Source: Runella sp.
GTDB taxonomy: Bacteria > Bacteroidota > Bacteroidia > Cytophagales > Spirosomataceae
Length of the DNA stretch: 64,000 nucleotides
Assembly (NCBI GenBank): GCA_023254175.1
Contig: JALQYJ010000111.1
Location: 1-64,000 of the forward strand
Direction of reading: 5' to 3'
Made by a program: the position numbers and the translations under genes. How positions within the stretch are numbered: the stretch's first letter is position 1; every line of letters begins with the position of its first letter. The notes beneath the pieces were generated by a model. That model ran no database searches. It was not told where the DNA came from and was given only the letters and a program-made list of their open reading frames with translations. Shown here piece after piece: positions 1-64,000 of the stretch.

Positions 1-553
1 TTTGAGGCATACCATAATCGGCTGCATTAATGACACGCCATTCAACAGCATACCCTAAATCGTTTAAACTTTGAAGTATAATTGCAAAATCTCGGCCTCT
101 TTGTCCCGAAGGCGAAATAAGTAATCGATCTACATTTTCAAGAAATAGATACTTAGGTTTATTTTCTTTTTCTGATAAGATTTTGTGTATGCTCCACCAC
201 AAAACTCCTTTTTTTCCGATTAGGCCTTTAGAATTTTTTAGGGTTGTTGCCACTGAGTAGTCTTGGCATGGAAAACCTCCAACAAGTAAGTCATGATCAG
301 GTATATCACTAACATCTACAGAGGTGATGTCGTTTCCATTGTGATTTTCATTTCCAAATCGGGCTTCGTAAACGATTGAAGCGTGTTGAGCCTGGGTAGA
401 AGGTTCCCACTGATTACTCCAAACTACCTCATAGTTTGAGTCCAAATTTTGGGTATAATCTGAAGTTGCTGATTTGCCATTCCAACCTTCTAAGCCTAAC
501 CTAAAGCCTCCAACTCCTGCAAAAAGCTCAACAACTCTAATTTTATTTTCCAT
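1..553 (-). CDS. DNA (cytosine-5-)-methyltransferase, N-terminal part (cut by window edge)
   Basis: The first 184 codons of a C5-cytosine DNA methyltransferase; the rest lies left of the window. Translation of the minus strand shows motif I (ELFAGVGGFRLG, about residues 9-20), motif IV with the catalytic PCQ loop (GGFPCQDYS, nucleophile Cys96), motif VI (LENVDRLL) and motif VIII (QRGRDF). The family transfers a methyl group from S-adenosylmethionine to C5 of cytosine within a specific site. The start is the ATG at 551-553, which fits the usual short leader before motif I (MENKIRVVELFAG). It has its own promoter-like sequence just beyond the gltA terminator, so it is probably an independent unit. 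Whether a restriction partner exists cannot be seen. By eye the stretch is more AT-rich than gltA, which would fit acquisition by transfer, but this was not computed. Confidence 0.93.
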   Translation of the reverse strand, partial: MENKIRVVELFAGVGGFRLGLEGWNGKSATSDYTQNLDSNYEVVWSNQWEPSTQAQHASIVYEARFGNENHNGNDITSVDVSDIPDHDLLVGGFPCQDYSVATTLKNSKGLIGKKGVLWWSIHKILSEKENKPKYLFLENVDRLLISPSGQRGRDFAIILQSLNDLGYAVEWRVINAADYGMPQ

Positions 554-626
554 TTCTAACCTGAGTGCCTGTGCACTTTTAATCGTTTTTTAGTAAGTGA
601 ATTGTACTCTCAGCGGTTCATTTCTC

Positions 627-656
627 CAAATTTAAGCCGTTTTTTTATTGGACAAA
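627..656 (-). promoter_or_regulatory. Bacteroidota-type promoter for the methyltransferase
   Basis: On the minus strand TTTG (653-656) is followed after 18 bases by TAAATTTG (627-634). This matches the Bacteroidota sigma-A pattern TTTG-N17-23-TAnnTTTG with a perfect -7 box. The predicted transcript would start about 65 bases before the methyltransferase ATG. Motif match only. Confidence 0.6.
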
Positions 657-668
657 CAACCATTAAAC

Positions 669-706
669 AAAAAGCGTTGACAGTGGCTCCACCATCAACG
701 CTTTTT
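669..706 (-). terminator. Rho-independent terminator of gltA
   Basis: A perfect 12-base stem (aaaaagcgttga / tcaacgcttttt) with a 14-base loop lies 20 bases past the gltA stop. The A-rich left arm gives a U-tract on the minus-strand transcript. Confidence 0.85.
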
Positions 707-725
707 ATATGAAAATGGAGGCATT

Positions 726-2012
726 CTAGCGCTCGTTCATTGGAACAAAATCGCGAGGAGTAGCACCTGTGTAAATCTGACGTGGGCGGCCAATTGGCTC
801 TTTATTGGTACGCATTTCTTTCCATTGGGCAATCCAGCCAGGAAGACGACCAATCGCAAACATCACTGTAAACATGTTGGTAGGAATACCCAAGGCACGG
901 TAAATGATACCCGAGTAGAAGTCAACGTTTGGATACAAGCGGCGGCTCACGAAGTATGGGTCGTGAAGGGCGGCTTCTTCTAAGCCTTTGGCGATTTCCA
1001 AAACTGGGTCGTTTACGCCCAACTTTGACAATACCTCATCCGCTGCTTTTTTGATTATTTTGGCGCGTGGGTCAAAGTTTTTGTAAACACGGTGGCCGAA
1101 ACCAAACAAGCGGAAACCGCTCGTTTTCGCGTTTTTCGCCATGTCCACGTATTTCGCCACATCACCCCCGTCGGCTTTGATGTCTTCCAACATTTCGATA
1201 ACCTCTTGGTTAGCACCACCGTGGAGCGGCCCCCACAAAGCGCAAATACCTGCTGAGATAGAAGAGTAAATGTTAGCTTTCGAAGAACCTACCAAACGAA
1301 CGGTTGATGTAGAACAGTTTTGTTCGTGGTCGGCGTGGAGAATCAACAATTTGTTGAGGGCTTTTGAAACAACAGGGTCGACTTTGTAATCTTCTACAGG
1401 CAAGGCAAACATCATGTGAAGGAAGTTAGAGCAGTAGTCTAACTCATTCTTAGGATAGTTTACTGGGTGGCCTTGTGATTTTTTGAACGACCAAGTCGCG
1501 ATGGTTGGCAATTTGGCCAACAAACGAATGATATGAAGTTCTGTACTATCGGGAGCTTTTTCGTCGTACGAATCAGGGTAGAAAGCACTCATGGCACTCA
1601 CCAAAGATGATAATACGCCCATTGGGTGAGCGTTTACAGGAAAACCTTCGAAGATTTTACGCATATCTTCGTTTACCATCGTATGTCGACGAATGTTATC
1701 TTCAAATGCCTCGTACTCCACTTGGGTTGGAAGTTCACCGTAAATCAATAAATACGCAACTTCAAGGAAAGTAGCTTTTTCGGCGAGTTCTTCGATTGAG
1801 TATCCACGATACCGCAAAATTCCTTCTTCTCCGTCTAGAAATGTAATGGCACTTTTGGTGGCTCCTGTATTTTTGTAACCGCTGTCAATCGTTATATAAC
1901 CTGTGGTATCACGAAGTGAGTTGATGTCGATGGCTTTTTCTTTTTCCGACCCTTCGATGGTAGGAAATTCATAGGTTTTTCCTTCTATTATTAATTGTGC
2001 TTTATCTGACAT
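726..2012 (-). CDS. gltA: Citrate synthase
   Basis: Full-length (428 aa) hexameric-type citrate synthase, condensing acetyl-CoA and oxaloacetate to citrate at the entry of the TCA cycle. Visible signatures are LHADHEQNCSTSTVRLVGSS (about 225-244), GPLHGGANQEV with catalytic His264, GFGHRVYKNFDPRAK with His307, and PNVDFYSGI with catalytic Asp364, matching the E. coli His264/His305/Asp362 arrangement. The N-terminal beta-rich segment (1-45) is typical of the Gram-negative long form. The ATG at 2010-2012 is the only sensible start. It is a single-gene unit closed by its own hairpin terminator. Confidence 0.97.
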   Translation of the reverse strand: MSDKAQLIIEGKTYEFPTIEGSEKEKAIDINSLRDTTGYITIDSGYKNTGATKSAITFLDGEEGILRYRGYSIEELAEKATFLEVAYLLIYGELPTQVEYEAFEDNIRRHTMVNEDMRKIFEGFPVNAHPMGVLSSLVSAMSAFYPDSYDEKAPDSTELHIIRLLAKLPTIATWSFKKSQGHPVNYPKNELDYCSNFLHMMFALPVEDYKVDPVVSKALNKLLILHADHEQNCSTSTVRLVGSSKANIYSSISAGICALWGPLHGGANQEVIEMLEDIKADGGDVAKYVDMAKNAKTSGFRLFGFGHRVYKNFDPRAKIIKKAADEVLSKLGVNDPVLEIAKGLEEAALHDPYFVSRRLYPNVDFYSGIIYRALGIPTNMFTVMFAIGRLPGWIAQWKEMRTNKEPIGRPRQIYTGATPRDFVPMNER

Positions 2013-2186
2013 ACAGTGGGTATTTATGAATATTAGATGGATTTGGAATCAGTCACAATTTTCCGAAAAAATTTCGGATTTTCTTAGTGAAAACCTACTT
2101 TTTTTAAACGTTTTTCGCAAAATTGGTATTGATATACGTTGTTTGGGTGACTTCTGTGTTATGGAAAAAGTATCGGCATCAATCCT

Positions 2187-3461
2187 TTACTCTTTTTGTA
2201 TTTCTCCGTTTTTAAGGACTAATTTGACTTTACGCACATCGCTAATGCGAATCTCAGGTTTACCTTCAACCGCCACTAAATCAGCCAAAAAGCCTGTTTT
2301 GATTTGTCCAAGTTGGTTCTGATGAAAAACACGCGCATTGACCGATGTAGCTGAGCGGAGTACGTCGAGGGGTTTCATCCCATAATCAACCATCATTTCC
2401 ATTTCGCGAGCGTTGTCCCCGTGAGTAAAAACACCTACGTCGCCGCCGAAACAAATCGTAACTCCCGCATCGAGGGCTTGCTGGAACGTTTTTCGTTTGT
2501 TTTTGATTCTTTCGGGTTCGGGTTCAACGCCTTTTTTCCAACCACGATACTGCGTGATAGCATCTCCTGCGGCTAAGGTAGGGCAGAGGGCTACCCCTTT
2601 TTCTTTCATCAGTGTAAAGATTTCGGGTGTACCTGCATCGCCATGCTCTAGAGTTTCGCATCCACCCAAAATCGCTCGACGCATTCCTTCGACACTACCT
2701 GCATGCGCAATGACGGGCCGACCGCTGCTTTGAGCGGTTTCCACAATGAGTTTGATTTCGTCAACCAAAAATGTAGGGCGCGCTTCGCCCATCAAACCCC
2801 AGCGATAATCGGCATAAATTTTTATCACATCTGCCCCTTTTCCTATTTGGTTTCGTACGGCGCGTATGAGCGGGTCGTGTCCGTCGGCTTCTTCGGCTCC
2901 TTGAGGTATGCTTACATCAGTACTAAATCCTTTGGGGGCATAACTTCCCGTGGCAATCAGGGCTTTGGTGGCAATAATCATCCGTGGGCCTGGGACAATT
3001 CCTTGTTGAATGGCTTGTTTTAAGCCAACGTCGTCAAATTCAGCCCCTTCCGTTCCCAAATCACGAACCGTTGTAAACCCTGCCATCAACGTTTTTTTTG
3101 CATGAACAACGGCCCTTGAAGTACGCAGAGAACGAGCTTCTTTGAGCACTTGGTCGTCCCAAGTTGTTTCGTTGTAAGGGTGTAAAAATAAATGCGAATG
3201 ACCTTCAATAAAGCCGGGGAGTAGTGTACACCCTTTCAAATCAATAATTTCAACGTTGGAAGTAGCGCTATTGGAATTAACGGCCTTTGTTTCTCCGACG
3301 GCTGCAATTTTGTCATTCACAATCAATACAGCCCAATCTTCGTGAATTTCTTGCCCATCAAAGATACGATCGGGGCGTAGTAGATATGATTTTTGAGCCA
3401 CGATGGAGTTCGCTGCCAAAAAAATTATCCAAATAATTCGATTTAGTTGATGAAGTGACAT
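2187..3461 (-). CDS. Secreted amidohydrolase-family metallohydrolase
   Basis: A 424-aa protein with an N-terminal signal peptide (cleavage near VAQ-KS, about residue 23), so periplasmic or exported. It carries the amidohydrolase metal site in order: GFIEGHSHL (His88, His90), VIKIYADYR (candidate carboxylated Lys214), AHAG (His253), LEHG (His273) and GGDVGVFTHG (Asp341). This layout resembles imidazolonepropionase-like and Xaa-Pro dipeptidase-like enzymes that cleave cyclic or peptide amide bonds; substrate cannot be told. It is transcribed alone, with a 174-base gap to gltA. Confidence 0.88.
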   Translation of the reverse strand: MSLHQLNRIIWIIFLAANSIVAQKSYLLRPDRIFDGQEIHEDWAVLIVNDKIAAVGETKAVNSNSATSNVEIIDLKGCTLLPGFIEGHSHLFLHPYNETTWDDQVLKEARSLRTSRAVVHAKKTLMAGFTTVRDLGTEGAEFDDVGLKQAIQQGIVPGPRMIIATKALIATGSYAPKGFSTDVSIPQGAEEADGHDPLIRAVRNQIGKGADVIKIYADYRWGLMGEARPTFLVDEIKLIVETAQSSGRPVIAHAGSVEGMRRAILGGCETLEHGDAGTPEIFTLMKEKGVALCPTLAAGDAITQYRGWKKGVEPEPERIKNKRKTFQQALDAGVTICFGGDVGVFTHGDNAREMEMMVDYGMKPLDVLRSATSVNARVFHQNQLGQIKTGFLADLVAVEGKPEIRISDVRKVKLVLKNGEIQKE

Positions 3462-3481
3462 GCTTGTTCATTTGTATCCTA

Positions 3482-3489
3482 CAAAAATA
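3482..3489 (-). promoter_or_regulatory. -7 box (TATTTTTG) upstream of the amidohydrolase
   Basis: TATTTTTG on the minus strand fits TAnnTTTG and sits 20 bases before the amidohydrolase ATG. No TTTG box is seen at the expected upstream distance, so support is partial. Confidence 0.4.
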
Positions 3490-3510
3490 GGTGCCAAACT
3501 CCATTCATAA

Positions 3511-3789
3511 CCTTCTAGTGTACCTGAAAGTTTTGATATTTTGTTAAAAACTGTAGTAGAAGGGTATCTGGCTCGCAGAGTGCACCACTAGTAAAAAATA
3601 GTAAATGCCTATCCAGAAGTTACCAAAGAGGAAATAACAAAGCAGGCTCTGTTCTTATTCAAAAAAAAGGGTATTACCGTACAAGTATGTTTGACCTTAG
3701 ACATGAGCGAAGTATTGGCTTTTTTGGAACAGAGGTACCCAGCTTCGCGGCCGTATCATCTTGAAATTATGGAATGTCGAGTCAAATAA
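3511..3789 (+). pseudogene. Broken small coding remnant, unrecognised
   Basis: One plus-strand frame between stops at 3508 and 3787 reads like protein: a first part ending GYLARRVHH, then two consecutive stops (TAG TAA, 3589-3594), then about 62 codons containing VTKEEITKQALFLFKKKG and LAFLEQRYPASRPYHLEI before the final TAA. No ATG opens the second part. Composition (KE-rich helix, PYHLEIMECRVK end) is that of a real protein, not random intergenic AT-rich sequence. I do not recognise the family. It could instead be a short gene using a non-ATG start in the second part. Confidence 0.4.
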
Positions 3790-4026
3790 GGTGCTTGAAA
3801 AAATAACCTAACTTCTAAAGTTGTACATTTTTAATAGCAAAAAGGATTATTGTTTGTAGTACTTTTTCTATTTTTATTGTACTATTTAAAGAACTTTGCG
3901 TTTTTGTCAAAAATTTATTTGTACTCAACTAAGTAGCTGTTGAATTTTTCAGTCAAGAAAAAAGTGTGTTTGTATTATTCTAAGAAAAGGTTGAAACTCA
4001 AGATATGAATTTATCAAGAGGTTATT

Positions 4027-4066
4027 TTTGACCTATTTTTTTGTAAATCAAAATCTTACAACTTTG
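4027..4066 (+). promoter_or_regulatory. Possible promoter of the two-repeat secreted protein
   Basis: CAACTTTG (4059-4066) differs from TAnnTTTG at one base and lies 63 bases before the ATG at 4130. TTTG motifs occur at 4027 and 4040, but their spacings (28 and 15) are off the usual 17-23. Weak match. Confidence 0.3.
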
Positions 4067-4129
4067 CATCGTCAAATCGAAGTCACCGCGACTGAGCGGC
4101 ACAAGATGGTACAAAAACTATAACACACT

Positions 4130-4732
4130 ATGAAAAAAATCACAATGCTTTCGACAGTATTCGCAGCGATGATGCTTGCAACCGCAGGAACTGCTTCGGC
4201 AGAAACTCACCTCCTTACCAAAGATGTAAAGTTGGTAAAGCGTGACACCAAGAAGGTTGAAGTAAAAATCAACCAACCTAATGTAGGTGTACTTGATGTA
4301 GTAATTAAAGATATAGATGGCGTGGTGGTTCATGAAGGAATTTTTGAAGTAACTCAAGGCGTGTCAACTCAATTGAACCTTAACGCACTTCCTAACGGTG
4401 AGTACGTTATGAGTTGCTCTAACGATAAATTTTGGTCGGCACAAACACTCCTTATCAAAAATGGAAATGTGGAAATCGACGAGAATAGCTACAAAGAAGC
4501 AGTTCTTCCTAAAATTGAAGCAATTGGGGTAAACCGTTTTGAAGTTTCGACTTCTAACAAGAATGTAGCAGACATGAGCGTAACTATCACAGACTTGGCT
4601 GGTACAACAATTTATAACAGTTATTTGTCAGCAGGTAGCCGTTTTAACTTGAATCACTTACCAGCAGGTGAATACGGTTTTGAATTTACCGTGGCTGATC
4701 GATTTTTCAAGAAATACGTGAAAGTTAAATAA
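4130..4732 (+). CDS. Secreted protein with two DUF3244-like beta repeats
   Basis: A 200-aa exported protein. Residues 1-24 form a clear signal peptide (cut after TASA). The mature part holds two similar beta-sandwich-like units: VGVLDVVIKDIDGVVVHEG...LNLNALPNGEYVM (about 52-104) and VADMSVTITDLAGTTIYNS...FNLNHLPAGEYGF (about 146-190). The pattern 'L..LP.GEY' resembles the DUF3244 / T9SS C-terminal sorting-domain fold, but the protein is not large enough to be a typical T9SS cargo. It sits alone between a possible promoter and a strong terminator. Function unknown; an abundant periplasmic or surface protein is an inference. Confidence 0.8.
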   Translation: MKKITMLSTVFAAMMLATAGTASAETHLLTKDVKLVKRDTKKVEVKINQPNVGVLDVVIKDIDGVVVHEGIFEVTQGVSTQLNLNALPNGEYVMSCSNDKFWSAQTLLIKNGNVEIDENSYKEAVLPKIEAIGVNRFEVSTSNKNVADMSVTITDLAGTTIYNSYLSAGSRFNLNHLPAGEYGFEFTVADRFFKKYVKVK

Positions 4733-4799
4733 GCCAGCCGTTGCAATGACAACTCAAACAAACAGACTATAACCATATCATCTTGTGATTTTGCGACAC

Positions 4800-4832
4800 C
4801 CGTCGGCGGAGAACCCGCCGACGGTTTTTTTT
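4800..4832 (+). terminator. Strong rho-independent terminator
   Basis: A perfect 10-base GC-rich stem (ccgtcggcgg / ccgccgacgg) with a 5-base loop is followed by eight T residues, 68 bases past the stop of the secreted protein. It points only in the plus direction. Confidence 0.92.
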
Positions 4833-4837
4833 ATGGG

Positions 4838-5176
4838 CTAATCTAAAAACCAACCCGCAATCCATTGAATCAATGATAAACTGATACTAAACAAAAAAGC
4901 AGCTACAATGCTTGATATACTAAAACCATCGACTAAATAAGCGCAGAGATAAACAAGCGCGATGTTGATAATAAAGTAAAACAACCCTAAAGTTAGGATG
5001 GTGATGGGGATAGACAAAAACTGTAAAACGGGCTTTAGAAAGGTGTTAAGAAGTCCCATCACAATGGCGACAATCACGGATGTAGTGAGGGTGTCCACGT
5101 AAAATCCTTGTAAAACACGGCTCGATACAATCACTACGACGGTGCTGATAATGAGTCGAATAATTAGGCTAGTCAT
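4838..5176 (-). CDS. Phage holin superfamily IV-like membrane protein (PF04020 type)
   Basis: A 112-aa integral membrane protein with four hydrophobic segments: SLIIRLIISTVVVIVSSRVL, a segment around SVIVAIVMGLLNTFLKP, ILTLGLFYFIINIALVYLCAYLV, and IVAAFLFSISLSLIQWIAG. The 'N.(F/L)LKP(V/I)L..L..P' stretch is characteristic of this widespread family. Despite the name these are usually housekeeping inner-membrane proteins of unknown role, not lysis proteins. I chose the ATG at 5174-5176; an upstream ATG at 5251 would add a polar 25-residue leader overlapping an inverted repeat. Confidence 0.85.
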   Translation of the reverse strand: MTSLIIRLIISTVVVIVSSRVLQGFYVDTLTTSVIVAIVMGLLNTFLKPVLQFLSIPITILTLGLFYFIINIALVYLCAYLVDGFSISSIVAAFLFSISLSLIQWIAGWFLD

Positions 5177-5218
5177 TGGTTTATAGGTTTTTGGTTCGAA
5201 AAGGTGATTGTAAACAAC

Positions 5219-5242
5219 GGTCAGGATATGAGTATCCTGACC
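5219..5242. repeat. Perfect 10-bp inverted repeat, GGATATGAGTATCC core
   Basis: ggtcaggata-tgag-tatcctgacc is a perfect stem of 10 with a TGAG loop, between the holin-like gene and the ABC exporter. The core GGATATGAG(T/C)ATCC recurs at 54270-54283, suggesting a dispersed repeat family. There is no adjacent T-tract, so it is not a normal terminator. Confidence 0.7.
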
Positions 5243-5280
5243 CACATTCATCAGATTGCTTATAACCTGACTTACTTTGA

Positions 5281-7095
5281 TTAAGAAACCGCAAGGTTCG
5301 CAGAATCGAACTGCAATTTAATGAGATTGGCATAAAGGCCATCTTCGTTGAGGGCAAGTTCGTCGTGCGTACCTGATTCTAAGATAGTACCGTCTTTGAT
5401 GACATAAATGCAGTCCACATTGCGAACCGTCGCCAAACGGTGTGCAATGATAATCGTCGTACGGTTTTGCATCAGTCCATCGAGGGCTTCTTGCACCAAT
5501 TTTTCCGATTCGGCATCAAGCGAACTAGTAGCTTCGTCCAAAATCAAAATTTTAGGGTCTTTCAAAATCGCTCGTGCAATGGCAATGCGCTGGCGTTGTC
5601 CCCCCGAAAGTTTTACACCACGTTCACCTACAACGGTTTCTAAGCCTTCGGGGAAAGAAGTGATGAAATCTAAGGCATTGGCTTTGCGCGCTGCTTCGCG
5701 TATTTCATCTTCGGTAGCATTGGGTTTTCCGTAGGCAATATTTTCACGGATGGTTCCGCCAAAAAGCATTACTTCCTGTGGAACGACGGCGATGTTTTGC
5801 CGGTAAGCCGTGATGTCAAGTCCTTGAATGTCTTGTCCATCGACCAGTACTTTTCCTCCAACGGGCTGATAATAGCGCATCAATAGTTGAACAATCGTTG
5901 ACTTTCCAGCCCCACTGTAGCCCACCAGCGCAATTTTACGACCTGCTGCTACGTCAAGTGAAATATCTTTCAACACCGTTACGTCGGGACGAGTGGGGTA
6001 GGTGAATTTAACGTTTTGGAAAGAAATCGTACCGTTAATCGCAGTAACTGCTTTGGTTGATTCAATTTCGACTTCGGAAGTTTCGTCCAAAATTTCCAAT
6101 AGGCGTTCCGACGCGCCCAAGGTTTTTTGGATTTGGGCGTACATATCTCCCAAGCCACCAATCGACCCACCAATAAACATGGTGTAGAAAATGAAGGTCA
6201 TTAACTCAGAAAAGGGCATTTCGCCGCTTTGAACGAGGGAGGCGCCGTACCAAACCACACCAATGATGCCACCAAACAACGCAAAAATGATGAACGAAAC
6301 AAAACCGCCACGGAAGCGTCCCGCTTTGAGTGCGGCCACCACCACATTGTCAAGGGCTTTTCCATAGCGCTGAACCTCAAGGCGTTCGTTGGTAAAGGCT
6401 TTGACAACGTTGACCGATTGAAGTGTTTCTTCCACAATAACATTGGCCGCAGCTAATTCATCTTGGGCTTTCTTTGAAAGTTTGCGAATAAAACGCCCAA
6501 AGACCATCGCAATCACAATGGCAACGGGGAAAGTGGCCAACATAAAAATGGTTAGTTTCCATGAAATAAAGCAAATGATGCCAATACCTACAACCACCGT
6601 AGCGAGCGAACGGAACAACTCCGCAAGGGTAAACGAAAGAACATCTTGCAACGATTGAACGTCGGAGGTGATGCGGCTCATTAGTTCACCTACACGCCGC
6701 TGTTCAAAAAAAGAAACAGGCAACGAAATGATTTTGCTATACACTGTTCGACGAATATCGGCCATGCTCTTTTCGCTGACAATCGAAAAGAAAAAGATGC
6801 GTCCAAATGAAAATAAGGCCTGCAAAACCAAAATTCCAACGAGTGATAAAACGACTTCGTTGATGGTATACGACGATTTCTGTTCAATCACGGCGGTTAT
6901 TTCCCCAATTAGTTTTGGGAAAAGTAAGTTGGTGGTTAAGGATAAAAACAAGAATAAAATGCCGACGATAAAGGTGCTTCGATAAGGAAGAATGAATCGA
7001 AATATCTTTAGTGTTTTTTGGAGGCTCTCTTTGGTGAGTTTACGTTTTTTATCTTCGGGCGATAACTCGGTGCCCGTTCCTCTGCCTTTAGCCAT
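5281..7095 (-). CDS. MsbA-like ABC exporter (fused permease and ATPase)
   Basis: A 604-aa half-transporter: an N-terminal six-helix exporter domain (about 30-330) and a C-terminal nucleotide-binding domain with Walker A GYSGAGKS (392-399), Q-loop near 440 (VVPQEVMLFG), signature LSGGQ (496-500), Walker B ILILDEA (516-522) and an H-loop (IIAHRLATV). Such homodimers flip lipids, lipid A or drugs outward across the inner membrane; substrate cannot be assigned. The start is the ATG at 7093-7095 (MAKGRGTG). A longer frame from 7200 would overlap gldB and adds a leader that does not look like coding sequence. It lies 64 bases after gldB in the same direction and may be cotranscribed. Confidence 0.9.
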   Translation of the reverse strand: MAKGRGTGTELSPEDKKRKLTKESLQKTLKIFRFILPYRSTFIVGILFLFLSLTTNLLFPKLIGEITAVIEQKSSYTINEVVLSLVGILVLQALFSFGRIFFFSIVSEKSMADIRRTVYSKIISLPVSFFEQRRVGELMSRITSDVQSLQDVLSFTLAELFRSLATVVVGIGIICFISWKLTIFMLATFPVAIVIAMVFGRFIRKLSKKAQDELAAANVIVEETLQSVNVVKAFTNERLEVQRYGKALDNVVVAALKAGRFRGGFVSFIIFALFGGIIGVVWYGASLVQSGEMPFSELMTFIFYTMFIGGSIGGLGDMYAQIQKTLGASERLLEILDETSEVEIESTKAVTAINGTISFQNVKFTYPTRPDVTVLKDISLDVAAGRKIALVGYSGAGKSTIVQLLMRYYQPVGGKVLVDGQDIQGLDITAYRQNIAVVPQEVMLFGGTIRENIAYGKPNATEDEIREAARKANALDFITSFPEGLETVVGERGVKLSGGQRQRIAIARAILKDPKILILDEATSSLDAESEKLVQEALDGLMQNRTTIIIAHRLATVRNVDCIYVIKDGTILESGTHDELALNEDGLYANLIKLQFDSANLAVS

Positions 7096-7159
7096 TGGTA
7101 TGAATGAATAATGCGTTAAATAAGGGATAATATGATGACAAAGGTAATCACAACTTGGT

Positions 7160-8143
7160 TCATTCTTCGTCCTTTTGTCCTTTGTAATTTGCCTCTTCAA
7201 AAATTTGCCGAACGTTGGTGTTAGCCATTAATTCGGCCAGCGTGGTGTTTGATTTTTTGTGCAAATATTCTCCCACAATTCGCCAACCCACCCAACGGGC
7301 AATACCGCCTGGGCAATATTGACTGATTTCGGGGGTGGCTGGACGTTCGCCGATGAATCGTTCTTTTTCGGCGTCGCGGGTTTGGTATAAAAGTTGGCGG
7401 TCTAAGAAGTAAGCCCAGATATCTTGCTGAGAAGCATAGACATCGGTAAGTTGTTCGTCGGAATAGCCAATGATAAGGCTGTCGGGTGTTTCAGGGGAAA
7501 CGTGCTTAACAAATTCAAACCCTTTGCCGTACCAAATCATATCGGCCAAGAGCGTTTTGTCTTCGTTGGGCACTTTGTTGTATTTCTGAGAAATGAAAAA
7601 CAAAATTGCTGGAGCGATGTATTCTTTTTGGTAGCGACGCAGTTGATAATCAAAAAATTGTGGACGGTATTTGGCTTTCGGCCCGCCAAAATAATCCAGC
7701 CCAATAACAATAATACTGTCAGAAACGTACAAGTCGGTACCCATAAAACCCGTGATGGTTGTGACGATTTCTGGGGCTTTAAAATTAGGATAGGAGGTTT
7801 TGATTTGCCCAAATGCTTGCTGGAGTTGGGTTTGTAAGAAAGTCAAGTCGGCAAACTGCGTTTGAAGTTCTTGGTTAAACTGTTGTAAGTCGCGATTTGA
7901 AATGTTTTGGTACAACTGATTGGTAATCATTGAGTCAGCTACGCCCGATGGTAAGCCAAAGTAGTCTCTCAAAATCGGATTTTTCTGGAGTAACAATGAT
8001 AAATCGGCGGGGGATTTTGCTGCAAAAATTTCTTTTTCGAGGCGCCGAATGCCAACGGGCACTTCTTGGGGTTTTTGTTTGCAGGCACTAAAACCGAGCC
8101 CAAAAGCAATAAGAACGAGAAATGAATAAATAGCTGCTTTCAT
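7160..8143 (-). CDS. gldB: Gliding motility lipoprotein GldB
   Basis: A 327-aa lipoprotein: signal segment MKAAIYSFLVLIAFG with lipobox GFSAC (Cys21). The mature region carries the conserved GldB stretches FMGTDLYVSDSIIVIGLDYF, YQKEYIAPAILFFI, LLADMIWYGKGFEF and IARWVGWRIVGEYL. GldB is an inner-membrane or periplasmic lipoprotein needed for Bacteroidota gliding and associated with the type IX secretion machinery; its biochemical role is not settled. Finding it two genes from a T9SS plug protein supports the assignment, although the two are divergent. Confidence 0.85.
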   Translation of the reverse strand: MKAAIYSFLVLIAFGLGFSACKQKPQEVPVGIRRLEKEIFAAKSPADLSLLLQKNPILRDYFGLPSGVADSMITNQLYQNISNRDLQQFNQELQTQFADLTFLQTQLQQAFGQIKTSYPNFKAPEIVTTITGFMGTDLYVSDSIIVIGLDYFGGPKAKYRPQFFDYQLRRYQKEYIAPAILFFISQKYNKVPNEDKTLLADMIWYGKGFEFVKHVSPETPDSLIIGYSDEQLTDVYASQQDIWAYFLDRQLLYQTRDAEKERFIGERPATPEISQYCPGGIARWVGWRIVGEYLHKKSNTTLAELMANTNVRQIFEEANYKGQKDEE

Positions 8144-8524
8144 TGAAAATTTTGATACCGTACTTTAAACGTAGAAACGACCTAAAAAAGTTTGAAAAAA
8201 GGTTAGAAAACCACTTTTGGCTTTATGGAAGTCGGAGACGTTAGGCCGTTTACGCCCCGAATTGTAGTTCGGGGCAAGATAAAGTCATGGATGCGGAAGG
8301 GGGGGACTTTGAATCACGACTCGGACTCGTGACAATCTAAAAAATATACGCAAGAAAGTTGCCAATTATTCAGTTCATACGATGAGTTGCTTCAACTATG
8401 GTAGTTGTTTACGCGAGAAAGTATAAAATTCAAGATTAATGAAAAAGTAAGAGTCAGTAAATATACATCAAACTTATTTTCCGTTAGTTTTACCAGACAA
8501 TCATTGAATAATACTTTTTCTCTT
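8144..8524. other. Intergenic region between gldB and the T9SS plug gene, with two short hairpins
   Basis: This 381-base gap between divergent genes holds two short inverted repeats: gccccgaa-ttgtag-ttcggggc (8254-8275) and tcacga-ctcggac-tcgtga (8314-8332). Neither has a flanking T-tract. They look like remnants of small dispersed repeats. The right-hand 150 bases are AT-rich and probably hold the plug-gene promoter (TACTTTTT near 8512 is an imperfect -7 box). No RNA gene is recognised. Confidence 0.5.
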
Positions 8525-9814
8525 ATGGCCAAATATTTGATAGCATTGATGTGTTGGGGATGGATGTGTAGCGCCTTGGCTCAAAAACTACCACCGATTC
8601 AGTACGAAGACCGTACCTACGAAACTACGATTAAAACCGTGGGGATTTACCCTGCTCCGAATGATATTCAAGACCCTGCCCGAACTACCTATTCGCCCGT
8701 TGTTAACGTTGAGAGTACGAACCCACTGATTGTAGAATTTGATGACCTCAAAGCACGCTATCGGACGTTGAGGTACCGTATTTTTCACTGCAATGCCGAT
8801 TGGACATCGTCGGGCTTGAATGATATTGAGTTTACGTACGAATATAACGACTACCCGATTAATACCTATCAGGCGTCGTTCAATACCAAAATTCCGTATT
8901 ATCACTATATTTTTGAAGTACCGAGGCTAAAACTTGCGGGCAATTATGTAGTAGCCGTCTATGAAGATTCGCGGCCTGCCAAAGTCATATTTACCCGTCG
9001 ATTTATGGTGTACCAATCGAAGGTAAGTGTGTTTGCGCAAGTTCGGATGTCGTCGGGAATAGCGGAACAGCGTACGCATCAGCAGGTTGATTTTGAGGTT
9101 GATTACCGTGGGTATGAAATCCTTTCTCCGCAAGAAGACCTAAAAATTGTGATTCGTCAAAACTACCGTTGGAACAAAATGATTACGAATCTACGCCCAA
9201 CTAACGTTCGTATTTTTGACCAAAAACTAGAATACCGCCCGTTCGATTTATCCAATAATATGCTGGGAGGAAATGAGTTTCGTTGGTTTGATACCCGCAT
9301 TTCGCGTGGGGTAGGCATGAGCGTAGACGATATTCAACAATTGCCCGACCAGACCGTTGCGCGCCTTCGGGTTGATCAGTCGCGGGTAGGAGGCGGGGCA
9401 ACTTTTCAGGCGCAAGACTTTAACGGTCAATACATTGTGTTGAACCGTGATGCCGCTAATAGCACCAATGAAGCTGACTACATCAATACGGTCTTTACGC
9501 TTCAAAGTCCGCAATATCCCAATGCCCAAGTATATGTCGGAGGGGCTTACAATTTATGGCAATTGGAAGATGCCAATCGGATGACCTACAATGCGACCAA
9601 AAATGCTTACGAAGCAAGTATTTTGGTTAAACAAGGAATTGTGAACTATTATTATTTGGCAGTGGGAGCCGATGGAAAAATAAACGATACGGCCTTTGAG
9701 GGAAGTTATTCGAGTACATCCAACGATTACGAAATATTTGTTTATCATCGTCCCCCCGCCGCCCGCGCTGACCAATTGATTGGTTATCGTTTAGTGGAGT
9801 TTGGGCGGCGGTAA
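8525..9814 (+). CDS. Type IX secretion system plug protein (DUF5103)
   Basis: A 429-aa exported protein beginning MAKYLIALMCWGWMCSALAQ (signal peptide). The conserved N-terminal T9SS plug module is visible: YEDRTYETTIKTVGIYP, PLIVEFDDLK, YRTLRYRIFHCNADWTSSGL and YYHYIFEVPR, followed by a second beta-rich domain with SVFAQVRMSSG and the C-terminal VYVGGAYNLWQLED and FEGSYSSTSNDYEIFVYHRPP. Homologues occlude the periplasmic side of the SprA/Sov translocon when no cargo is engaged. I chose the internal ATG at 8525, which gives a clean signal peptide; the frame is open for 40 more codons upstream but those are not signal-like. Confidence 0.85.
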   Translation: MAKYLIALMCWGWMCSALAQKLPPIQYEDRTYETTIKTVGIYPAPNDIQDPARTTYSPVVNVESTNPLIVEFDDLKARYRTLRYRIFHCNADWTSSGLNDIEFTYEYNDYPINTYQASFNTKIPYYHYIFEVPRLKLAGNYVVAVYEDSRPAKVIFTRRFMVYQSKVSVFAQVRMSSGIAEQRTHQQVDFEVDYRGYEILSPQEDLKIVIRQNYRWNKMITNLRPTNVRIFDQKLEYRPFDLSNNMLGGNEFRWFDTRISRGVGMSVDDIQQLPDQTVARLRVDQSRVGGGATFQAQDFNGQYIVLNRDAANSTNEADYINTVFTLQSPQYPNAQVYVGGAYNLWQLEDANRMTYNATKNAYEASILVKQGIVNYYYLAVGADGKINDTAFEGSYSSTSNDYEIFVYHRPPAARADQLIGYRLVEFGRR

Positions 9815-9826
9815 AATAAACAGTAT

Positions 9827-10459
9827 ATGATTGATTACCAAGAGTTTGTCGTATTTGCCTTTGCGACGTTAATGTTGAACCTAACGCCAGGTTCGGACAT
9901 GATTTACGTTGCTACTCGAAGCACATCGCAAGGGACAAAAGCAGGAATTGTTTCGGCATGGGGGATTGCGGGAGGGTGCGTAGTTCACACTTTGGCTGCC
10001 GTATTGGGGCTGTCGGTCTTGATTGCTGAATCGGCATTGGCCTTTAATATTGTGAAGTACTTGGGTGTGGCTTATCTGTGTTATTTGGGAATTATGTCGC
10101 TCAAATCGACGAGTTTTTTATCAACTGAGGGTAAAGTGGAAGCTATTCCCTTGAAAAAATTGTTTTGGCAAGGGGTTTATACCAATGTTTTGAATCCTAA
10201 AGTGGCATTGTTTTTCTTGGCTTTTTTGCCCCAATTTTCCGACGCCCATTCGCCCGATTTCAAATGGCAAGTGCTAAGTTTAGGGATTTGGTTTAATTTT
10301 TCGGGAACCGTCGTCAATTGTTTAGTGGCGGTATTGTTTGGGAAAGCAGGGTCGTATTTGAACCAATTACCCAATTTTGCCCGTATTCAAAACAAAGTAA
10401 CAGGCGTAATGATGCTTGGGCTTGGGGTGTATTTGGCGTTGGCAAAACGCAGTCAATAA
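9827..10459 (+). CDS. LysE/RhtB-family amino-acid exporter
   Basis: A 210-aa inner-membrane protein with about six hydrophobic segments and the family hallmark near the N-terminus (NLTPGSDMIYVATRS, about 17-31), then GIVSAWGIAGGCVVHT and NVLNPKVALFFLAFLPQF. Members export amino acids such as lysine, threonine or homoserine lactones in exchange for protons; the substrate cannot be assigned. It follows the plug gene after 12 bases, so it may be cotranscribed, and it converges on the MazG-like gene with only one base between stops. Confidence 0.9.
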   Translation: MIDYQEFVVFAFATLMLNLTPGSDMIYVATRSTSQGTKAGIVSAWGIAGGCVVHTLAAVLGLSVLIAESALAFNIVKYLGVAYLCYLGIMSLKSTSFLSTEGKVEAIPLKKLFWQGVYTNVLNPKVALFFLAFLPQFSDAHSPDFKWQVLSLGIWFNFSGTVVNCLVAVLFGKAGSYLNQLPNFARIQNKVTGVMMLGLGVYLALAKRSQ

Positions 10460-10460
10460 A

Positions 10461-10787
10461 TTACTTGAGCTTCTCGTTTTCGTGGTGGCGGGTAGCGTCG
10501 CGTTTGGTTTTTTTGTCCAAATTTTTCTGAAAAGCATCCGTCAAATCAACGCCAGTTTGGTTGGCTAAGCACATAAGCACCCATAGAACATCAGCCATTT
10601 CATCGGCCAAATTTTTCTCTAAATCGGATTTTTTGAACGATTGGTCACCGTAGGTACGGGCCATAATGCGGGCTAATTCTCCCACTTCTTCGGTCAGAAT
10701 AGCCATGTTGGTCAATTCGCTAAAATAGCGTACTCCGTAGGTTTTAATCCACGTATCTACTTCTTGTTGTGCTTGCTCTAAAGTCAT
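10461..10787 (-). CDS. MazG-like nucleotide pyrophosphohydrolase
   Basis: A 108-aa all-alpha NTP-PPase of the MazG superfamily. The metal-binding EExxE...ExxD pattern is seen as TEEVGELAR (Glu33, Glu34, Glu37) and DEMADVLWVL (Glu63, Asp66). Such single-domain enzymes hydrolyse non-canonical or excess (d)NTPs to monophosphates. It follows pyrR by 44 bases on the same strand, a nucleotide-metabolism pairing, though the link may be fortuitous. Confidence 0.85.
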   Translation of the reverse strand: MTLEQAQQEVDTWIKTYGVRYFSELTNMAILTEEVGELARIMARTYGDQSFKKSDLEKNLADEMADVLWVLMCLANQTGVDLTDAFQKNLDKKTKRDATRHHENEKLK

Positions 10788-10831
10788 GGGAATGATGAAT
10801 GTTGGAATGAATCGAATGACGAATGATTGAC

Positions 10832-11368
10832 CTAATCAACCAACCAAATCCGGTCGGCGTCGTAGCCTTGTTCTTTCCATTCAACCAGTACACGCTGAGA
10901 ATCAAGGGTATTGACTTTCATGCCTGTGTAATCGGGTTCAACGGGGATTTCGCGATTATACTGACGGTCGATGAGTACCAAAAGCTCCACTTTGCGGGGG
11001 CGGCCGAAAGCTTGCATGGCGTCGAGGGCGGCGCGAACCATCCGACCTGTGGCGAGTACATCATCAATCAAAATCACTTTTTTGTCTTCAATCACAAAGT
11101 TGATTTTGGTGGCGTTGGCTTTTAAGGGTTCGCGACGACGAAAATCGTCGCGGTAAAATGTAGCATCCAAATACCCAAGTGGAATGTTTGAACCCGTGAT
11201 TTGGCGAAGTTCGTGGGCGACGCGTTCGGCAAAATAAATGCCACGAGGCTGAAGTCCCAACAAGACAGAATCTGAAAAATCTTGGTGGTTTTCGAGAAGC
11301 TGTTGGCACAGCCGACTGATCATAATTTCGAGCAAAGGGCTGCTCAGAATAAGGCGATTTTGATTCAT
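10832..11368 (-). CDS. pyrR: PyrR-type phosphoribosyltransferase
   Basis: A 178-aa type I phosphoribosyltransferase whose PRPP-binding loop reads VILIDDVLATGRMVRAALDA (98-117). The segments GLQPRGIYFAERVA, LGYLDATFYRDDF and VLIDRQYNREIPV match the bifunctional PyrR family (uracil phosphoribosyltransferase / pyrimidine operon regulator) rather than Upp. In Bacteroidota the RNA-binding attenuator role is not established, and no PyrR-type attenuator is apparent here. It sits 93 bases after ligA; a hairpin lies in that gap. Confidence 0.85.
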   Translation of the reverse strand: MNQNRLILSSPLLEIMISRLCQQLLENHQDFSDSVLLGLQPRGIYFAERVAHELRQITGSNIPLGYLDATFYRDDFRRREPLKANATKINFVIEDKKVILIDDVLATGRMVRAALDAMQAFGRPRKVELLVLIDRQYNREIPVEPDYTGMKVNTLDSQRVLVEWKEQGYDADRIWLVD

Positions 11369-11401
11369 CAGATAACAAGGCAGACTGTAAGACTCATTTA
11401 A

Positions 11402-11421
11402 CCCTAGCCTTTAGGCTGGGG
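11402..11421. repeat. Hairpin between ligA and pyrR
   Basis: ccctagcc-ttta-ggctgggg forms an 8-bp stem with one G-T pair. No T-tract follows on the minus-strand transcript, so it is not a convincing ligA terminator. It could be a dispersed palindrome or a 5'-UTR structure of pyrR. Confidence 0.45.
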
Positions 11422-11461
11422 AAATCAATAGCTTTTGTACAAATATAGAAATAACCCACCG

Positions 11462-13576
11462 TTACTCGCCCAACATTTCCAAAAACTCCGTTTCAGAAAT
11501 CATTTTGACGCCCAATTTTGTGGCTTTATTGAGTTTGGAGGCACCTGCTTTTTCACCGACAATCAGGAAGTTAAGTTTTCCTGAAACCCCGCTAACAAGT
11601 TTTCCGCCGTTTGCTTCAATCTTGTTTTCGAGCTGTTCGCGGGTCATGCTGGCAAACGTGCCTGAGTATAAGAACGATTTACCCTCTAGCTGATTCGACT
11701 CCATCAACACAGGAAGATTGTCGGTTTCCATTTTGAGGCCTGCCACTCGGAGACGTTCGATGTAGGCACGGTTTTGGTCGTCGGCAAAATATTCTATCAA
11801 GCTTTGGGCAATCTTGTCGCCGATTTCGGGTACGTTACGCAGGGCTTCCAAGTCAGCATTCATCAGCGCGTCGATGTTTTTGAAATACGCAGCCAATTTT
11901 TCGGCTACTGTAGCACCAACAAAACGAATCCCGATGGCAAACAATACTTGCTTGAAAGGAACTTGTTTAGATTGTTCAATTCCCTTCAAAATATTCTCAA
12001 CCGTCTTTTCCTTGAACCCAATGCGTTTGGTTTTTCCAGTTTCTTCGTCGGTAATGACTTTTTCCAAACCAAACAGTTTTTCGTAAGTAAGGTCGTACAA
12101 ATCAGCAGGGGTTTGAAGCAGACCTTTGTCGAACAATAATTCAATTTTTCCTTCGCCTAAACTGTCCAAATTCATGGCTTTACGGTGGATAAAATGCTCG
12201 ATTTTACCACGAATTTGGGGAGGACAACCACGGTCGTTGGGGCAATAATGGTTGGCTTCGCCTTCCTTGCGAATGAGCGGTGTGGTGCATTCGGGGCAGT
12301 GCGTAGGGAAGTGGATGGGAGTTAACAGACGGGACGTCCGTGCCACATGGTCTACGCCCGTAATTTTTGGAATGATTTCACCACCTTTTTCCACAAAAAC
12401 CACATCGTTGAGCATCAGGCCGAGGCGTTCGATTTCGTTGGCATTGTGCAAAGAAGCACGCTTCACGCGGGTGCCCGAGAGCCAAAGCCCTTTGCCGTCT
12501 TCATTGAGGTTGTCTAAGTTGGCCACGGGCGTCAAAGCCCCTGTTCGCCCGACTTGGTACGAAACGGAACGCAAAACGCCAGGCTTGTTTTCTGCTTTGT
12601 ATTTGTAGGCAATCGCCCAGCGTGGACTTTTGGCCGTAAAGCCTAATTCGCGTTGTTGGGCGAGTGAATTTATTTTGATAACAATCCCGTCCGTCGCCAA
12701 AGGAAGGGTATGACGTTTTTCTTCCCACTGGTGAATGTAAGCCAAGACGTCGTCGATGGTAGCGCATTTCTCCCAGGAAGGCGACACGTTGAATCCCCAC
12801 GCTTTGAGGGCTTCGAGGCTCTCGGAATGGGTTTCAAACATGTCTTCATCGCTTAAAAAATAGTACACATAACAATCTAATCCCCGACGTGCGGACTCCG
12901 CAGAATCTTGAAGTTTGAATGCCCCCGATGCTGCATTGCGGGGGTTGGCGTAGGTCTGCTCGTCGGCCTCTTCGAGTTCTTTGTTGAGTTTTTTAAAAGA
13001 TGAAATAGGCATAAAACCTTCCCCACGAACTTCAAATAGCCCTAGCCCCCTAACCCCCAATGGGGGAACAATATTAGTGCCCCCATTGGGGGTTAGGGGG
13101 CTATTTATCTTCAAGGGTAATGTCTTTATGGTTCGGATGTTGGCCGTGATATCATCGCCGCGCACGCCATCGCCCCGAGTTACACCTCGTACTAAAACGC
13201 CATTCTCGTAGGTCATACTGAGTGAAATTCCGTCGAATTTTAATTCGCAAACATACTCAAAATCAGTGCCGTTAAGCCCTTTTCTAACCCGTTCGTCAAA
13301 GTCGCGCAGGTCTTGCTCGTTGTACGTATTTCCCAACGAAAGCATGGGGTAGCGGTGCTCGACGGTTGCAAAATTTTTAGTAATAGTACCCCCTACGCGT
13401 TGGGTGGGGGAATCGGGGCGTTTGAAGTCAGGATATTGATTTTCGAGTGAAACAAGCTCTTCTAAAAGTTGGTCAAACTCGTAATCGCTGATTTCAGAAA
13501 CGCTATCTTGGTAATACCGATGATTGTAAAAATTGAGGCGTTCGGTCAGTTCGTTAATGCGGTCGGCTACAGACAT
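11462..13576 (-). CDS. ligA: NAD-dependent DNA ligase, with an in-frame palindromic insertion
   Basis: A 704-aa LigA, sealing nicks during replication with NAD+. Visible in order: domain Ia (DYEFDQLLEEL), adenylation motif ELKFDG with Lys113, RGVTRGDGVRGDD, TDGIVIKIN, the OB fold, a four-cysteine zinc finger (CPEC...C...C, about 430-455), helix-hairpin-helix repeats (FVGATVAEKLA, NVPEIGDKIAQSL) and a C-terminal BRCT domain (LEGKSFLYSGTF). The oddity is at residues about 158-179 (SPLTPNGG...PPLGVRGLG): an extra peptide between TLPLKI and FEVRGEGF, where family members have only a few residues. This stretch is encoded by a 61-base near-perfect palindrome. The reading frame is intact, so the enzyme is presumably functional. 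Confidence 0.96.
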   Translation of the reverse strand: MSVADRINELTERLNFYNHRYYQDSVSEISDYEFDQLLEELVSLENQYPDFKRPDSPTQRVGGTITKNFATVEHRYPMLSLGNTYNEQDLRDFDERVRKGLNGTDFEYVCELKFDGISLSMTYENGVLVRGVTRGDGVRGDDITANIRTIKTLPLKINSPLTPNGGTNIVPPLGVRGLGLFEVRGEGFMPISSFKKLNKELEEADEQTYANPRNAASGAFKLQDSAESARRGLDCYVYYFLSDEDMFETHSESLEALKAWGFNVSPSWEKCATIDDVLAYIHQWEEKRHTLPLATDGIVIKINSLAQQRELGFTAKSPRWAIAYKYKAENKPGVLRSVSYQVGRTGALTPVANLDNLNEDGKGLWLSGTRVKRASLHNANEIERLGLMLNDVVFVEKGGEIIPKITGVDHVARTSRLLTPIHFPTHCPECTTPLIRKEGEANHYCPNDRGCPPQIRGKIEHFIHRKAMNLDSLGEGKIELLFDKGLLQTPADLYDLTYEKLFGLEKVITDEETGKTKRIGFKEKTVENILKGIEQSKQVPFKQVLFAIGIRFVGATVAEKLAAYFKNIDALMNADLEALRNVPEIGDKIAQSLIEYFADDQNRAYIERLRVAGLKMETDNLPVLMESNQLEGKSFLYSGTFASMTREQLENKIEANGGKLVSGVSGKLNFLIVGEKAGASKLNKATKLGVKMISETEFLEMLGE
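13043..13103. repeat. Palindromic element (24-bp perfect inverted repeat) inside ligA
   Basis: Arms 13043-13066 and 13080-13103 are perfect reverse complements (each starts tagccccctaaccccc when read inward), with a 13-base loop (aacaatattagtg). Each arm itself ends in a near-palindrome (cccccaatggggg). Because of the symmetry, both strands encode almost the same peptide (SPLTPNGG..xVPPLGVRGL). No second copy was seen in this window. It behaves like a protein-coding palindromic element of the kind known from Rickettsia. Confidence 0.9.
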
Positions 13577-13644
13577 GGCTATGAGAATGTTTGCAATGGG
13601 ATAGGCCGCGAAGTTAGAGAATCTAAACCAAAAAGCCTACCTTC

Positions 13645-14259
13645 TTACCATCCGTGGTGGTACAACAAAAAGCCGAATACGTACAGCCAAAGTACATCCA
13701 CAAAGTGCCAATAAATGGTGATAAGTTTGATTTTAAGCTGATTGGGAGGGTTGACACTAAAGACAAAAGCGTCTACGTAGCTGTGGTTTTTGATGGATTG
13801 ATACACCGCCCATGCCAACACTGTAACCCCGATGACAATGTGTAAAATATGAAGACCCGAAAGTAGGTAAATAAATCCGACAGAGGGATTGTTGATGGTA
13901 GAAATACCCGCATTGATGAGCTGCGCCCAGCCCAAAAATTGTAAAACAACAAATAAGATTCCTAAGCCAAGGGTAGCTCCAATGAAAGAACGAAATTTGG
14001 GAAATTGGTCTTTTTGTAAGGCAATATTAGCACCGTGTAGGGTAAAACTGCTAGCAATAATTAGGCACGTACTCACCCAAAAGAGTGAAGGAAGCGGCAC
14101 ATCTGTCCAATTGACCCCCACTGATTTTCGCATGACGTACACTCCCAACAGAAGCGTAAACAGAAATAGACTTCCTGCTAGCCCGAGCCAAAGCATAAAG
14201 TTGAAAGGTTCACGGCGTTTGGTGAAACGATTTTCTTTTTCGATGAAGGCTTTTGCCAT
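13645..14259 (-). CDS. Heme-copper oxidase subunit III (short form)
   Basis: A 204-aa membrane protein with five hydrophobic segments and the subunit III signatures LHGANIALQKDQ, GFIYLLSGLHILHIVIG and LITIYWHFVDVLWLYVFGFLL. Subunit III stabilises the proton-pumping cytochrome oxidase core. The usual partners (subunits I, II, IV, heme synthesis) are not adjacent; it lies between ispE (32 bases upstream) and ligA (68 bases downstream) on the same strand. This stand-alone gene could be a second subunit III serving an oxidase encoded elsewhere. Confidence 0.88.
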   Translation of the reverse strand: MAKAFIEKENRFTKRREPFNFMLWLGLAGSLFLFTLLLGVYVMRKSVGVNWTDVPLPSLFWVSTCLIIASSFTLHGANIALQKDQFPKFRSFIGATLGLGILFVVLQFLGWAQLINAGISTINNPSVGFIYLLSGLHILHIVIGVTVLAWAVYQSIKNHSYVDAFVFSVNPPNQLKIKLITIYWHFVDVLWLYVFGFLLYHHGW

Positions 14260-14291
14260 GGTGTTTAGCGAGTGAAGTGAAGGTCAACAAA

Positions 14292-15101
14292 TCAAGTGAG
14301 TTCTCCTTTCCAAACGGTGTAAGGGTTAAAAATGTTCTGTAAATCGGTCACTTCCTCAAAAATTCCAAACACAGTTGAGCCCGAGCCTGTCATGCTGGCG
14401 TACAGGGCGCCTTGTTGGTACATTTGGTCTTTTATTTGGGGTAAAACGGGGTATTTTTGAAAGAGACCATTTTCAAAATCATTTTTTACCCAATGACGCC
14501 ATTCTTCGATGGGGCGTTGCAATGCTTCGCGTAAATCTACTTCAGGTTTTTGGGGAACAACGCCCGCGTAGGCTTCGGCGGTGGAGATGTGGAGGTTGGG
14601 GTACACCAAAACAATGCCTTTGCCTTTGAGTGAGAGCGAAATGTCCTCAAATTGGTCGCCTTTCTCAAAACAAAACTGAGGTTGGTTTTCGATAAAAAAA
14701 GCACAGTCGCTGCCCAAGCGTCGGGCATAATTTTGGAGAGCGGCTGTAGAAAGTGATAGTTTGAAGGTATCGTTCAGGAGTTTCAGCACAAAAGCAGCAT
14801 CCGAAGACCCACCGCCCATACCCGCACCAATGGGTATGATTTTGAGTAAGTGCATGGCCACTGGCGGTAACTCAAAATCAGATTTTAGCAATTCGTAGGC
14901 TTTCACACACAAGTTTTTGGCGGGGTCGCCTGGGATATCAATACCCGAAGAACTAAAGCTAAATTCAGCGGCGGGGATAGTCTCAACGACATCCGCCCAA
15001 CCTACGGGATAAAAACAAGACGCAATGTTGTGAAATCCATCGGGGCGTTTTTCCGTGATTTGAAGCCCGATATTGATTTTGGCGTTGGCAAAAGCAACCA
15101 T
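14292..15101 (-). CDS. ispE: 4-diphosphocytidyl-2-C-methyl-D-erythritol kinase
   Basis: A 269-aa GHMP kinase of the non-mevalonate isoprenoid (MEP) pathway, phosphorylating CDP-methylerythritol at the 2-OH. It shows NAKINIGL (Lys8) at the N-terminus, the ATP loop PIGAGMGGGSSDAA (90-103) with Asp101, and RRLGSDCAFF (Asp132), with a C-terminal MTGSGSTVFGIF motif. The start at 15099-15101 places the lysine in its normal position. It begins after the terminator of the SerB-SerA gene, so it is likely the first gene of the ispE-cox3-ligA-pyrR-mazG run. Confidence 0.95.
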   Translation of the reverse strand: MVAFANAKINIGLQITEKRPDGFHNIASCFYPVGWADVVETIPAAEFSFSSSGIDIPGDPAKNLCVKAYELLKSDFELPPVAMHLLKIIPIGAGMGGGSSDAAFVLKLLNDTFKLSLSTAALQNYARRLGSDCAFFIENQPQFCFEKGDQFEDISLSLKGKGIVLVYPNLHISTAEAYAGVVPQKPEVDLREALQRPIEEWRHWVKNDFENGLFQKYPVLPQIKDQMYQQGALYASMTGSGSTVFGIFEEVTDLQNIFNPYTVWKGELT

Positions 15102-15110
15102 ACAATTGGA

Positions 15111-15147
15111 AGAAAAACATCCCGAAAGTTCAAACTTTCGGGATGTT
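15111..15147 (-). terminator. Rho-independent terminator of the SerB-SerA gene
   Basis: aacatcccgaaagtt (15116-15130) pairs with aactttcgggatgtt (15133-15147). On the minus-strand transcript the hairpin is followed by a U-rich run (TTTTTC), 15 bases after the stop. Confidence 0.88.
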
Positions 15148-15161
15148 AGAATAAACTCTAT

Positions 15162-17066
15162 TTAGTATAACATCCGAAACTTAATCGTTTCTTCTACATT
15201 CTTAATTTCGTCAATGAACCCATCTTCATAGCTGCGTTCTACGTCCATGATGACGTAGCCGATTTGCTCGTTGGTTTTGAGGTATTGGCCTGTGATGTTA
15301 ACATTGTATTTGGCAAAAATGTTGTTGAGTTTGGCCAAAATACCTGGCACATTTTTGTGAATATGTAACAAACGATGTGAGCCTTTGAGGAGTGGAAGTT
15401 GTACCTCAGGGAAGTTGACGCTGCCCGTAGTGCTACCGTTATTGATGTACTCCAATAAGCGCTCAGGAACGTAGTGGCCAATCCCTTCTTGGGCTTCCTC
15501 GGTACTCCCTCCAATGTGTGGAGTAAGAATAACGTTAGGCAACCCACGAAGTTCACTTTCAAATTTTTCGTTGTTGGTTTTGGGTTCGTACGGGAACACG
15601 TCTACCCCTGCGCCCCAAACTTTGCCGCTCTTGAGGGCTTCTACTAAAGCTTCGACCTCCACCACGTGGCCACGGGCAAGGTTTAAGAACACTACTCCAT
15701 CTTTCATCAACTCAAACTCGCGTTTGCCGATGACGTTTTTGTTGTCCTTCCGACCGTCGATGTGCATACTTACTACGTCGGCAATGCGCAAAAGGTCGTC
15801 TAATGACTTGAGTTTTTTGGCGTTTCCGATGGGCATTTTGTCCACTATATCGTAGAAATATACCTCCATGCCCAGGGCTTCACCAATGACTGAGAGCTGT
15901 GTTCCGATGTGACCATAGCCAACAAGACCCAGTTTTTTACCGCGAACTTCAAAGCTATTGTTGGCTGATTTATCCCATTTGCCTTCGTGCATTCCGTTGC
16001 TTTTGGTCACCACGTTACGGATGAGCATAATCATTTCGCCGACGGCCAATTCTACTACCGAACGAGTGTTGCTGTAGGGGGCATTAAAAACGGCGATTCC
16101 TTTTTCGGTAGCGGCTTTTAGGTCAATTTGGTTGGTACCTATGCAAAAAGCACCTATGGCAATCAAACGCGGCGCATTTTCAAGAACACGACGCGTAACG
16201 TTTGTTTTGGAACGAATGCCCAAAATGGTAACATCCTTGATTTTTTCAATCAATTCGTCTTCGTCCAAAGCTCCTTTTAAAAACTCTACGTTGAAGCCTT
16301 GTTCTTCAAATGCTTGACGAGCTACAGGGTGAACATTTTCGAGCAAAAGAATCTTGATGCGGCTTTTGGGATATGATTGTGAACGCGGTAAATTGTTCAA
16401 AAACAAAAACTCATCCAACGATGGTACTACGTGGTCGGCGACGTTGGTTACTTTTGGACGCTCGACGTTTTCGGTGAAGGCATAAAAACGACTTGCTACG
16501 CCCGCTTCGCGGAGTTCGTAGTCGGTATAGCCATCGCCAATGACGCAGACATCGCCAGGAAGCGCAAGTGATTCGAGTAATTTTACCTTTCCTTTATCTT
16601 GCGACAACACGTTTTCGTCGTCCACGCCAATGATGTTGTCATCGGCGTCAAAACGGAACGTATTGGCATACACATTTTCTTCTTTCAGCCCTAATTCGGT
16701 GACGATTGGGACAATAAACTCCTTAAAACCACTCGAAACGATAAGAATAGTCTCGGAATAATCGCGGAGGAACGCTTGGTTGCGAGCAAACGAATCTGAA
16801 ACTTTGGTACGCAAAAAATCAACCAGTGCTTCTACGTGGCTGCGATTTGCTTGAAGAAGCGAAATACGCTGGCGCAAACCTTCCGCAAACGACAATTCGC
16901 CGTTCATGGCGGCATCGGTCAAATCACGGATTTGTTGAACTACTTTTTCGCGGTTGGGATTGCCCGCGAGGGCAATGTTGGCCAATTCGTCCAGACCTTC
17001 GACTTGCGTAAACGTGCTGTCGAAATCAATGACGTAATAGGTTTGTTCAATCGTGTTGGTGAGCAT
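15162..17066 (-). CDS. Fused phosphoserine phosphatase / 3-phosphoglycerate dehydrogenase
   Basis: A 634-aa bifunctional protein. Residues 1-225 are a HAD phosphatase with all SerB motifs: DFDST (14-18), SSG (111-113), DKGK (157-160) and GDGYTDYE (177-184). Residues about 235-545 are a D-3-phosphoglycerate dehydrogenase with Rossmann motif GYGHIG (383-388), NLARGHVVE (Arg465), Glu494 and catalytic His517 in TPHIGGSTEEAQ. A C-terminal ACT domain follows (LLHIHKNVPGILAKLNNIF), the usual serine-feedback site. It would catalyse the first and last steps of serine synthesis; SerC is not in the window. I chose the ATG at 17064-17066; a frame from 17126 adds 20 residues that do not resemble either domain. 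Divergent from sbcD. Confidence 0.93.
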   Translation of the reverse strand: MLTNTIEQTYYVIDFDSTFTQVEGLDELANIALAGNPNREKVVQQIRDLTDAAMNGELSFAEGLRQRISLLQANRSHVEALVDFLRTKVSDSFARNQAFLRDYSETILIVSSGFKEFIVPIVTELGLKEENVYANTFRFDADDNIIGVDDENVLSQDKGKVKLLESLALPGDVCVIGDGYTDYELREAGVASRFYAFTENVERPKVTNVADHVVPSLDEFLFLNNLPRSQSYPKSRIKILLLENVHPVARQAFEEQGFNVEFLKGALDEDELIEKIKDVTILGIRSKTNVTRRVLENAPRLIAIGAFCIGTNQIDLKAATEKGIAVFNAPYSNTRSVVELAVGEMIMLIRNVVTKSNGMHEGKWDKSANNSFEVRGKKLGLVGYGHIGTQLSVIGEALGMEVYFYDIVDKMPIGNAKKLKSLDDLLRIADVVSMHIDGRKDNKNVIGKREFELMKDGVVFLNLARGHVVEVEALVEALKSGKVWGAGVDVFPYEPKTNNEKFESELRGLPNVILTPHIGGSTEEAQEGIGHYVPERLLEYINNGSTTGSVNFPEVQLPLLKGSHRLLHIHKNVPGILAKLNNIFAKYNVNITGQYLKTNEQIGYVIMDVERSYEDGFIDEIKNVEETIKFRMLY

Positions 17067-17220
17067 TCTGCAAAAATTTATTGAAATAGTATCGGCGGGT
17101 GCTGAAACATAAATTCGTTTCAGCACACAAATTTACCGTTCCTTTTTGGCATTTTTGTAAACTTGTCAAAAAATGGAAGGTTCTTTTAAAACTTTGCCAA
17201 TTCTCTGGCAGAAAAAAAGC

Positions 17221-18435
17221 ATGAAAATACTTCACACGGCCGATTGGCATTTGGGCAAACAACTACATAAATACAGTCTTGAAGAAGAGCAGAGCTTGTT
17301 TTTGGACTGGTTGGTAGGGGAGATTGAAGAACGAGAAATTGATGTTTTGTTGGTTTCGGGCGATGTTTTTGATACCGCAAACCCTTCTAATCAAGCCCTG
17401 ACTCAGTATTATGGTTTCCTCAAAAAATTGGTCGGAAAGGGTTGTCATGTGGTAATTACGGGAGGCAACCACGACTCACCAGGGGTTTTGAACGCTCCGC
17501 GTGAACTGCTCCGTTTTTTGGACATCAAAGTCATTGGAAATGCGCAAGAAAATATAGAAGACGAATTGTTGCACATCGACACTCCTAAAGGGGACGTGGT
17601 GATTGCGGCAGTGCCCTATCTGCGCGATGCCGATTTACGAAAATCGGTTGTGGGCGAAGGGTATGACGACCGTTTGTTGGCGTTGCGCCAAGGGATTCGA
17701 GGGCATTACGAACAACTCGCGCATCTCTGTGCCGAACGCTATCCTCAAAAATGTGCTATTGCGATGGGGCATTTGTACGTAAACGGGGCGTCGGTGAGTG
17801 AAAGCGAGCGCGACATCCACGTGATTGGGGGCGAAGCGGCTTTTTCGGCGGAGTATTTCCCTGCGGGTTTTGATTATATTGCGTTGGGGCACATTCACAA
17901 ACCGCAACGCATCACCAATTCGGATTTTATTCGCTACTCGGGCTCGCCGATTCCGTTGAGTTTTAGTGAAAGAGATGACCGAAAATACGTGCTAGAACTA
18001 ACCCTCAAGGACGATAAAATTGAAGCAGTGGAACCGATTTCGGTGCCTGTTTTTCGAGAATTACGTTGTTTTACGGGCAATTTGGAGGAAGTTGAAGCTG
18101 CACTTAATGCGTACGAAGTAGTTACTCCCTTGCCACCTTATGTAGAAATCCACGTGACCGAACCTTATGCTGATCCGCAAAAACAGGTGTATTTCGGCTA
18201 TTTAATTCGAGAGTTTGAGGCTGCTCTTTTCAAAATAATCAAGCCTCGCCTGTCTTTTACCAATCACACCCAAGGTGCCGATGAACTCTATGTTACAGGT
18301 ACTTCGATTCAGGATTTAACCCCAAGGGATGTTTTTCAAAAACGCCTTTTAACCGAAAACCTCGACGAGGAAACCCAGCAGCTTTTGGCCGAAGCTTTTG
18401 ATGAACTGTGGCGGGAAGTGGCCGAGCAAAACTGA
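17221..18435 (+). CDS. sbcD: Exonuclease subunit SbcD
   Basis: A 404-aa calcineurin-like phosphoesterase, the nuclease half of the SbcCD (Mre11-Rad50-type) complex that cleaves hairpins and processes double-strand ends. Metal-site motifs are all present: HTADWHLG (Asp8, His10), VSGDVFD, GGNHDS, MGHLY and ALGHIHKPQ. The ATG at 17221 gives the standard N-terminus MKILHTADWHLG; the 16 upstream in-frame codons are rejected. It is followed after 8 bases by sbcC. Confidence 0.95.
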   Translation: MKILHTADWHLGKQLHKYSLEEEQSLFLDWLVGEIEEREIDVLLVSGDVFDTANPSNQALTQYYGFLKKLVGKGCHVVITGGNHDSPGVLNAPRELLRFLDIKVIGNAQENIEDELLHIDTPKGDVVIAAVPYLRDADLRKSVVGEGYDDRLLALRQGIRGHYEQLAHLCAERYPQKCAIAMGHLYVNGASVSESERDIHVIGGEAAFSAEYFPAGFDYIALGHIHKPQRITNSDFIRYSGSPIPLSFSERDDRKYVLELTLKDDKIEAVEPISVPVFRELRCFTGNLEEVEAALNAYEVVTPLPPYVEIHVTEPYADPQKQVYFGYLIREFEAALFKIIKPRLSFTNHTQGADELYVTGTSIQDLTPRDVFQKRLLTENLDEETQQLLAEAFDELWREVAEQN

Positions 18436-18443
18436 TTTTATCC

Positions 18444-21400
18444 ATGAAAATTCTTCGACTTCGATTCAAAAATATTAATTCGTTTTACGGTGAACATCCC
18501 TGTATTGACTTTACGGCTAATCCGTTAGCGGTTTCTGGTTTGTTTGTTATTTCGGGGCCAACGGGGGCGGGCAAATCGACGCTGCTTGACATTATCACGC
18601 TGGCATTGTACAATGCAATCCCGCGTTTTGGAAGTATTTCAAAAAATGAAATTGATAAATTAGGCTCTATTGTCAATCTCAAAGCTGCTGAAGAACCTAG
18701 GGCTGAAGCCTATGCAGAGGTAGAATATGAGGTAAAAGGAGGTCAGTACCGTTCGCGTTGGAGTATTTCGCGAAACCGAAATGATAAATGGAACAATTAT
18801 CAGATGGAAATTGCCGAACTTCCTTCTGGTAATCTGTTGGATATTAAAGGATTGCCGCAGTTTCCAAAAAAGAATGAAGAACTTATCGGACTAACTTACG
18901 AGCAATTTGTGAAGTCAATTGTGTTGGCGCAGGGGAGTTTTGCCGAGTTTTTACGCGCCAAAGCCCATGACCGTTCCAAATTGTTGGAAGATATTACGGG
19001 ACAGCGCATTTATCGGCAACTTGGGGCTGCGTCGTATTTGAAAGATAAACTATTTAAAGAACAACTTGAACTTAAAGAAAAAGAGCTGAAACTGGTTTCG
19101 ATGCTCACCGAAGAGGAAGTATTACAGCTTCAGCAAACCAAAATTACGACCGAAACGCATCAGGTTCAGGCGGAGAAAGACGTGCAGCTTTGGGACAAAG
19201 AAAAGTCGGTATTGGAGCGTTGTTATGACCTTCAACAAAAGTTGGAGAAAGTTGCAAAAGAGGTTCAAGTTCTCGAAAATGAGCAAGAAACTTTTAAACC
19301 AAACGCATTGAGACTCTTCCAACACGAACAAATTAGCGAGTGGGCGGGAGAATTGGCGACTTTACAATCTCAGCAAACGCAGTTGAAAGGGCTGGAAGAA
19401 CGCAGAAAATCGCTTCAAACCCAAATAGAAGAGCAGACAACCATCATCGAAACGACGCATCAACAAATCACTCATTTGGTGCAAAAATCGGTTCCGAAAG
19501 AGCGTTTATTGACGGAATTGAACGTTTTTGAAGGGGAAATTCTACAACTCGATACGGAAATTGAAAAACTTAATGCTGAAATCCGCCCTGTTTTTACGGC
19601 TATAAAACAAGAGGTTTCTGCAACCAATCACCCTTGGCTTAGGACGCTTTCAGTTGAAAAGTTAGACGAAGCGTATGCCCTTCTTCAGCAGAAAAAACAA
19701 GAAATACAGCAAGAGGTTGCGCGCTTTCGGGTAGATTTTGAAGCAGAAAAAGAGCTCGCTCAATTAGCCAATCGGCAAAACGCCTTGATGGAACTAAAGG
19801 CAACTTTGACACGACGAAACGAATGGTATGCCCAAGGCCTTGATGCTAAAAAAGCCTTGGAAGAATCGACGGCAAAAGTGAACGAACGACAACCTCAATG
19901 GGTAGCACTTCAGCAAAAAATGGCTGAAATGGAGGCTAAATTGAAAGTTCTTCAAGTGCAGAAGGAAAAAGAACAACAAAAATTTAACCTCGAAGACCTT
20001 CGTAATGCCCTGCAAAATGGGGAAGAATGCCCTTTATGTGGTTCGACACATCACCCGTACGTCCATGCTTACATGAATGCACTTTCTAAGGTGCAAATGG
20101 AGCTAGATTTGCTCGAAAAGGAGAGGAAAGAGGTGGAGGCTTCAATGCAAAAAGTAGGGGCGGAGTTAAACCAAGCGCAGGGGTCAATGACAAAAGTGAC
20201 CGAAAATTTGGTCAAAATTCGCGAGGAGTACCGAAAAGCCAAAGAGGAAGGTGAAAAAACGTTGACAGTGTTGGGATTGGCATCGGATAGTACCCTGGAG
20301 CAATTGGCCCAAGAGCAGAAGCAACTAGGGGACTTGCAAGAACAAATTACTAAGTGGCAGAAAGTCAACGATATGAATGCCGTAATAGGCAAATTATTGG
20401 CGCAATATGAAGTGCTTTTTGAGCTTCGGGTACGAAAGTCGGCGAAAGAATTAAAAAAACAACAGCGTTATGCTGGCAAGGATATTCGTACCGAAAGTCA
20501 AGCATTACGGAATACGTTGACCAACGCGGAAACAACTTGGCAGATAGCACAGAAACAAAAAATTGAAACTGAAAATGGCATTGCAGTTGAGCGTGAAAAA
20601 GTAAAGCATCTGACCAGTATGTTATCAACTGATTTAGCGGCTAAAGGCATTGAAAGTATCGAAAAAGCCAATGAACTTTTACTGCCAATCCTGGAGGTTG
20701 AAAAATTGCGAACCAAACGTAAAGTACTAGAAGACCGCGAAAAAGAGCTAGTCATCAATCGGAAAACTTGGGAAGAGCAATTAATGGAAACCGCAAAGCT
20801 TCGCCAAGCTGAATTACCGTTGGAGGATGTAGAATTTAAAGTCAAAATAAGCCGTAGTTTACGTGATCAATATTTGAGGGAAGTATCGGATATTGGGTCT
20901 AAATTGGCACATCATCAAACCCAACAGACAAAATTTTCAACCCTACAAACGGAGCTTGAACAACTACGCAAGGAACGAAAAAAATGGGATTTGCTCAATA
21001 GCTACATCGGCGACCGTGAAGGAAACAAGTTTAGCAATTTTGCCCAAAACTTGACACTTTTCAACTTAATTGGATTGGCTAATCAGCGGTTACGGCACTT
21101 ATCTGACCGCTATATTTTAGACAAACCGCAAGAGGAAACCGAGAGTCTTTTTGTGATAGATACCTACCAAGGTAATGCCAAGCGGGCAGTCAATACGTTG
21201 TCGGGTGGTGAAACTTTCACCCTTAGTTTAGCCCTCGCACTAGCTCTTTCCGATTTGGCATCGCAAAACGTGAGCATCGAAAGTTTGTTTATCGACGAAG
21301 GGTTTGGAACGCTCGACCCCGATTCGCTCGATATGGCATTGAGTATGTTGGAACGCTTGCAGTCGGAGAGTGAAAAAACGATTGGAATCATTTCGCACGT

Positions 21401-21485
21401 GGAAGCATTGAAAGAGCGCATCGGAACGCAAATTCGCCTCTTCAAAAATGGCAATGGGCAAAGTACGATGGAAATTGTGGGGTGA
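18444..21485 (+). CDS. sbcC: Exonuclease subunit SbcC (Rad50-like ATPase)
   Basis: A 1013-aa SMC-like ATPase. Walker A GPTGAGKST (38-46) lies at the N-terminus. A long coiled coil (rich in EQKL) runs from about 190 to 840, interrupted by the zinc hook CPLC (529-532). The C-terminal lobe carries the signature LSGGETFTLSLALALALSDL and Walker B SLFIDEGFGTLDPDSLD (about 948-963). It partners SbcD. The ATG at 18444 (MKILRLRFKNINSFYGEH) is the family start; the open frame extends 12 codons upstream into sbcD. Confidence 0.95.
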   Translation: MKILRLRFKNINSFYGEHPCIDFTANPLAVSGLFVISGPTGAGKSTLLDIITLALYNAIPRFGSISKNEIDKLGSIVNLKAAEEPRAEAYAEVEYEVKGGQYRSRWSISRNRNDKWNNYQMEIAELPSGNLLDIKGLPQFPKKNEELIGLTYEQFVKSIVLAQGSFAEFLRAKAHDRSKLLEDITGQRIYRQLGAASYLKDKLFKEQLELKEKELKLVSMLTEEEVLQLQQTKITTETHQVQAEKDVQLWDKEKSVLERCYDLQQKLEKVAKEVQVLENEQETFKPNALRLFQHEQISEWAGELATLQSQQTQLKGLEERRKSLQTQIEEQTTIIETTHQQITHLVQKSVPKERLLTELNVFEGEILQLDTEIEKLNAEIRPVFTAIKQEVSATNHPWLRTLSVEKLDEAYALLQQKKQEIQQEVARFRVDFEAEKELAQLANRQNALMELKATLTRRNEWYAQGLDAKKALEESTAKVNERQPQWVALQQKMAEMEAKLKVLQVQKEKEQQKFNLEDLRNALQNGEECPLCGSTHHPYVHAYMNALSKVQMELDLLEKERKEVEASMQKVGAELNQAQGSMTKVTENLVKIREEYRKAKEEGEKTLTVLGLASDSTLEQLAQEQKQLGDLQEQITKWQKVNDMNAVIGKLLAQYEVLFELRVRKSAKELKKQQRYAGKDIRTESQALRNTLTNAETTWQIAQKQKIETENGIAVEREKVKHLTSMLSTDLAAKGIESIEKANELLLPILEVEKLRTKRKVLEDREKELVINRKTWEEQLMETAKLRQAELPLEDVEFKVKISRSLRDQYLREVSDIGSKLAHHQTQQTKFSTLQTELEQLRKERKKWDLLNSYIGDREGNKFSNFAQNLTLFNLIGLANQRLRHLSDRYILDKPQEETESLFVIDTYQGNAKRAVNTLSGGETFTLSLALALALSDLASQNVSIESLFIDEGFGTLDPDSLDMALSMLERLQSESEKTIGIISHVEALKERIGTQIRLFKNGNGQSTMEIVG

Positions 21486-21491
21486 TAACCA

Positions 21492-21956
21492 TCAAGCCCC
21501 ACAGCACTTTTTGTATTTTTTGCCACTGCCACAAGGGCAATCGTCGTTGCGGCTGATGGCAATCGTTTTGCCCGAAAGATAAAACCACTGATTATGTTCT
21601 TTCACAAAGAGCGAGTGTTCGTAATGTACCCGACTCTTTTTGCTCTCGTCGATATACAACGCCTGAAAAATAACCTCCCCTTGTGTATCGAGGGGAGAAC
21701 CTTTGCTGGTTGAAATGATTTTTAACCCTCTCCACTGCGATTCCATGGCCCACTGCTCGATGGAGGCTTTATCAAACTGAGCGCGTTTGCTAGAATGTGT
21801 AGTTGCAATCAGGTAATCACTAGCTACGACGCAGTACGCCGAATAGCGTGATTTCATTAACTCTAAGGCGGTTACAGTTTGTCGCTTCCCCGAAATAATG
21901 CTGCCACAGCATTCGTCAAACGTAAGAGAGGAGCCACAGAAACAGGTTGAAGTCAT
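21492..21956 (-). CDS. YchJ-like protein with two SEC-C motifs
   Basis: A 154-aa YchJ/UPF0225-type protein: an N-terminal cysteine cluster CFCGSSLTFDECCG, a central NTF2-like domain (ALELMKSRYSAYCVVASDYLIATTH, WRGLKIISTSKG) and a C-terminal SEC-C zinc motif CPCGSGKKYKKCCG. The second motif is the type that binds zinc and is found at the SecA C-terminus; the function of YchJ is unknown. I prefer the ATG at 21954-21956 because it brings the first SEC-C motif to the N-terminus as in homologues; the upstream extension runs into an inverted repeat. It converges on sbcC with 6 bases between stops. Confidence 0.85.
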   Translation of the reverse strand: MTSTCFCGSSLTFDECCGSIISGKRQTVTALELMKSRYSAYCVVASDYLIATTHSSKRAQFDKASIEQWAMESQWRGLKIISTSKGSPLDTQGEVIFQALYIDESKKSRVHYEHSLFVKEHNQWFYLSGKTIAISRNDDCPCGSGKKYKKCCGA

Positions 21957-22017
21957 TGAGGAGAAATGGGGTTTACTATCGTTAAATGGGTATGATAAAT
22001 TGGGTTTTGAGAAAGCC

Positions 22018-22045
22018 TGTGTTTGGATAGGCGTATCCAAACACA
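22018..22045. promoter_or_regulatory. Perfect 12-bp palindrome upstream of the ychJ-like gene
   Basis: tgtgtttggata-ggcg-tatccaaacaca is a perfect inverted repeat. It abuts the lepB terminator and lies 60-90 bases upstream of the ychJ-like start. It lacks its own T-tract. It could be an operator or an mRNA hairpin for the ychJ-like gene. Confidence 0.5.
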
Positions 22046-22076
22046 CAAAAAAGCGACTCAAGGCCGCTTTTTTGTG
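22044..22076 (-). terminator. Terminator of the parA-parB-DUF5683-dapB-lepB run
   Basis: cacaaaaaagcg pairs perfectly with cgcttttttgtg around a 9-base loop, 20 bases past the lepB stop. The A-run of the left arm becomes the U-tract on the minus strand; the right arm supplies one for plus transcription too. Confidence 0.8.
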
Positions 22077-22096
22077 TTATTATTAGCATAGAAAAG

Positions 22097-23236
22097 CTAG
22101 TCAATCAGTCTAAATAGGCGATTCCAGCGGATTTTGGTTAAGATAGACTTTGGATTTGGGTCAATTGACATCCAAATAAAGACCGCTTTCCCTACAACGT
22201 GGTCGGCAGGAACAAAGCCCCAAAAACGTGAGTCCGCCGATTCGTAGCGATTATCCCCCATCATGAAGTAATAATCCTGCTTAAAGGTATAGCTTGTGAG
22301 GGCTTTGCCATCAATAGATACCTTCCCTTTATCAAGTATTACTTTCTCGGGATCGTTGTGGTCAAAATATTTAATGACATAGCCGTATTTAGTAACATTT
22401 GCCGAATCAAGTTGAATGGTTAAACCTTCTTTAGGCACTTGCATAGGTCCCCAAAAATCAGGATTTTGTTTGGCCGCAGCAGGATATAATCCGATTTCTG
22501 GAGCATCCGCAGTATATCTGCCAACGTGAGTGACCGAACGGATGAAGCTGTGTTTTTTCAACCCATCCACAATTTGAGGGGTTGTGCGGATTTGATACAC
22601 AAAACGGTCAGGCTTGGTTGTGTCACCAGGAAACATACCATAGTCCTGAATGTTTTCGTTTTCAAAGAAACGGTCGTCGAGCAAATCACTTGATTCCAAA
22701 CGGTACATCAGCTGAGCTTGTGCAGGTGTTTCTCCTTCTTTCCCATTGATATATACCAAGCCATTTTTTACTTCTACCACGTCGCCTGCTACTGCAATAC
22801 AACGTTTGATAAAATTGGTGCGTAAGTCAACGGGAAAATCCTTGTAACCACCATTACCAACCATTGGGTCTTCAAACGTTTCTTCAGGATCGCCTGGGTA
22901 ATTGAAGACCACAACATCATTGCGTTTGACCGATGTAAAACCAGGTAGGCGGTACATGGGCAATTGAATCAGCTTTGAAAAAGAAGGAATGCTAGTTCCC
23001 CAAATCGTTTGGTGAGTAAGTGGTACTTGCAACGGAGTCCCTGGAGTACGAGCCCCGTAGTGAAGTTTACTTACAAACAAAAAGTCGCCAATGAGAAGGC
23101 TTTTCTCCATAGATGACGACGGGATGGTGTACGCTTCTAATAGTAACCAACGAATAAATGTAGCTGCTACAACAGCAAAAACGACCGAGTCGAGCCATTC
23201 TCTAAGGGCCGATTTTTTAGGTTTGGGTTGAGACAT
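22097..23236 (-). CDS. lepB: Signal peptidase I
   Basis: A 379-aa type I signal peptidase that removes Sec/Tat signal peptides on the periplasmic face of the inner membrane. It has one N-terminal membrane anchor (about 16-36), box B PSSSMEKSL with catalytic Ser42, box D NFIKRCIAVAGD with general-base Lys144, and box E MGDNRYESADSRFWGFVP. A large insertion between boxes D and E is normal for Bacteroidota. It is the last gene of the operon, 29 bases after dapB. Confidence 0.95.
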   Translation of the reverse strand: MSQPKPKKSALREWLDSVVFAVVAATFIRWLLLEAYTIPSSSMEKSLLIGDFLFVSKLHYGARTPGTPLQVPLTHQTIWGTSIPSFSKLIQLPMYRLPGFTSVKRNDVVVFNYPGDPEETFEDPMVGNGGYKDFPVDLRTNFIKRCIAVAGDVVEVKNGLVYINGKEGETPAQAQLMYRLESSDLLDDRFFENENIQDYGMFPGDTTKPDRFVYQIRTTPQIVDGLKKHSFIRSVTHVGRYTADAPEIGLYPAAAKQNPDFWGPMQVPKEGLTIQLDSANVTKYGYVIKYFDHNDPEKVILDKGKVSIDGKALTSYTFKQDYYFMMGDNRYESADSRFWGFVPADHVVGKAVFIWMSIDPNPKSILTKIRWNRLFRLID

Positions 23237-23265
23237 AAAAACAAATCTTATTAAAAAAGTAATGA

Positions 23266-23982
23266 TTATTCTCCTAGCAATTCATCCATGCCAAACACAC
23301 CTTCGCGAGGGGCAAGCCACTCAGCGGCTACCACAGCACCTAGCGCAAACCCTTGGCGATTGTGGGCAGTGTGTTTGATTTCGATGCTATCGACTTCGGA
23401 GGTATAGCAAATAATATGAGTACCAGGAACTTCTCCTTCGCGCAAAGATAAAATAGGGATTTGATTATCGGTACTTTCTTCGGTGTTTACCCACTCTGTT
23501 TTGTTAGTAAGGTGTTGAAGCAACTCTTCGGCCAGAGTAATGGCCGTTCCACTTGGCGCATCCAGTTTGTGGATGTGGTGAATTTCGGTTGTATGCACTG
23601 AGTACTGAGGATACGGAGCAATGAGTTTGGCTAATTGTTTATTGAGACGGAAAAACAAATTTACTCCAATACTATAATTGGATGCGTAAAAAAAAGCTGC
23701 TTTGTTTTCTTGGCAAAGTTGCTCAATTTCAGGACGATGATGCAGCCAGCCTGTGGTTCCACATACGGTTGGCAAGCCTTTGCTCATGCACCATTTGAGG
23801 TTTTCGTATGCCGCTTCGGGGGCGCTAAATTCGATGACAGCGTCGACGTTGTCGCGGCTAAATGTGTCTAATTCTTGGCGATTTGAAATGTCAATTTTTC
23901 CGACTACCTGGTGGCCACGGCTAAGGGCAATTTGTTCAATCACTTTTCCCATTTTGCCATAACCTAAAAGAAGAATATTCAT
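23266..23982 (-). CDS. dapB: 4-hydroxy-tetrahydrodipicolinate reductase
   Basis: A 238-aa DapB, reducing the DapA product in lysine and meso-diaminopimelate synthesis, so feeding peptidoglycan. N-terminal dinucleotide fold LLLGYGKMGKVIEQIA (4-19), VCGTTGW (73-79), and the catalytic and substrate motif HHIHKLDAPSGT (135-146). It lies between DUF5683 and lepB with gaps of 24 and 29 bases. Confidence 0.95.
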   Translation of the reverse strand: MNILLLGYGKMGKVIEQIALSRGHQVVGKIDISNRQELDTFSRDNVDAVIEFSAPEAAYENLKWCMSKGLPTVCGTTGWLHHRPEIEQLCQENKAAFFYASNYSIGVNLFFRLNKQLAKLIAPYPQYSVHTTEIHHIHKLDAPSGTAITLAEELLQHLTNKTEWVNTEESTDNQIPILSLREGEVPGTHIICYTSEVDSIEIKHTAHNRQGFALGAVVAAEWLAPREGVFGMDELLGE

Positions 23983-24006
23983 AATCTATGTTTTGCAATT
24001 CGTAAT

Positions 24007-24705
24007 TTATTTGATGGGAACAACGACTTTTACCCCGTATACTTGGCCCGTAAAAGAGTTGTTATAAGTATCAGGCTCAAACCGAAAAGACAAATCTTCC
24101 GACATGTCAAATGTTTTGAGGTGAGCTGAAACGTTGGCTTCTACAGCGGCCAGCGCCCAGACCCCTACTACCAGCAACAAGTTGAGGTCTCGATAGCGGC
24201 GATAGAAGTCTTTTCCCTTTGTAATTTGGTCAAGGGTGAGGGTACGGGTTTGGTTTTGGCTTCGTAAAAAAACCTCCGCTTCCGTCCGTAGCTGCTTACC
24301 CGTAGTTCCATCGTAGCTGAAGTAATACGGCCATAAAAAATCTTGGTAGCGCACATGGTAATACCGTATAAAAAAAACCACTGCCCCTAAGCCACCATAT
24401 ACGAAAGGCATTTTCCAATATTGGCGATTGTAGGCTTGCCCTAGCCCAGGAAGCATGAGCGAATAATAAGCGGCTTTGCGGGGACTGTGCTTTTGCAACG
24501 AGGCGCTTTTCTGATTATTTTTAGCAACAATGTCTTTACCTAATTTCGTTTTTTTGAGTGAATCGAGCCGCGATGAATCAGGTGCCATTTGTGCGACAAC
24601 TTTCGAAGTACGTTTTTGTAGGGAGTCAGTTGCTGTTTGTTGAGCTACCACTGCCATCCACCCTGCCCCCAACCACAGACCCCAAAAAATCCCTAACTTT
24701 TTCAA
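24007..24705 (-). CDS. DUF5683 membrane protein
   Basis: A 232-aa exported or membrane protein. A signal-like N-terminus (KKLGIFWGLWLGAGWMAVVAQ) is followed by a low-complexity Ser/Lys linker, then the DUF5683 core SPRKAAYYSLMLPGLGQAYNRQYWKMPFVY split across two hydrophobic segments, with a later segment LLLVVGVWALAAVEANVSAHL. Function unknown. The start codon appears to be TTG at 24703-24705, overlapping the parB stop in TTGA: no upstream in-frame ATG fits, and the next ATG would remove the signal. This suggests translational coupling to parB. Confidence 0.82.
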   Translation of the reverse strand: MKKLGIFWGLWLGAGWMAVVAQQTATDSLQKRTSKVVAQMAPDSSRLDSLKKTKLGKDIVAKNNQKSASLQKHSPRKAAYYSLMLPGLGQAYNRQYWKMPFVYGGLGAVVFFIRYYHVRYQDFLWPYYFSYDGTTGKQLRTEAEVFLRSQNQTRTLTLDQITKGKDFYRRYRDLNLLLVVGVWALAAVEANVSAHLKTFDMSEDLSFRFEPDTYNNSFTGQVYGVKVVVPIK

Positions 24706-25619
24706 GACTCAAACTTTAAAACGTCTAAGATACGGTCCAATTCTTCTTGCGAAGTAAATGGTATTTTAATTTCTCCTTTTTGTTTATCGTCGGTTTTGAT
24801 GGAAACTTTCGACCCAAAAAATGACGAAAGCTTAAATTGCAGTGACCGTAACTCTTGCTTTATCGCGTACGGTTTACGTTCCTTATTGGTTTCGTCAGGA
24901 GCTAGCTTTAGGGCTTGAACAGCCTCTTCTACTTTACGCACCGACCAAGCTTCTTCGATGGTTTTGCGGAATATTTTAAGCTGAATTTCGGGATTTTCTA
25001 TGTTAATAATTGCCCGTGCGTGCCCCATCGTGATTTGATCATCACGTAATGCCGCTTGAATCAACGGTGGTAATTTTAACAAACGAATGTAGTTGTTGAC
25101 CGTCGTGCGGTTTTTACCTACTCGCTCTCCAAGTTCTTCCTGTTTCAGACCACAATCCGAGATAAGCCGCTGATAACTAAGCGCAATTTCAATAGCGTTA
25201 AGGTTTTCGCGTTGGATGTTTTCAATCAATGCCATTTCCAACATTTGTTGGTCATTGGCGGTACGAACGTAAGTTGGGATGTGGGTAAGTCCAGCAAGTT
25301 TGGATGCTTGTAAACGCCGTTCTCCCGAAATCAACTGATAGCGATCTTTCCCGATTTGGCGTACCGTAATCGGTTGAATAATTCCTTGAATACGAATCGA
25401 TTCTGCCAATTCTTTGAGCGCTTCTTCATCGAATCTGGTACGAGGTTGATAGGGATTTGTTTCAATGTGTTCGACCGAAACCTCGTTCATCATGCTCACC
25501 CCTTCGTGAGGCAACGGGCTTGAAGTACGATTGACATTGTCGCTGTCTTGGAGTAAAGCCCCCAAACCACGACCAAGTCCTGTCATTCTTTTGGGAGCAG
25601 CTTTTCCGACATTTTCCAT
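24702..25619 (-). CDS. parB: Chromosome-partitioning protein ParB
   Basis: A 305-aa ParB/Spo0J CTPase clamp that loads at parS and spreads on DNA. Seen in order: the ParA-stimulating N-terminus GLGRGLGALL (14-23), the nuclease-fold box NPYQPRTRFDEEALKELAESI (55-75), the CTP-binding motif (GERRLQA, 99-105), and the helix-turn-helix LKQEELGERVGKNRTTVNNYIRLL. The usual GERRxRA motif has Gln in place of the second conserved Arg. The C-terminal dimerisation segment is LDRILDVL. It follows parA by 69 bases. Confidence 0.95.
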   Translation of the reverse strand: MENVGKAAPKRMTGLGRGLGALLQDSDNVNRTSSPLPHEGVSMMNEVSVEHIETNPYQPRTRFDEEALKELAESIRIQGIIQPITVRQIGKDRYQLISGERRLQASKLAGLTHIPTYVRTANDQQMLEMALIENIQRENLNAIEIALSYQRLISDCGLKQEELGERVGKNRTTVNNYIRLLKLPPLIQAALRDDQITMGHARAIINIENPEIQLKIFRKTIEEAWSVRKVEEAVQALKLAPDETNKERKPYAIKQELRSLQFKLSSFFGSKVSIKTDDKQKGEIKIPFTSQEELDRILDVLKFES

Positions 25620-25688
25620 TTGCTAGAATTGTATGTTTTTGAATAGATTTTTAGAATAAAAATCTATGTGAAATCAAATTGGTGTCAA

Positions 25689-26492
25689 TTAAAGAACCTT
25701 ACGGCTGTTAGGTTCGTCTTGCTCAAGTAATCCATTTTTATTTAAGACTTCGCGGGCAAGGTTTAGGTAACTAATAGCTCCTTTGCTATCTGAGTCTTGG
25801 GCAATGGTAGGGACTCCGTAACTTGGTGATTCGCTCAAACGAATATTCCGCGGAATAATGGTATTGAAAACCATGTGCTTAAAATGGGCAGTTACCTCGT
25901 TTACCACTTGGTTAGATAGGCGAACGCGCATGTCATACATTGTCAATAAAATACCCTCAATAGTCAGACTCGTGTTGAGGCGAGTTTGAATAATTTTGAT
26001 AGTATTTAAAAGTTTACCCAACCCTTCGAGGGCGAAGTACTCGCACTGTACAGGCACAATCACCGAATCGGCAGCGGTAAGGCTGTTTATGGTAATTAGA
26101 CCAAGTGAAGGCGAGCAGTCAATAATGATGAAGTCGTAGTCTTCTTTGATAGGCCACAAAGCTTCTTTCATTTTTTCTTCTCGACTTTTGAGATTAATCA
26201 TCTCAATTTCAGCCCCTACGAGGTCTATGTGCGAGGGTAACAGGTACAGGTTCTCAAAGTTGGTTTCCACAATAGTTTGTTGTGGTGTAACTCCCTCAAC
26301 CATGCACTCATAGATACTGTATTCAATCTCTTTTGGGTTGAAGCCTAAGCCCGAAGTAGAGTTAGCCTGAGGGTCGGCATCAACAATTAGTGTTTTGAAA
26401 TCTAATACTGCCAAACTCGCAGCCAAGTTGATGGCTGTGGTCGTTTTGCCAACTCCACCTTTTTGGTTGGCTATTGCTATGATTTTTCCCAT
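25689..26492 (-). CDS. parA: Chromosome-partitioning ATPase ParA (Soj)
   Basis: A 267-aa deviant Walker-type ATPase that binds the nucleoid and, with ParB, segregates origins. P-loop KGGVGKTTTAINLA near the N-terminus, Walker A' DADPQANSTSG, and Walker B FIIIDCSPSLGLITINSL are all evident. The ATG at 26490-26492 gives the standard MGKIIAIANQKGG start; a slightly longer frame exists upstream. First gene of the conserved parA-parB-DUF5683-dapB-lepB order. Confidence 0.95.
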   Translation of the reverse strand: MGKIIAIANQKGGVGKTTTAINLAASLAVLDFKTLIVDADPQANSTSGLGFNPKEIEYSIYECMVEGVTPQQTIVETNFENLYLLPSHIDLVGAEIEMINLKSREEKMKEALWPIKEDYDFIIIDCSPSLGLITINSLTAADSVIVPVQCEYFALEGLGKLLNTIKIIQTRLNTSLTIEGILLTMYDMRVRLSNQVVNEVTAHFKHMVFNTIIPRNIRLSESPSYGVPTIAQDSDSKGAISYLNLAREVLNKNGLLEQDEPNSRKVL

Positions 26493-26546
26493 TGTTATTA
26501 GGTTTACCGCCATCAAATATCCGTCTTTATTCCCAATAAGCCAAAC

Positions 26547-26578
26547 TGTTCCACGTAAAAAATATTAAATGTTTCACG
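26547..26578. promoter_or_regulatory. parS-like half-sites upstream of parA
   Basis: TGTTCCACGTAAAAAA (26547-26562) matches the 16-base parS consensus TGTTNCACGTGAAACA at all but two positions. A second left half-site, TGTTTCACG, starts 23 bases later at 26570. Location 55-90 bases upstream of parA suits ParB binding for autoregulation or partition. The site is degenerate on its right half, so binding strength is uncertain. Confidence 0.5.
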
Positions 26579-26701
26579 AATGCCTTTGGCTTATAAAATT
26601 ACCAGCCAATACTTAAAGGAGAAGTTGGATACTTTTTGGGTGTGTTTTCATCTTAAAATGCTGAAAAAGGCACTTATCAAATATGAAATAATAAAATTTT
26701 G

Positions 26702-26765
26702 CTATCAATAGCCATTTGATAGTTTGACTATCGTAATAGGCAGGTCAGACGGTAGTCAGACCGTC
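26702..26765. promoter_or_regulatory. Cluster of dyads and direct repeats between parA and the DUF1080 gene
   Basis: ctatcaa-tagccat-ttgatag (26702-26722) is followed by GTCAGAC repeated at an 11-base period (26744, 26755) and the dyad gacggt-agtcag-accgtc (26748-26765). The 11-base spacing of direct repeats equals about one helical turn, as for many transcription-factor sites. The nearest downstream gene starts at 26853. No regulator can be named. Confidence 0.3.
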
Positions 26766-26852
26766 AACAATCGTGTTGTAAAAGTAGAACTGAACAATTA
26801 CGACTTTAAGTGAAGTAGATAGGACTGATTTATTCTTAACGACTCATAACCA

Positions 26853-27491
26853 ATGAACTACTTCGCGTTTTTGTCGGTAGCAGCGACGCTCTTTTGGGGG
26901 GCATTTTCAGAAAAAACGAACCGAAAACCAGAACGACTGTTTGACGGAAAAAGTTTTCGTGGCTGGGAGGGAGATACTACTAAAACGTGGCGTATCGAAA
27001 ACGGTGCTCTGGTGGGTGGCTCGCTGCAAACAACAGTGCCCAATAACGATTTTTTATGTACTAAACGAAGTTATTCTGACTTTGTGCTGAAGGTGAAATT
27101 TAAACTTGTTGGTACCGAAGGGTTTATTAATTCGGGAGTGCAATTTCGGAGTAAAAGATTGACAAATCCAGCTTATGAAATGGAAGGATACCAAGCTGAT
27201 TTAGGTAAAAACTATTGGGGAAGTCTTTACGATGAGTCAAGGAGAAATAAAACTTTAGCAGGTGGAGCTTCGGAGGAGGTGGCCAAACTACTAAAATCCA
27301 ACGATTGGAATAATTACGAAATTAAAGCCGATAAACGCCATATTGTTCTTAAAATAAATGGAGTCACTACTGTGGATTATACCGAAACGGATACAACTAT
27401 CCCACAGGAAGGTATCATCGGGTTGCAAATTCACGGAGGCGGAAAAGCACAAGTTTATTTTAAAGACTTGTACATTGAAGAATTGTATTGA
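26853..27491 (+). CDS. Secreted DUF1080 protein (3-keto-disaccharide hydrolase-like)
   Basis: A 212-aa exported protein with signal MNYFAFLSVAATLFWGAFS and a single DUF1080 concanavalin-like beta-sandwich: LFDGKSFRGWEGDTTKTWRI, GALVGGSLQTT, DFVLKVKFKL, INSGVQFRS, YEMEGYQADLG and VGLQIHGGGKAQVYFKDLYI-like ending (here IGLQIHGG). The family includes 3-keto-glycoside hydrolases in Bacteroidota. The adjacent flavin oxidase could act in the same sugar or polyol pathway; that is an inference. Confidence 0.88.
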   Translation: MNYFAFLSVAATLFWGAFSEKTNRKPERLFDGKSFRGWEGDTTKTWRIENGALVGGSLQTTVPNNDFLCTKRSYSDFVLKVKFKLVGTEGFINSGVQFRSKRLTNPAYEMEGYQADLGKNYWGSLYDESRRNKTLAGGASEEVAKLLKSNDWNNYEIKADKRHIVLKINGVTTVDYTETDTTIPQEGIIGLQIHGGGKAQVYFKDLYIEELY

Positions 27492-27545
27492 ACGTGTAAA
27501 TAAGCATGAATTAATGAGTACCAAAGACCTAAACCTAAAACTGGA

Positions 27546-28886
27546 ATGGACAAAAGAACTTTTCTCAAAACATCGTCAATCCTCTTTACGGGGACTATAC
27601 TTTCCAATATGATGTCATGTAAAAAAGCAGCTCCCCGTACCAACTGGGCAGGTAATTTGACATATAGTACTGATAATTTGCACATACCCAAAAACGTTGA
27701 AGAGCTTCAAGAAGCTATAAAAAAATGTAAAAAGGTAAGAGCTCTGGGTACAAAACACTGTTTTAATGCAATAGCCGACAGCAAAGAAAATCAAATTTCA
27801 ACAGAAGCGTTTAATCAAATTATTGGGCTTGATAGAGAGAAAAACACAGTTGCGGTAGGAGCAGGGATTAAGTACGGAGAAATGTGTAAGTATCTGGATG
27901 ATAATGGATTTGCTCTTCATAACTTGGCCTCATTACCACACATTTCGGTAGCAGGAGCATGTGCCACTTCCACACATGGTTCTGGGATTAAAAATGGTAG
28001 TTTAGCAACGGCGGTCTCGGCGATTGAGTTTGTTAATGGAAAAGGAGAAGTTATTTCTTTAAGTCGTGAAAAAGACGGTGAAGAGTTTGGGGCGGCTGTG
28101 GTTAATGTTGGCGCATTGGGGATTGCAACCAAAATTACACTTGACGTTCAGCCAACGTTTAAAATGAAACAGGTAGTTTACCAAAATTTACCCATGTCAG
28201 CGTTGGAAAAAAACTTTGAGGCAATTATGTCGGGTGGGTATAGCGTGAGTTTGTTTACAGATTGGCGTAATAAAAACGTTAGTGAAGTTTGGGTAAAAAG
28301 TAAGGCTGAAGATATGAAAGAAGTGGCTCCTGAGTTTTTTGGCGCTAAATTGGCCACTAAAAACTTACACCCCATTGAGTCGTTAGATGCTGTCAATTGT
28401 ACCGACCAAATGGGAGTGGAGGGCCCTTGGTACGAGCGGATGCCCCATTTTAAAATGGGATTTACGCCAAGTAGTGGGAAAGAACTTCAATCAGAGTATT
28501 TTATTGCTTTTGAGCACGCTTATGAAGGCTTGATGGCGATTGAGAAACTTAACGAAAAAGTGTCTCCCCATTTGTTTATCACAGAGGTACGAGCCATTGC
28601 CGCCGACGATTTGCCGATGAGTCCGTTTTACAAAAAAACGTGCGTAGCGTTTCATTTTACGTGGAAACAAGAAGTAGAGGCTGTGATGGCGCTTTTGCCC
28701 GAAATTGAAGAAGCGTTAGCTCCCTTTGCGCCCCGACCTCACTGGGGTAAAATTTTTACGCTCAAACCCGCTGTATTACAATCACGTATTGAAAAACTAG
28801 CGGATTTTAAGAAATACATGGAAAAGCACGATCCTGAGGGCAAATTTCGAAATGATTTTGTAGATATGAACCTTTTTGGGAGCTAA
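27546..28886 (+). CDS. FAD-linked oxidoreductase, alditol/xylitol oxidase-like (ALO family)
   Basis: A 446-aa flavoprotein. The N-terminus DKRTFLKTSSILFTG resembles a Tat signal with one R, followed by a possible lipobox ending at Cys25. The FAD-binding PCMH domain includes VRALGTKHCFNAIAD; by analogy to alditol oxidase, His71 in this loop is the covalent flavin site. Also HISVAGACATSTHGSG and VGALGIATKITLDVQP. The C-terminal ALO domain ends RPHWGKIFTL...FRNDFVD, the arrangement of D-arabinono-lactone, L-gulonolactone and alditol oxidases. The alditol/xylitol oxidase branch is the closest by motif. It follows the DUF1080 gene by 54 bases. Confidence 0.85.
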   Translation: MDKRTFLKTSSILFTGTILSNMMSCKKAAPRTNWAGNLTYSTDNLHIPKNVEELQEAIKKCKKVRALGTKHCFNAIADSKENQISTEAFNQIIGLDREKNTVAVGAGIKYGEMCKYLDDNGFALHNLASLPHISVAGACATSTHGSGIKNGSLATAVSAIEFVNGKGEVISLSREKDGEEFGAAVVNVGALGIATKITLDVQPTFKMKQVVYQNLPMSALEKNFEAIMSGGYSVSLFTDWRNKNVSEVWVKSKAEDMKEVAPEFFGAKLATKNLHPIESLDAVNCTDQMGVEGPWYERMPHFKMGFTPSSGKELQSEYFIAFEHAYEGLMAIEKLNEKVSPHLFITEVRAIAADDLPMSPFYKKTCVAFHFTWKQEVEAVMALLPEIEEALAPFAPRPHWGKIFTLKPAVLQSRIEKLADFKKYMEKHDPEGKFRNDFVDMNLFGS

Positions 28887-28925
28887 AAAAAGAGCGCCAA
28901 AACTCAAGTTTTGGCGCTCTTTTTA
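28885..28925. terminator. Bidirectional terminator
   Basis: agagcgccaaaact pairs with agttttggcgctct around a short loop, with A- and T-runs on both flanks. It closes the flavin oxidase (plus) and the A-type Fe-S gene (minus). Confidence 0.92.
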
Positions 28926-28939
28926 TGGATAGGTTGTTA

Positions 28940-29266
28940 CTAAACAGCAAAACTTTCACCGCATCCGCAAGTACGTGTGGCATTGGGGTTGACAAATTGA
29001 AACCCTTTTCCGTTGAGGCCATCAGAGAAATCTAGGATTGTTCCAGCTAAGTAAAGAATACTCTTTTTGTCAACGACAATTCGGATGCCTTTGTCTTGGA
29101 ATTCCATATCCGTTGGCAATTTTGACGAGTCAAATTCTAAATTATACATCAATCCCGAACAGCCTCCACCCACAACTCCTACACGAATGTGGCTATCTTC
29201 AGGCCGTCCTTCTTCACGACGTAATTCAAGGATTTTATCTTTTGCTTTATCGCTTACGGTTACCAT
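28940..29266 (-). CDS. A-type iron-sulfur carrier (IscA/SufA/ErpA family)
   Basis: A 108-aa HesB/IscA-type protein that receives and delivers Fe-S clusters. The three conserved cysteines are present: Cys36 in VGGGCSGLMYNLEF and Cys100/Cys102 in RTCGCGESF. Single gene; Mrp and Nfu, other Fe-S maturation factors, lie at the far right of the window. It cannot be told apart from SufA or ErpA by sequence reading alone. Confidence 0.93.
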   Translation of the reverse strand: MVTVSDKAKDKILELRREEGRPEDSHIRVGVVGGGCSGLMYNLEFDSSKLPTDMEFQDKGIRIVVDKKSILYLAGTILDFSDGLNGKGFQFVNPNATRTCGCGESFAV

Positions 29267-29401
29267 GTCTTTATAAAATTCAATGAGGTTGTCTGCAAAA
29301 TGCTTGTTTTTTCAACCAAAGTCAAGGCGTAAAAGTTCCTATGTTTAGGTGAATACCTATACGTTTCTAGGGTATTCCTGTGGAGTTGGCAAAACAAATC
29401 G

Positions 29402-29409
29402 TAATTTTG
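29402..29409 (+). promoter_or_regulatory. -7 box (TAATTTTG) upstream of the PaaE-like gene
   Basis: A perfect TAnnTTTG match 72 bases before the ATG at 29482. No good TTTG at -33. Confidence 0.35.
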
Positions 29410-29481
29410 GGGGTTAAATCCATTAGGTTTAGTTATTGCTATCGAAGGAGTGAAACTTAATAGGTTTGAAAAAATAGGATT

Positions 29482-30540
29482 ATGAAGCATTTTCATTTAA
29501 AAGTAAAAGAAGTTATTGAAGAGACTTCAGACGCAGTCACGATTTCGTTTTGGCACCCACTGAGTGAAATGATAAAGTACCAAGCGGGGCAGTTTTTAAC
29601 GATATTGTTGACGATTGATAGCGAAAAAGTTCGCCGCTCGTATTCAATGAGCAGTTCGCCTCATACGGATACCGCACCCGCCGTAACGGTGAAAAGAGTA
29701 CCTGGAGGATTGGTGTCGAATTGGTTGATTGACCATGTCAAGGAAGGTGATTTTTTGGAAGTTCTGGAGCCTATGGGGCATTTTCAAGTATTGCCTGATG
29801 CACGAAATGTCCGCACGGTGGTGTTGATTGGAGCAGGAAGCGGGATTACCCCTTTGATGTCTATTGCTAAGTCGGTTTTAAAAGTAGAGACTGAGAGTCG
29901 AGTGGTACTTCTATATGGAAACCGAGCCGAAGAAGGCATCATTTTTAAAAAACAATTGGACGAAATGAGCCGTGCTTATGGCAATCGTTTCAACGTATAT
30001 CATTCGCTTACTCAACCTTCCAATGATTGGAAAGGAGGACTGGGGCGTTTGGATAAATCTATGATAGTAGCAACGTTAGAAGAAATTGGTGGAGTGAAAG
30101 AAACGACTACTGAGTATTTTTTGTGTGGCCCAGATGGCTTAATGGAAACTACCAAAGAGGCACTCTTGGCTTGGGGGGTAGCAGAAGAGCGTATCCATCG
30201 TGAGAGCTTTGCTACGGCAACTACACATCCTGTACACGAGGCCGACGAAGACGATGATAGTCTCAAAATGCAGGAAATAAAAGTTCGGTACGAAGGAGAA
30301 GAATATACTTTTAATGTAGCGCCACATCAAACGATTTTGGAAGCGGCACTTGAACTTGACATCGACTTGCCGTACTCATGTCAGGCGGGTATGTGCACCG
30401 CTTGCATGGGAAAATGTACTTCTGGAAAAGTGTTGTTGGACGAAGAAGATGGTTTAACAAAATCGGAGTTGGCACAAGGCTATATTTTGACGTGTGTAGC
30501 TCATCCCCTTACCAAAGGAGTAGTAATTGAAATAGAGTAA
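29482..30540 (+). CDS. Ferredoxin-NADP reductase-like oxidoreductase with C-terminal 2Fe-2S domain (PaaE-like)
   Basis: A 352-aa electron-transfer protein: FAD-binding beta-barrel with RRSYSMSSSP (Arg52, Tyr54, Ser55), NAD(P)-binding domain with VLIGAGSGITPLMSI (about 115-129) and FLCGPDGLM, then an acidic linker (EADEDDDS) and a plant-type 2Fe-2S domain with Cys300, Cys305, Cys308 and Cys338. This order matches PaaE, the reductase of the phenylacetyl-CoA epoxidase, and related monooxygenase reductases. No paaABCD genes are nearby, so the partner oxygenase is unknown. Confidence 0.88.
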   Translation: MKHFHLKVKEVIEETSDAVTISFWHPLSEMIKYQAGQFLTILLTIDSEKVRRSYSMSSSPHTDTAPAVTVKRVPGGLVSNWLIDHVKEGDFLEVLEPMGHFQVLPDARNVRTVVLIGAGSGITPLMSIAKSVLKVETESRVVLLYGNRAEEGIIFKKQLDEMSRAYGNRFNVYHSLTQPSNDWKGGLGRLDKSMIVATLEEIGGVKETTTEYFLCGPDGLMETTKEALLAWGVAEERIHRESFATATTHPVHEADEDDDSLKMQEIKVRYEGEEYTFNVAPHQTILEAALELDIDLPYSCQAGMCTACMGKCTSGKVLLDEEDGLTKSELAQGYILTCVAHPLTKGVVIEIE

Positions 30541-30590
30541 TAGTTTTGGTATTTTTTTTACCCATCTTTTAGAATAAAAATAGCATTAGT

Positions 30591-31031
30591 ATGGAAATAC
30601 GCCCCTACCAACTCAGTGACCGCACCGTACTGGAGGAGATTTTTATGATGAATACTCCTAAATACTTTGACCCAAAAGAATTGGGAGATTTTCTGGAGTA
30701 CCTTGATATTTTTGGTGATGATTATGTAGTTGCCGTGGTAGATAGAAAAATTGTAGGAGGGGGAGGTTATTGGGTACGTTCGTTTGACCAGCAAGGAGGG
30801 TTGTCTTGGGCTTTTGTTCACCCCGATTTTCAGGGTACTGGCGTTGGGAAAGAGCTGGCTTTGTATCGAATTGAGCAAATTCGTCAATCGGGTGTGGCCA
30901 AAACCATCATGGTCGAAACTTCGCAACATTCGTTTGGCTTCTACGAAAAACTGGGTTTTAAATTATTGAACCGTCAAATCGACTATTGGGCTAAAGGAAT
31001 AGACTTGTACTCCGCCGTGTTGGAACTATAA
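30591..31031 (+). CDS. GNAT-family N-acetyltransferase
   Basis: A 146-aa GNAT. Motif A, the acetyl-CoA pyrophosphate loop, is seen as FVHPDFQGTGVGKELALYRIEQ (split here as VHPDFQGTGVGKEL, about 78-91), preceded by a GGGYWVRSF beta strand and followed by the motif B segment SFGFYEKLGFKLLN. Substrate unknown; most such proteins acetylate small amines or protein N-termini. It is 50 bases after the PaaE-like gene. Confidence 0.88.
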   Translation: MEIRPYQLSDRTVLEEIFMMNTPKYFDPKELGDFLEYLDIFGDDYVVAVVDRKIVGGGGYWVRSFDQQGGLSWAFVHPDFQGTGVGKELALYRIEQIRQSGVAKTIMVETSQHSFGFYEKLGFKLLNRQIDYWAKGIDLYSAVLEL

Positions 31032-31041
31032 AGCGAAAAAC

Positions 31042-31077
31042 ATCAAAAAAGCTCTCAATAACGAGAGCTTTTTTGAT
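31042..31077. terminator. Bidirectional terminator between GNAT and htpG
   Basis: A perfect 15-base stem (atcaaaaaagctctc / gagagcttttttgat) with a 6-base loop lies 10 bases past the GNAT stop and 18 bases past the htpG stop. T-tracts exist both ways. Confidence 0.93.
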
Positions 31078-31095
31078 AAAAATAAGACTATTCAA

Positions 31096-32928
31096 CTACA
31101 AACGTGATACAGCCTGCTGAACAAACGCAGTCAATTCACTCCCAGACAACATGCCCTGAGAAAGTAAAGCAAGGTTGTAGGCGTGGCGAATCAGTTGCTT
31201 TTGCTCTTCTTCGTTTGCTGTCAATATTTTCTGAATTACAGGGTGGTTGGCGTTGATGGCTACATTCAACATTTGAGGCATATCACCAAACATCGATTTT
31301 TGGCCAGAAGTAGCCGCCATGTCGTTCATACGACGGATAAATTCAGGAATTGTAATTACGACTGGTAACTCATCGGTTGGCATTGGTTCAACGCTGATGG
31401 TGAGTTTAGGGCCACCGCTGAGGGTTTGCTCAAACAAATTTTTCGCTTTTTCTTCATCGTCCTGTGACAATACGCTTTCGAGCTTGATTTCTTTCTCAAT
31501 AAGCTTGTCAAGGGTATCGGCATCCACGCGTTTGATGTTCGTTTTTTCTAATTTATATTCGATGCCGTTGATAAAGTGCGGGTCAATAACACTATCGAAA
31601 ACAAGTACATCGTAACCACGCTTCCTAGCCGACTGAATGTATGCGTCTTGTTTTTGAACATCGCTTGCATATAACCACACCACCGTTTCGTTTTTATCCG
31701 TTTGGTTTTCTTTGACTTGGGTTGTGTATTCTTCAAAAGTGAAATGTTTCCCTTCGGTATTTTTAACCAAGCAGAATTCCGTAGCTTTCTCGCCAAATTT
31801 TTCGTCAGAAATGATGCCGTATTTGACAAACAAACCGATGTCGTCGAATTTTTTCTCAAAACCTTCGCGGTCGTTGCGGAAAATCTCAGATAGTTTATCA
31901 GCTACTTTACGCGTAATGTATCCGCTAATTTTCTTTACGTTACCATCGGCTTGAAGGTAGCTTCGAGAAACGTTGAGTGGAATATCGGGCGAGTCAATAA
32001 TTCCGTGAAGAAGCGTCAAGAAATCAGGAACTACGTCTTTGACTTCGTCGGTGATAAATACCTGACGGCTGTACAACTGGATTTTTTCTTTGCGGGCCGA
32101 AAAATCATTTTTCAATTTCGGGAAATACAATACCCCCGTTAAATTGAAGGGATAGTCGACGTTGAGGTGAATCCAAAAAAGCGGATCTTCGCTCATTGGA
32201 TGAAGCTCTTTGTAAAATGCCAAGTAGTCTTCGTCTTTGAGTTCAGAAGGAGCTTTTACCCAAATCGGTGTCGGATTGTTGACGATTTTCTCGTCAAACT
32301 CAATCTCAACGGGCAAAAATTTGCCGTATTTTTCAAGAATTTCAGTGAGGCGGTACTTGTTCAAAAACTCTTCTGAATCTTCGGCGATGTGGAGGATAAT
32401 GTCCGTTCCACGGTCGGTTTTATCAGCAGGTTCGATGCTAAACTCGGTGCTTCCGTCGCAAGTCCAACGAGCACCTTCGGATCCTTCCTTAAATGATTTT
32501 GTAATAATTTCTACCTCTTTGGCGACCATAAACGCCGAGTAGAAACCTAGTCCGAAGTTTCCGATGATATTGCCCCGAGTATCTTCTTTTTCCTTATATT
32601 TTTCGACAAATTCAGCGGCTCCTGAGAAGGCAATTTGGTTGATGTATTTTTTAATTTCCTCAGCCGTCATCCCGATTCCCCGGTCGCTAATGGTAATCGT
32701 TTTGGCTTCCTCGTCGAGTTTTACTGATACTTTCAATTCGCCAAGCTCACCATTAAACTCGCCAAAATCAGCTAGTTTTTTGATTTTTTGGGTAGCATCT
32801 ACAGCATTTGAAACCAACTCACGCAAGAAAATTTCGTGGTCAGAATAGAGGAATTTTTTGATGATTGGAAAAATATTGTCGGTATGAATCGACAATTGCC
32901 CTTTTTCGGCCTGTACGTTTGCTTCCAT
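31096..32928 (-). CDS. htpG: Molecular chaperone HtpG (Hsp90)
   Basis: A 610-aa Hsp90. GHKL ATPase motifs are clear: FLRELVSNAVDATQKI (Asn41), ISDRGIGMTAEEI (about 76-88) and GNFGLGFYSAFMVA. The middle domain carries LYSRQVFITDEVKDVVPDFL and GIIDSPDIPLNVSRSYLQ with the catalytic-loop Arg. The C-terminal dimerisation domain is present. Length is slightly under that of E. coli HtpG. Single gene with its own terminator. Confidence 0.97.
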   Translation of the reverse strand: MEANVQAEKGQLSIHTDNIFPIIKKFLYSDHEIFLRELVSNAVDATQKIKKLADFGEFNGELGELKVSVKLDEEAKTITISDRGIGMTAEEIKKYINQIAFSGAAEFVEKYKEKEDTRGNIIGNFGLGFYSAFMVAKEVEIITKSFKEGSEGARWTCDGSTEFSIEPADKTDRGTDIILHIAEDSEEFLNKYRLTEILEKYGKFLPVEIEFDEKIVNNPTPIWVKAPSELKDEDYLAFYKELHPMSEDPLFWIHLNVDYPFNLTGVLYFPKLKNDFSARKEKIQLYSRQVFITDEVKDVVPDFLTLLHGIIDSPDIPLNVSRSYLQADGNVKKISGYITRKVADKLSEIFRNDREGFEKKFDDIGLFVKYGIISDEKFGEKATEFCLVKNTEGKHFTFEEYTTQVKENQTDKNETVVWLYASDVQKQDAYIQSARKRGYDVLVFDSVIDPHFINGIEYKLEKTNIKRVDADTLDKLIEKEIKLESVLSQDDEEKAKNLFEQTLSGGPKLTISVEPMPTDELPVVITIPEFIRRMNDMAATSGQKSMFGDMPQMLNVAINANHPVIQKILTANEEEQKQLIRHAYNLALLSQGMLSGSELTAFVQQAVSRL

Positions 32929-33018
32929 AACTCTGGTTTACGGTTTTTACAGTTTTTGGTTTTCTGTGGAGATACTCTAAAAAATGTATTCCACCGTATT
33001 AGTGTCTGACATAATGGC

Positions 33019-33065
33019 AAAAAATAAAGCTGCCAGATTTTCAAAACCTGACAGCTTTATTTTTT
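33019..33065. terminator. Bidirectional hairpin downstream of the DUF937-OmpA gene
   Basis: aaaaaataaagctg (33019-33032) pairs with cagctttatttttt (33052-33065); the interior ccaga/tctgg-like bases may extend the stem. It lies 14 bases past the DUF937-OmpA stop, with T-runs in both directions, and would also insulate htpG. Confidence 0.85.
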
Positions 33066-33079
33066 GGTTGATAGTCCGC

Positions 33080-34348
33080 TTACTTTTGTACAAACCTCAC
33101 CCACACTTCACGCATAGCTACTTGTTTGCTGCCTGTAGTATTTTTAGGGTTAACACCTGTGCCTCGTCCCTCGGCGTCTACACGAACGAAGCTAATACCT
33201 GATTTAACGAATTGGTCTTTGAGTGCATATACACGTTTCACCGAAAGGACTTTATTGGTCAATGGTGGCTTGGCGTCGTTGGCATAAGCTACTAACTTAA
33301 TTTGGGCTGTTGGATATTTTTTTAGCAAGTCGGCCAAAGCTTGCACCGATGCATTAGCTGATGCTTTTAATTGGAGGGTATTATCTTCAAAATCTACGTT
33401 CTCAAACTTAAACGCTTTTCCTTTTGGGAGTGCTTTATCGGCCAAGTACACTTCCATCGGATTTTCGACTGAAGTTGCCGCTGGAGTCGCTGGGGGGGGA
33501 GCCGTGGCGGTATCAATAGTTGCAGGCTTTTTCTCAATAGGCTCTTGAATGGTTCGTGCTTCAGCTAGAGTATCTGCTTCTATTTCTGCGGCAGGAGTTA
33601 TAGTTGTAGTTTGCTGTTGATTCCAAAAATAAACTGCTCCTGCTCCAAGCAAAGCGACAGTAATAAGACCAACTCCCACCCATTTGAAGTTAGTTCGTTC
33701 CAAACCCCTGTCTTCTACACCTACTAAGAAAGGTTGCTTTGAAGAAATCGGTTCTGTTGTTTTAGCAACAGTCATTTGTTGTTCGGCCCGAGGTACTTCA
33801 AAACTATGCAGCAGGTATTGAATACCAACGGTTTCGATGATTCGGTCGTTGAGGTCAGGGACAACTGTTAGAAGACTTTCTCGCTGTTCACCAAGAAAAG
33901 CGGCAAGCGATTCGGCATTTAATTGCTTATCAGAAACAATTTTTTTCAAAACTGTGATGATGACTGACATTGAAATACCACTCAACGCTGAAGCAAGCGA
34001 ATTTTTTGTACCTGAGTACTTTGTTACCATACTACAAACAGGACTCTTGAAACCAGGGAGCACAGTATTGAGGATTTTTTCTCCTGACGATTTAAAGCTT
34101 TCTAATTCGGCGGAAGTTTTAACAATTTTCGAAAGTTGTTCTGGAGTAAAAGCGATGTTTTGGGCTTGAGCAAAAATCAGTTTCATTCCCGATTCACTGG
34201 ATGCCCTTTTAATAAGACCTCCTACAATGGAAGCGGAAAAAGCATCGAGCGCTTTTTGGATTTTCTCTGGCTTTTCGTTGTTCTGTACGGCTATTTGATT
34301 GACGATACCCTCACTCAAAGTCTCTTTTAGAGATGCAAATAAGTTCAT
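33080..34348 (-). CDS. DUF937 - transmembrane - OmpA-like protein
   Basis: A 422-aa protein with an unusual order. Residues 1-~190 are a DUF937-type helical domain without a signal peptide (MNLFASLKETLSEGIVNQIA, ALSGISMSVIITVLKKIV). A single membrane helix follows (WVGVGLITVALLGAGAVYFW, about 222-241), then a Pro/Thr/Ala-rich linker, then an OmpA/MotB-type peptidoglycan-associating domain (FKFENVDFEDNTLQL, IKLVAYANDAKPPLTNKVLSVKRVYALKDQFVKSGI broken across the helix). The topology implies a cytoplasmic DUF937 domain linked through the inner membrane to the wall. I chose the ATG at 34346-34348; the longer frame begins with TTG. Confidence 0.83.
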   Translation of the reverse strand: MNLFASLKETLSEGIVNQIAVQNNEKPEKIQKALDAFSASIVGGLIKRASSESGMKLIFAQAQNIAFTPEQLSKIVKTSAELESFKSSGEKILNTVLPGFKSPVCSMVTKYSGTKNSLASALSGISMSVIITVLKKIVSDKQLNAESLAAFLGEQRESLLTVVPDLNDRIIETVGIQYLLHSFEVPRAEQQMTVAKTTEPISSKQPFLVGVEDRGLERTNFKWVGVGLITVALLGAGAVYFWNQQQTTTITPAAEIEADTLAEARTIQEPIEKKPATIDTATAPPPATPAATSVENPMEVYLADKALPKGKAFKFENVDFEDNTLQLKASANASVQALADLLKKYPTAQIKLVAYANDAKPPLTNKVLSVKRVYALKDQFVKSGISFVRVDAEGRGTGVNPKNTTGSKQVAMREVWVRFVQK

Positions 34349-34536
34349 TTTCAATGATTTTTTATGAGTTAGAATCCTAAGAGGAAAAGCGAGTTAATGA
34401 AAATGACTACCTCAAACCCCTCAGAGTTTTAACCTATGGTGACTCAATTTTTTCAAATGGGGCGGAAAGTTACTTAATAGTTAAGAGTCCATAGTCACGA
34501 CTTGTTAGTTTTTTTTAGCAATCTAAGCAATGTCGT

Positions 34537-34544
34537 TACCTTTG
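34537..34544 (+). promoter_or_regulatory. -7 box (TACCTTTG) upstream of the SDR gene
   Basis: A perfect TAnnTTTG match 33 bases before the TTG start codon of the SDR gene. No clear TTTG lies 17-23 bases upstream. Confidence 0.45.
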
Positions 34545-34576
34545 TACAAAAGAAACTTACTTAAATTCCTACGTTT

Positions 34577-35590
34577 TTGAAGAATTTAGCTGAACCACTC
34601 ATTTTAGTCACTGGGGCAAACGGCCTTTTGGGGAGTGCCATCGTAAACTATTTATTGGCAAACGGGCACCGTGTTCGTGGCTTACGCCGTAGTGGAAGCG
34701 ATATGAAGTTGCTACACAAGGTCGAGGCGAAGATAGAATGGGTTGAGGGAGATATCCTCGATGTGTTGGCGCTGGAAAAAGCGTTTGAAGGGGTAATGTA
34801 CGTAATTCATACGGCAGCTATTGTTTCTTTTATTCCAAAAGACCAAGAACAAATGTACCGAATCAACGTTCAGGGAACAGCCAATGTGGTCAATACAGCA
34901 CTGGGCTCTGGGGTTCGGAAAATGGCGTTTGTTAGTTCAGTGGCGGCGTTGGGGCGACCCGACCCCCGTATGCTTGATGCGTCGAGACCAACGGTGATTG
35001 ATGAAGACCAAAAATGGGAAGAATCTTCTCTGAATTCTTATTACGGAAAAAGTAAATACTTAGCAGAGCTAGAAGTTTGGCGGGGCGTTGCGGAAGGGCT
35101 TTCGGCCGTGGTAGTGAATCCAAGTATGGTGTTGGGAGAGGGGGATTGGACGCGGAGCAGTACACAACTCTTTAAGTATGTGTTTGACGAAAATAAATTT
35201 TACACGGAAGGGTTAATCAATTACGTAGATGTACTAGACGTGGCCGAAGCGACGGTAAAATTGTTATTGTCGGATGTGAAAAACGAGCGATTTGTACTAA
35301 GTGCGGGTAGTACTACCTACCGCGAGTTGTTTACCAAAATAGCGGAAGGGTTTGGAAAACGTCAACCTTCGAAGCTGGTATCACCTTTTTTGACAGAAAT
35401 CATCTGGCGGATAGAGGCACTTCGCTCATGGTTGACGGGGAGTAAGCCACTTATTACTAAAGAAACGGCTAAAACTTCCCGAACAAAACTTATTTATAAC
35501 GGAGCAAAAATCAGACAAACGCTGGACTTTACGTATAAGCCGCTGGACGAAACGATAGCGCGTGTTTGTAAAACGTTGAAGAAGGACTAA
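34577..35590 (+). CDS. NAD-dependent epimerase/dehydratase (extended SDR)
   Basis: A 337-aa extended short-chain dehydrogenase. Rossmann motif VTGANGLLGSAIVNYLL (about 11-27), acidic tail GDIL, FVSSVAALG with the catalytic Ser, and the active-site YYGKSK. The family acts on nucleotide sugars, steroids or flavonoid-like carbonyls; substrate cannot be assigned. The start must be TTG at 34577-34579 (or another non-ATG): an in-frame stop lies just upstream and the first in-frame ATG comes after the NAD-binding motif. Confidence 0.88.
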   Translation: MKNLAEPLILVTGANGLLGSAIVNYLLANGHRVRGLRRSGSDMKLLHKVEAKIEWVEGDILDVLALEKAFEGVMYVIHTAAIVSFIPKDQEQMYRINVQGTANVVNTALGSGVRKMAFVSSVAALGRPDPRMLDASRPTVIDEDQKWEESSLNSYYGKSKYLAELEVWRGVAEGLSAVVVNPSMVLGEGDWTRSSTQLFKYVFDENKFYTEGLINYVDVLDVAEATVKLLLSDVKNERFVLSAGSTTYRELFTKIAEGFGKRQPSKLVSPFLTEIIWRIEALRSWLTGSKPLITKETAKTSRTKLIYNGAKIRQTLDFTYKPLDETIARVCKTLKKD

Positions 35591-35614
35591 GCAATTGTGC
35601 AAAGTTAATTTCTA

Positions 35615-35695
35615 GTTCACGCAGAGTCGCAAAGACGCTAAGTTTTAAATAATCAATCTTATACCTTGTTTGCATCACTGCAACTTTGCGTGAAC
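35615..35695. repeat. Candidate dispersed element with CACGCAGAGTCGCAAAG motif and terminal inverted repeats
   Basis: gttcacgca (35615-35623) and tgcgtgaac (35687-35695) are perfect 9-base inverted ends around an 81-base AT-rich core. Next to the left end, cagagtcgcaaagacgctaa resembles a short repeat seen in many Bacteroidota intergenic regions (recollection, not a search). No coding potential. Confidence 0.5.
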
Positions 35696-35748
35696 ATTAC
35701 GTATTTTGGATGATACTTTAAGGCAGTTCTAGCCCTTTTGATGTGTAT

Positions 35749-37419
35749 TTACGCCATCAACTTCTTGTATTTAATCCGTTTTGGCGTTACATCCGTACCT
35801 AATCGTTTGCGGCGGTTTTCTTCGTAATCGGAGAAGTTGCCTTCAAACCAATACACCTGAGAATCACCTTCAAACGCTAAAATGTGCGTACAAAGACGGT
35901 CCAAAAACCAACGGTCGTGGGAGATAATCACGGCGCAACCTGCAAAGTTTTCGAGGGCTTCTTCCAAAGCACGGAGCGTGTTTACGTCCAAATCGTTGGT
36001 AGGCTCATCGAGTAGCAACACGTTGCCCCCTTCTTTGAGCATCATTGCCAAGTGAACACGGTTACGCTCTCCCCCCGATAAGTTGCCAATCTTCTTTTCT
36101 TGGTCGCTTCCTGTAAAGTTAAAACGGCTTACGTAGGCGCGTGCATTGCTTTGCTTGCCACCAAGTAAAACCCAGTCGTTTCCGTCCGAAATTTGTTGAT
36201 AAACGGTTTTGTTTGGGTCGAGTTGATTATGTTCTTGGTCGGCGTAAGCAATTTGCACTGTTTCTCCGATGGTAATTGATCCACTGTCAGGTTTTGCTTG
36301 TTCCGTAATGAGCTTGAAAAGCGTAGACTTACCCGCGCCGTTGGGTCCAATGATACCCACAATACCCGCTGGAGGAAGTGAAAAAGTCAGGTTTTCAAAC
36401 AAAAGCTTGTCGCCAAACGCTTTAGAAACACCCTCCATTTCGATGACTTTGTTCCCCAAACGAGGCCCTGAAGGAATGAAGAGCTCCAATTTCTCTTCTT
36501 TTTGCTTGATGTCTTCGTCCAAGAGTTTTTCGTAAGCACCCAAACGGGCTTTAGACTTCGCCTGACGCGCTTTGGGCGCCATGCGTACCCATTCTAATTC
36601 GCGTTGGAGGGTTTTCTGGCGTTTTGATTCTTGTTTTTCTTCTTTGGCCAAGCGGTTTTGTTTTTGCTCTAACCACGAAGAATAATTTCCTTTCCACGGA
36701 ATGCCTTCTCCGCGGTCAAGTTCCAAAATCCATCCTGCAACGTTGTCCAAGAAATAACGGTCGTGCGTTACCGCAATGACAGTACCTTCGTATTGGCGAA
36801 GGTGTTCTTCTAACCAGAGTACCGACTCAGCATCCAAGTGGTTGGTAGGTTCGTCTAAAAGCAGAACGTCAGGTTTTTTCAACAGGAGTCGGCACAAAGC
36901 CACGCGGCGTTTTTCGCCCCCTGAAAGATTGGCGATAAGCGCATCCGATGGTGGGCAACGAAGCGCGTCCATGGCCCGTTCGAGTTTGCTATCCAAATCC
37001 CAAGCGTCGAGAGCCTCAAGACGTTCCTGAACTTCCCCTTGCCGTTCCAATAATTTATCAAAATCGGCATCTGGGTCGCCGAAAGCTTCATTTATTTGGT
37101 CAAATTCTTTCAATAAATCGACCACTTCCTGCGTTCCTTCTTGGACAACCTCAAGTACCGTTTTGGTGGGGTCAAATTGGGGTTCTTGTTCAAGTAAGCC
37201 CACCGAATACCCTGGTGAAAAAACAACCTCGCCCGTGTACGCCTTGTCTATGCCTGCAATTATGCGTAAAAGTGTGGATTTTCCTGAGCCATTTAATCCT
37301 AAAACGCCTATTTTAGCACCATAGAAGAACGATAGATAAATGTTTTTGATAATTTGTCGGTTAGGAGGAATTACTTTACTTACCCCCGACATCGAGAAAA
37401 TAATAGTTTCGTTGCTCAT
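35749..37419 (-). CDS. ettA: Energy-dependent translational throttle protein EttA
   Basis: A 556-aa ABC-F protein with two ATPase cassettes and no membrane domain. Walker A motifs GLNGSGKST (41-49) and GPNGAGKST; signatures LSGGEKRRVALCRLLL and LSGGERNRVHLAMML; Walker B LLLDEPTNHLD and LLLDEPTNDLD. The P-site tRNA-interaction linker (RLAKEEKQESKRQKTLQREL) and arm (VQERLEALDAWDLDSKLERAM) fit EttA. It binds the ribosomal E site and tunes translation to ADP/ATP ratio. The ATG at 37417-37419 (MSNETIIF) is chosen over an upstream one. Confidence 0.94.
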   Translation of the reverse strand: MSNETIIFSMSGVSKVIPPNRQIIKNIYLSFFYGAKIGVLGLNGSGKSTLLRIIAGIDKAYTGEVVFSPGYSVGLLEQEPQFDPTKTVLEVVQEGTQEVVDLLKEFDQINEAFGDPDADFDKLLERQGEVQERLEALDAWDLDSKLERAMDALRCPPSDALIANLSGGEKRRVALCRLLLKKPDVLLLDEPTNHLDAESVLWLEEHLRQYEGTVIAVTHDRYFLDNVAGWILELDRGEGIPWKGNYSSWLEQKQNRLAKEEKQESKRQKTLQRELEWVRMAPKARQAKSKARLGAYEKLLDEDIKQKEEKLELFIPSGPRLGNKVIEMEGVSKAFGDKLLFENLTFSLPPAGIVGIIGPNGAGKSTLFKLITEQAKPDSGSITIGETVQIAYADQEHNQLDPNKTVYQQISDGNDWVLLGGKQSNARAYVSRFNFTGSDQEKKIGNLSGGERNRVHLAMMLKEGGNVLLLDEPTNDLDVNTLRALEEALENFAGCAVIISHDRWFLDRLCTHILAFEGDSQVYWFEGNFSDYEENRRKRLGTDVTPKRIKYKKLMA

Positions 37420-37499
37420 TTTTCGTTTAATTTGTGGTGGCAAATATCGTAAATTGCCCACCAAAACCTTCAAAAGCAGATAAATAAAGTAGACCAGTG

Positions 37500-38774
37500 A
37501 TGGAAAATGCCACCTTAATGGACGAATACGGCTATGTCTCAGACGGCAAGGTATTCTTAAAAGGGTATTTAGGGAACCCAGACCGCCAAATTGGCGAAGT
37601 GAAACGTACCGAACAAGAAGCCATTGATTATTTTAAAAATCGTTTCAATATTGCTTCGAGCAAGGTAGAACAATTAGAAAATGATGTGGAAGAGGCCCAA
37701 AATAAAGGGTCTTATCTGACAAAATTAGTGCAGTTGCGGAAAAAACTGCTCAGTTTTGATGGGCTCGGTGATTTTGTCCCGCTCTTAGAACGGCTCGACA
37801 AATTGGAAATAGTGCTTGAAGACTTGATTAAAGTCAACCAAGAAAAAAACTTAGAAATCAAGCGTGCTTTGTTGGAGGAAACCCGTGCTGTGCAAGTTGA
37901 AAATGAGGACTGGCAAGTGGCTACGGATAAACTACAAGAAATCAAATCGAAATGGATTCGTACAGGGCCTGTTGATAAAGAATATCAAGAGGAAGTGGAA
38001 GGAATGTTTCAGATTTTGTTAGATACTTTCTTTCAACAGCGTCGCGATTATTTCTCTGAATTGAATCGAGTCATTGCTGACCGTATTGAGCGTTATACTG
38101 AGCTTATCGCGAAGTCAGACTCTCTGATGCGTATGTATGACCTCGATGAGGCAAGCCGTATCTTGCGTCAAGTACGTGCTGAATGGAAAGATGTAGGTGA
38201 AATTCCAGTGAAGCGCTCGGCTAAATTGTACAAACAGTTCAAGCGCTCCAACCAACGGATTATGGACAAAATTAACCGTATCCGTGGAATTGTGACGCAG
38301 CCGCAAGAACACCCAATGGTGACTAAGCAACGTGAAATGTGCCGTGAAGCGGAACAACTTGCTCGTTCAAGCGATATTATTCAGGCATCTGAACGTGCAA
38401 AAACGTTGTTGAATCAATGGAAAGAAATTCGCCTTCCACCCAGAGTGGGAGATAAAAATATTGCTGAGCGTTTTCGTTCAGCTTGCGATAAAATATTTGA
38501 GTTAAGCTATTTGGCACGGGTGATTACGCGCAAGTATCCTGCGTTTGAAATTCGGACGGCTCAAGACCAACTCAATATTAAAATTCGTGAGATGGAATGG
38601 CTTATCAAACGCGAAAAAGCAGATTTGGATGTGACGATTGCCAACGCCCAAAATATGCCACCAGATCCAGAAGCGGAACGTCAAGTGATGGGGAAAATCA
38701 ATATTCAACGCCGCAAAATCACGATGAAAGAAAAAATCTTGGAAGAGTTTAAAATAGCATTAACTCGTCTCTAA
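37500..38774 (+). CDS. DUF349-repeat protein
   Basis: A 424-aa, highly charged, helical protein. At least three DUF349 units are visible, each with the pattern 'W..i..vp.k....l...Fk': EIKSKWIRTGPVDKEYQEEV, VRAEWKDVGEIPVKRSAKLY and LLNQWKEIRLPPRVGDKNIA. The first 60 residues (VFLKGYLGNPDRQIGEVKRT) are a conserved leader. Function is unknown; a nucleic-acid or ribosome-associated role has been suggested for the family. Divergent from ettA with 80 bases between starts. An in-frame GTG precedes the ATG at 37500. Confidence 0.88.
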   Translation: MENATLMDEYGYVSDGKVFLKGYLGNPDRQIGEVKRTEQEAIDYFKNRFNIASSKVEQLENDVEEAQNKGSYLTKLVQLRKKLLSFDGLGDFVPLLERLDKLEIVLEDLIKVNQEKNLEIKRALLEETRAVQVENEDWQVATDKLQEIKSKWIRTGPVDKEYQEEVEGMFQILLDTFFQQRRDYFSELNRVIADRIERYTELIAKSDSLMRMYDLDEASRILRQVRAEWKDVGEIPVKRSAKLYKQFKRSNQRIMDKINRIRGIVTQPQEHPMVTKQREMCREAEQLARSSDIIQASERAKTLLNQWKEIRLPPRVGDKNIAERFRSACDKIFELSYLARVITRKYPAFEIRTAQDQLNIKIREMEWLIKREKADLDVTIANAQNMPPDPEAERQVMGKINIQRRKITMKEKILEEFKIALTRL

Positions 38775-38786
38775 TTTTTTTATCCT

Positions 38787-38827
38787 ATCAAAAAAGCCCG
38801 CTAGCATCGCTAGTGGGCTTTTTTGAT
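38787..38827. terminator. Bidirectional terminator
   Basis: atcaaaaaagcccgctagc (38787-38805) pairs with gctagtgggcttttttgat (38809-38827) with one G-T wobble and a 3-base loop. It closes the DUF349 gene and, on the other strand, the lipoprotein hydrolase. Confidence 0.93.
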
Positions 38828-38845
38828 TATAAATATTGAAATTTC

Positions 38846-40036
38846 TTACTGTATCGAAGAGAAGAACTGATACGTACCTAACAGAAAATCCTGAATTGCT
38901 GTTGTGTGATTTTTACCTTTGAGGGTAATCAATTCCACGTTGGCCGCACCCCGTGCTTTCATGGCGTTGAGGGCGTTTTGCGAGTTGAAATAAAAGACCA
39001 AGTCGTCGGCGTCGCCGTGGTATAAGCGAGTGGGCGTTTTGGGTTTCCAATCATACACATCATTATCTTTTACGGCGTTTAAGAAGGCAGTGTCGGTACC
39101 GTCTGTAAGCCCTTTGACAAACGCATCCGTGAAAATTGTATTGAAACTTACGTTAATAGTTGCGTTGTCTTTTGACGTTTGAATTTGTCCTGCCCAGGGG
39201 TCTTTAAAGTACTGGGTCATTGGACGATTGAGTCCATAGATACGGTCGTAAGTGAGCAGGGTCCACAAATAAAGCTGATTATAACTTGCTACACCCGTTG
39301 TTTTGTTAGTGGTGAGGTATTTCATAAATGCAGTTTTGTCATAGGCACCTGCTCCACAACTTGATGCTTTTAAATTAAATTCGGCGCTGGCTTCTTCCTC
39401 GATTTTTTTCTGGAGGGCCATGGTGGCATAGCCTCCTGCCGAATAGCCTGTAATGTAAAGGCGTTCGTCCCACTGAATTTTTTCTTGGTTGATAAACTCT
39501 TTGGCAGCACGTATCATGTCTAAGCACGAAGAGGCCAAACTAGCGCGGTGTTCGTATGGATGAGGTACTTTGTTGGAAGCACCATAGCCAATATAATCGG
39601 GGTAGGTGATAATGTACCCCAACGACGCAAAAAGAGAGCCTGCTAAGTTGGCTTCAGAACTTGTTGCAAAGTAGGAAGGCGCCTCTTGGTCTGTTCGAAT
39701 GGTGCCGTGTTGGATACTAATCAGTGCCGAAGCTGCCGTTTTGGTGGGGTAAATAAATGCCCCAGAAGCCTGGATTTCGGTGCCGTCCGTGTTTTTAGTT
39801 TTGTAAACCAATTTGTACACTTTGATTCCATATTGGAGAAAAGGGGCAATTTGGGCAAAGGAAGGGTCGCCTGCTGCAATTCTTTGCACTAACTGTTCTT
39901 TGGTAAATTCTCCTACGAGCGTACTACTTACTAGGTATTGTAGGCTTGGAGTGGGGTCGGTGCTTTTGTTACAACTACTGACGATGAAAATCAGGGTAAC
40001 CAACCACAAGTAAAATGAGTATCTGAGGTGTTTCAT
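38846..40036 (-). CDS. Lipoprotein alpha/beta hydrolase (secretory lipase-like)
   Basis: A 396-aa lipoprotein: MKHLRYSFYLWLVTLIFIVSSC with lipidated Cys22. Alpha/beta hydrolase core with nucleophile elbow GYSAGGYAT (Ser199), a possible acid residue in HGDADDLVFYF and His in GKNHTTAI. The pattern PDYIGYGASN and the serine elbow resemble secretory lipases and S9-like esterases. Likely anchored in the outer membrane or at the cell surface. The ATG at 40034-40036 opens the signal; a longer frame overlaps the neighbouring gene. Confidence 0.85.
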   Translation of the reverse strand: MKHLRYSFYLWLVTLIFIVSSCNKSTDPTPSLQYLVSSTLVGEFTKEQLVQRIAAGDPSFAQIAPFLQYGIKVYKLVYKTKNTDGTEIQASGAFIYPTKTAASALISIQHGTIRTDQEAPSYFATSSEANLAGSLFASLGYIITYPDYIGYGASNKVPHPYEHRASLASSCLDMIRAAKEFINQEKIQWDERLYITGYSAGGYATMALQKKIEEEASAEFNLKASSCGAGAYDKTAFMKYLTTNKTTGVASYNQLYLWTLLTYDRIYGLNRPMTQYFKDPWAGQIQTSKDNATINVSFNTIFTDAFVKGLTDGTDTAFLNAVKDNDVYDWKPKTPTRLYHGDADDLVFYFNSQNALNAMKARGAANVELITLKGKNHTTAIQDFLLGTYQFFSSIQ

Positions 40037-40115
40037 AAAAAAGAAAAAACGCGCTTGTGTTCTTGTTCTAAACGTACAAAAATAAGGAAAGTTGCCCGCC
40101 AAAGGCGAAAAGCCT

Positions 40116-41546
40116 TTACAATTTGTCAATGTTTAGCAAAAACACTTGTTTGTTCTCTTTTCCTGATTCAGGTTTTTTAAGCCCTCGATTGAATGCAATC
40201 TTTTTACCATCGTGCGACCACACAAGATTAGAAGGGGAGGGGCTGGTAGGTGGTGTCAAAATACGTATTCGTTTGTCGAACGTTTCACTCCCGATTTTTA
40301 CCAAAACAATACTTCCATTCCAAACATAACATAGATGCTCACCGTCGGGATGCCACCGAAAATACCCTTCCACATTCGAAGAGTGAAAGGTGACTTGTGC
40401 GGGCGTACCCCCAAGCGGCGATAAAGTATAGAGCTGTTGAATACCGTTGGTATCTTTAGCCAAAAGTGCCAAAAATTTCCCGTCTCCAGATGAACGAACT
40501 ATCCCCGTACAACCAGGAAAAGCAGCGTCGGCGGTGTGAGTGAGTCGGCGTTGAGAGGTTCCTTTGGGGGGCATTGGCATTGTGGTATCGGTGCCTTCGA
40601 GTGGCCCCCATTCACCTGGTTGAGTAATATCATTGGGAATGTCTACAACGAAAACCTCATCGACGTCATTGCCTTTTTTATCTTTTACTTTACCCAAAAA
40701 TGCACGGGCAATTTGGCGACTTCCATCGGGTTTTATGTATCCGTTTAGGCCTATCCAACTGTCGCTCGCGGCGTGACTAATTTCGTCCGAACCAGCTTTT
40801 GGGTTTGGCGTAACCCGAACTACCACTGCACTAAACCATTCCCCCGAAACATTGTTCCCACTTGCATCAGTGCCTACTTTTACGGGGCCAATTTGTTTCG
40901 AAACTCCGATGGTCCGAAGGTTGTGTTTTTGCTGGGTTTTATCTTCAAGTGCTTTTAAAATGGCGTCGTTGTAAGTGTAACCAATCCATTGGCCGTTGCC
41001 GCTCCATTCGTGGCGGTGGGTGCCTCCGCGAAGTGCGCCTGCCGTAAAAGGAGGTGTTTCATCACGTGCGTCCATAAAAATGGGCTTATTGGGAGCTTCG
41101 TCTTTAATAATCACGCCTGTTCGGCGCCATTGCTGATAGGGATTTTCAGCCGTGACATTCATCAAACCATGAATAAAAACAACCGATGGTTCGGTGTGGG
41201 CGTAGCTTACAGCCCCGGCGCCTGGCCCCCATGCCGAATTAGTAGGTAAAGCGTATAGCACTTTTTTCTCTCTTGTTTGAATATTCACTTTTTCAATTTT
41301 GGCCGAAGCCGCAATGCCCCCTTCATCGGTGCGAGTGTCATATACCAACCATTGGTCGTCGGGAGAGAAATTGTCATTGTTGTCTAAGTCGTGGTGGTAC
41401 GAAAGGTCGTTGGTCAATTGAGATTCTTTTGCGTATTGTGTAGAGTTACAAGAGGTCATCGTAAGGTTGGTGAGTAGTACTAGCATTGCACCAAGAGGAT
41501 GCCACTTGGTACAACGGTTAGCAAAAAATGCGTGAAAGGTATTCAT
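40116..41546 (-). CDS. Lipoprotein of the DUF3748 (YidR-like) family
   Basis: A 476-aa protein predicted to fold as a TolB-type beta-propeller. N-terminal signal with lipobox near Cys33 (LTMTSCNST). Repeated 'SPDDQWLVYDT', 'SGNGQWIGYTYND', 'SGDGKFLALLAKD' and 'HDGKKIAFNRG' blades. DUF3748 proteins, including E. coli YidR, have no assigned function. It lies 79 bases before the hydrolase and 29 bases after the first propeller-toroid paralogue on the same strand. Confidence 0.8.
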   Translation of the reverse strand: MNTFHAFFANRCTKWHPLGAMLVLLTNLTMTSCNSTQYAKESQLTNDLSYHHDLDNNDNFSPDDQWLVYDTRTDEGGIAASAKIEKVNIQTREKKVLYALPTNSAWGPGAGAVSYAHTEPSVVFIHGLMNVTAENPYQQWRRTGVIIKDEAPNKPIFMDARDETPPFTAGALRGGTHRHEWSGNGQWIGYTYNDAILKALEDKTQQKHNLRTIGVSKQIGPVKVGTDASGNNVSGEWFSAVVVRVTPNPKAGSDEISHAASDSWIGLNGYIKPDGSRQIARAFLGKVKDKKGNDVDEVFVVDIPNDITQPGEWGPLEGTDTTMPMPPKGTSQRRLTHTADAAFPGCTGIVRSSGDGKFLALLAKDTNGIQQLYTLSPLGGTPAQVTFHSSNVEGYFRWHPDGEHLCYVWNGSIVLVKIGSETFDKRIRILTPPTSPSPSNLVWSHDGKKIAFNRGLKKPESGKENKQVFLLNIDKL

Positions 41547-41575
41547 ACAAAATTGTTGATATAAAAAGCCAAGAG

Positions 41576-43804
41576 CTAACGGCTAGGAGCGCTAATGATT
41601 CCTAAGTAGCGTCCCATCCAGTATGGTAATAGAAAGGAATCGCCAGCACTTAACTCACTTTGCCCGTTTGAAAGTCGGTCGAGCTTAAACAAATTGCGGT
41701 TGTGTTTTAATTCGGGGCGTTCGTCGGGGGGAAGCACTTGCGTGATGGTTTGGACGCGAAAATTGGGAGAAACGGGCACGATGTCCTTGCGGTGGCTATT
41801 GATAACTTGCCATTCAATCATGTCTAACGGAAATTCTTTTAAGTACCAAATGGTTTCTTTTTGGTCAAATTGCTGGGCTCCCGTCATGGCATAACACAAG
41901 TTCCACAACCCATTTTTTTCGGGACGTTCAAACTCCCAATGCTCTTTAATAGTGTGAAAGTATTGTTTTTTTAGCTCAGGGGTAAACGCGTAGGGGTACA
42001 AGCACCAGTAAGCCAAAAAGTACATTTCGTCGTCGGAGTGGTTCCATTCTTCGGAGAGTTCGGCAGCAAGTTTACCTTGGTTCTCCTCCACGCGACCAAT
42101 TTCGGCCATCGGGCGCATCAGGTTTTCCAAATAGCCATGTTTTTGCATAAGCTCGTACGCTTTTTGCCTGTAAATCTCTTTTTTTGTGAAATGATAGGCC
42201 GTTTGCAAAAAACCAATGATGTTGGAAGAATAAAGTTTTCTGTCACCGACGGTTTTAGAAAACCCGTTGACATAGACAGGGTTCCATTTGCCCCAAAGTG
42301 TGGGTTTTCCGTCAAAATCTATCAAATACCAGTCGTTTTCGATGATATTGGTCATCAAGTCGTCCATCAAATGAATGGCTTTTTGTTTCACTTCACCGTT
42401 TAGGTTTTGTGCCAAAAGGGTTAGTGCAAACATCTGTCCCACAGTTTGATCGCTGCTCGTCGTCCCGCGCCAATCCCACACACTATCTTTGGCCTGTACC
42501 CAACCATTGGTCATGCCTCCGTCCCACGGGGTTGCTTTGAATTTGTGATGTCCGTGCCGTTCAAAACCACGGGCAAAATACCCCTTCATATTGGTTATGC
42601 TAAAAAGTCGTTGCATAGCTTCAAACGACTCAAGGCAGTTTTGGAGGGCTTTAGGGTCACCCGTTACTTTATACCGAAACAATTGACTCACTAGGTACAT
42701 CGACGTCCAGAGGTTGTCGCTATCGCGTTGACCCATTTCAAAGGTAGATAAATCTCCGTTTTTGAGGGTAGAAACATCGCAGTTGAAACCATAGCGAATG
42801 TGGCGTTGGCGCACTTGTTCTTCATAAACCATGGCTTTATCGTGCAGGGTTATGGGGTCAAAATGCAATTCGCCAAGCCCTCGGTCAGTGAGTATATGAA
42901 CTGTTTTGTTGGGTCCTGACACGATTTGAAGAATACGATTGCTGGGAATCCAACGTTCACCAAAATAATAATTGAAACCTCCTTCGGCGCGGCGCATAAA
43001 AGCTCCTTGAGGCGACCCCATCCACAAATTTCCATTGATGTAGGCAATGGCCGTAAGCTTTTGACATGGGAGCTTGTCTTGAAGTGGACTGGCTTTGAAT
43101 TTGGCGGTAGAAAGCGAAAAATACCCTTGTGCTGTCCCGACAAAAAGCGAGTCTTTTGCAAGTGCAAAACACGTCATGTTTTTGGCCTGAAATATAGAAG
43201 TTAATTCCTTCGTGGCTAACGAATATGCCAAAATACGCTGAGGCAATAATAACAAATAACGATTTCGGGGGGCATCGAAAATCAGGTCAAGTAGGGCTTC
43301 ATCGATTGTTTCTTCGTCCGTGATTGTGTTGTTTTCAATGCGTTTTATCTGTTGATTATCCGCCACCAAAAAAGTAAAATCAGTGGATGAGGCCACTCGT
43401 TGTGCCGACGACAATTGGTGGAGTCCATAGACCTTCCCTGCCCAAGCGTTGCTAAATACCGCACGGTTGTCTAAAAAGACCAATTGCCCTTGATGCAGTG
43501 TTATATCGGCTATTTTTCGTGAAACTATCGGAATGTACGAGCGGTCGGGACGAAGTTGGCCTGGGTATTGAAACTTACCCCCATAGGGTAAAAATACGCC
43601 CGCTGAAGTTAAAATCCGAACACGTCCGTCGTTGTCAGTAAGTACTTTTCTAAGTTGAATTGAACTATCTTGTAAATAGTACTTGACGCTGTAATCCTGT
43701 GCATAAGGCCGGTCAATATAGGCATTGGGTCGTAATTTTTGGGAAAATATACTCAAGCCATTACCCAATGTTAAGAGTAAAAAATAGGCAATGAATGAAC
43801 GCAT
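41576..43804 (-). CDS. Secreted propeller plus helical-toroid protein, paralogue A (unknown function)
   Basis: A 742-aa exported protein; signal MRSFIAYFLLLTLGNGLSIFS. Residues about 30-320 are beta-rich with propeller-like blades (VRILTSAGVFLPYGGKFQYPG, FVGTAQGYFSLS, LWMGSPQGAFM). Residues about 335-720 are helical and resemble an alpha/alpha-toroid: GDLSTFEMGQRDSDNLWTSM, DWRGTTSSDQTVGQMFAL, DGKPTLWGKWNPVYVNGF and WNHSDDEMYFLAYW. The Trp/Asp/Glu-rich loops suggest carbohydrate binding or catalysis, but I do not recognise a named family. It is clearly homologous along its whole length to the gene 26 bases upstream. Start taken at the ATG 43802-43804; a GTG two codons earlier is possible. Confidence 0.85.
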   Translation of the reverse strand: MRSFIAYFLLLTLGNGLSIFSQKLRPNAYIDRPYAQDYSVKYYLQDSSIQLRKVLTDNDGRVRILTSAGVFLPYGGKFQYPGQLRPDRSYIPIVSRKIADITLHQGQLVFLDNRAVFSNAWAGKVYGLHQLSSAQRVASSTDFTFLVADNQQIKRIENNTITDEETIDEALLDLIFDAPRNRYLLLLPQRILAYSLATKELTSIFQAKNMTCFALAKDSLFVGTAQGYFSLSTAKFKASPLQDKLPCQKLTAIAYINGNLWMGSPQGAFMRRAEGGFNYYFGERWIPSNRILQIVSGPNKTVHILTDRGLGELHFDPITLHDKAMVYEEQVRQRHIRYGFNCDVSTLKNGDLSTFEMGQRDSDNLWTSMYLVSQLFRYKVTGDPKALQNCLESFEAMQRLFSITNMKGYFARGFERHGHHKFKATPWDGGMTNGWVQAKDSVWDWRGTTSSDQTVGQMFALTLLAQNLNGEVKQKAIHLMDDLMTNIIENDWYLIDFDGKPTLWGKWNPVYVNGFSKTVGDRKLYSSNIIGFLQTAYHFTKKEIYRQKAYELMQKHGYLENLMRPMAEIGRVEENQGKLAAELSEEWNHSDDEMYFLAYWCLYPYAFTPELKKQYFHTIKEHWEFERPEKNGLWNLCYAMTGAQQFDQKETIWYLKEFPLDMIEWQVINSHRKDIVPVSPNFRVQTITQVLPPDERPELKHNRNLFKLDRLSNGQSELSAGDSFLLPYWMGRYLGIISAPSR

Positions 43805-43830
43805 AGTCACATTGAAAAATAGGTGGGTGT

Positions 43831-46014
43831 TTATTTAGTACTGCCGCTGATGACGCCTAAGTAACGTCCTGCCCAATAGGGTAGGAGCCAAATGTCGCCT
43901 GCACTCATTTCGGCACCGCCTCCACCGTTGATGTCCAGCGTAAACCGAGTATTATTGTGACGTAGAATTCCCAATTCGTCGGGAGGAAGCACTTCTTTGG
44001 TAGATTGTTCGATGAAGTTGGCGGGTAAGCGTTCAATATCTTTCCGATGGCTATTTTTAACCGTCCATTCAATCATATCGAGGGGGTATTCTTGCAAATA
44101 CCAAACGGCTTCTTCCAAATCACAATCCTGAATTCCTGTCATGGCGGTCAAAATATTCCAAAGTCCGTCTTTTTCGGGTCGTTCAAATTGCCAATGGTCT
44201 ACGATTGCCTTTTTGAAATTGGTTTTGAGGGTGTCATTGAAAGCGTAACGATACAACCCCCAGTAACCCATGTAGTACATTTCGTCGTCGGAGTGATTCC
44301 AGTCGCCCGAAAGGTGCTTACTCCAATCACTGGCATTAGTAGGCGCCTGGCCAATGATTTTCATGGGGCGCATCAGGTTTTCGTAGTACCCATGCTTGGT
44401 CATCAATTCAAATGCTTTCTTCTTATATTTTTCTTTTTTGGTAAAATGATAGGCCGTTTGAAGCATCGCTACGATGTTGGACGAGTTGAGTTTACGGTCG
44501 CCGACGTTGATAGGAAATGAGTTTACGTATGATGGGTTCCATTTTCCCCAAAGTGTAGGCTTCCCGTCCCAGTCGATGAGGTACATGTCGTTGGTAATCA
44601 CGTGGTTCATGAGTGTGTCAATTAGCGTGATGGCGCGCGATTTTAGATTTTTGTCATCGACTAATTCGGCCATTGCCCCAAAGGCAAAAATATGCCCAAT
44701 GGCTTCGTCGCTACTCGTGGTCGATTTCCAGTCCCACTCGGGGTCATCGGCCCGGCGCCATGCTTTATCGTCGTACTTATAGCCACGTCGTTCAAACGAA
44801 CGTGACGGAAACCCAGGAATTTTATTGATGTCGTACAAGCGTTCCATGGCTTCGAGCGATTCGCGGCAGTTTTGTAGCGCTTGTGCGTCTTTGGTCACGG
44901 CGTAGCGAAACACCTGCCCACTAAGGTACATCGAAGTCCAAAGGCCATCATTGTCAGAGTCTTCCATGGAACCTGTGGCTAAATCGCCGTTTTTCATGTA
45001 GGCCAAAGTAGCGTTGAAACCGTTGCGGATGTGGCGTGTACGAACCTGCTTTTCAAAAAACATTGCCTTTTGTTGCAAAGTCATTTTGGTAAAAACAATC
45101 TTTGATAACCCTTTGTCGGTCAGAATCAAGACTGAACCTTCGTCGCCTTTGGCGATGTGAACGACGTTGTCAGATGGAAGCCAGCGTTCGGAAGCGTAGT
45201 AATCAACTTTGCCATTATTTTTTTTGACAAAAGCACCTTTAGTTGAACCCAGCCAAAGCTGATTTTCAATGACAGCAACGGCAGTGATTTCGGTCCAAGG
45301 TAACTTTTGTTGAAGTGGAGTGACTATTCTACCCATTTGGTCAACTTCGAGGTAGCCATTTGAGGTGCCAAGCACCCATCTGTCGTTCCATAAGTCGAAG
45401 CTAGTAAGGTTGTTTTGAGAGAATAGCTTTTGAAGTTGTTGTCCCGCAAACGAGTACAAGGCGTTTCTGGTCAATATGTAGAAAACTCCTGATTTTACAT
45501 TGGCTTTAATGTCAAGAATATCCCCTAGTGTTTCTTCCCAAACCAACCCGTTTTGAGTTAAATATTGGAGTTTTGAACCGTTTGAAATCAGAAAGTCGAA
45601 GTTTTTTCCTCCTGCCAACAACCGTGCATCGGGTAGGCTGTGTTTTAAAAAAAGTTTGCCTGCCCAAGCGTCGCTTAAAACGGTTTTGTCATCAAGCAGC
45701 ACAAATTGTTGTTGGTACAGGGTAAGGTTAGCAATTTTTTTGTCGGCAATAGGGCGATAAGCTCGGTCTTTTATAAGGTTTCCTGGGTATAGAAATTGAC
45801 CTCCATGTGGTTGATATAATCCTGATTTCGTGCCTATTTTAATGATTCCGTTGCGGTCACAGAATACGTTTGACGGCTCTACTTTATCGTTGAATAGATA
45901 TTTAATTGCGTACTCTTGTTTAAAAAGGGTGTCTTTATGGAGTGGTTGTTTGGGTTTTTGAGCCCAAAGTAAGAAGGAAGAAAAACAAAGGCAAAGAAAA
46001 AAAGAAACTCTCAT
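43831..46014 (-). CDS. Secreted propeller plus helical-toroid protein, paralogue B (unknown function)
   Basis: A 727-aa tandem paralogue of the preceding entry; signal MRVSFFLCLCFSSFLLWAQ. The same blocks occur in the same order: IIKIGTKSGLYQPHGGQF and LWLGSTKGAFVKKN in the propeller-like half; RHIRNGFNATLAYMKNGDLA, DSDNDGLWTSMYLSGQVFRY, DWKSTTSSDEAIGHIFAFG, DGKPTLWGKWNPSYVNSF and WNHSDDEMYYMGYWGLYRYAF in the helical half. Both genes end alike (WLLPYWAGRYLGVIS here, FLLPYWMGRYLGIIS in A), which excludes a local motif coincidence. Duplicate genes, intact, same strand, gap of 26 bases: a likely operon with the DUF3748 gene. Confidence 0.85.
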   Translation of the reverse strand: MRVSFFLCLCFSSFLLWAQKPKQPLHKDTLFKQEYAIKYLFNDKVEPSNVFCDRNGIIKIGTKSGLYQPHGGQFLYPGNLIKDRAYRPIADKKIANLTLYQQQFVLLDDKTVLSDAWAGKLFLKHSLPDARLLAGGKNFDFLISNGSKLQYLTQNGLVWEETLGDILDIKANVKSGVFYILTRNALYSFAGQQLQKLFSQNNLTSFDLWNDRWVLGTSNGYLEVDQMGRIVTPLQQKLPWTEITAVAVIENQLWLGSTKGAFVKKNNGKVDYYASERWLPSDNVVHIAKGDEGSVLILTDKGLSKIVFTKMTLQQKAMFFEKQVRTRHIRNGFNATLAYMKNGDLATGSMEDSDNDGLWTSMYLSGQVFRYAVTKDAQALQNCRESLEAMERLYDINKIPGFPSRSFERRGYKYDDKAWRRADDPEWDWKSTTSSDEAIGHIFAFGAMAELVDDKNLKSRAITLIDTLMNHVITNDMYLIDWDGKPTLWGKWNPSYVNSFPINVGDRKLNSSNIVAMLQTAYHFTKKEKYKKKAFELMTKHGYYENLMRPMKIIGQAPTNASDWSKHLSGDWNHSDDEMYYMGYWGLYRYAFNDTLKTNFKKAIVDHWQFERPEKDGLWNILTAMTGIQDCDLEEAVWYLQEYPLDMIEWTVKNSHRKDIERLPANFIEQSTKEVLPPDELGILRHNNTRFTLDINGGGGAEMSAGDIWLLPYWAGRYLGVISGSTK

Positions 46015-46124
46015 AATAATACTATATCAATAATTATGTGAATGGATGCTATTAGTACGGCAATTGTAAAATGGAAGGCTATTTGGTAGATGAAAAAGGT
46101 AAAAATTGTAGATAACGCTTTTTT

Positions 46125-46177
46125 GACAGCGTCCATCTTTTTACCAATTATACATAGATAAAAAGATGGACGCTGTC
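46125..46177. repeat. Perfect 19-bp inverted repeat, possible MITE or element end
   Basis: gacagcgtccatcttttta (46125-46143) and taaaaagatggacgctgtc (46159-46177) are perfect complements around a 15-base loop. There is no T-run after either arm, so it is not a typical terminator. The right arm contains the ATG of a small HTH-like remnant. Confidence 0.75.
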
Positions 46178-46288
46178 GCTGATTTGCTTATGAAAGGTCA
46201 CAAGGCGAAAGAAATTGCTCGAATGATTGTGACTATCTATTGTACGGGGGCTACTTTAACGTTTTGGCTAAAAATAATGATGAAATAA
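46166..46288 (+). pseudogene. Truncated helix-turn-helix-like reading frame
   Basis: A 40-codon frame starting in the right arm of the inverted repeat: MDAVADLLMKGHKAKEIARM is the sort of N-terminus found on phage-terminase-small-subunit-like or transposon HTH proteins ('...KAKEIARMIGV.E.TV..W'). After about 21 residues it departs into unrelated hydrophobic sequence and stops. Probably a decayed fragment of a mobile element protein. Confidence 0.35.
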
Positions 46289-46294
46289 AATACT

Positions 46295-48757
46295 CTATGG
46301 CGCTTTCACTACGTCGGTGGGAGTAAACTGCCACTTGTTATCGAAAAAACCCGCCATTTTTACGCCTTTGGTTCCTTCTTTGAGCATAGAAGTACTAAAA
46401 ATAAAGTAGTCAGGAAAGCCGCTACCTCCCGTAAAATATTGATTTGCTTCAGTGGCCATCATTCCAGCCAGGCCCGTCCCTGTGACGGCTGCCACAGAGG
46501 CCAAGGGGCTATCTGGACGAGGATAAATAAAATACCCACCGAGGTCGTTTCCCGATAGGGTTTCGTTTCCTATTTTTATAGTACCCTTTTGCACTTGAAT
46601 TGGACATTGGCCTAAGACCAAATTCCAAGCGCTGTTGGTAGTGGCATTTCCAAAAATGATGACGCCTCGGTCGGCATAGTCTGCCAATGAAAACTCCCTG
46701 TCAGGAATGACATCTACGGCACCATTGCCACGGTAGTACCATGTTTCGGCGTCATAACGAGCTTTGTTATAGGCCCATTCGTTTTCATCTTTATTGCCCA
46801 AAGTGCCGTAAACAAAAACCATTCGATGATTGAAAGCCGTTTTGAATGTTCCGTTTCGGTGCGCCCCTTTTTCTTTAATTGACGGTTTTTCGACGGCTTC
46901 CCACTGGTCTTTTTTTCTAAAATACAAAGATTGACCATCTAAGCGGAATATTCCTGAAATGTCCTGATTGTCAATTTTAATTTTGAACGATTCATTAGCC
47001 GGAAAAGCAGAAGGGTGCACTGTGAGTGTCTGAACGTTGTCGGTAGTAATAGTCAATGCCTTTTCGTTGGGGATACGTCTTGCTTGAATGCGGCTGTATT
47101 GCAATGGGAGAATCTGTTGTTCAATTCCAATCCAATGATAATGTGATGAAATAGCAGGGTTGGCAGTAGTAAAATCTAGAACATCGGTATCTTCGGCTTT
47201 TTTAGAACGATGCCATTTGAAAAAATCAAAAAGTGGCGCCCAATCCACGCTATGGTCGCCGTACCAATGCGAGCCATTGGGGTATTCATAGTAAGAAAAG
47301 TCGTTGTGAAAAGCCCCTAGGGTATTACGCATGGTACGGGCATATTCCACCGAAACGGTGCGGTCGGCATCGCCGTGTAAGATGTAGATACCACTGGCTT
47401 TGTAATTTTGGGCCAACGCCATCACATTGCTTGGATTACTAGCTCTCAGTAGTAATTGTTCGACGGGGTTGGTGCTATTTTCTGGAATTTTGCCATCGGC
47501 CGATCCGTAGCCCATCAAAGTTGGATAGCCAGCACAAGGGGCAATACCCGCCCATTTTCCTGGGAAGGTAGCGCCCAGATACCATGTTCCGTGCCCACCC
47601 ATAGAGTGTCCTGTCAAGTAAATTTTTTGGGGATGGGGTTGGAATTTTTTCTCGGCAATGTCCAATACTTCCAGTGCATCTAAGCGTCCCCAGTCTTCCC
47701 AATTAAATCCACGCGGACGGCGGTTGGTAGGTGCTACCAGTGTTCCCCAATCTTTCGGTTTATAGGCACGCGCTTGCCCAATGGCCTCCACGCCGGCGCC
47801 GTGTACAGAAAGAAATAAAGCTGAAGTATCTTTTTTATCGCTTTTTTGGGGGGCTACGCCAAAATATTGAATGCTTCCATCAATGCTACTAACGAACGTT
47901 TGACTGTAATGTTCTTTGTTAGAAACGGCTTGTAAAGTGAGAGATTTAGTATCGATTATGTTTCCATTTTGGAGTAAGTAAATCTCACAAACGACGTCTC
48001 CACGCTGAGTTACAGCGCTGGCATCTATTTTAAAACCTACCTTGCGAGAATTGAGGGACGTAATGTTTGGGAGATCAGTAGTGATTTCTTTTCCTTGTAC
48101 CAATGTTTTGATTTTTAGCCCTATAGCTGATTTTTCAGTGGCATTGAAAAGAACAACTCCTCCCCAAATTGGTTCAGTAGATTCTCCTAAGACTACGTGG
48201 GGAAGGGTGATGTCTGGAAGGCTCAGAGAAATGGGTCTTTCTGGAAAAACTAATCGTGCTGAAATGCCTTGAAAACGACCTCCCATACCGACACGCACAA
48301 TCAATTCGTTAAGCCCTTTTTTTATTTTTACGGGGCTGTACATGTATTCGTAGCGATTGGCGTCTCCACCGCGCGGAATACCGTTGAAATATAGTCCTGC
48401 GTGACCTGCTACGTTGAGAAGTGCAACTGTTTCTTTGGGTGATTGGTACGTTAAATACACATAGCCATTAGAGAGGGAAGCATGACGAAAGCGCTTGGTG
48501 GTATCGGCTATTATTTTTTGCCATTTAAGTTCTTGGCCTTTATCGTTGGTAAGTAAAATTGTCCCTTCAATGGGTTTAACAAAGGTTTTTTGTATCAATT
48601 GATAAGTAAGCTGGTCGGTATAAATGGCTTCGCGACCGTATTGATGACAAGGGCCAACTACTAAGCCTTCAGTAAAAGTATGCGTAGTTTGGGCATAATT
48701 AGGGGTAAGAAAAAGAAAATAAAGTGTTGAAATAATAAAGTAAAAACAAGTTTTCAT
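46295..48757 (-). CDS. Secreted alpha/beta hydrolase (prolyl-oligopeptidase/esterase type)
   Basis: An 820-aa exported enzyme; signal MKTCFYFIISTLYFLFLTPN. N-terminal beta-rich modules (about 20-290) are followed by a hydrolase domain with nucleophile elbow GHSMGGHGTWYLGATFPGKW, acid HGDADRTVSVEYA and catalytic-His region YPNGSHWYGDHSVDW. A further C-terminal domain of about 250 residues follows. The architecture fits large secreted phospholipase/carboxylesterase or S9-type peptidases used in polymer degradation; substrate unknown. The ATG at 48755-48757 gives the signal; an upstream in-frame start adds a non-signal leader. Confidence 0.85.
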   Translation of the reverse strand: MKTCFYFIISTLYFLFLTPNYAQTTHTFTEGLVVGPCHQYGREAIYTDQLTYQLIQKTFVKPIEGTILLTNDKGQELKWQKIIADTTKRFRHASLSNGYVYLTYQSPKETVALLNVAGHAGLYFNGIPRGGDANRYEYMYSPVKIKKGLNELIVRVGMGGRFQGISARLVFPERPISLSLPDITLPHVVLGESTEPIWGGVVLFNATEKSAIGLKIKTLVQGKEITTDLPNITSLNSRKVGFKIDASAVTQRGDVVCEIYLLQNGNIIDTKSLTLQAVSNKEHYSQTFVSSIDGSIQYFGVAPQKSDKKDTSALFLSVHGAGVEAIGQARAYKPKDWGTLVAPTNRRPRGFNWEDWGRLDALEVLDIAEKKFQPHPQKIYLTGHSMGGHGTWYLGATFPGKWAGIAPCAGYPTLMGYGSADGKIPENSTNPVEQLLLRASNPSNVMALAQNYKASGIYILHGDADRTVSVEYARTMRNTLGAFHNDFSYYEYPNGSHWYGDHSVDWAPLFDFFKWHRSKKAEDTDVLDFTTANPAISSHYHWIGIEQQILPLQYSRIQARRIPNEKALTITTDNVQTLTVHPSAFPANESFKIKIDNQDISGIFRLDGQSLYFRKKDQWEAVEKPSIKEKGAHRNGTFKTAFNHRMVFVYGTLGNKDENEWAYNKARYDAETWYYRGNGAVDVIPDREFSLADYADRGVIIFGNATTNSAWNLVLGQCPIQVQKGTIKIGNETLSGNDLGGYFIYPRPDSPLASVAAVTGTGLAGMMATEANQYFTGGSGFPDYFIFSTSMLKEGTKGVKMAGFFDNKWQFTPTDVVKAP

Positions 48758-48824
48758 TGTATAATGGGATAGTTTATTTTTTAAATATAAACAAAATAAA
48801 TTAGGTATATTCATTTTATCTACT

Positions 48825-48832
48825 TACCTTTG
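48825..48832 (+). promoter_or_regulatory. -7 box (TACCTTTG) upstream of the cold-shock gene
   Basis: A perfect TAnnTTTG 27 bases before the ATG at 48859 in an AT-rich region. No TTTG at -33. Confidence 0.45.
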
Positions 48833-48858
48833 AGAATCAATACTTTAAAGATAATACA

Positions 48859-49050
48859 ATGCAAGAAGGAACAGTAAAATTTTTTAATGACACCAAAGGA
48901 TTTGGTTTTATCACTCCAGCCAATGGTGGTGCAGACATTTTTGTACACGTATCGGGTCTTACAGAAGACATTCGTGAAAATGACAATGTGTCTTTTGAGG
49001 TGGCAAATGGTAAGAAGGGGTTGAATGCAGTTAACGTGAAAGTTATCTAA
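48859..49050 (+). CDS. Cold-shock protein (CspA family)
   Basis: A 63-aa single cold-shock domain with RNP1 KGFGFI (about 14-19) and RNP2 DIFVHVSG (about 27-34). The family binds single-stranded RNA/DNA and melts mRNA secondary structure, often on cold shock. Single gene with its own -7 box and a long terminator. The 'cspA' family often has several paralogues, so no specific symbol is given. Confidence 0.95.
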   Translation: MQEGTVKFFNDTKGFGFITPANGGADIFVHVSGLTEDIRENDNVSFEVANGKKGLNAVNVKVI

Positions 49051-49066
49051 TTTTAACTACATAAAT

Positions 49067-49117
49067 CACAAAAAAATAGGGTCGTCACTTACAAAGTGAC
49101 GACCCTATTTTTTTGTG
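49067..49117. terminator. Long bidirectional terminator after the cold-shock gene
   Basis: A perfect 24-base stem (arms 49067-49090 and 49094-49117, cores agggtcgtcactt / aagtgacgaccct) with a 3-base loop and A/T runs at its base. It serves the cold-shock gene and, on the minus strand, the ZIP transporter. Confidence 0.93.
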
Positions 49118-49123
49118 GATACC

Positions 49124-49948
49124 TTACCCCAGCGCAACATCTAATATCATCATAACAACAAAACCGAAGATGAAACCAAGTACCGATAAATCGGTATATT
49201 TGTCGCGCTGGGTTTCGGGAATAACTTCTTCCACAACTACGTACATCATAGCTCCTGCTGCAAAAGCCAAGGCAAAAGGAAGTACAGGTTGTAGGTAAAT
49301 CACGGCAATGGCCCCTAATACGCCAGCGATAGGTTCAACTATAGCAGAAAGTTGTCCAAACCAAAAACTTCTCCATCGGCTAACACCATGACGTCGTAGA
49401 GGCATAGCAACGGCAAAACCTTCAGGGAAATTTTGAATTCCAATTCCAATAGCAAGGGTGATGGCGGCAGATAGTAAATGGTCTCCACCACTGATGGTTG
49501 CTGCGCCAAACAACACCCCAACGGCCAATCCTTCGGGGATGTTATGCAGAGTGATTGCTAATACTAATAAGGTGCTTTTATGCCACTGTGTTTTCATTCC
49601 TTCACTTTCATTTTCACCAAAATTGATGTGAAGGTGAGGGGTAAATTTGTCAAGGAAATAGATGAATAATGAACCTAACACAAAGCCAACGGCAGCGGGC
49701 ATCCATGGAGCATTGGGAAAGAGTTTCTCAGATTGCTCAATACTTGGAGCCAATAAAGACCAAAAACTAGCGGCCACCATAACTCCACCCGTAAAACCCA
49801 ACATGGCGTCGAGCACACTTCGGTGCATGGTTTTGAAGAAAAAGACCAATGACGCGCCAAGGGCAGTAACAAACCACGTAAAAGTAGTGGCAATCAATGC
49901 AGCATAAACGGGGCCTATTTCACGTAAAAATTGTTCTAACTGTTGCAT
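49124..49948 (-). CDS. ZIP-family divalent metal transporter (ZupT-like)
   Basis: A 274-aa inner-membrane protein with about eight hydrophobic segments. The two metal-site helices read LHNIPEGLAVGVLFGAA (TM4-like) and GIGIQNFPEGFAVAMPL (TM5-like), the HNxPEG...NxPEG pattern of ZIP transporters importing Zn, Fe or Mn. A short His-containing loop (HLHINFGENESE) sits between TM3 and TM4. ZupT-type by length. It lies 24 bases after the sulfatase in the opposite sense of gene order but on the same strand. Confidence 0.92.
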   Translation of the reverse strand: MQQLEQFLREIGPVYAALIATTFTWFVTALGASLVFFFKTMHRSVLDAMLGFTGGVMVAASFWSLLAPSIEQSEKLFPNAPWMPAAVGFVLGSLFIYFLDKFTPHLHINFGENESEGMKTQWHKSTLLVLAITLHNIPEGLAVGVLFGAATISGGDHLLSAAITLAIGIGIQNFPEGFAVAMPLRRHGVSRWRSFWFGQLSAIVEPIAGVLGAIAVIYLQPVLPFALAFAAGAMMYVVVEEVIPETQRDKYTDLSVLGFIFGFVVMMILDVALG

Positions 49949-49972
49949 AAAGGTTGGAGGGCTAACGTAAAA

Positions 49973-51550
49973 TTAATCTCCCTTGGTGGCAGCACCTACC
50001 TTGACGGTCCAGTCGTTGTACAGTTTTTTTAATTCTTGTACTTTAGTAAGGTGGGTAGTGGCTAGGTCGTGGAGTTCCGAACGGTCGTTTTCTAAATCGT
50101 ACAACTCCCATTTTTTGGTGTCTTTTGACCAAACCAGCTTCCATTGTCCTTGCCGAATGGCTCGACAGTCAAAGTGTTCCCACGCCAAATAAGGGTGAGG
50201 GGTACGGGTTTTTCCTTGTAAAATAGGGACTAAACTTTTTCCTTCCAAAGGCTTGATGGAATTTTGCTGGTAAGTTGGGGGGTAAGGTGCTTTAGCTAGT
50301 TCTAAACAAGTGGGCATAATGTCCATAATATGACCTACTTGCTGGGTCTGAAACGATTTCTTGACGAGTGCAGGATAATGTACAATCATGGGAGTAGCGA
50401 TGCCCCCTTCGTGTGTAAATTGTTTATACAATCTAAAAGGAGTATTACCCAAGGCGGCCCATTCTTTGCTGTAAGTTGTGTAAGAGCCTTTTTCACCTGC
50501 TTTTTTGGTCAACGATTCGGCATAGGCTTTTTCGCCGAGGTCGCGCTGGGCACGGTCGTTGAGTACTTCAGAACAGGCTCCGTTGTCAGATAAAAAAACA
50601 ATGATGGTATTTTCCCACTGACCCGTGGCTTTGAGTTTATCCATTATTTTTCCAATACCTGCATCCATGCGGCTTACCATAGCGGCATAAGCCGCCATTT
50701 TTAAATCCCAGTCATCTTTGTTATTTACAGTGGCCCAATCAGGTAGGTCAGCTTCTTTGGGTGAAAGTTGGTACTTTTTTGGAAACAAGCCTAATTGGTT
50801 TTGTTTTTTTAAACGTTCGGCACGGAGGTAATCCCAGCCTTTGAGATAGCTGCCTCGGTAGTGAGCGATGTCTTCTTCAGGAGCATGAAGGGGCCAATGA
50901 GGCGCTGTGTAAGCGACGTACAGAAAGAATGGTTGATTTGAACCTTGATTTTGGTCAATATAACCAATGGCTTTGTCCGAAATTGCGTCGGTCAGATAAA
51001 ACTTTTCGGGAATTTTGTACGGTTCGTTGTCTTCGAGTAAAATACGCCCTGGGAGTAATTCGTAGTAACTGGTAGCACCGCTAATAAGTCCAAAATAGTG
51101 GTCAAAACCACGCTGCAAAGGCCAATCGGGACGCTCTTCTCCGACGTGCCATTTCCCTGACATATAGGTTTGATAACCTGTTGATTTTAGTACTTCGGCT
51201 ATGGTTACGGTTTGTTTACTTAGCCAACCTTGCGTGGGGGTTTCTTTGGTGCGGTTCTTGACTTTGGTCACAACCATCGTACCCATACCTGCTTGGTGTG
51301 GGTACATGCCCGTCAACAACGACGCACGGCTTGGACAGCAGCGAGCGGCGTTGTAAAATTGGGTGAACTTTACACCTTTAGAGGCAAGTTTGTCAAGGTT
51401 TGGGGTTTTGATTTCGGCCCCATAGCAGCCAATATCACTAAAGCCGAGGTCGTCGGCCATGATGATGACAAAATTGGGGCGGGTAGGTGTTTTTTGACCC
51501 CAAGAGACACCAATTACTAGAATCAAAGCCGATAAAATAAGCTTTTTCAT
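49973..51550 (-). CDS. Secreted arylsulfatase (S1-type sulfatase)
   Basis: A 525-aa exported sulfatase; signal MKKLILSALILVIGVSWGQ. Metal-binding Asp33/Asp34 in MADDLGFSDIGCYGA. The maturation signature CCPSRASLLTG places the formylglycine precursor at Cys71 (C-x-P-S-R). Downstream VFLSDNGACSE supplies the Asp-Asn pair. Hydrolyses sulfate esters, probably of glycans or arylsulfates; substrate unknown. A maturase is required and is not in this window. SMP-30 and CoA-transferase genes precede it on the strand with tight spacing (1 base to SMP-30). Confidence 0.93.
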   Translation of the reverse strand: MKKLILSALILVIGVSWGQKTPTRPNFVIIMADDLGFSDIGCYGAEIKTPNLDKLASKGVKFTQFYNAARCCPSRASLLTGMYPHQAGMGTMVVTKVKNRTKETPTQGWLSKQTVTIAEVLKSTGYQTYMSGKWHVGEERPDWPLQRGFDHYFGLISGATSYYELLPGRILLEDNEPYKIPEKFYLTDAISDKAIGYIDQNQGSNQPFFLYVAYTAPHWPLHAPEEDIAHYRGSYLKGWDYLRAERLKKQNQLGLFPKKYQLSPKEADLPDWATVNNKDDWDLKMAAYAAMVSRMDAGIGKIMDKLKATGQWENTIIVFLSDNGACSEVLNDRAQRDLGEKAYAESLTKKAGEKGSYTTYSKEWAALGNTPFRLYKQFTHEGGIATPMIVHYPALVKKSFQTQQVGHIMDIMPTCLELAKAPYPPTYQQNSIKPLEGKSLVPILQGKTRTPHPYLAWEHFDCRAIRQGQWKLVWSKDTKKWELYDLENDRSELHDLATTHLTKVQELKKLYNDWTVKVGAATKGD

Positions 51551-51551
51551 A

Positions 51552-52445
51552 TTATTCTACTCCTTTGACTTGCATTTTGAGCGTATAAATCGATTCCGAA
51601 GCGGTTACAAAGAGTACATCGCGGTTTTTACCCCCAAAACAAACGTTGCCGACCCAGCCTGATGGAATCGGAATAGTACCTAGTTTTTTTCCAGTAGGGT
51701 CATAAACGGTCACGCCACGTCCTGTAATGTATAAATTCCCTTGATTGTCGAGCGTAATTCCATCCGAGCCTTGGGCCACAAATAGTTGACGATTGGTCAG
51801 CGTTCCGTCTTTGCTGATGTCGTATTTGTAGGTTTTTTGGTCACGGATATCGGCTACAAAAAGGTGTTTTCCGTCGGGCGTTCCTACAATACCGTTGGGT
51901 TGTTTAAGGTTGTCATCCACCAAGACGGGTGTTTTTGCTCCTTTGGCCAAAAAATACACGCTTTGTTTTTCTTGTTCGGGCTTTTTATGTTCCCAATAGT
52001 CGCGCGGATAAAAGGGGTCGGTAAAATAAATTCCTCCTTTGGGGGTAATCCAGAGGTCGTTGGGGCCATTGAGTTTTTTACCCTGATAACTCGAAAAAAG
52101 AACAGTTACTTCGCCTTTGGGAGAGATTTGCCACATCTCGTTTTTTTCATCGGCACAGGAAATGATGTTGCCTTTTTTGTCAAAAAACAAGCCGTTAGAA
52201 CGCCCCGTTTTTTCTAGGTAGAGACTCAAATTTCCTTCAGTATCGTATTTCCATATTTTATCATTAGGCTGGTCGGTAAAGAAAATATCCCCTTTTTTGT
52301 CAACAGCAGGGCCTTCGGTAAACTTAAATTGCCTGGAAACTTGCTGAAGCGTTGCCCCAGGTGCTATCAGTTGATTGACTTCTTCTTGGCTATGGCTTAC
52401 CAACGGTAAAAAGGCAAAGGCTAGAATTGCGACGGTATTTTTCAT
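51552..52445 (-). CDS. SMP-30/gluconolactonase-family protein
   Basis: A 297-aa exported beta-propeller; signal MKNTVAILAFAFLPLVSHS. Blades show the family metal-site residues: FTEGPAVDKKGDIFFTD, LNGPNDLWITPKGGIYFTD, QPNGIVGTPDGKHLFVADI and QGSDGITLDNQGNLYITG (Glu, Asn and Asp positions typical of calcium-dependent lactonases). Likely hydrolyses a sugar lactone. It abuts the sulfatase gene by one base, and so is probably translated from the same message. Confidence 0.9.
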   Translation of the reverse strand: MKNTVAILAFAFLPLVSHSQEEVNQLIAPGATLQQVSRQFKFTEGPAVDKKGDIFFTDQPNDKIWKYDTEGNLSLYLEKTGRSNGLFFDKKGNIISCADEKNEMWQISPKGEVTVLFSSYQGKKLNGPNDLWITPKGGIYFTDPFYPRDYWEHKKPEQEKQSVYFLAKGAKTPVLVDDNLKQPNGIVGTPDGKHLFVADIRDQKTYKYDISKDGTLTNRQLFVAQGSDGITLDNQGNLYITGRGVTVYDPTGKKLGTIPIPSGWVGNVCFGGKNRDVLFVTASESIYTLKMQVKGVE

Positions 52446-52493
52446 TCGAAATAGTTTATTTGGCCTAATAAGGAGGCCACAGGTGAAAATCTA

Positions 52494-53567
52494 CTATTTT
52501 AGCTCAAAAGCGACGGTTTTTACGCGTTTGCTGACGCTACCATCGGCTTGTTTTTCTTCTAAAATCAAGGCTTGTGCGGCAGGAAGTTCAAAAACCTCTT
52601 GCATGTTTCTGATGGAGGCCGCAGGGACACCGGCTTGTTCCAATAGAGTTAAAAATTCTTGTGATTTTAGTTGAACGATAACTTTGGCTAACGCTTCGTT
52701 CAAGGTCTTACGATTTTTGACCCGAAACGCATTGGTTGGATAAGTTTGTACCAAGCCTTCTTGCTGAAGCACTTGGCAAAGGCTGCGAAATTGTTTTTCG
52801 GTACCTACGGCCAGTAAAATTGTTTTCCCGTCTTGACAAACATACGTATCACCATAGGGGGCAATGTTGGGATGTTGGGTGCCCATCCGTTGTGGGATGT
52901 GCCCTGCCATGAGCCAATTGGTCGCTTGGTTGACAAGGGACGCCACGGCCGATTCAAACAACGAAGTAGAAACATACGAACCTTGACCTGTTTGAAAACG
53001 ACGAATAAGAGCCAATAAGATGCCTTCTTTCAACTGGTGCGCAGCCAAAACGTCAATCAAAGCCACTGGCATTTTGACGGGCGGGCCTTTTTCTTCGCCA
53101 TTCATAAACATAAAACCAGCTTCGGCTTGTAGCACAACGTCGAAGGCAGGGCGCTCGCTGGTATCGTCGAAAGCATTGAGTTGGGCAAAAATGAGATGGG
53201 GACGTTGTTTTGATAACGTTTCGTAATCGACTCCCAATTTTTGCGCCACAGCAGTGCGGTAATTGCTAATGACAATGTCGGCGTTTTGAATGAGTTCGTG
53301 AGCTGTTTGACGGTCAGAGGAATCTTCTAAATCAAGAAAATATACCTGCTTGTGCCAATTGACACTGGCGTAATAGGCCGAGGTTGCCGAAGTCGGATTC
53401 TCGGAGGGTAATTTCCACGAGCGAGTCATATCGCCCCCCGTTTTTTTATTCTCGATTTTGATGACTTCCGCCCCTAGTTCGGCGAAAAACATACCTACCG
53501 CAGGCCCTGCCAAAACACTGGCTAACTCTACGATTTTTAGCTGGTTAGTAAAAAATGATGAGGTCAT
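52494..53567 (-). CDS. CaiB/BaiF-type (class III) CoA-transferase
   Basis: A 357-aa CoA-transferase: LASVLAGPAVGMFFAELGAEVIKIE near the N-terminus is the family CoA-binding fold; the catalytic aspartate region is EDSSDRQTAHELIQNADIVISNYR, and TSLFESAVASLVNQA, NIAPYGDTYVCQDGKTILLA follow. It moves CoA between carboxylic acids. With the SMP-30 and sulfatase genes (48-base and 1-base gaps) it forms a probable catabolic run. The start is ATG at 53565-53567; the two preceding codons begin with TTG. Confidence 0.9.
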   Translation of the reverse strand: MTSSFFTNQLKIVELASVLAGPAVGMFFAELGAEVIKIENKKTGGDMTRSWKLPSENPTSATSAYYASVNWHKQVYFLDLEDSSDRQTAHELIQNADIVISNYRTAVAQKLGVDYETLSKQRPHLIFAQLNAFDDTSERPAFDVVLQAEAGFMFMNGEEKGPPVKMPVALIDVLAAHQLKEGILLALIRRFQTGQGSYVSTSLFESAVASLVNQATNWLMAGHIPQRMGTQHPNIAPYGDTYVCQDGKTILLAVGTEKQFRSLCQVLQQEGLVQTYPTNAFRVKNRKTLNEALAKVIVQLKSQEFLTLLEQAGVPAASIRNMQEVFELPAAQALILEEKQADGSVSKRVKTVAFELK

Positions 53568-53592
53568 ACACAAATAGCTGCCTAAAAACGGC

Positions 53593-53615
53593 TAATTTTA
53601 CCGCGGCTAAAATTA
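53593..53615. promoter_or_regulatory. Operator-like palindrome in a divergent gene gap
   Basis: TAATTTTA-CCGCGGC-TAAAATTA: an 8-base perfect dyad around a CCGCGG centre, between the divergent CoA-transferase (start 53567) and the acidic protein (start 53623). It lies 8 bases before the second start, so it would affect its leader. Confidence 0.4.
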
Positions 53616-53622
53616 CTTATCA

Positions 53623-54180
53623 ATGACAAACGAAGGTTACAATCCCGAAGAAATAAAATTACTGCGGGAGGAATGCGAAGAAGAAGGCATGAACTTTGTT
53701 CATTGCGACGACGAAGACGAAAGCATGGCAGAAAATGACGAACTGGCTCACATCCAGTTTGTTGGCGATTACAAAGGCCAACAAGTCATTTATGATGCCA
53801 TTATTTATACGCTACGCCTCCACCATAGTAGCTTGGTGTACGAGAAAGCCGTAGTGCAAGCTCAAAAAGTATTTCCAAAATACTTGCCGTTGGATGAACG
53901 TGGCCCTGGTTACAAAATCAAGCCAGAAGAAGAGGAAGAGGCTGAAGAGCTTATCACTGAGTTGATTGAGGCGATCGAGGAGGAAGAAGAAGTGAAAGTA
54001 AAAGAGCACTTGGAAATCGACACCGAGTTTGAGTATGGGGTGGGACTAGATGCGTGCCTCAACGTAGAAGCAATAACGGAAGAGGTAATAACTGACTTTG
54101 TCAATAATTTCAACAAAGGTACTCTCAAACTAGACCCAACCCTTTATTCGTTCCACAACGACGAAGGTGACGAGGACTAA
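53623..54180 (+). CDS. Acidic protein of unknown function
   Basis: A 185-aa soluble protein with extreme Asp/Glu content (CDDEDESMAEND; PEEEEEAEELITELIEAIEEEEE). A short structured part (IQFVGDYKGQQVIYDAIIYTLRLHHSSLVYEKAV in segments) sits between acidic regions. No signal or membrane segment. I recognise no domain; similar acidic proteins are common in Cytophagales as hypotheticals. Closed by its own terminator. Confidence 0.75.
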   Translation: MTNEGYNPEEIKLLREECEEEGMNFVHCDDEDESMAENDELAHIQFVGDYKGQQVIYDAIIYTLRLHHSSLVYEKAVVQAQKVFPKYLPLDERGPGYKIKPEEEEEAEELITELIEAIEEEEEVKVKEHLEIDTEFEYGVGLDACLNVEAITEEVITDFVNNFNKGTLKLDPTLYSFHNDEGDED

Positions 54181-54199
54181 TTTTTGAAAGTGTTTTATC

Positions 54200-54235
54200 A
54201 AAAGCCCTCCCATTTTCAGGTGCGAGGGCTTTTTT
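54200..54235 (+). terminator. Terminator after the acidic protein gene
   Basis: aaaagccctc pairs with gagggctttt (10 bases) around a 14-base loop, then TT; 19 bases past the stop. Confidence 0.85.
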
Positions 54236-54260
54236 GTATGGTATTTTCGGTCATTCACAA

Positions 54261-54299
54261 GAGGGCGTCGGATATGAGCATCCGATGGCACGCCGACGC
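54261..54299. repeat. Compound palindrome, second GGATATGAG-type element
   Basis: Inner dyad tcggat-atgagc-atccga (54268-54285) sits inside an outer pairing gcgtcgg / ccgacgc (54265-54271 with 54293-54299), so the left arm can pair with either partner. The core GGATATGAGCATCC (54270-54283) matches 13 of 14 bases of the element at 5224-5237. No T-tract. Confidence 0.65.
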
Positions 54300-54380
54300 A
54301 TTCCCCCTCGTTTTGGGGAAAGATTATTGAAATAGAAATACTAACTTGCGTGCTCTTTCGTGTCCAATTCTACATCATCC

Positions 54381-56594
54381 ATGAATTATATTTCTACGCT
54401 GGTACTTTGCCTGCTATCATTCTGTTGTTTTGCGCAAGACGTTCAACTTTTTAAACCTGATTCGGTACGCAAAGAATTTGAAGCCGTTAAGATTTCTACT
54501 CATCTAAAAGTAGATGGCCATTTGAGCGATAAAGAATGGCAATTGACTAAACCTAAAAGTGACTTTATTGAGGTAGATCCACGCCAAGGGGAAAAACCTC
54601 GTCACCACACTGAAATACGAGCGTTGTTTAACCAGCAGTATCTGTATGTAGGTGTTTTTAACCGCGATACCCTAGGGAAAAAATCTATCCGTGTGATTGA
54701 TTTCAAACGTGATTTTAATACTCGTACGTCTGATTTTGTGGGCATGACAATTGACGGATTTAATGACCGACGCAATGCGATGGTCTTCACAACGAATCCC
54801 CACGGTGTTCAGCGCGATTTCTTGGCCTTTGATGCCACCTATGTTGATTTAGACTGGGACGGCCTTTGGCGAGTGCGTACTACGCGTTCAGATTCGGGGT
54901 GGGTGGCCGAATTTGCCATTCCTTGGAAAACGTTACGATACGCCAAATCCGATGCAGAGACCCAAAGCTGGGGATTCAATGTCAATCGGAGTCGTCGTAT
55001 GACCAACGAAAATTATGCGTTTTCCCCTTTTCCACGTTCATTTAATGTATTACGTATGGACTATGCGGGTATCATCAAAGGGCTTCAGCCTCCTCCACCT
55101 ACGGCCAACGTACGCATACAACCGTATTTTTTGACTTCTTACGACCGCTATCGAAACATCGACAGCCGCAAACCCGAAGATGCGGCGGTCAAAGTGGGAG
55201 GGGAAATAAAATGGGCAGTTAATTCGAGGGCCGTGTTGGATTTGACGTTCAATACCGATTTTGCCCAAGCCGATGCCGACCGACAGGTTAATAACGTTAC
55301 GCGTTTTTCGGTGTTGTTTCCCGAGCGTCGTCAATTTTTCTTAGAAAATGCCTCACTGTTTGGGATTGGAATCGGACCAGCTTCTGATATGTCAGGGGGG
55401 ACGATGCGCATCCAGCCATTTTTTAGCCGTCAAATTGGGCTAGATGGGGCAGGAAATCCTATTCCGATTGATGCAGGAGCCCGTTTTGTAAGTCGTTCGG
55501 CCAAAACAAATTACGGGGCCATGTACATTCGCCAACGAGGTATGGCTTCTTCTCCGTTAACCCATTATTTTATAGGCCGTTATTCCGAAAACTTGGGTAA
55601 ACAAAGTCGTTTGGGGGCATTGGTTACAGTCAAAAATGATTCAGGCAATACCAATATCGTAGGGAATATCGACGGTTTTGTTCGCTTTAACGAGGCTCAT
55701 TCGCTCAATTGGATGCTCAACGTAAGTCATGATTCTAAGGGGAATGTGACAGGCGCAGCAGGTGCAGCACAGTATTATTATGCTACAAACCAATGGAAAA
55801 TATGGTGGACACAATCGCTTATTTCGAAGTCGTACAATCCAGCAGTAGGGTTTACCTCACGTTCGGATGTGATAGGGACCACTCCAGGCATTTTCTGGTT
55901 TTACCGTGGCAAACACGTTCCCTTCAAGAAAATTATCCGTTCTTTTGAGCCCAGTTTGTTGGTAGAGTTTTACCACCAAGCTAGCACAGGGCGTTTGATT
56001 GAACGCACGTACGGATTGAGCCCCTTTTGGATAATGCTTCAATCAGGAGGTTTTATAGGGCACATCATGACACCTACGTACCAGTATCTAACCGAACCGT
56101 TTAGCCCGCTGGGGGTTAAGATTAATTCAGGAAGTTATAATTATACGCGTCATGCCATTTATTGGGGTAGCGATGGTTCCAAAAAAGTTAGCTTTAATTG
56201 GAACGGCGAATATGGAGCGTATTACAATGGAAAGCTGAATACGACCAATTTTAGCGTGTTGGTGGCTCCGATTCCGCACGTTTCAATCACAGGAAAGTAT
56301 AATCGAAACACGTTCAAAAATGTAGGAATCAATAATACTTCTAAAAACATTGATTTGTGGGCTATTGAGGGGCGATTTGCGGCCAACCCACGCTTGCAAC
56401 TGATTGGTTTTTATCAACGAAATACCGATACCCACGCAAATAACTATAATATTCGCTTTTCATGGGAGTATCAGCCTCTGTCGTTTATTTATATAGTTTT
56501 CAACAAACGGGAATTTCAATCGACTACTCGCCTAGATACGCGTAGTCAAGAAGACCATCTTATTGCGAAGATAAGCTATTTAAGACAATTGTAG
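54381..56594 (+). CDS. Outer-membrane protein with CBM9-like N-domain (DUF5916)
   Basis: A 737-aa protein; signal MNYISTLVLCLLSFCCFA. Residues about 35-200 form a CBM9-like sugar-binding domain (KVDGHLSDKEWQLTKPKSDF, VGVFNRDT, VAEFAIPWKTLRY). The rest is a beta-rich domain with alternating aromatic strands typical of an outer-membrane barrel, headed by the DUF5916 block LDLTFNTDFAQADADRQVNN followed by FPERRQFFLEN. It ends in an aromatic-polar C-terminus. Function unknown; glycan-related outer-membrane role inferred. Start at ATG 54381; a GTG 7 codons earlier is possible. Confidence 0.87.
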   Translation: MNYISTLVLCLLSFCCFAQDVQLFKPDSVRKEFEAVKISTHLKVDGHLSDKEWQLTKPKSDFIEVDPRQGEKPRHHTEIRALFNQQYLYVGVFNRDTLGKKSIRVIDFKRDFNTRTSDFVGMTIDGFNDRRNAMVFTTNPHGVQRDFLAFDATYVDLDWDGLWRVRTTRSDSGWVAEFAIPWKTLRYAKSDAETQSWGFNVNRSRRMTNENYAFSPFPRSFNVLRMDYAGIIKGLQPPPPTANVRIQPYFLTSYDRYRNIDSRKPEDAAVKVGGEIKWAVNSRAVLDLTFNTDFAQADADRQVNNVTRFSVLFPERRQFFLENASLFGIGIGPASDMSGGTMRIQPFFSRQIGLDGAGNPIPIDAGARFVSRSAKTNYGAMYIRQRGMASSPLTHYFIGRYSENLGKQSRLGALVTVKNDSGNTNIVGNIDGFVRFNEAHSLNWMLNVSHDSKGNVTGAAGAAQYYYATNQWKIWWTQSLISKSYNPAVGFTSRSDVIGTTPGIFWFYRGKHVPFKKIIRSFEPSLLVEFYHQASTGRLIERTYGLSPFWIMLQSGGFIGHIMTPTYQYLTEPFSPLGVKINSGSYNYTRHAIYWGSDGSKKVSFNWNGEYGAYYNGKLNTTNFSVLVAPIPHVSITGKYNRNTFKNVGINNTSKNIDLWAIEGRFAANPRLQLIGFYQRNTDTHANNYNIRFSWEYQPLSFIYIVFNKREFQSTTRLDTRSQEDHLIAKISYLRQL

Positions 56595-56730
56595 GAGAAT
56601 ATCGAATGGATTGCTCTGCCAACGACACAAATGCCCCCGAAATAGGCTCAAGTGGTTGGGTTACTACAAATGTAAAAATGATTTGCTCAAAAAAAGGAAC
56701 CAACAAATAATATTGTTTTGAAGAAGATAG

Positions 56731-56767
56731 AAAAAATGCGCTGCTTGTCGTTTTAAGCAGCGCATTT
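56731..56767 (-). terminator. Terminator downstream of the LysM gene
   Basis: aaatgcgctgctt pairs with aagcagcgcattt (13 bases) with an 8-base loop; the minus-strand transcript continues with TTTTTTC. It lies 25 bases past the LysM stop. The remaining gap to the DUF5916 stop holds nothing else recognisable. Confidence 0.88.
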
Positions 56768-56791
56768 GAAGGACGTTAAATTTCTATATTG

Positions 56792-57847
56792 TTATTGGGC
56801 CAAGTAGCTGATTTCGGCAATAAATTGTCTGCCGCCAGGCGATAGTTTTTCCTGAGCGCGGGCCGAGAGTTTGATAATAATACGATTGTTTGCACTAATA
56901 TCAGGCAGTTTACCAATTACTTTTACCCAAGCGCTTTGGCTATTATTCACATTTTTGACCTGAATCAACGACCCAACGGGAGCAGTGCGGTGTAAAGCTA
57001 AATATTTACTGTTGTTTTCGGTACCATCCAATACTTCAGCTACTCCTGTTTCCAAAATACGTTTGCCCGTATTGGCAATTTTAGGCTCGGGTAAATTGGA
57101 ATTGGTAGGGTCTTCGTGGCGAACGGGAGATGGTGGTACTTTTTCGGAGTTCGATTTTTTTGGTTCTACGAGTTTGACTGAATCCAGTTTGTTTTTCTTG
57201 AGGTAGCCTTGGTACGTATTTTCTGAAACGATTAGTTCCTGCCCCGAACGAAGTTGGTCAGAGGTAAGGCCATTCCAACGACGGATATCCGCCATCAAGA
57301 CTCCATACTTTACAGCAATTCCATAAAGCGACTGTCCACCTTCCACTTTATGTAAACCCGTTTTGGGAGCTACAGTGACCGCAGGTGTGGTTTCTTCTTT
57401 TTCTGTGTCTTCGATAGGAGTGGCGGTAGGTTTGGTATCAACTTCTTTGCCTTTATCTTCCTCTACTTTGAGAACAGGAGACGTTTTCGATTGAATTTCG
57501 TAATCAAGAACGATTTTGTTTTCATCAGGTTTTTTATCTGATTTTTCAGGCTCTTTAATAACTGTTTTGGCTGGAGAACCACCCGACCGAGCAGGCACAC
57601 GCACGACTTGTCCCACTGAAAGATTGTCTTTCATACCAGGGTTGGCATCCTTTAATGCTTTGATGGTGGTTTGATATTTACGCATCACTGCGTAAAGGGT
57701 TTGGCCTGGTTCTACTTTGTGAATGATGTACGTTTTCCCATTTTTGTTCTCGATGCCTGTAGAGTCAAATACAAAAGGAGAAGCCATGGCTTTTACCCCC
57801 ATCAACAGTACTATTACTACAAGGCAACATCCAACTCGCGTTATCAT
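56792..57847 (-). CDS. Two LysM domains plus RlpA-like barrel (cell-wall protein)
   Basis: A 351-aa exported protein; signal MITRVGCCLVVIVLLMGVKAMA. Two LysM peptidoglycan-binding domains: YIIHKVEPGQTLYAVMRKYQ (about 40-88) and HKVEGGQSLYGIAVKYG (about 165-210). A Lys/Glu/Pro-rich linker joins them to a C-terminal double-psi beta-barrel of RlpA type (GVAEVLDGTENNSKYLALHRTAPVGSLIQVKNVNN in parts, IKLSARAQEKLSP). RlpA-like barrels bind or cleave bare glycan strands; here the catalytic Asp is not obvious. It overlaps the next gene upstream by 4 bases (ATGA type), so the two are coupled. Confidence 0.88.
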   Translation of the reverse strand: MITRVGCCLVVIVLLMGVKAMASPFVFDSTGIENKNGKTYIIHKVEPGQTLYAVMRKYQTTIKALKDANPGMKDNLSVGQVVRVPARSGGSPAKTVIKEPEKSDKKPDENKIVLDYEIQSKTSPVLKVEEDKGKEVDTKPTATPIEDTEKEETTPAVTVAPKTGLHKVEGGQSLYGIAVKYGVLMADIRRWNGLTSDQLRSGQELIVSENTYQGYLKKNKLDSVKLVEPKKSNSEKVPPSPVRHEDPTNSNLPEPKIANTGKRILETGVAEVLDGTENNSKYLALHRTAPVGSLIQVKNVNNSQSAWVKVIGKLPDISANNRIIIKLSARAQEKLSPGGRQFIAEISYLAQ

Positions 57848-58644
57848 GGTTTCGGTAATTTTATAACTACTAATTCTTGTAAATTTTTCAAATACACTAA
57901 ATGGTGCTCACTGTAAAAAGATTCGCCAAAAGCAGTACTAGTCACGTCAGTTTCAAGGGTTTCGTGGTGAAGTACCGTTTTTTTTGTATTTACTACCAAG
58001 ATGGAGCGGGATAGAGCAGTGGCGTTGGCGTGGTAAAGATACTGAAAAAACAAAATACGTCCATCTATTTCTCCATAATTTATGGCTTTTTGGGCTGTTT
58101 TACCAATTATCTTTTGGAGAAACTGAGTGATAACCGAGTAATACTGACTACCTTCAGTATGTTCGGTTGGAAAGTGCCAGAAAGCCGCTGTTTCAGGTAA
58201 CTGAATAGCAGAAGCGGTTGAAATTGTCCCTTCTCGTAAATTCTTGTTAGAGATACTGACTTGTAAATCGGAGTGTGTTTGTGTGGTTTTAAGCAGATGA
58301 CCGTCGGTAGCTGAAAAGATATATCCTTCGGATTTCCAAAGTAATACTCCTGTTTGAGCGTCGATGGCTAGTAGCGATTTTGGGGCGGGCTGCTCATTAC
58401 CTGCGTAAGTATGAAACAATAATATCCCCGAGTAAAACCCAATTAAGCTTGTCCACCAGTTGGTATCGGTCATTGGTTTTTGCCAAAGAATAGAGTCGGT
58501 TTCCAGATTTACTACAGCCCACTCAACCTTCGATTTGTTTCGAAGTTCAATTGCTATCAATGACGTGGTACCTTCAACAGGTATAGTGTCGTAAAGAAGC
58601 CGCCAAATGGGTAGTGAAAAGGCAAAAGTGTAGGTGGGGAGCAT
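57844..58644 (-). CDS. DUF4905-like protein
   Basis: A 266-aa protein without a clear signal. Repeated beta segments (VEWAVVNLETDSILWQKPM; LLAIDAQTGVLLWKSEG; ILFFQYLY; LVVNTKKTVLHHETL) resemble PQQ-type propeller blades. The start IWRLLYDTIPVEGTTSLIAIELR suggests DUF4905 of Bacteroidota, recalled rather than searched. Its stop overlaps the LysM gene start by 4 bases, indicating one operon. Function unknown. Confidence 0.62.
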   Translation of the reverse strand: MLPTYTFAFSLPIWRLLYDTIPVEGTTSLIAIELRNKSKVEWAVVNLETDSILWQKPMTDTNWWTSLIGFYSGILLFHTYAGNEQPAPKSLLAIDAQTGVLLWKSEGYIFSATDGHLLKTTQTHSDLQVSISNKNLREGTISTASAIQLPETAAFWHFPTEHTEGSQYYSVITQFLQKIIGKTAQKAINYGEIDGRILFFQYLYHANATALSRSILVVNTKKTVLHHETLETDVTSTAFGESFYSEHHLVYLKNLQELVVIKLPKP

Positions 58645-58726
58645 CTGGAAAGTTGATAAAAAATGGTAAAGAGCAAAATGTCAAAGACGAGCTTACACCT
58701 TGCAAATTTGCCATTGGCCTCTTGAC

Positions 58727-59884
58727 TTAATACAACTGAGCTTTGTTGGAAAGTAAGGACCAAATGATAGCCAAAATGGCCACAATACCAATGGCAAAAG
58801 ATAAACTAAGGGCATTTGAAAGCATCCCTATGAGGGCTGGCCCTGCTAAAAAGCCTGCAAGGCTAAACGAATTCATGGTGGCGAGTCCTGCACCCTTGGC
58901 CATGCCTGGAACTCGGGCCGCACTTCCGTATAAAATAGGTGCTCCACACGATACGCCTGCTCCAACTAACCCAAAACCTAAAATGGCGGTCAGGGTATAG
59001 GGGAAAAATACAGCAATCAGGATTCCTGCTGCGGCAATGATTCCCCCTGTAACTAGCACTTTTCGGCTGCCATATTGAGGTATGAGAGCATCGCCAATAA
59101 ATCGACCAGAGGCCATAAAAAAAGCATAACAGGCAAAACCCCAACCAATAAAAAAGTCGTTGGCTTCCACTACTTCACGCATATAAACGGCTGTCCAGTC
59201 CGACATGGTGCCTTCGGTAATGTTGGTACAAAGCGATATAGCAATCATACCTACCAAAACTCGATTAGGCCAAGCAAACTTGGTCCCACCTTCACTTTTG
59301 AGCTTTTCTTCGTGGATACCCATGATGATGGGGCGCGTCAGTACAATGATGGTCAAAATTGTGAACGTAATAATAGAAACGTGTACTGTAGGAGGTACTT
59401 TGAAGCCCATCAGGATACTTGCTAATGCCGAACCCACCATACCACCGCCGCTAAACATACCGTGCGAGGTTGACATAATAAAAATTCCATCTTGTTTTTC
59501 AATCGCAGTGACGCAGGTGTTCATTGCTACGTTGGTAAAAGCAATCCCAATTCCCAAAAGTCCTAAAGCAGTGGAGGTCATCCAAAGATAGGTCACATTG
59601 ACAGGTAGTAAATATATCAAGGCCATGCCCGTAAGTCCGGTAAGGGTGGTTGTTCTGATTCCAAATCGGTTGATTACCAGCGTCGAAAGTGGATTGGTGA
59701 GGGTAGAGGCCAGTGGTAAACTCAATAGAAGAATACCCAGTTGGGCATCGTCTAACCCATGTTTTTGCTTTACGAAAGGAATCCACGTAACCCAATTACC
59801 AAAAAGAAAACCTACCGAAGCAAAGATGAATCCAATAGCCAAGCTACGTTGGTGGGTAAAGTATGTTTTTAAATGCGTCGTCAT
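58727..59884 (-). CDS. MFS transporter (YbjJ-like)
   Basis: A 385-aa major facilitator with about 12 hydrophobic helices. Early helices GFIFASVGFLFGNWVTWIPF and the loop NRFGIRTTTLTGL, with STSHGMFSGGGMVGSAL, resemble the E. coli YbjJ branch. Substrate unknown. The HAD phosphatase gene ends only 6 bases before this start, so the two may be coupled; YbjJ in E. coli likewise neighbours a HAD enzyme (different subfamily). Confidence 0.86.
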   Translation of the reverse strand: MTTHLKTYFTHQRSLAIGFIFASVGFLFGNWVTWIPFVKQKHGLDDAQLGILLLSLPLASTLTNPLSTLVINRFGIRTTTLTGLTGMALIYLLPVNVTYLWMTSTALGLLGIGIAFTNVAMNTCVTAIEKQDGIFIMSTSHGMFSGGGMVGSALASILMGFKVPPTVHVSIITFTILTIIVLTRPIIMGIHEEKLKSEGGTKFAWPNRVLVGMIAISLCTNITEGTMSDWTAVYMREVVEANDFFIGWGFACYAFFMASGRFIGDALIPQYGSRKVLVTGGIIAAAGILIAVFFPYTLTAILGFGLVGAGVSCGAPILYGSAARVPGMAKGAGLATMNSFSLAGFLAGPALIGMLSNALSLSFAIGIVAILAIIWSLLSNKAQLY

Positions 59885-59890
59885 TCCAAA

Positions 59891-60550
59891 TTAAGAAAGC
59901 AATTGTTTAACAAATTGGTAGTTTAACTCGTCATAGTTAGCGATGTAAGCACTACAAGGAGGAAGTTCACTTGGGCCATGCGAAGTAGTTACGCCGACCA
60001 CTTTCATGCCAGCGGCGAGTCCCGCTTTTACCCCAGAAACCGAGTCTTCAAAAACCACACAACGCTCGGGAGAAACTCCCAAACGTTTGGCACTTTTGAG
60101 GTACACTTCAGGATTAGGTTTATGCTGAGTAACGTCACGTTCTGAAAGCATTGACTCCATAATTTGCCCTAACAAGGGAATACGTTCGACCATCATGTCG
60201 AGGTTTTCAAAAGGCGCAGAAGTGGCAATTCCCATTTTTACGTTGTTTCGTTTGAGGTCGCTCAAAAAGGGTAAAAGCCCCGAAATTGGCTCGGCTATGG
60301 AAGTATATAACTCTCTGAAAAGGGCTTCTTTTTCAAACTGGAGCTGGGTAAGTTCGGCGCCTTCCACATTTTTTTTGAAGAAATAACTCAAAATATAGCT
60401 GTTATGCTTACCATACATGTGATTTTGGAGTTCTTCTTCGGTGGGAACAATGGCGTATTGGTCCAAAAATTTACGCCAAGCGATATTGTGAGTGGGGTTG
60501 GTATCGGCAATAACGCCGTCCATGTCAAAGATTACTGCAAGGTTTGTCAT
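59891..60550 (-). CDS. HAD-superfamily phosphatase (beta-phosphoglucomutase-like)
   Basis: A 219-aa HAD hydrolase. Motif I FDMDGVIADT (nucleophile Asp9, Asp11), helical cap AWRKFLDQYAIVPTEEELQ, motif II GIATSAPFENLD, motif III Lys region HKPNPEVYLKSAKRLGV, and motif IV VFEDSVSGVKAGLAAGM. The DGVIADTNPTHNIAW cap signature fits the beta-PGM/sugar-phosphatase subgroup. Likely a sugar-phosphate phosphatase; substrate unknown. Precedes the MFS gene by 6 bases. Confidence 0.9.
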   Translation of the reverse strand: MTNLAVIFDMDGVIADTNPTHNIAWRKFLDQYAIVPTEEELQNHMYGKHNSYILSYFFKKNVEGAELTQLQFEKEALFRELYTSIAEPISGLLPFLSDLKRNNVKMGIATSAPFENLDMMVERIPLLGQIMESMLSERDVTQHKPNPEVYLKSAKRLGVSPERCVVFEDSVSGVKAGLAAGMKVVGVTTSHGPSELPPCSAYIANYDELNYQFVKQLLS

Positions 60551-60802
60551 TTTGTAAAAGGAAGCTTTTTCGAAAAAGCCTCGCTGGATTGTTTTTGAAG
60601 CTACAAAAGTAATGCCTCTTTCTTAAATGATGCTACGACTTTATTTACCTTTTCTAGCATTATATTGCTTTTGGGGTAGGCAGAGCCGGGTTGGGTTATG
60701 TGTAACTCTCCTCACGCAAAACCTATTTTTCAAAAATAGGTTAAAGCTAAGAGTATTTATACTTAATTTACATTAAAAAACCAAATCCTATCTATTTCAA
60801 AC
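60551..60802. other. Intergenic gap with a hairpin
   Basis: This 252-base divergent gap holds one perfect hairpin, aacctattttt-c-aaaaataggtt (60720-60742), 60 bases upstream of the cytochrome gene. No ORF, RNA gene or clear TAnnTTTG box is seen. The hairpin has A/T-rich arms but no downstream T-tract. Confidence 0.45.
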
Positions 60803-62236
60803 ATGTTTAAGTATGCAGCAATTAGCTCAGTGGCAGTAACCATGATTTTGGCTAACCAACTGACATTCAAATCCCAGCCTATTTCTGAATATGTGGCTAC
60901 TCCAACTATTTTAGAAACGGCCGCTAATAACTACAAAAACTTTTGCTCGGGTTGTCACGGCGAAAAAGTAGAAATGTTTGTCGACCGACAATGGAAACAC
61001 GGCAAGGCGAAAGATGATTTAATCAAAAGTATTACCAACGGTTACCCCGATAATGGGATGCCTGCCTGGGGTAAATCACTCAAAAAAGAGGATATCGACG
61101 CCCTGGCTGATTATATATTGGAAGGACTGGACAAAGCAAGCAAGTACAGTTTTGCCAGTAAGCCTAAGTCGAACATCTTTACCTCGGAAGCTATGACCGT
61201 AAAACTCGATACCATTGCTAGTGGGTTGAGCAGTGCGTGGGGGATGGTATTTTTGCCCGATGGCGATATGCTCATCACCGACCGCAATGGAAGCATTTAT
61301 AGGGTTGACAGAAATAAACAAAAGGAACAAGTAACAGGCGGGCCAGAGGTATTAGCTGAAGGGCAAGGGGGGCTCTTGGACGTAGAACTTCACCCGAAGT
61401 TCCCCCAAAACCAGCTGATTTATTTCTCGTATTCGGCGTTTAAAATGGTAGATGGCGTCAAACTTTCGACAACTGCTGTTATGCGCGCCCGACTTATGGG
61501 AAATATGCTTACCGACCAAAAAGTGATATTTGAAGCACTGCCATACTTAAAAACTCGCCATCATTACGGTTCACGTTTGGAGTTTGATCGCAATGGCTTA
61601 TTGTTTGTGTCGGTGGGTGATCGTGGGCAACATCAGCCACTTTTTCCGCAAATGGTTGATAATGCTTGTGGAAAAATACACCGAATCAACGACGATGGAA
61701 GCATCCCAGCTGACAATCCGTATGCTAAACAAGACAAGGCGATTGCCTCGATTTATTCGTTTGGACATCGCAATCCGCAAGGATTGGCCATGCACCCCAT
61801 TACGGGTGAAATGTGGGAACACGAACACGGTCCACGCGGAGGCGATGAGCTGAACCTGATTAACAAAAATACCAATTATGGTTGGCCAGTGATTTCGTAT
61901 GGCATCAATTACGATGGAACCGTACTGACCCCCCTCACGGCCAAAGAAGGAATGACACAGCCTAATTTGTACTGGATTCCATCGATTGGCCCCAGTGGAA
62001 TGGTGTTTGTAACGGGTGATAAATACCCTGCTTGGAAAGGAGATTTGCTAGTGGGTTCTCTGCGTTTTAAATACCTCAACCGCTGTAAAATGGAAAACGG
62101 TAAAGTGGTGAAAGAAGAAATTTTGCTCGAAAACCTCGGACGTCTACGTAACGTCCAAATGGGTCGCGATGGTTATATTTATGTAGGAGTCGAAGACCCA
62201 GGGTATGTATTTCGGTTAGTACCTGTCAAAAAATAA
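60803..62236 (+). CDS. Fused cytochrome c and PQQ-dependent sugar dehydrogenase
   Basis: A 477-aa exported protein; signal or anchor MFKYAAISSVAVTMILAN. An N-terminal cytochrome c domain has the heme site CSGCH (Cys48, Cys51, His52) and a likely axial Met in NGYPDNGMPAWG. From about residue 125 a glucose/sorbosone-dehydrogenase beta-propeller follows (GMVFLPDGDMLITDRNG, VSVGDRGQHQPLF, YSFGHRNPQGLAMHP, HEHGPRGGDELNLI, NYGWPVISYG). PQQ binding is inferred from family. Fusion of donor and acceptor would pass electrons directly to the respiratory chain. Single gene. Confidence 0.92.
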   Translation: MFKYAAISSVAVTMILANQLTFKSQPISEYVATPTILETAANNYKNFCSGCHGEKVEMFVDRQWKHGKAKDDLIKSITNGYPDNGMPAWGKSLKKEDIDALADYILEGLDKASKYSFASKPKSNIFTSEAMTVKLDTIASGLSSAWGMVFLPDGDMLITDRNGSIYRVDRNKQKEQVTGGPEVLAEGQGGLLDVELHPKFPQNQLIYFSYSAFKMVDGVKLSTTAVMRARLMGNMLTDQKVIFEALPYLKTRHHYGSRLEFDRNGLLFVSVGDRGQHQPLFPQMVDNACGKIHRINDDGSIPADNPYAKQDKAIASIYSFGHRNPQGLAMHPITGEMWEHEHGPRGGDELNLINKNTNYGWPVISYGINYDGTVLTPLTAKEGMTQPNLYWIPSIGPSGMVFVTGDKYPAWKGDLLVGSLRFKYLNRCKMENGKVVKEEILLENLGRLRNVQMGRDGYIYVGVEDPGYVFRLVPVKK

Positions 62237-62351
62237 TGGTGGCTCGGGTTCTATAAAGGTTTTGCCTTTCCGAGGATGCTTTTTTAATGCGTTTAACTGG
62301 AGCCATATCTACTTTTCAAAGGGGTGTTGGAGGTTTAGTAAACTTTCCTTG

Positions 62352-62359
62352 TACTTTTG
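62352..62359 (+). promoter_or_regulatory. -7 box (TACTTTTG) upstream of mrp
   Basis: A perfect TAnnTTTG 28 bases before the mrp ATG, with a partial TTG box 21-24 bases upstream (62327-62329). Confidence 0.45.
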
Positions 62360-62386
62360 GGGTTAGTTAAAAAATTGTCATTATAA

Positions 62387-63493
62387 ATGGGTGACCTAAC
62401 TATTAACAAAGAAAAGATTCTTCAAGCGCTCAGTACTGTACAAGAGCCAGACCTTAAAAAAGACCTTGTGACACTCGGAATGATTCGAGATGTAGAAACA
62501 GGGATAGATTCGGTAAGTTTTACGGTGGTACTAACAACCCCCGCTTGCCCGTTGAAAGAACTCATTCGTAAAGATTGTACGGAGGCTATTCACAAGTTTT
62601 TTGGCAATCATATTCGGGTTAATGTAAATATGACGGCCGACATTACTACCTCACGTTCGGGGGGGGCTGTGATGCCGCAAGTAAAAAATATCATAGCGAT
62701 TGCTTCGGGTAAAGGCGGCGTTGGTAAATCGACAGTTACGGCCAATTTGGCGATGGCGTTGTTTCGGTCAGGGGCCAAAGTTGGAATTTTGGATGCTGAT
62801 ATTTATGGCCCATCCATGCCCGTGATGTTTGGCGCTGAAGATATGCAGCCCAGTATTGTCTCGCGTGATGGACGTAATTTAATGATGCCGATTCAACAAT
62901 GGGGTATCAAACTCATTTCGATGGGCTTTTTGGTTCCTGCTGATAGCGCAACGGTTTGGCGTGGCCCGATGGCCAGCACGGCGCTCCGTCAGTTGATTGG
63001 TGATGTAGAGTGGGGCGAATTAGATTATTTGCTGATTGACCTACCTCCCGGAACGAGCGATATTCACTTGACATTGGTACAAGCATTACCAGTTACTGGA
63101 GCGGTGATTGTGACAACGCCACAAAAAGTTGCTTTGGCCGATGCTATTAAAGGTTTGGCGATGTTTCGTCAGCCCCAAATCAACGTGCCTATTCTTGGGG
63201 TAGTTGAAAACATGGCCTACTTTACCCCTGCTGAACTTCCGAATAACAAGTATTTCTTATTTGGGAAAGATGGAGGAAAAGAACTAGCTTCCAAATTTAA
63301 TGTTCCTGTCATTGGCCAAATTCCGCTGGTACAAGGAATTCGTGAAGGAGGAGACGAAGGGCGGCCTGCCTTTTTGAGTGAAGATGAAATTACTAAAGTG
63401 GCTTTTCAAGAAGCAGCCGAAAACTTGGCGCAGCAGGTGGCTATTCGAAATGCGACTCAAGCCAAGACCAAACAAGTGGAGATTCGGGTATAG
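62387..63493 (+). CDS. Mrp/ApbC-type Fe-S carrier ATPase
   Basis: A 368-aa Mrp: N-terminal DUF59 (MIP18-like) domain (about 1-95) and a deviant Walker ATPase with P-loop IASGKGGVGKSTVTANLA (about 104-121), DADIYGPSMPVMFG and the DLPPGTSD switch. It carries and delivers [4Fe-4S] clusters. The C-terminal CxxC that many Mrp proteins use is missing: the region reads VVENMAYFTPAELPNNKYFLF. Paired with nfu 74 bases downstream. Confidence 0.94.
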   Translation: MGDLTINKEKILQALSTVQEPDLKKDLVTLGMIRDVETGIDSVSFTVVLTTPACPLKELIRKDCTEAIHKFFGNHIRVNVNMTADITTSRSGGAVMPQVKNIIAIASGKGGVGKSTVTANLAMALFRSGAKVGILDADIYGPSMPVMFGAEDMQPSIVSRDGRNLMMPIQQWGIKLISMGFLVPADSATVWRGPMASTALRQLIGDVEWGELDYLLIDLPPGTSDIHLTLVQALPVTGAVIVTTPQKVALADAIKGLAMFRQPQINVPILGVVENMAYFTPAELPNNKYFLFGKDGGKELASKFNVPVIGQIPLVQGIREGGDEGRPAFLSEDEITKVAFQEAAENLAQQVAIRNATQAKTKQVEIRV

Positions 63494-63567
63494 AATGCTT
63501 GAAACCTTGATTCGCAACTGAAAAATTCACAAATTAGCGTTTTAATCACAGGTTAATACCAATATTC

Positions 63568-63816
63568 ATGGAAGAATTACATTCACGCGTCGAAAATGCC
63601 CTCAATAGTATTCGTCCTTACTTGGAAGCGGATGGAGGCAACGTAAAAGTAAAAGAGATTACGGACGATATGACTGTAAAACTGGAGTTAATGGGTGCTT
63701 GCAGTTCATGCCCGATGTCTTCGATGACGTTTAAGGCAGGATTGGAAGAGGCTATTTTGAAATCGGTTCCCGAAATCAAAAAAGTGGAAGCCCTCAATCT
63801 GACGCCTGCGTTTTAG
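63568..63816 (+). CDS. NifU C-terminal-domain Fe-S scaffold (Nfu-type)
   Basis: An 82-aa single Nfu domain: RPYLEADGGNVKVKEI and the CxxC pair in MGACSSCPMSSMTFKAGLE. Nfu proteins carry [4Fe-4S] clusters to targets. Adjacent to mrp, it makes a functional pair with it. Confidence 0.95.
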   Translation: MEELHSRVENALNSIRPYLEADGGNVKVKEITDDMTVKLELMGACSSCPMSSMTFKAGLEEAILKSVPEIKKVEALNLTPAF

Positions 63817-63864
63817 GCAAAGTATTCGTGTAGATAGTTTGATGGATTGAAAAAAACTCTTTCT

Positions 63865-63909
63865 AACAAAAAGCGCTTCTGAGTTGTGGACTTAGAAGCG
63901 CTTTTTGTT
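63865..63909. terminator. Bidirectional terminator after nfu
   Basis: aacaaaaagcgcttct (63865-63880) pairs perfectly with agaagcgctttttgtt (63894-63909), loop 13. It ends nfu (plus) and the unidentified minus-strand gene at the right edge. Confidence 0.93.
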
Positions 63910-63919
63910 TTGAAAACCT

Positions 63920-64000
63920 TTATTTCCACCAAGTTTTTGTAGGATAGTGGTGATTAATTTCTATTACTTCACCAATCATGGGAGTGGTAATAGGTTGCTG
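63920..64000 (-). CDS. C-terminal fragment of an unidentified gene (cut by window edge)
   Basis: The last 26 codons of a minus-strand gene are open from the window edge to a TAA at 63920-63922: the end reads PMIGEVIEINHHYPTKTWWK. Codon use is that of a real gene, and the facing terminator suits a convergent gene end. Too short to name. Confidence 0.7.
   Translation of the reverse strand, partial: QQPITTPMIGEVIEINHHYPTKTWWK

Follow-up and report, generated by a model that had tools for sequence, protein, structure and literature searches.

A palindromic element within ligA

The 64-kb window, by which we mean the whole stretch of Runella sp. DNA that was analysed, carries a gene for an NAD-dependent DNA ligase (ligA). 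Its product scored 744.7 bits against the NCBIfam LigA profile NF005932 in a profile search (cut-off 369). Inside this gene lies a palindromic element of 61 nt (13043-13103), consisting of two 24-nt arms around a 13-nt spacer (Table 1); the arms reach 27 nt at 96% identity. The original prediction had placed an element in frame in ligA, with arms that are perfect reverse complements and with a defined peptide on each strand. The ligA ORF was indeed open, recomputation returned the same perfect arms, and retranslation gave the same peptides, SPLTPNGGTNIVPPLGVRGL on the minus strand and SPLTPNGGTILVPPLGVRGL on the plus strand, so that SPLTPNGGT..VPPLGVRGL is read from either strand. It had also been suggested that the element is free of stops in both orientations and can enter a gene either way round. 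This holds for one frame per strand, within which entry in both orientations is possible, but not for the two remaining frames, in which the full element contains stops on each strand. Since these stops shut the other frames, the frame bias is not evidence of selection on the peptide, and we rejected that explanation of the frame preference. The arm pattern matched twice in the window, compared with a mean of 0.01 in shuffled sequences. The predicted RNA hairpin of the element had a folding energy of -58.7 kcal/mol (z = -7.7), equalled by none of 200 shuffles. Two further perfect inverted repeats of the window, both probably terminators, are included in Table 1.

Table 1 Features of the ligA locus and other inverted repeats in the window
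Feature	Position	Strand	Remarks
ligA, NAD-dependent DNA ligase, 704 aa	11462..13576	-	open ORF; insert in adenylation domain
Left arm, TAGCCCCCTAACCCCCAATGGGGG	13043..13066	+	minus-strand reading ...PPLGVRGL
Spacer (hairpin loop), 13 nt	13067..13079		between the arms
Right arm	13080..13103	-	perfect reverse complement of left arm; minus-strand reading SPLTPNGG...
Codons for SPLTPNGGTNIVPPLGVRGL	13043..13102	-	LigA residues 159-178
SPLTPNGGTNIVPPLGVR			peptide stretch within the predicted LigA insert
Perfect inverted repeat, 19 nt	46125..46177		between two minus-strand ORFs; probably a terminator
Perfect inverted repeat, 24 nt	49067..49117		A/T-runs; between ORFs; probably a terminator

The closest named homologues of this LigA were those of R. 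defluvii (94% identity) and R. limosa (93%). Between fixed anchors, the loop that holds the element has 24 residues here and 16, 16, 9, 19, 14 and 19 residues in six other Runella. The original estimate of about 16-20 added residues was therefore too high, as the net gain is only +8 relative to the two nearest relatives and +5 to +15 relative to the four other Runella; the protein is 15 residues longer at this site than PDB 2owo, which we take to be the E. coli LigA. No palindromic element, and no hairpin above controls, was found in LigA of the six other Runella, and the element was absent from all 25 aligned LigA homologues (from 80 fetched). The prediction had named an unrelated LigA segment of the same length as evidence against it; unrelated segments do occur at this place, but in the six Runella their lengths are different (9-19 residues). 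The loop is variable by nature, and the element may have taken the place of some loop sequence besides lengthening it; from the sequences, insertion and replacement in such a loop cannot be distinguished at the base level. LigA of this genome keeps the columns that are invariant across the 28 sequences of the alignment. When the insert was mapped on an AlphaFold2 model of LigA residues 1-335 (mean pLDDT 84.4, pTM 0.70), as the prediction had proposed, residues 160-176 had pLDDT values below 50 and directly preceded a strand (180-188) containing FEVRGEGF. The low model confidence at these residues is consistent with a floppy loop, short of proof. In the same loop of two other LigA sequences (L085 and L087), a segment SEDSGV(K/R)SEGKLG resembles another short repeat-derived insert; its hairpin score was not above controls.

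A family of arms shared among genes and species

The exact 21-nt arm occurs six times at five places in this draft genome (199 contigs), including ligA. The pattern CCCCTAACCCCCNANNGGGG with up to two mismatches gave 31 matches compared with one in the reversed control, and a relaxed arm pattern with up to one mismatch gave 86 raw matches, again compared with one. Hand merging reduced the 86 to 55 arms at 43 places. The possibility raised beforehand that no other copies exist was thereby dismissed, with the exact arm at four further places and relaxed arms at 43 in all. An arm is a unit of about 22-24 nt with the consensus AGCCCCCYAACCCCCAATGGGGG, in itself a small hairpin. This consensus was built from 56 aligned instances (merged by script, slightly differently from the 55 merged by hand), and its foot before the C-run reads A in 40, G in 36 and C in 42 of the 56. 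Some arms stand alone and others form convergent pairs with a short spacer in between; where arms lay no more than 150 nt apart, 11 of 12 neighbours were arranged plus then minus, one self-overlap being left out of the count. Some arms (L243 in R. limosa selD, L284 and L280) contain a nested module, GGACGGTACGCCGCGCGG or close to it, forming composite palindromes.

According to gene labels assigned by hand, 16 of the 43 places lie in frame inside 15 conserved genes. These genes are ligA, gcvP, valS, metH, selD, icmF (two places) and those for a CusA-type pump, an acyl-CoA dehydrogenase-like protein, an inositol monophosphatase, a GH3/PBP4B protein, a GH106 protein, a glucose/sorbosone dehydrogenase, an FrsA-like esterase, a MadB-like ATPase and an UnbV/ASPIC protein. 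Three places were set aside as native or shared with both relatives: the matches in Tll0287-like and YdiJ-like genes are common to both, and that in an AMP-ligase is presumably a motif of this protein family. The remaining 24 are outside ORFs of at least 120 aa, near an ORF end, or in short doubtful ORFs. A decayed 17th in-frame copy, not counted among the 43 places, was found in the CoA-transferase gene scoAB. Hairpin scores were compared with random windows of the same locus at 17 sites, 14 of which were seen in this genome; the GH106 protein, the acyl-CoA dehydrogenase and one UnbV protein were outside this test. At nine of the 14 sites, at most 5% of the controls matched the score, and at ligA none did. 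Five fell short of this level (gcvP 0.07, frsA 0.21, metH 0.34, gsdh 0.78, madB 0.98), partly because single arms form weak hairpins.

Exact arms were also searched in three other genomes, with none in G008 and 32 in G006 and G009 together, 30 of which had loci and made up 25 elements. Fifteen of the 25 were in frame and had over 70 ORF residues on each side (compared with 16 of 43 places inside genes in this genome), nine were outside ORFs or at their ends, and one was at the C-terminus of what we take to be urocanate hydratase. The host genes in G006 and G009 include kdpA, ABC transporters and, by resemblance to the proteins of this genome, gcvP, icmF and GH106. Across the 12 other Runella genomes, raw arm matches numbered 9-247 each versus 0-6 in the reversed control, the lowest genomes barely exceeding it (10 versus 4 in G012). 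Within the family, 73 of 150 genomes (own genus included) had an exact pattern match, compared with five control matches in all. A draw across the phylum gave matches in 34 of 395 genomes, 22 inside the class and 12 outside; because about 15 genomes outside the class had a control match, there is no signal there. The loop bases of the arm vary by lineage (AAT, AGA, TAAA). One region (G003:C26:54978-55683) resembles a tandem array, with six arm-like units that share a strand and are spaced 120-156 nt apart.

Joined queries located the orthologues of the inserted genes in R. defluvii (G150) and R. limosa (G151), and their loops were compared using hairpin controls of the same locus. Judging by matching coordinates, G150 and G151 are apparently identical to the assemblies G002 and G003 and therefore not further genomes. 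In the relatives, the loops contained nothing similar or the same arm family, and a few contained a different palindrome. In selD, arms are present here, the R. limosa loop has a hairpin score of 41, and none was found in R. defluvii; the selD loop length of this genome (22) was not used, being too short after an early match of the right anchor. The valS and esterase loops have a similar peptide in R. limosa and none in R. defluvii. In gcvP, a single arm here corresponds to a good arm pair in G006, a longer form without a significant hairpin in R. limosa, and no arm in R. defluvii. For cusA, the arms here are matched by a variant of such a pair in R. limosa and by none in R. defluvii, and the GH3 loop is palindromic in all three. 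Other palindromes occupy the unbV loop in R. defluvii and R. limosa, with none here and the arm family in G006. The kdpA loop holds the arm family in G006, another palindrome in R. limosa and a weaker one in R. defluvii (0.07). The unbV hairpins and that of R. limosa kdpA beat their controls. At the second icmF site, both relatives have another repeat-like peptide with hairpins not significant at 5%. Arms in gcvP, icmF and GH106 are present in G006 as well as here. The peptides SPERRGARG, LLAGEG and PSLQGRAGEG were noticed in the icmF, kdpA and unbV loops of the relatives (L235, L236, L285 and L283). These site states across Runella show that elements come, decay and at some loops get replaced. 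The loops are too diverged from those of relatives for an empty site to be defined, and no target-site duplication was established.

Possible origin and mobility of the element

In the 13 Runella genomes, 20 matches to a DUF559 nuclease were found in 11 genomes, with none in this one. Eight of the 15 strong matches are embedded in host ORFs: two in uvrA (G002, G003), four in mnmE (G006, G009, G012, G008) and two in scoAB (G006, G009), at loci L320 (1417-1862), L313, L309, L310, L316, L317, L321 and L325. The uvrA and mnmE genes of this genome are presumably empty, as judged from the absence of DUF559 matches. DUF559 copies are more alike within a host gene (mnmE 68-77%, scoAB 74%, uvrA 97%) than between sites (32-51%), which suggests a single old event at each site. 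Flanking repeats were scored for the 15 strong matches, leaving out the five weakest. Among the papers found in searches on DUF559, as judged from titles and the beginnings of abstracts, none dealt with in-frame insertion.

With copies, frames, convergent pairing, presence or absence between species and the reuse of some sites all observed directly, we regard the ligA insert as a recently made copy of a small mobile element, palindromic, non-autonomous and similar to REP/BIME, that occurs in Runella and in some of its relatives within the family (probability about 0.88). The strong ligA hairpin would also suit a functional RNA or DNA signal, such as a terminator, an attenuator or an RNase III site, located in ligA by chance. 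We regard this as very improbable, as copies lie within unrelated genes and are missing from orthologues, including ligA of the relatives; the terminator in particular was rejected, since no T-run follows the palindrome. An artefact of assembly or contamination, conceivable for a draft genome, is practically discounted by the open ligA ORF and by other Runella assemblies with the arm family in frame at other loci. The arms could instead be true REP/BIME elements that depend on a Y1 (HUH) REP-associated transposase (RAYT) for their movement. REPs are likewise high-copy hairpin units of 20-40 nt that stand singly or in inverted pairs, and the arms agree with them in unit size, hairpin form, inverted pairing and copy number. 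REPs lie mainly outside genes; of the Runella elements, 15 of 25 with the exact arm in G006 and G009, but 16 of 43 places in this genome, are inside genes. Y1_Tnp matches were found in all 13 Runella genomes (60 in all, one in this genome), some with the YxxNP motif of the REP class and about a third of the loci with no motif found. However, no arm (up to two mismatches) was detected near any of the 60 matches, within 1.2-1.5 kb or less at contig ends. The 60 scanned loci cover all 60 matches, although L358 repeats L211 and L357 spans two neighbouring matches. As roughly one nearby arm is expected by chance from the counts, this indicates a lack of linkage and not avoidance. In addition, arm and Y1 counts are uncorrelated over the 13 genomes (rho 0.07, p 0.83), and the consensus foot is AGC, lacking the GTAG or CGTC tag of REPs. 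We therefore think it unlikely that these are REPs proper.

Alternatively, there may be a larger selfish element with the structure arm, DUF559 nuclease, arm, of which the short palindromes are the ends, the relics or the landing sites, an idea that we put forward only tentatively. A nuclease might then cut at or near palindromes or tolerant loops, repair might copy the element in, and loss of the nuclease might leave a short palindrome, a course of events that we likewise hold to be doubtful. Pointing this way, the scoAB CoA-transferase gene of G009 and G006 has a plus arm, DUF559 and a minus arm in one open frame, and the same site in this genome has a decayed arm pair with a hairpin score of 11, reached by none of its controls. 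All eight embedded DUF559 copies are flanked on both sides by inverted repeats scoring 14-44 (maximum 12 in 300 random controls), compared with 21 for one of seven free-standing copies and 6-12 for the others. However, this genome has a perfect-arm copy and no DUF559 match, and the link between arm family and nuclease is one orthologous site in two genomes; the uvrA and mnmE copies are bracketed by other inverted repeats. The scoAB site of R. defluvii and R. limosa is occupied by 28 residues of a different sequence, with no significant hairpin (0.60 and 0.58). Inverted repeats scoring at least 17 also flank nine of 24 scored Y1 loci and are therefore not special to DUF559. Arm and DUF559 counts show no clear correlation over the 13 genomes (rho 0.46-0.47, p 0.11), and it may simply be that palindromes entered the linkers next to a DUF559 insert. 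In its fullest form, which we consider rather improbable, a DUF559 gene between palindromic ends would insert in frame into uvrA, mnmE and the CoA-transferase gene and, with no splicing, be translated as an additional domain within the host protein. Its non-autonomous offspring or landing sites would be the short palindromes of ligA and many other enzymes, and the tolerant loops would be shared docking sites, making this a new kind of selfish element.

Under the preferred reading of a small non-autonomous REP/BIME-like element, copies may arise by transposition or by hairpin-templated copying in trans. With one open frame per strand, in-frame copies in tolerant enzyme loops could persist as an extra, presumably near-neutral peptide. 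Copies in other frames would be purged or kept between genes, purging being a likely explanation of the frame bias. Different species carry different elements in some of the loops. No transposition event was seen and no enzyme was linked to the arms in these genomes. The Y1 transposases are physically unlinked to the arms, and DUF559, standing between arms at one site, is the best-placed candidate for moving them, though a candidate only.

Relation to known palindromic elements

The likeness to Rickettsia palindromic elements (RPEs) proposed in the original prediction was borne out in the way the elements work, although the Runella element is shorter. RPEs, also known from Wolbachia, are palindromic elements of 105-146 bp with many copies and open frames that lie in frame in conserved protein genes (PMC2229807). 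The Runella element is about 60 bp or a single arm of 22-24 nt and occurs in another phylum; the comparison is with published descriptions. As with RPEs, in-frame copies inside conserved genes (16 of 43 places) are absent from orthologues, namely from ligA in six of six Runella, with a mixed picture at other sites. Unlike RPEs, some Runella loops hold other palindromes in relatives, and one site has a nuclease between arms. In an RPE-bearing gmk, the host protein is reported to stay active with a changed affinity (PMC2229807).

Intragenic REPs are also known, many of them in genes for DNA synthesis and repair and one in the DNA ligase of Opitutus terrae (PMC3733652). This 2013 survey mentions CGTC repeats in Bacteroidetes and intragenic REPs in other phyla, and a survey of Y1 proteins describes a subclass from Bacteroidetes whose structures are atypical (PMC6006769). 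MITEs such as ERIC/RU-1 and Correia/NEMIS are non-autonomous and some lie in frame in genes (PMC2759123, PMC2229807). The Runella pairs have terminal inverted repeats as MITEs do, with single arms occurring as well; neither a target duplication nor a parent insertion sequence was established, and two genomes have arm-DUF559-arm at one site. Nematomorpha mitochondria also have perfect inverted repeats within their coding sequences, where both arms encode conserved protein parts (PMC6649704), whereas the Runella arms encode extra peptide. The original statement that no well-described counterpart is known in Bacteroidota stands within the open literature, apart from the CGTC repeats: we found no description there of a protein-coding palindromic element from this phylum, most subscription papers lying outside that search.

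Selfish DNA thus seems to be lengthening ordinary proteins in Runella. Palindromic elements that code for protein are best known from the intracellular Rickettsia and Wolbachia, and the Runella element adds free-living Bacteroidota to their range. Across a dozen Runella species, orthologous loops are open to comparison in the empty, the short-element and, at one site, the nuclease-bearing state. This makes two old questions testable, namely by what route such palindromes move and whether the peptides they encode bring a benefit or are neutral. Odd inserts of 10-30 residues (SPLTPNGG, PPLGVRG and others) in the proteins of this group may be mobile-element peptide.
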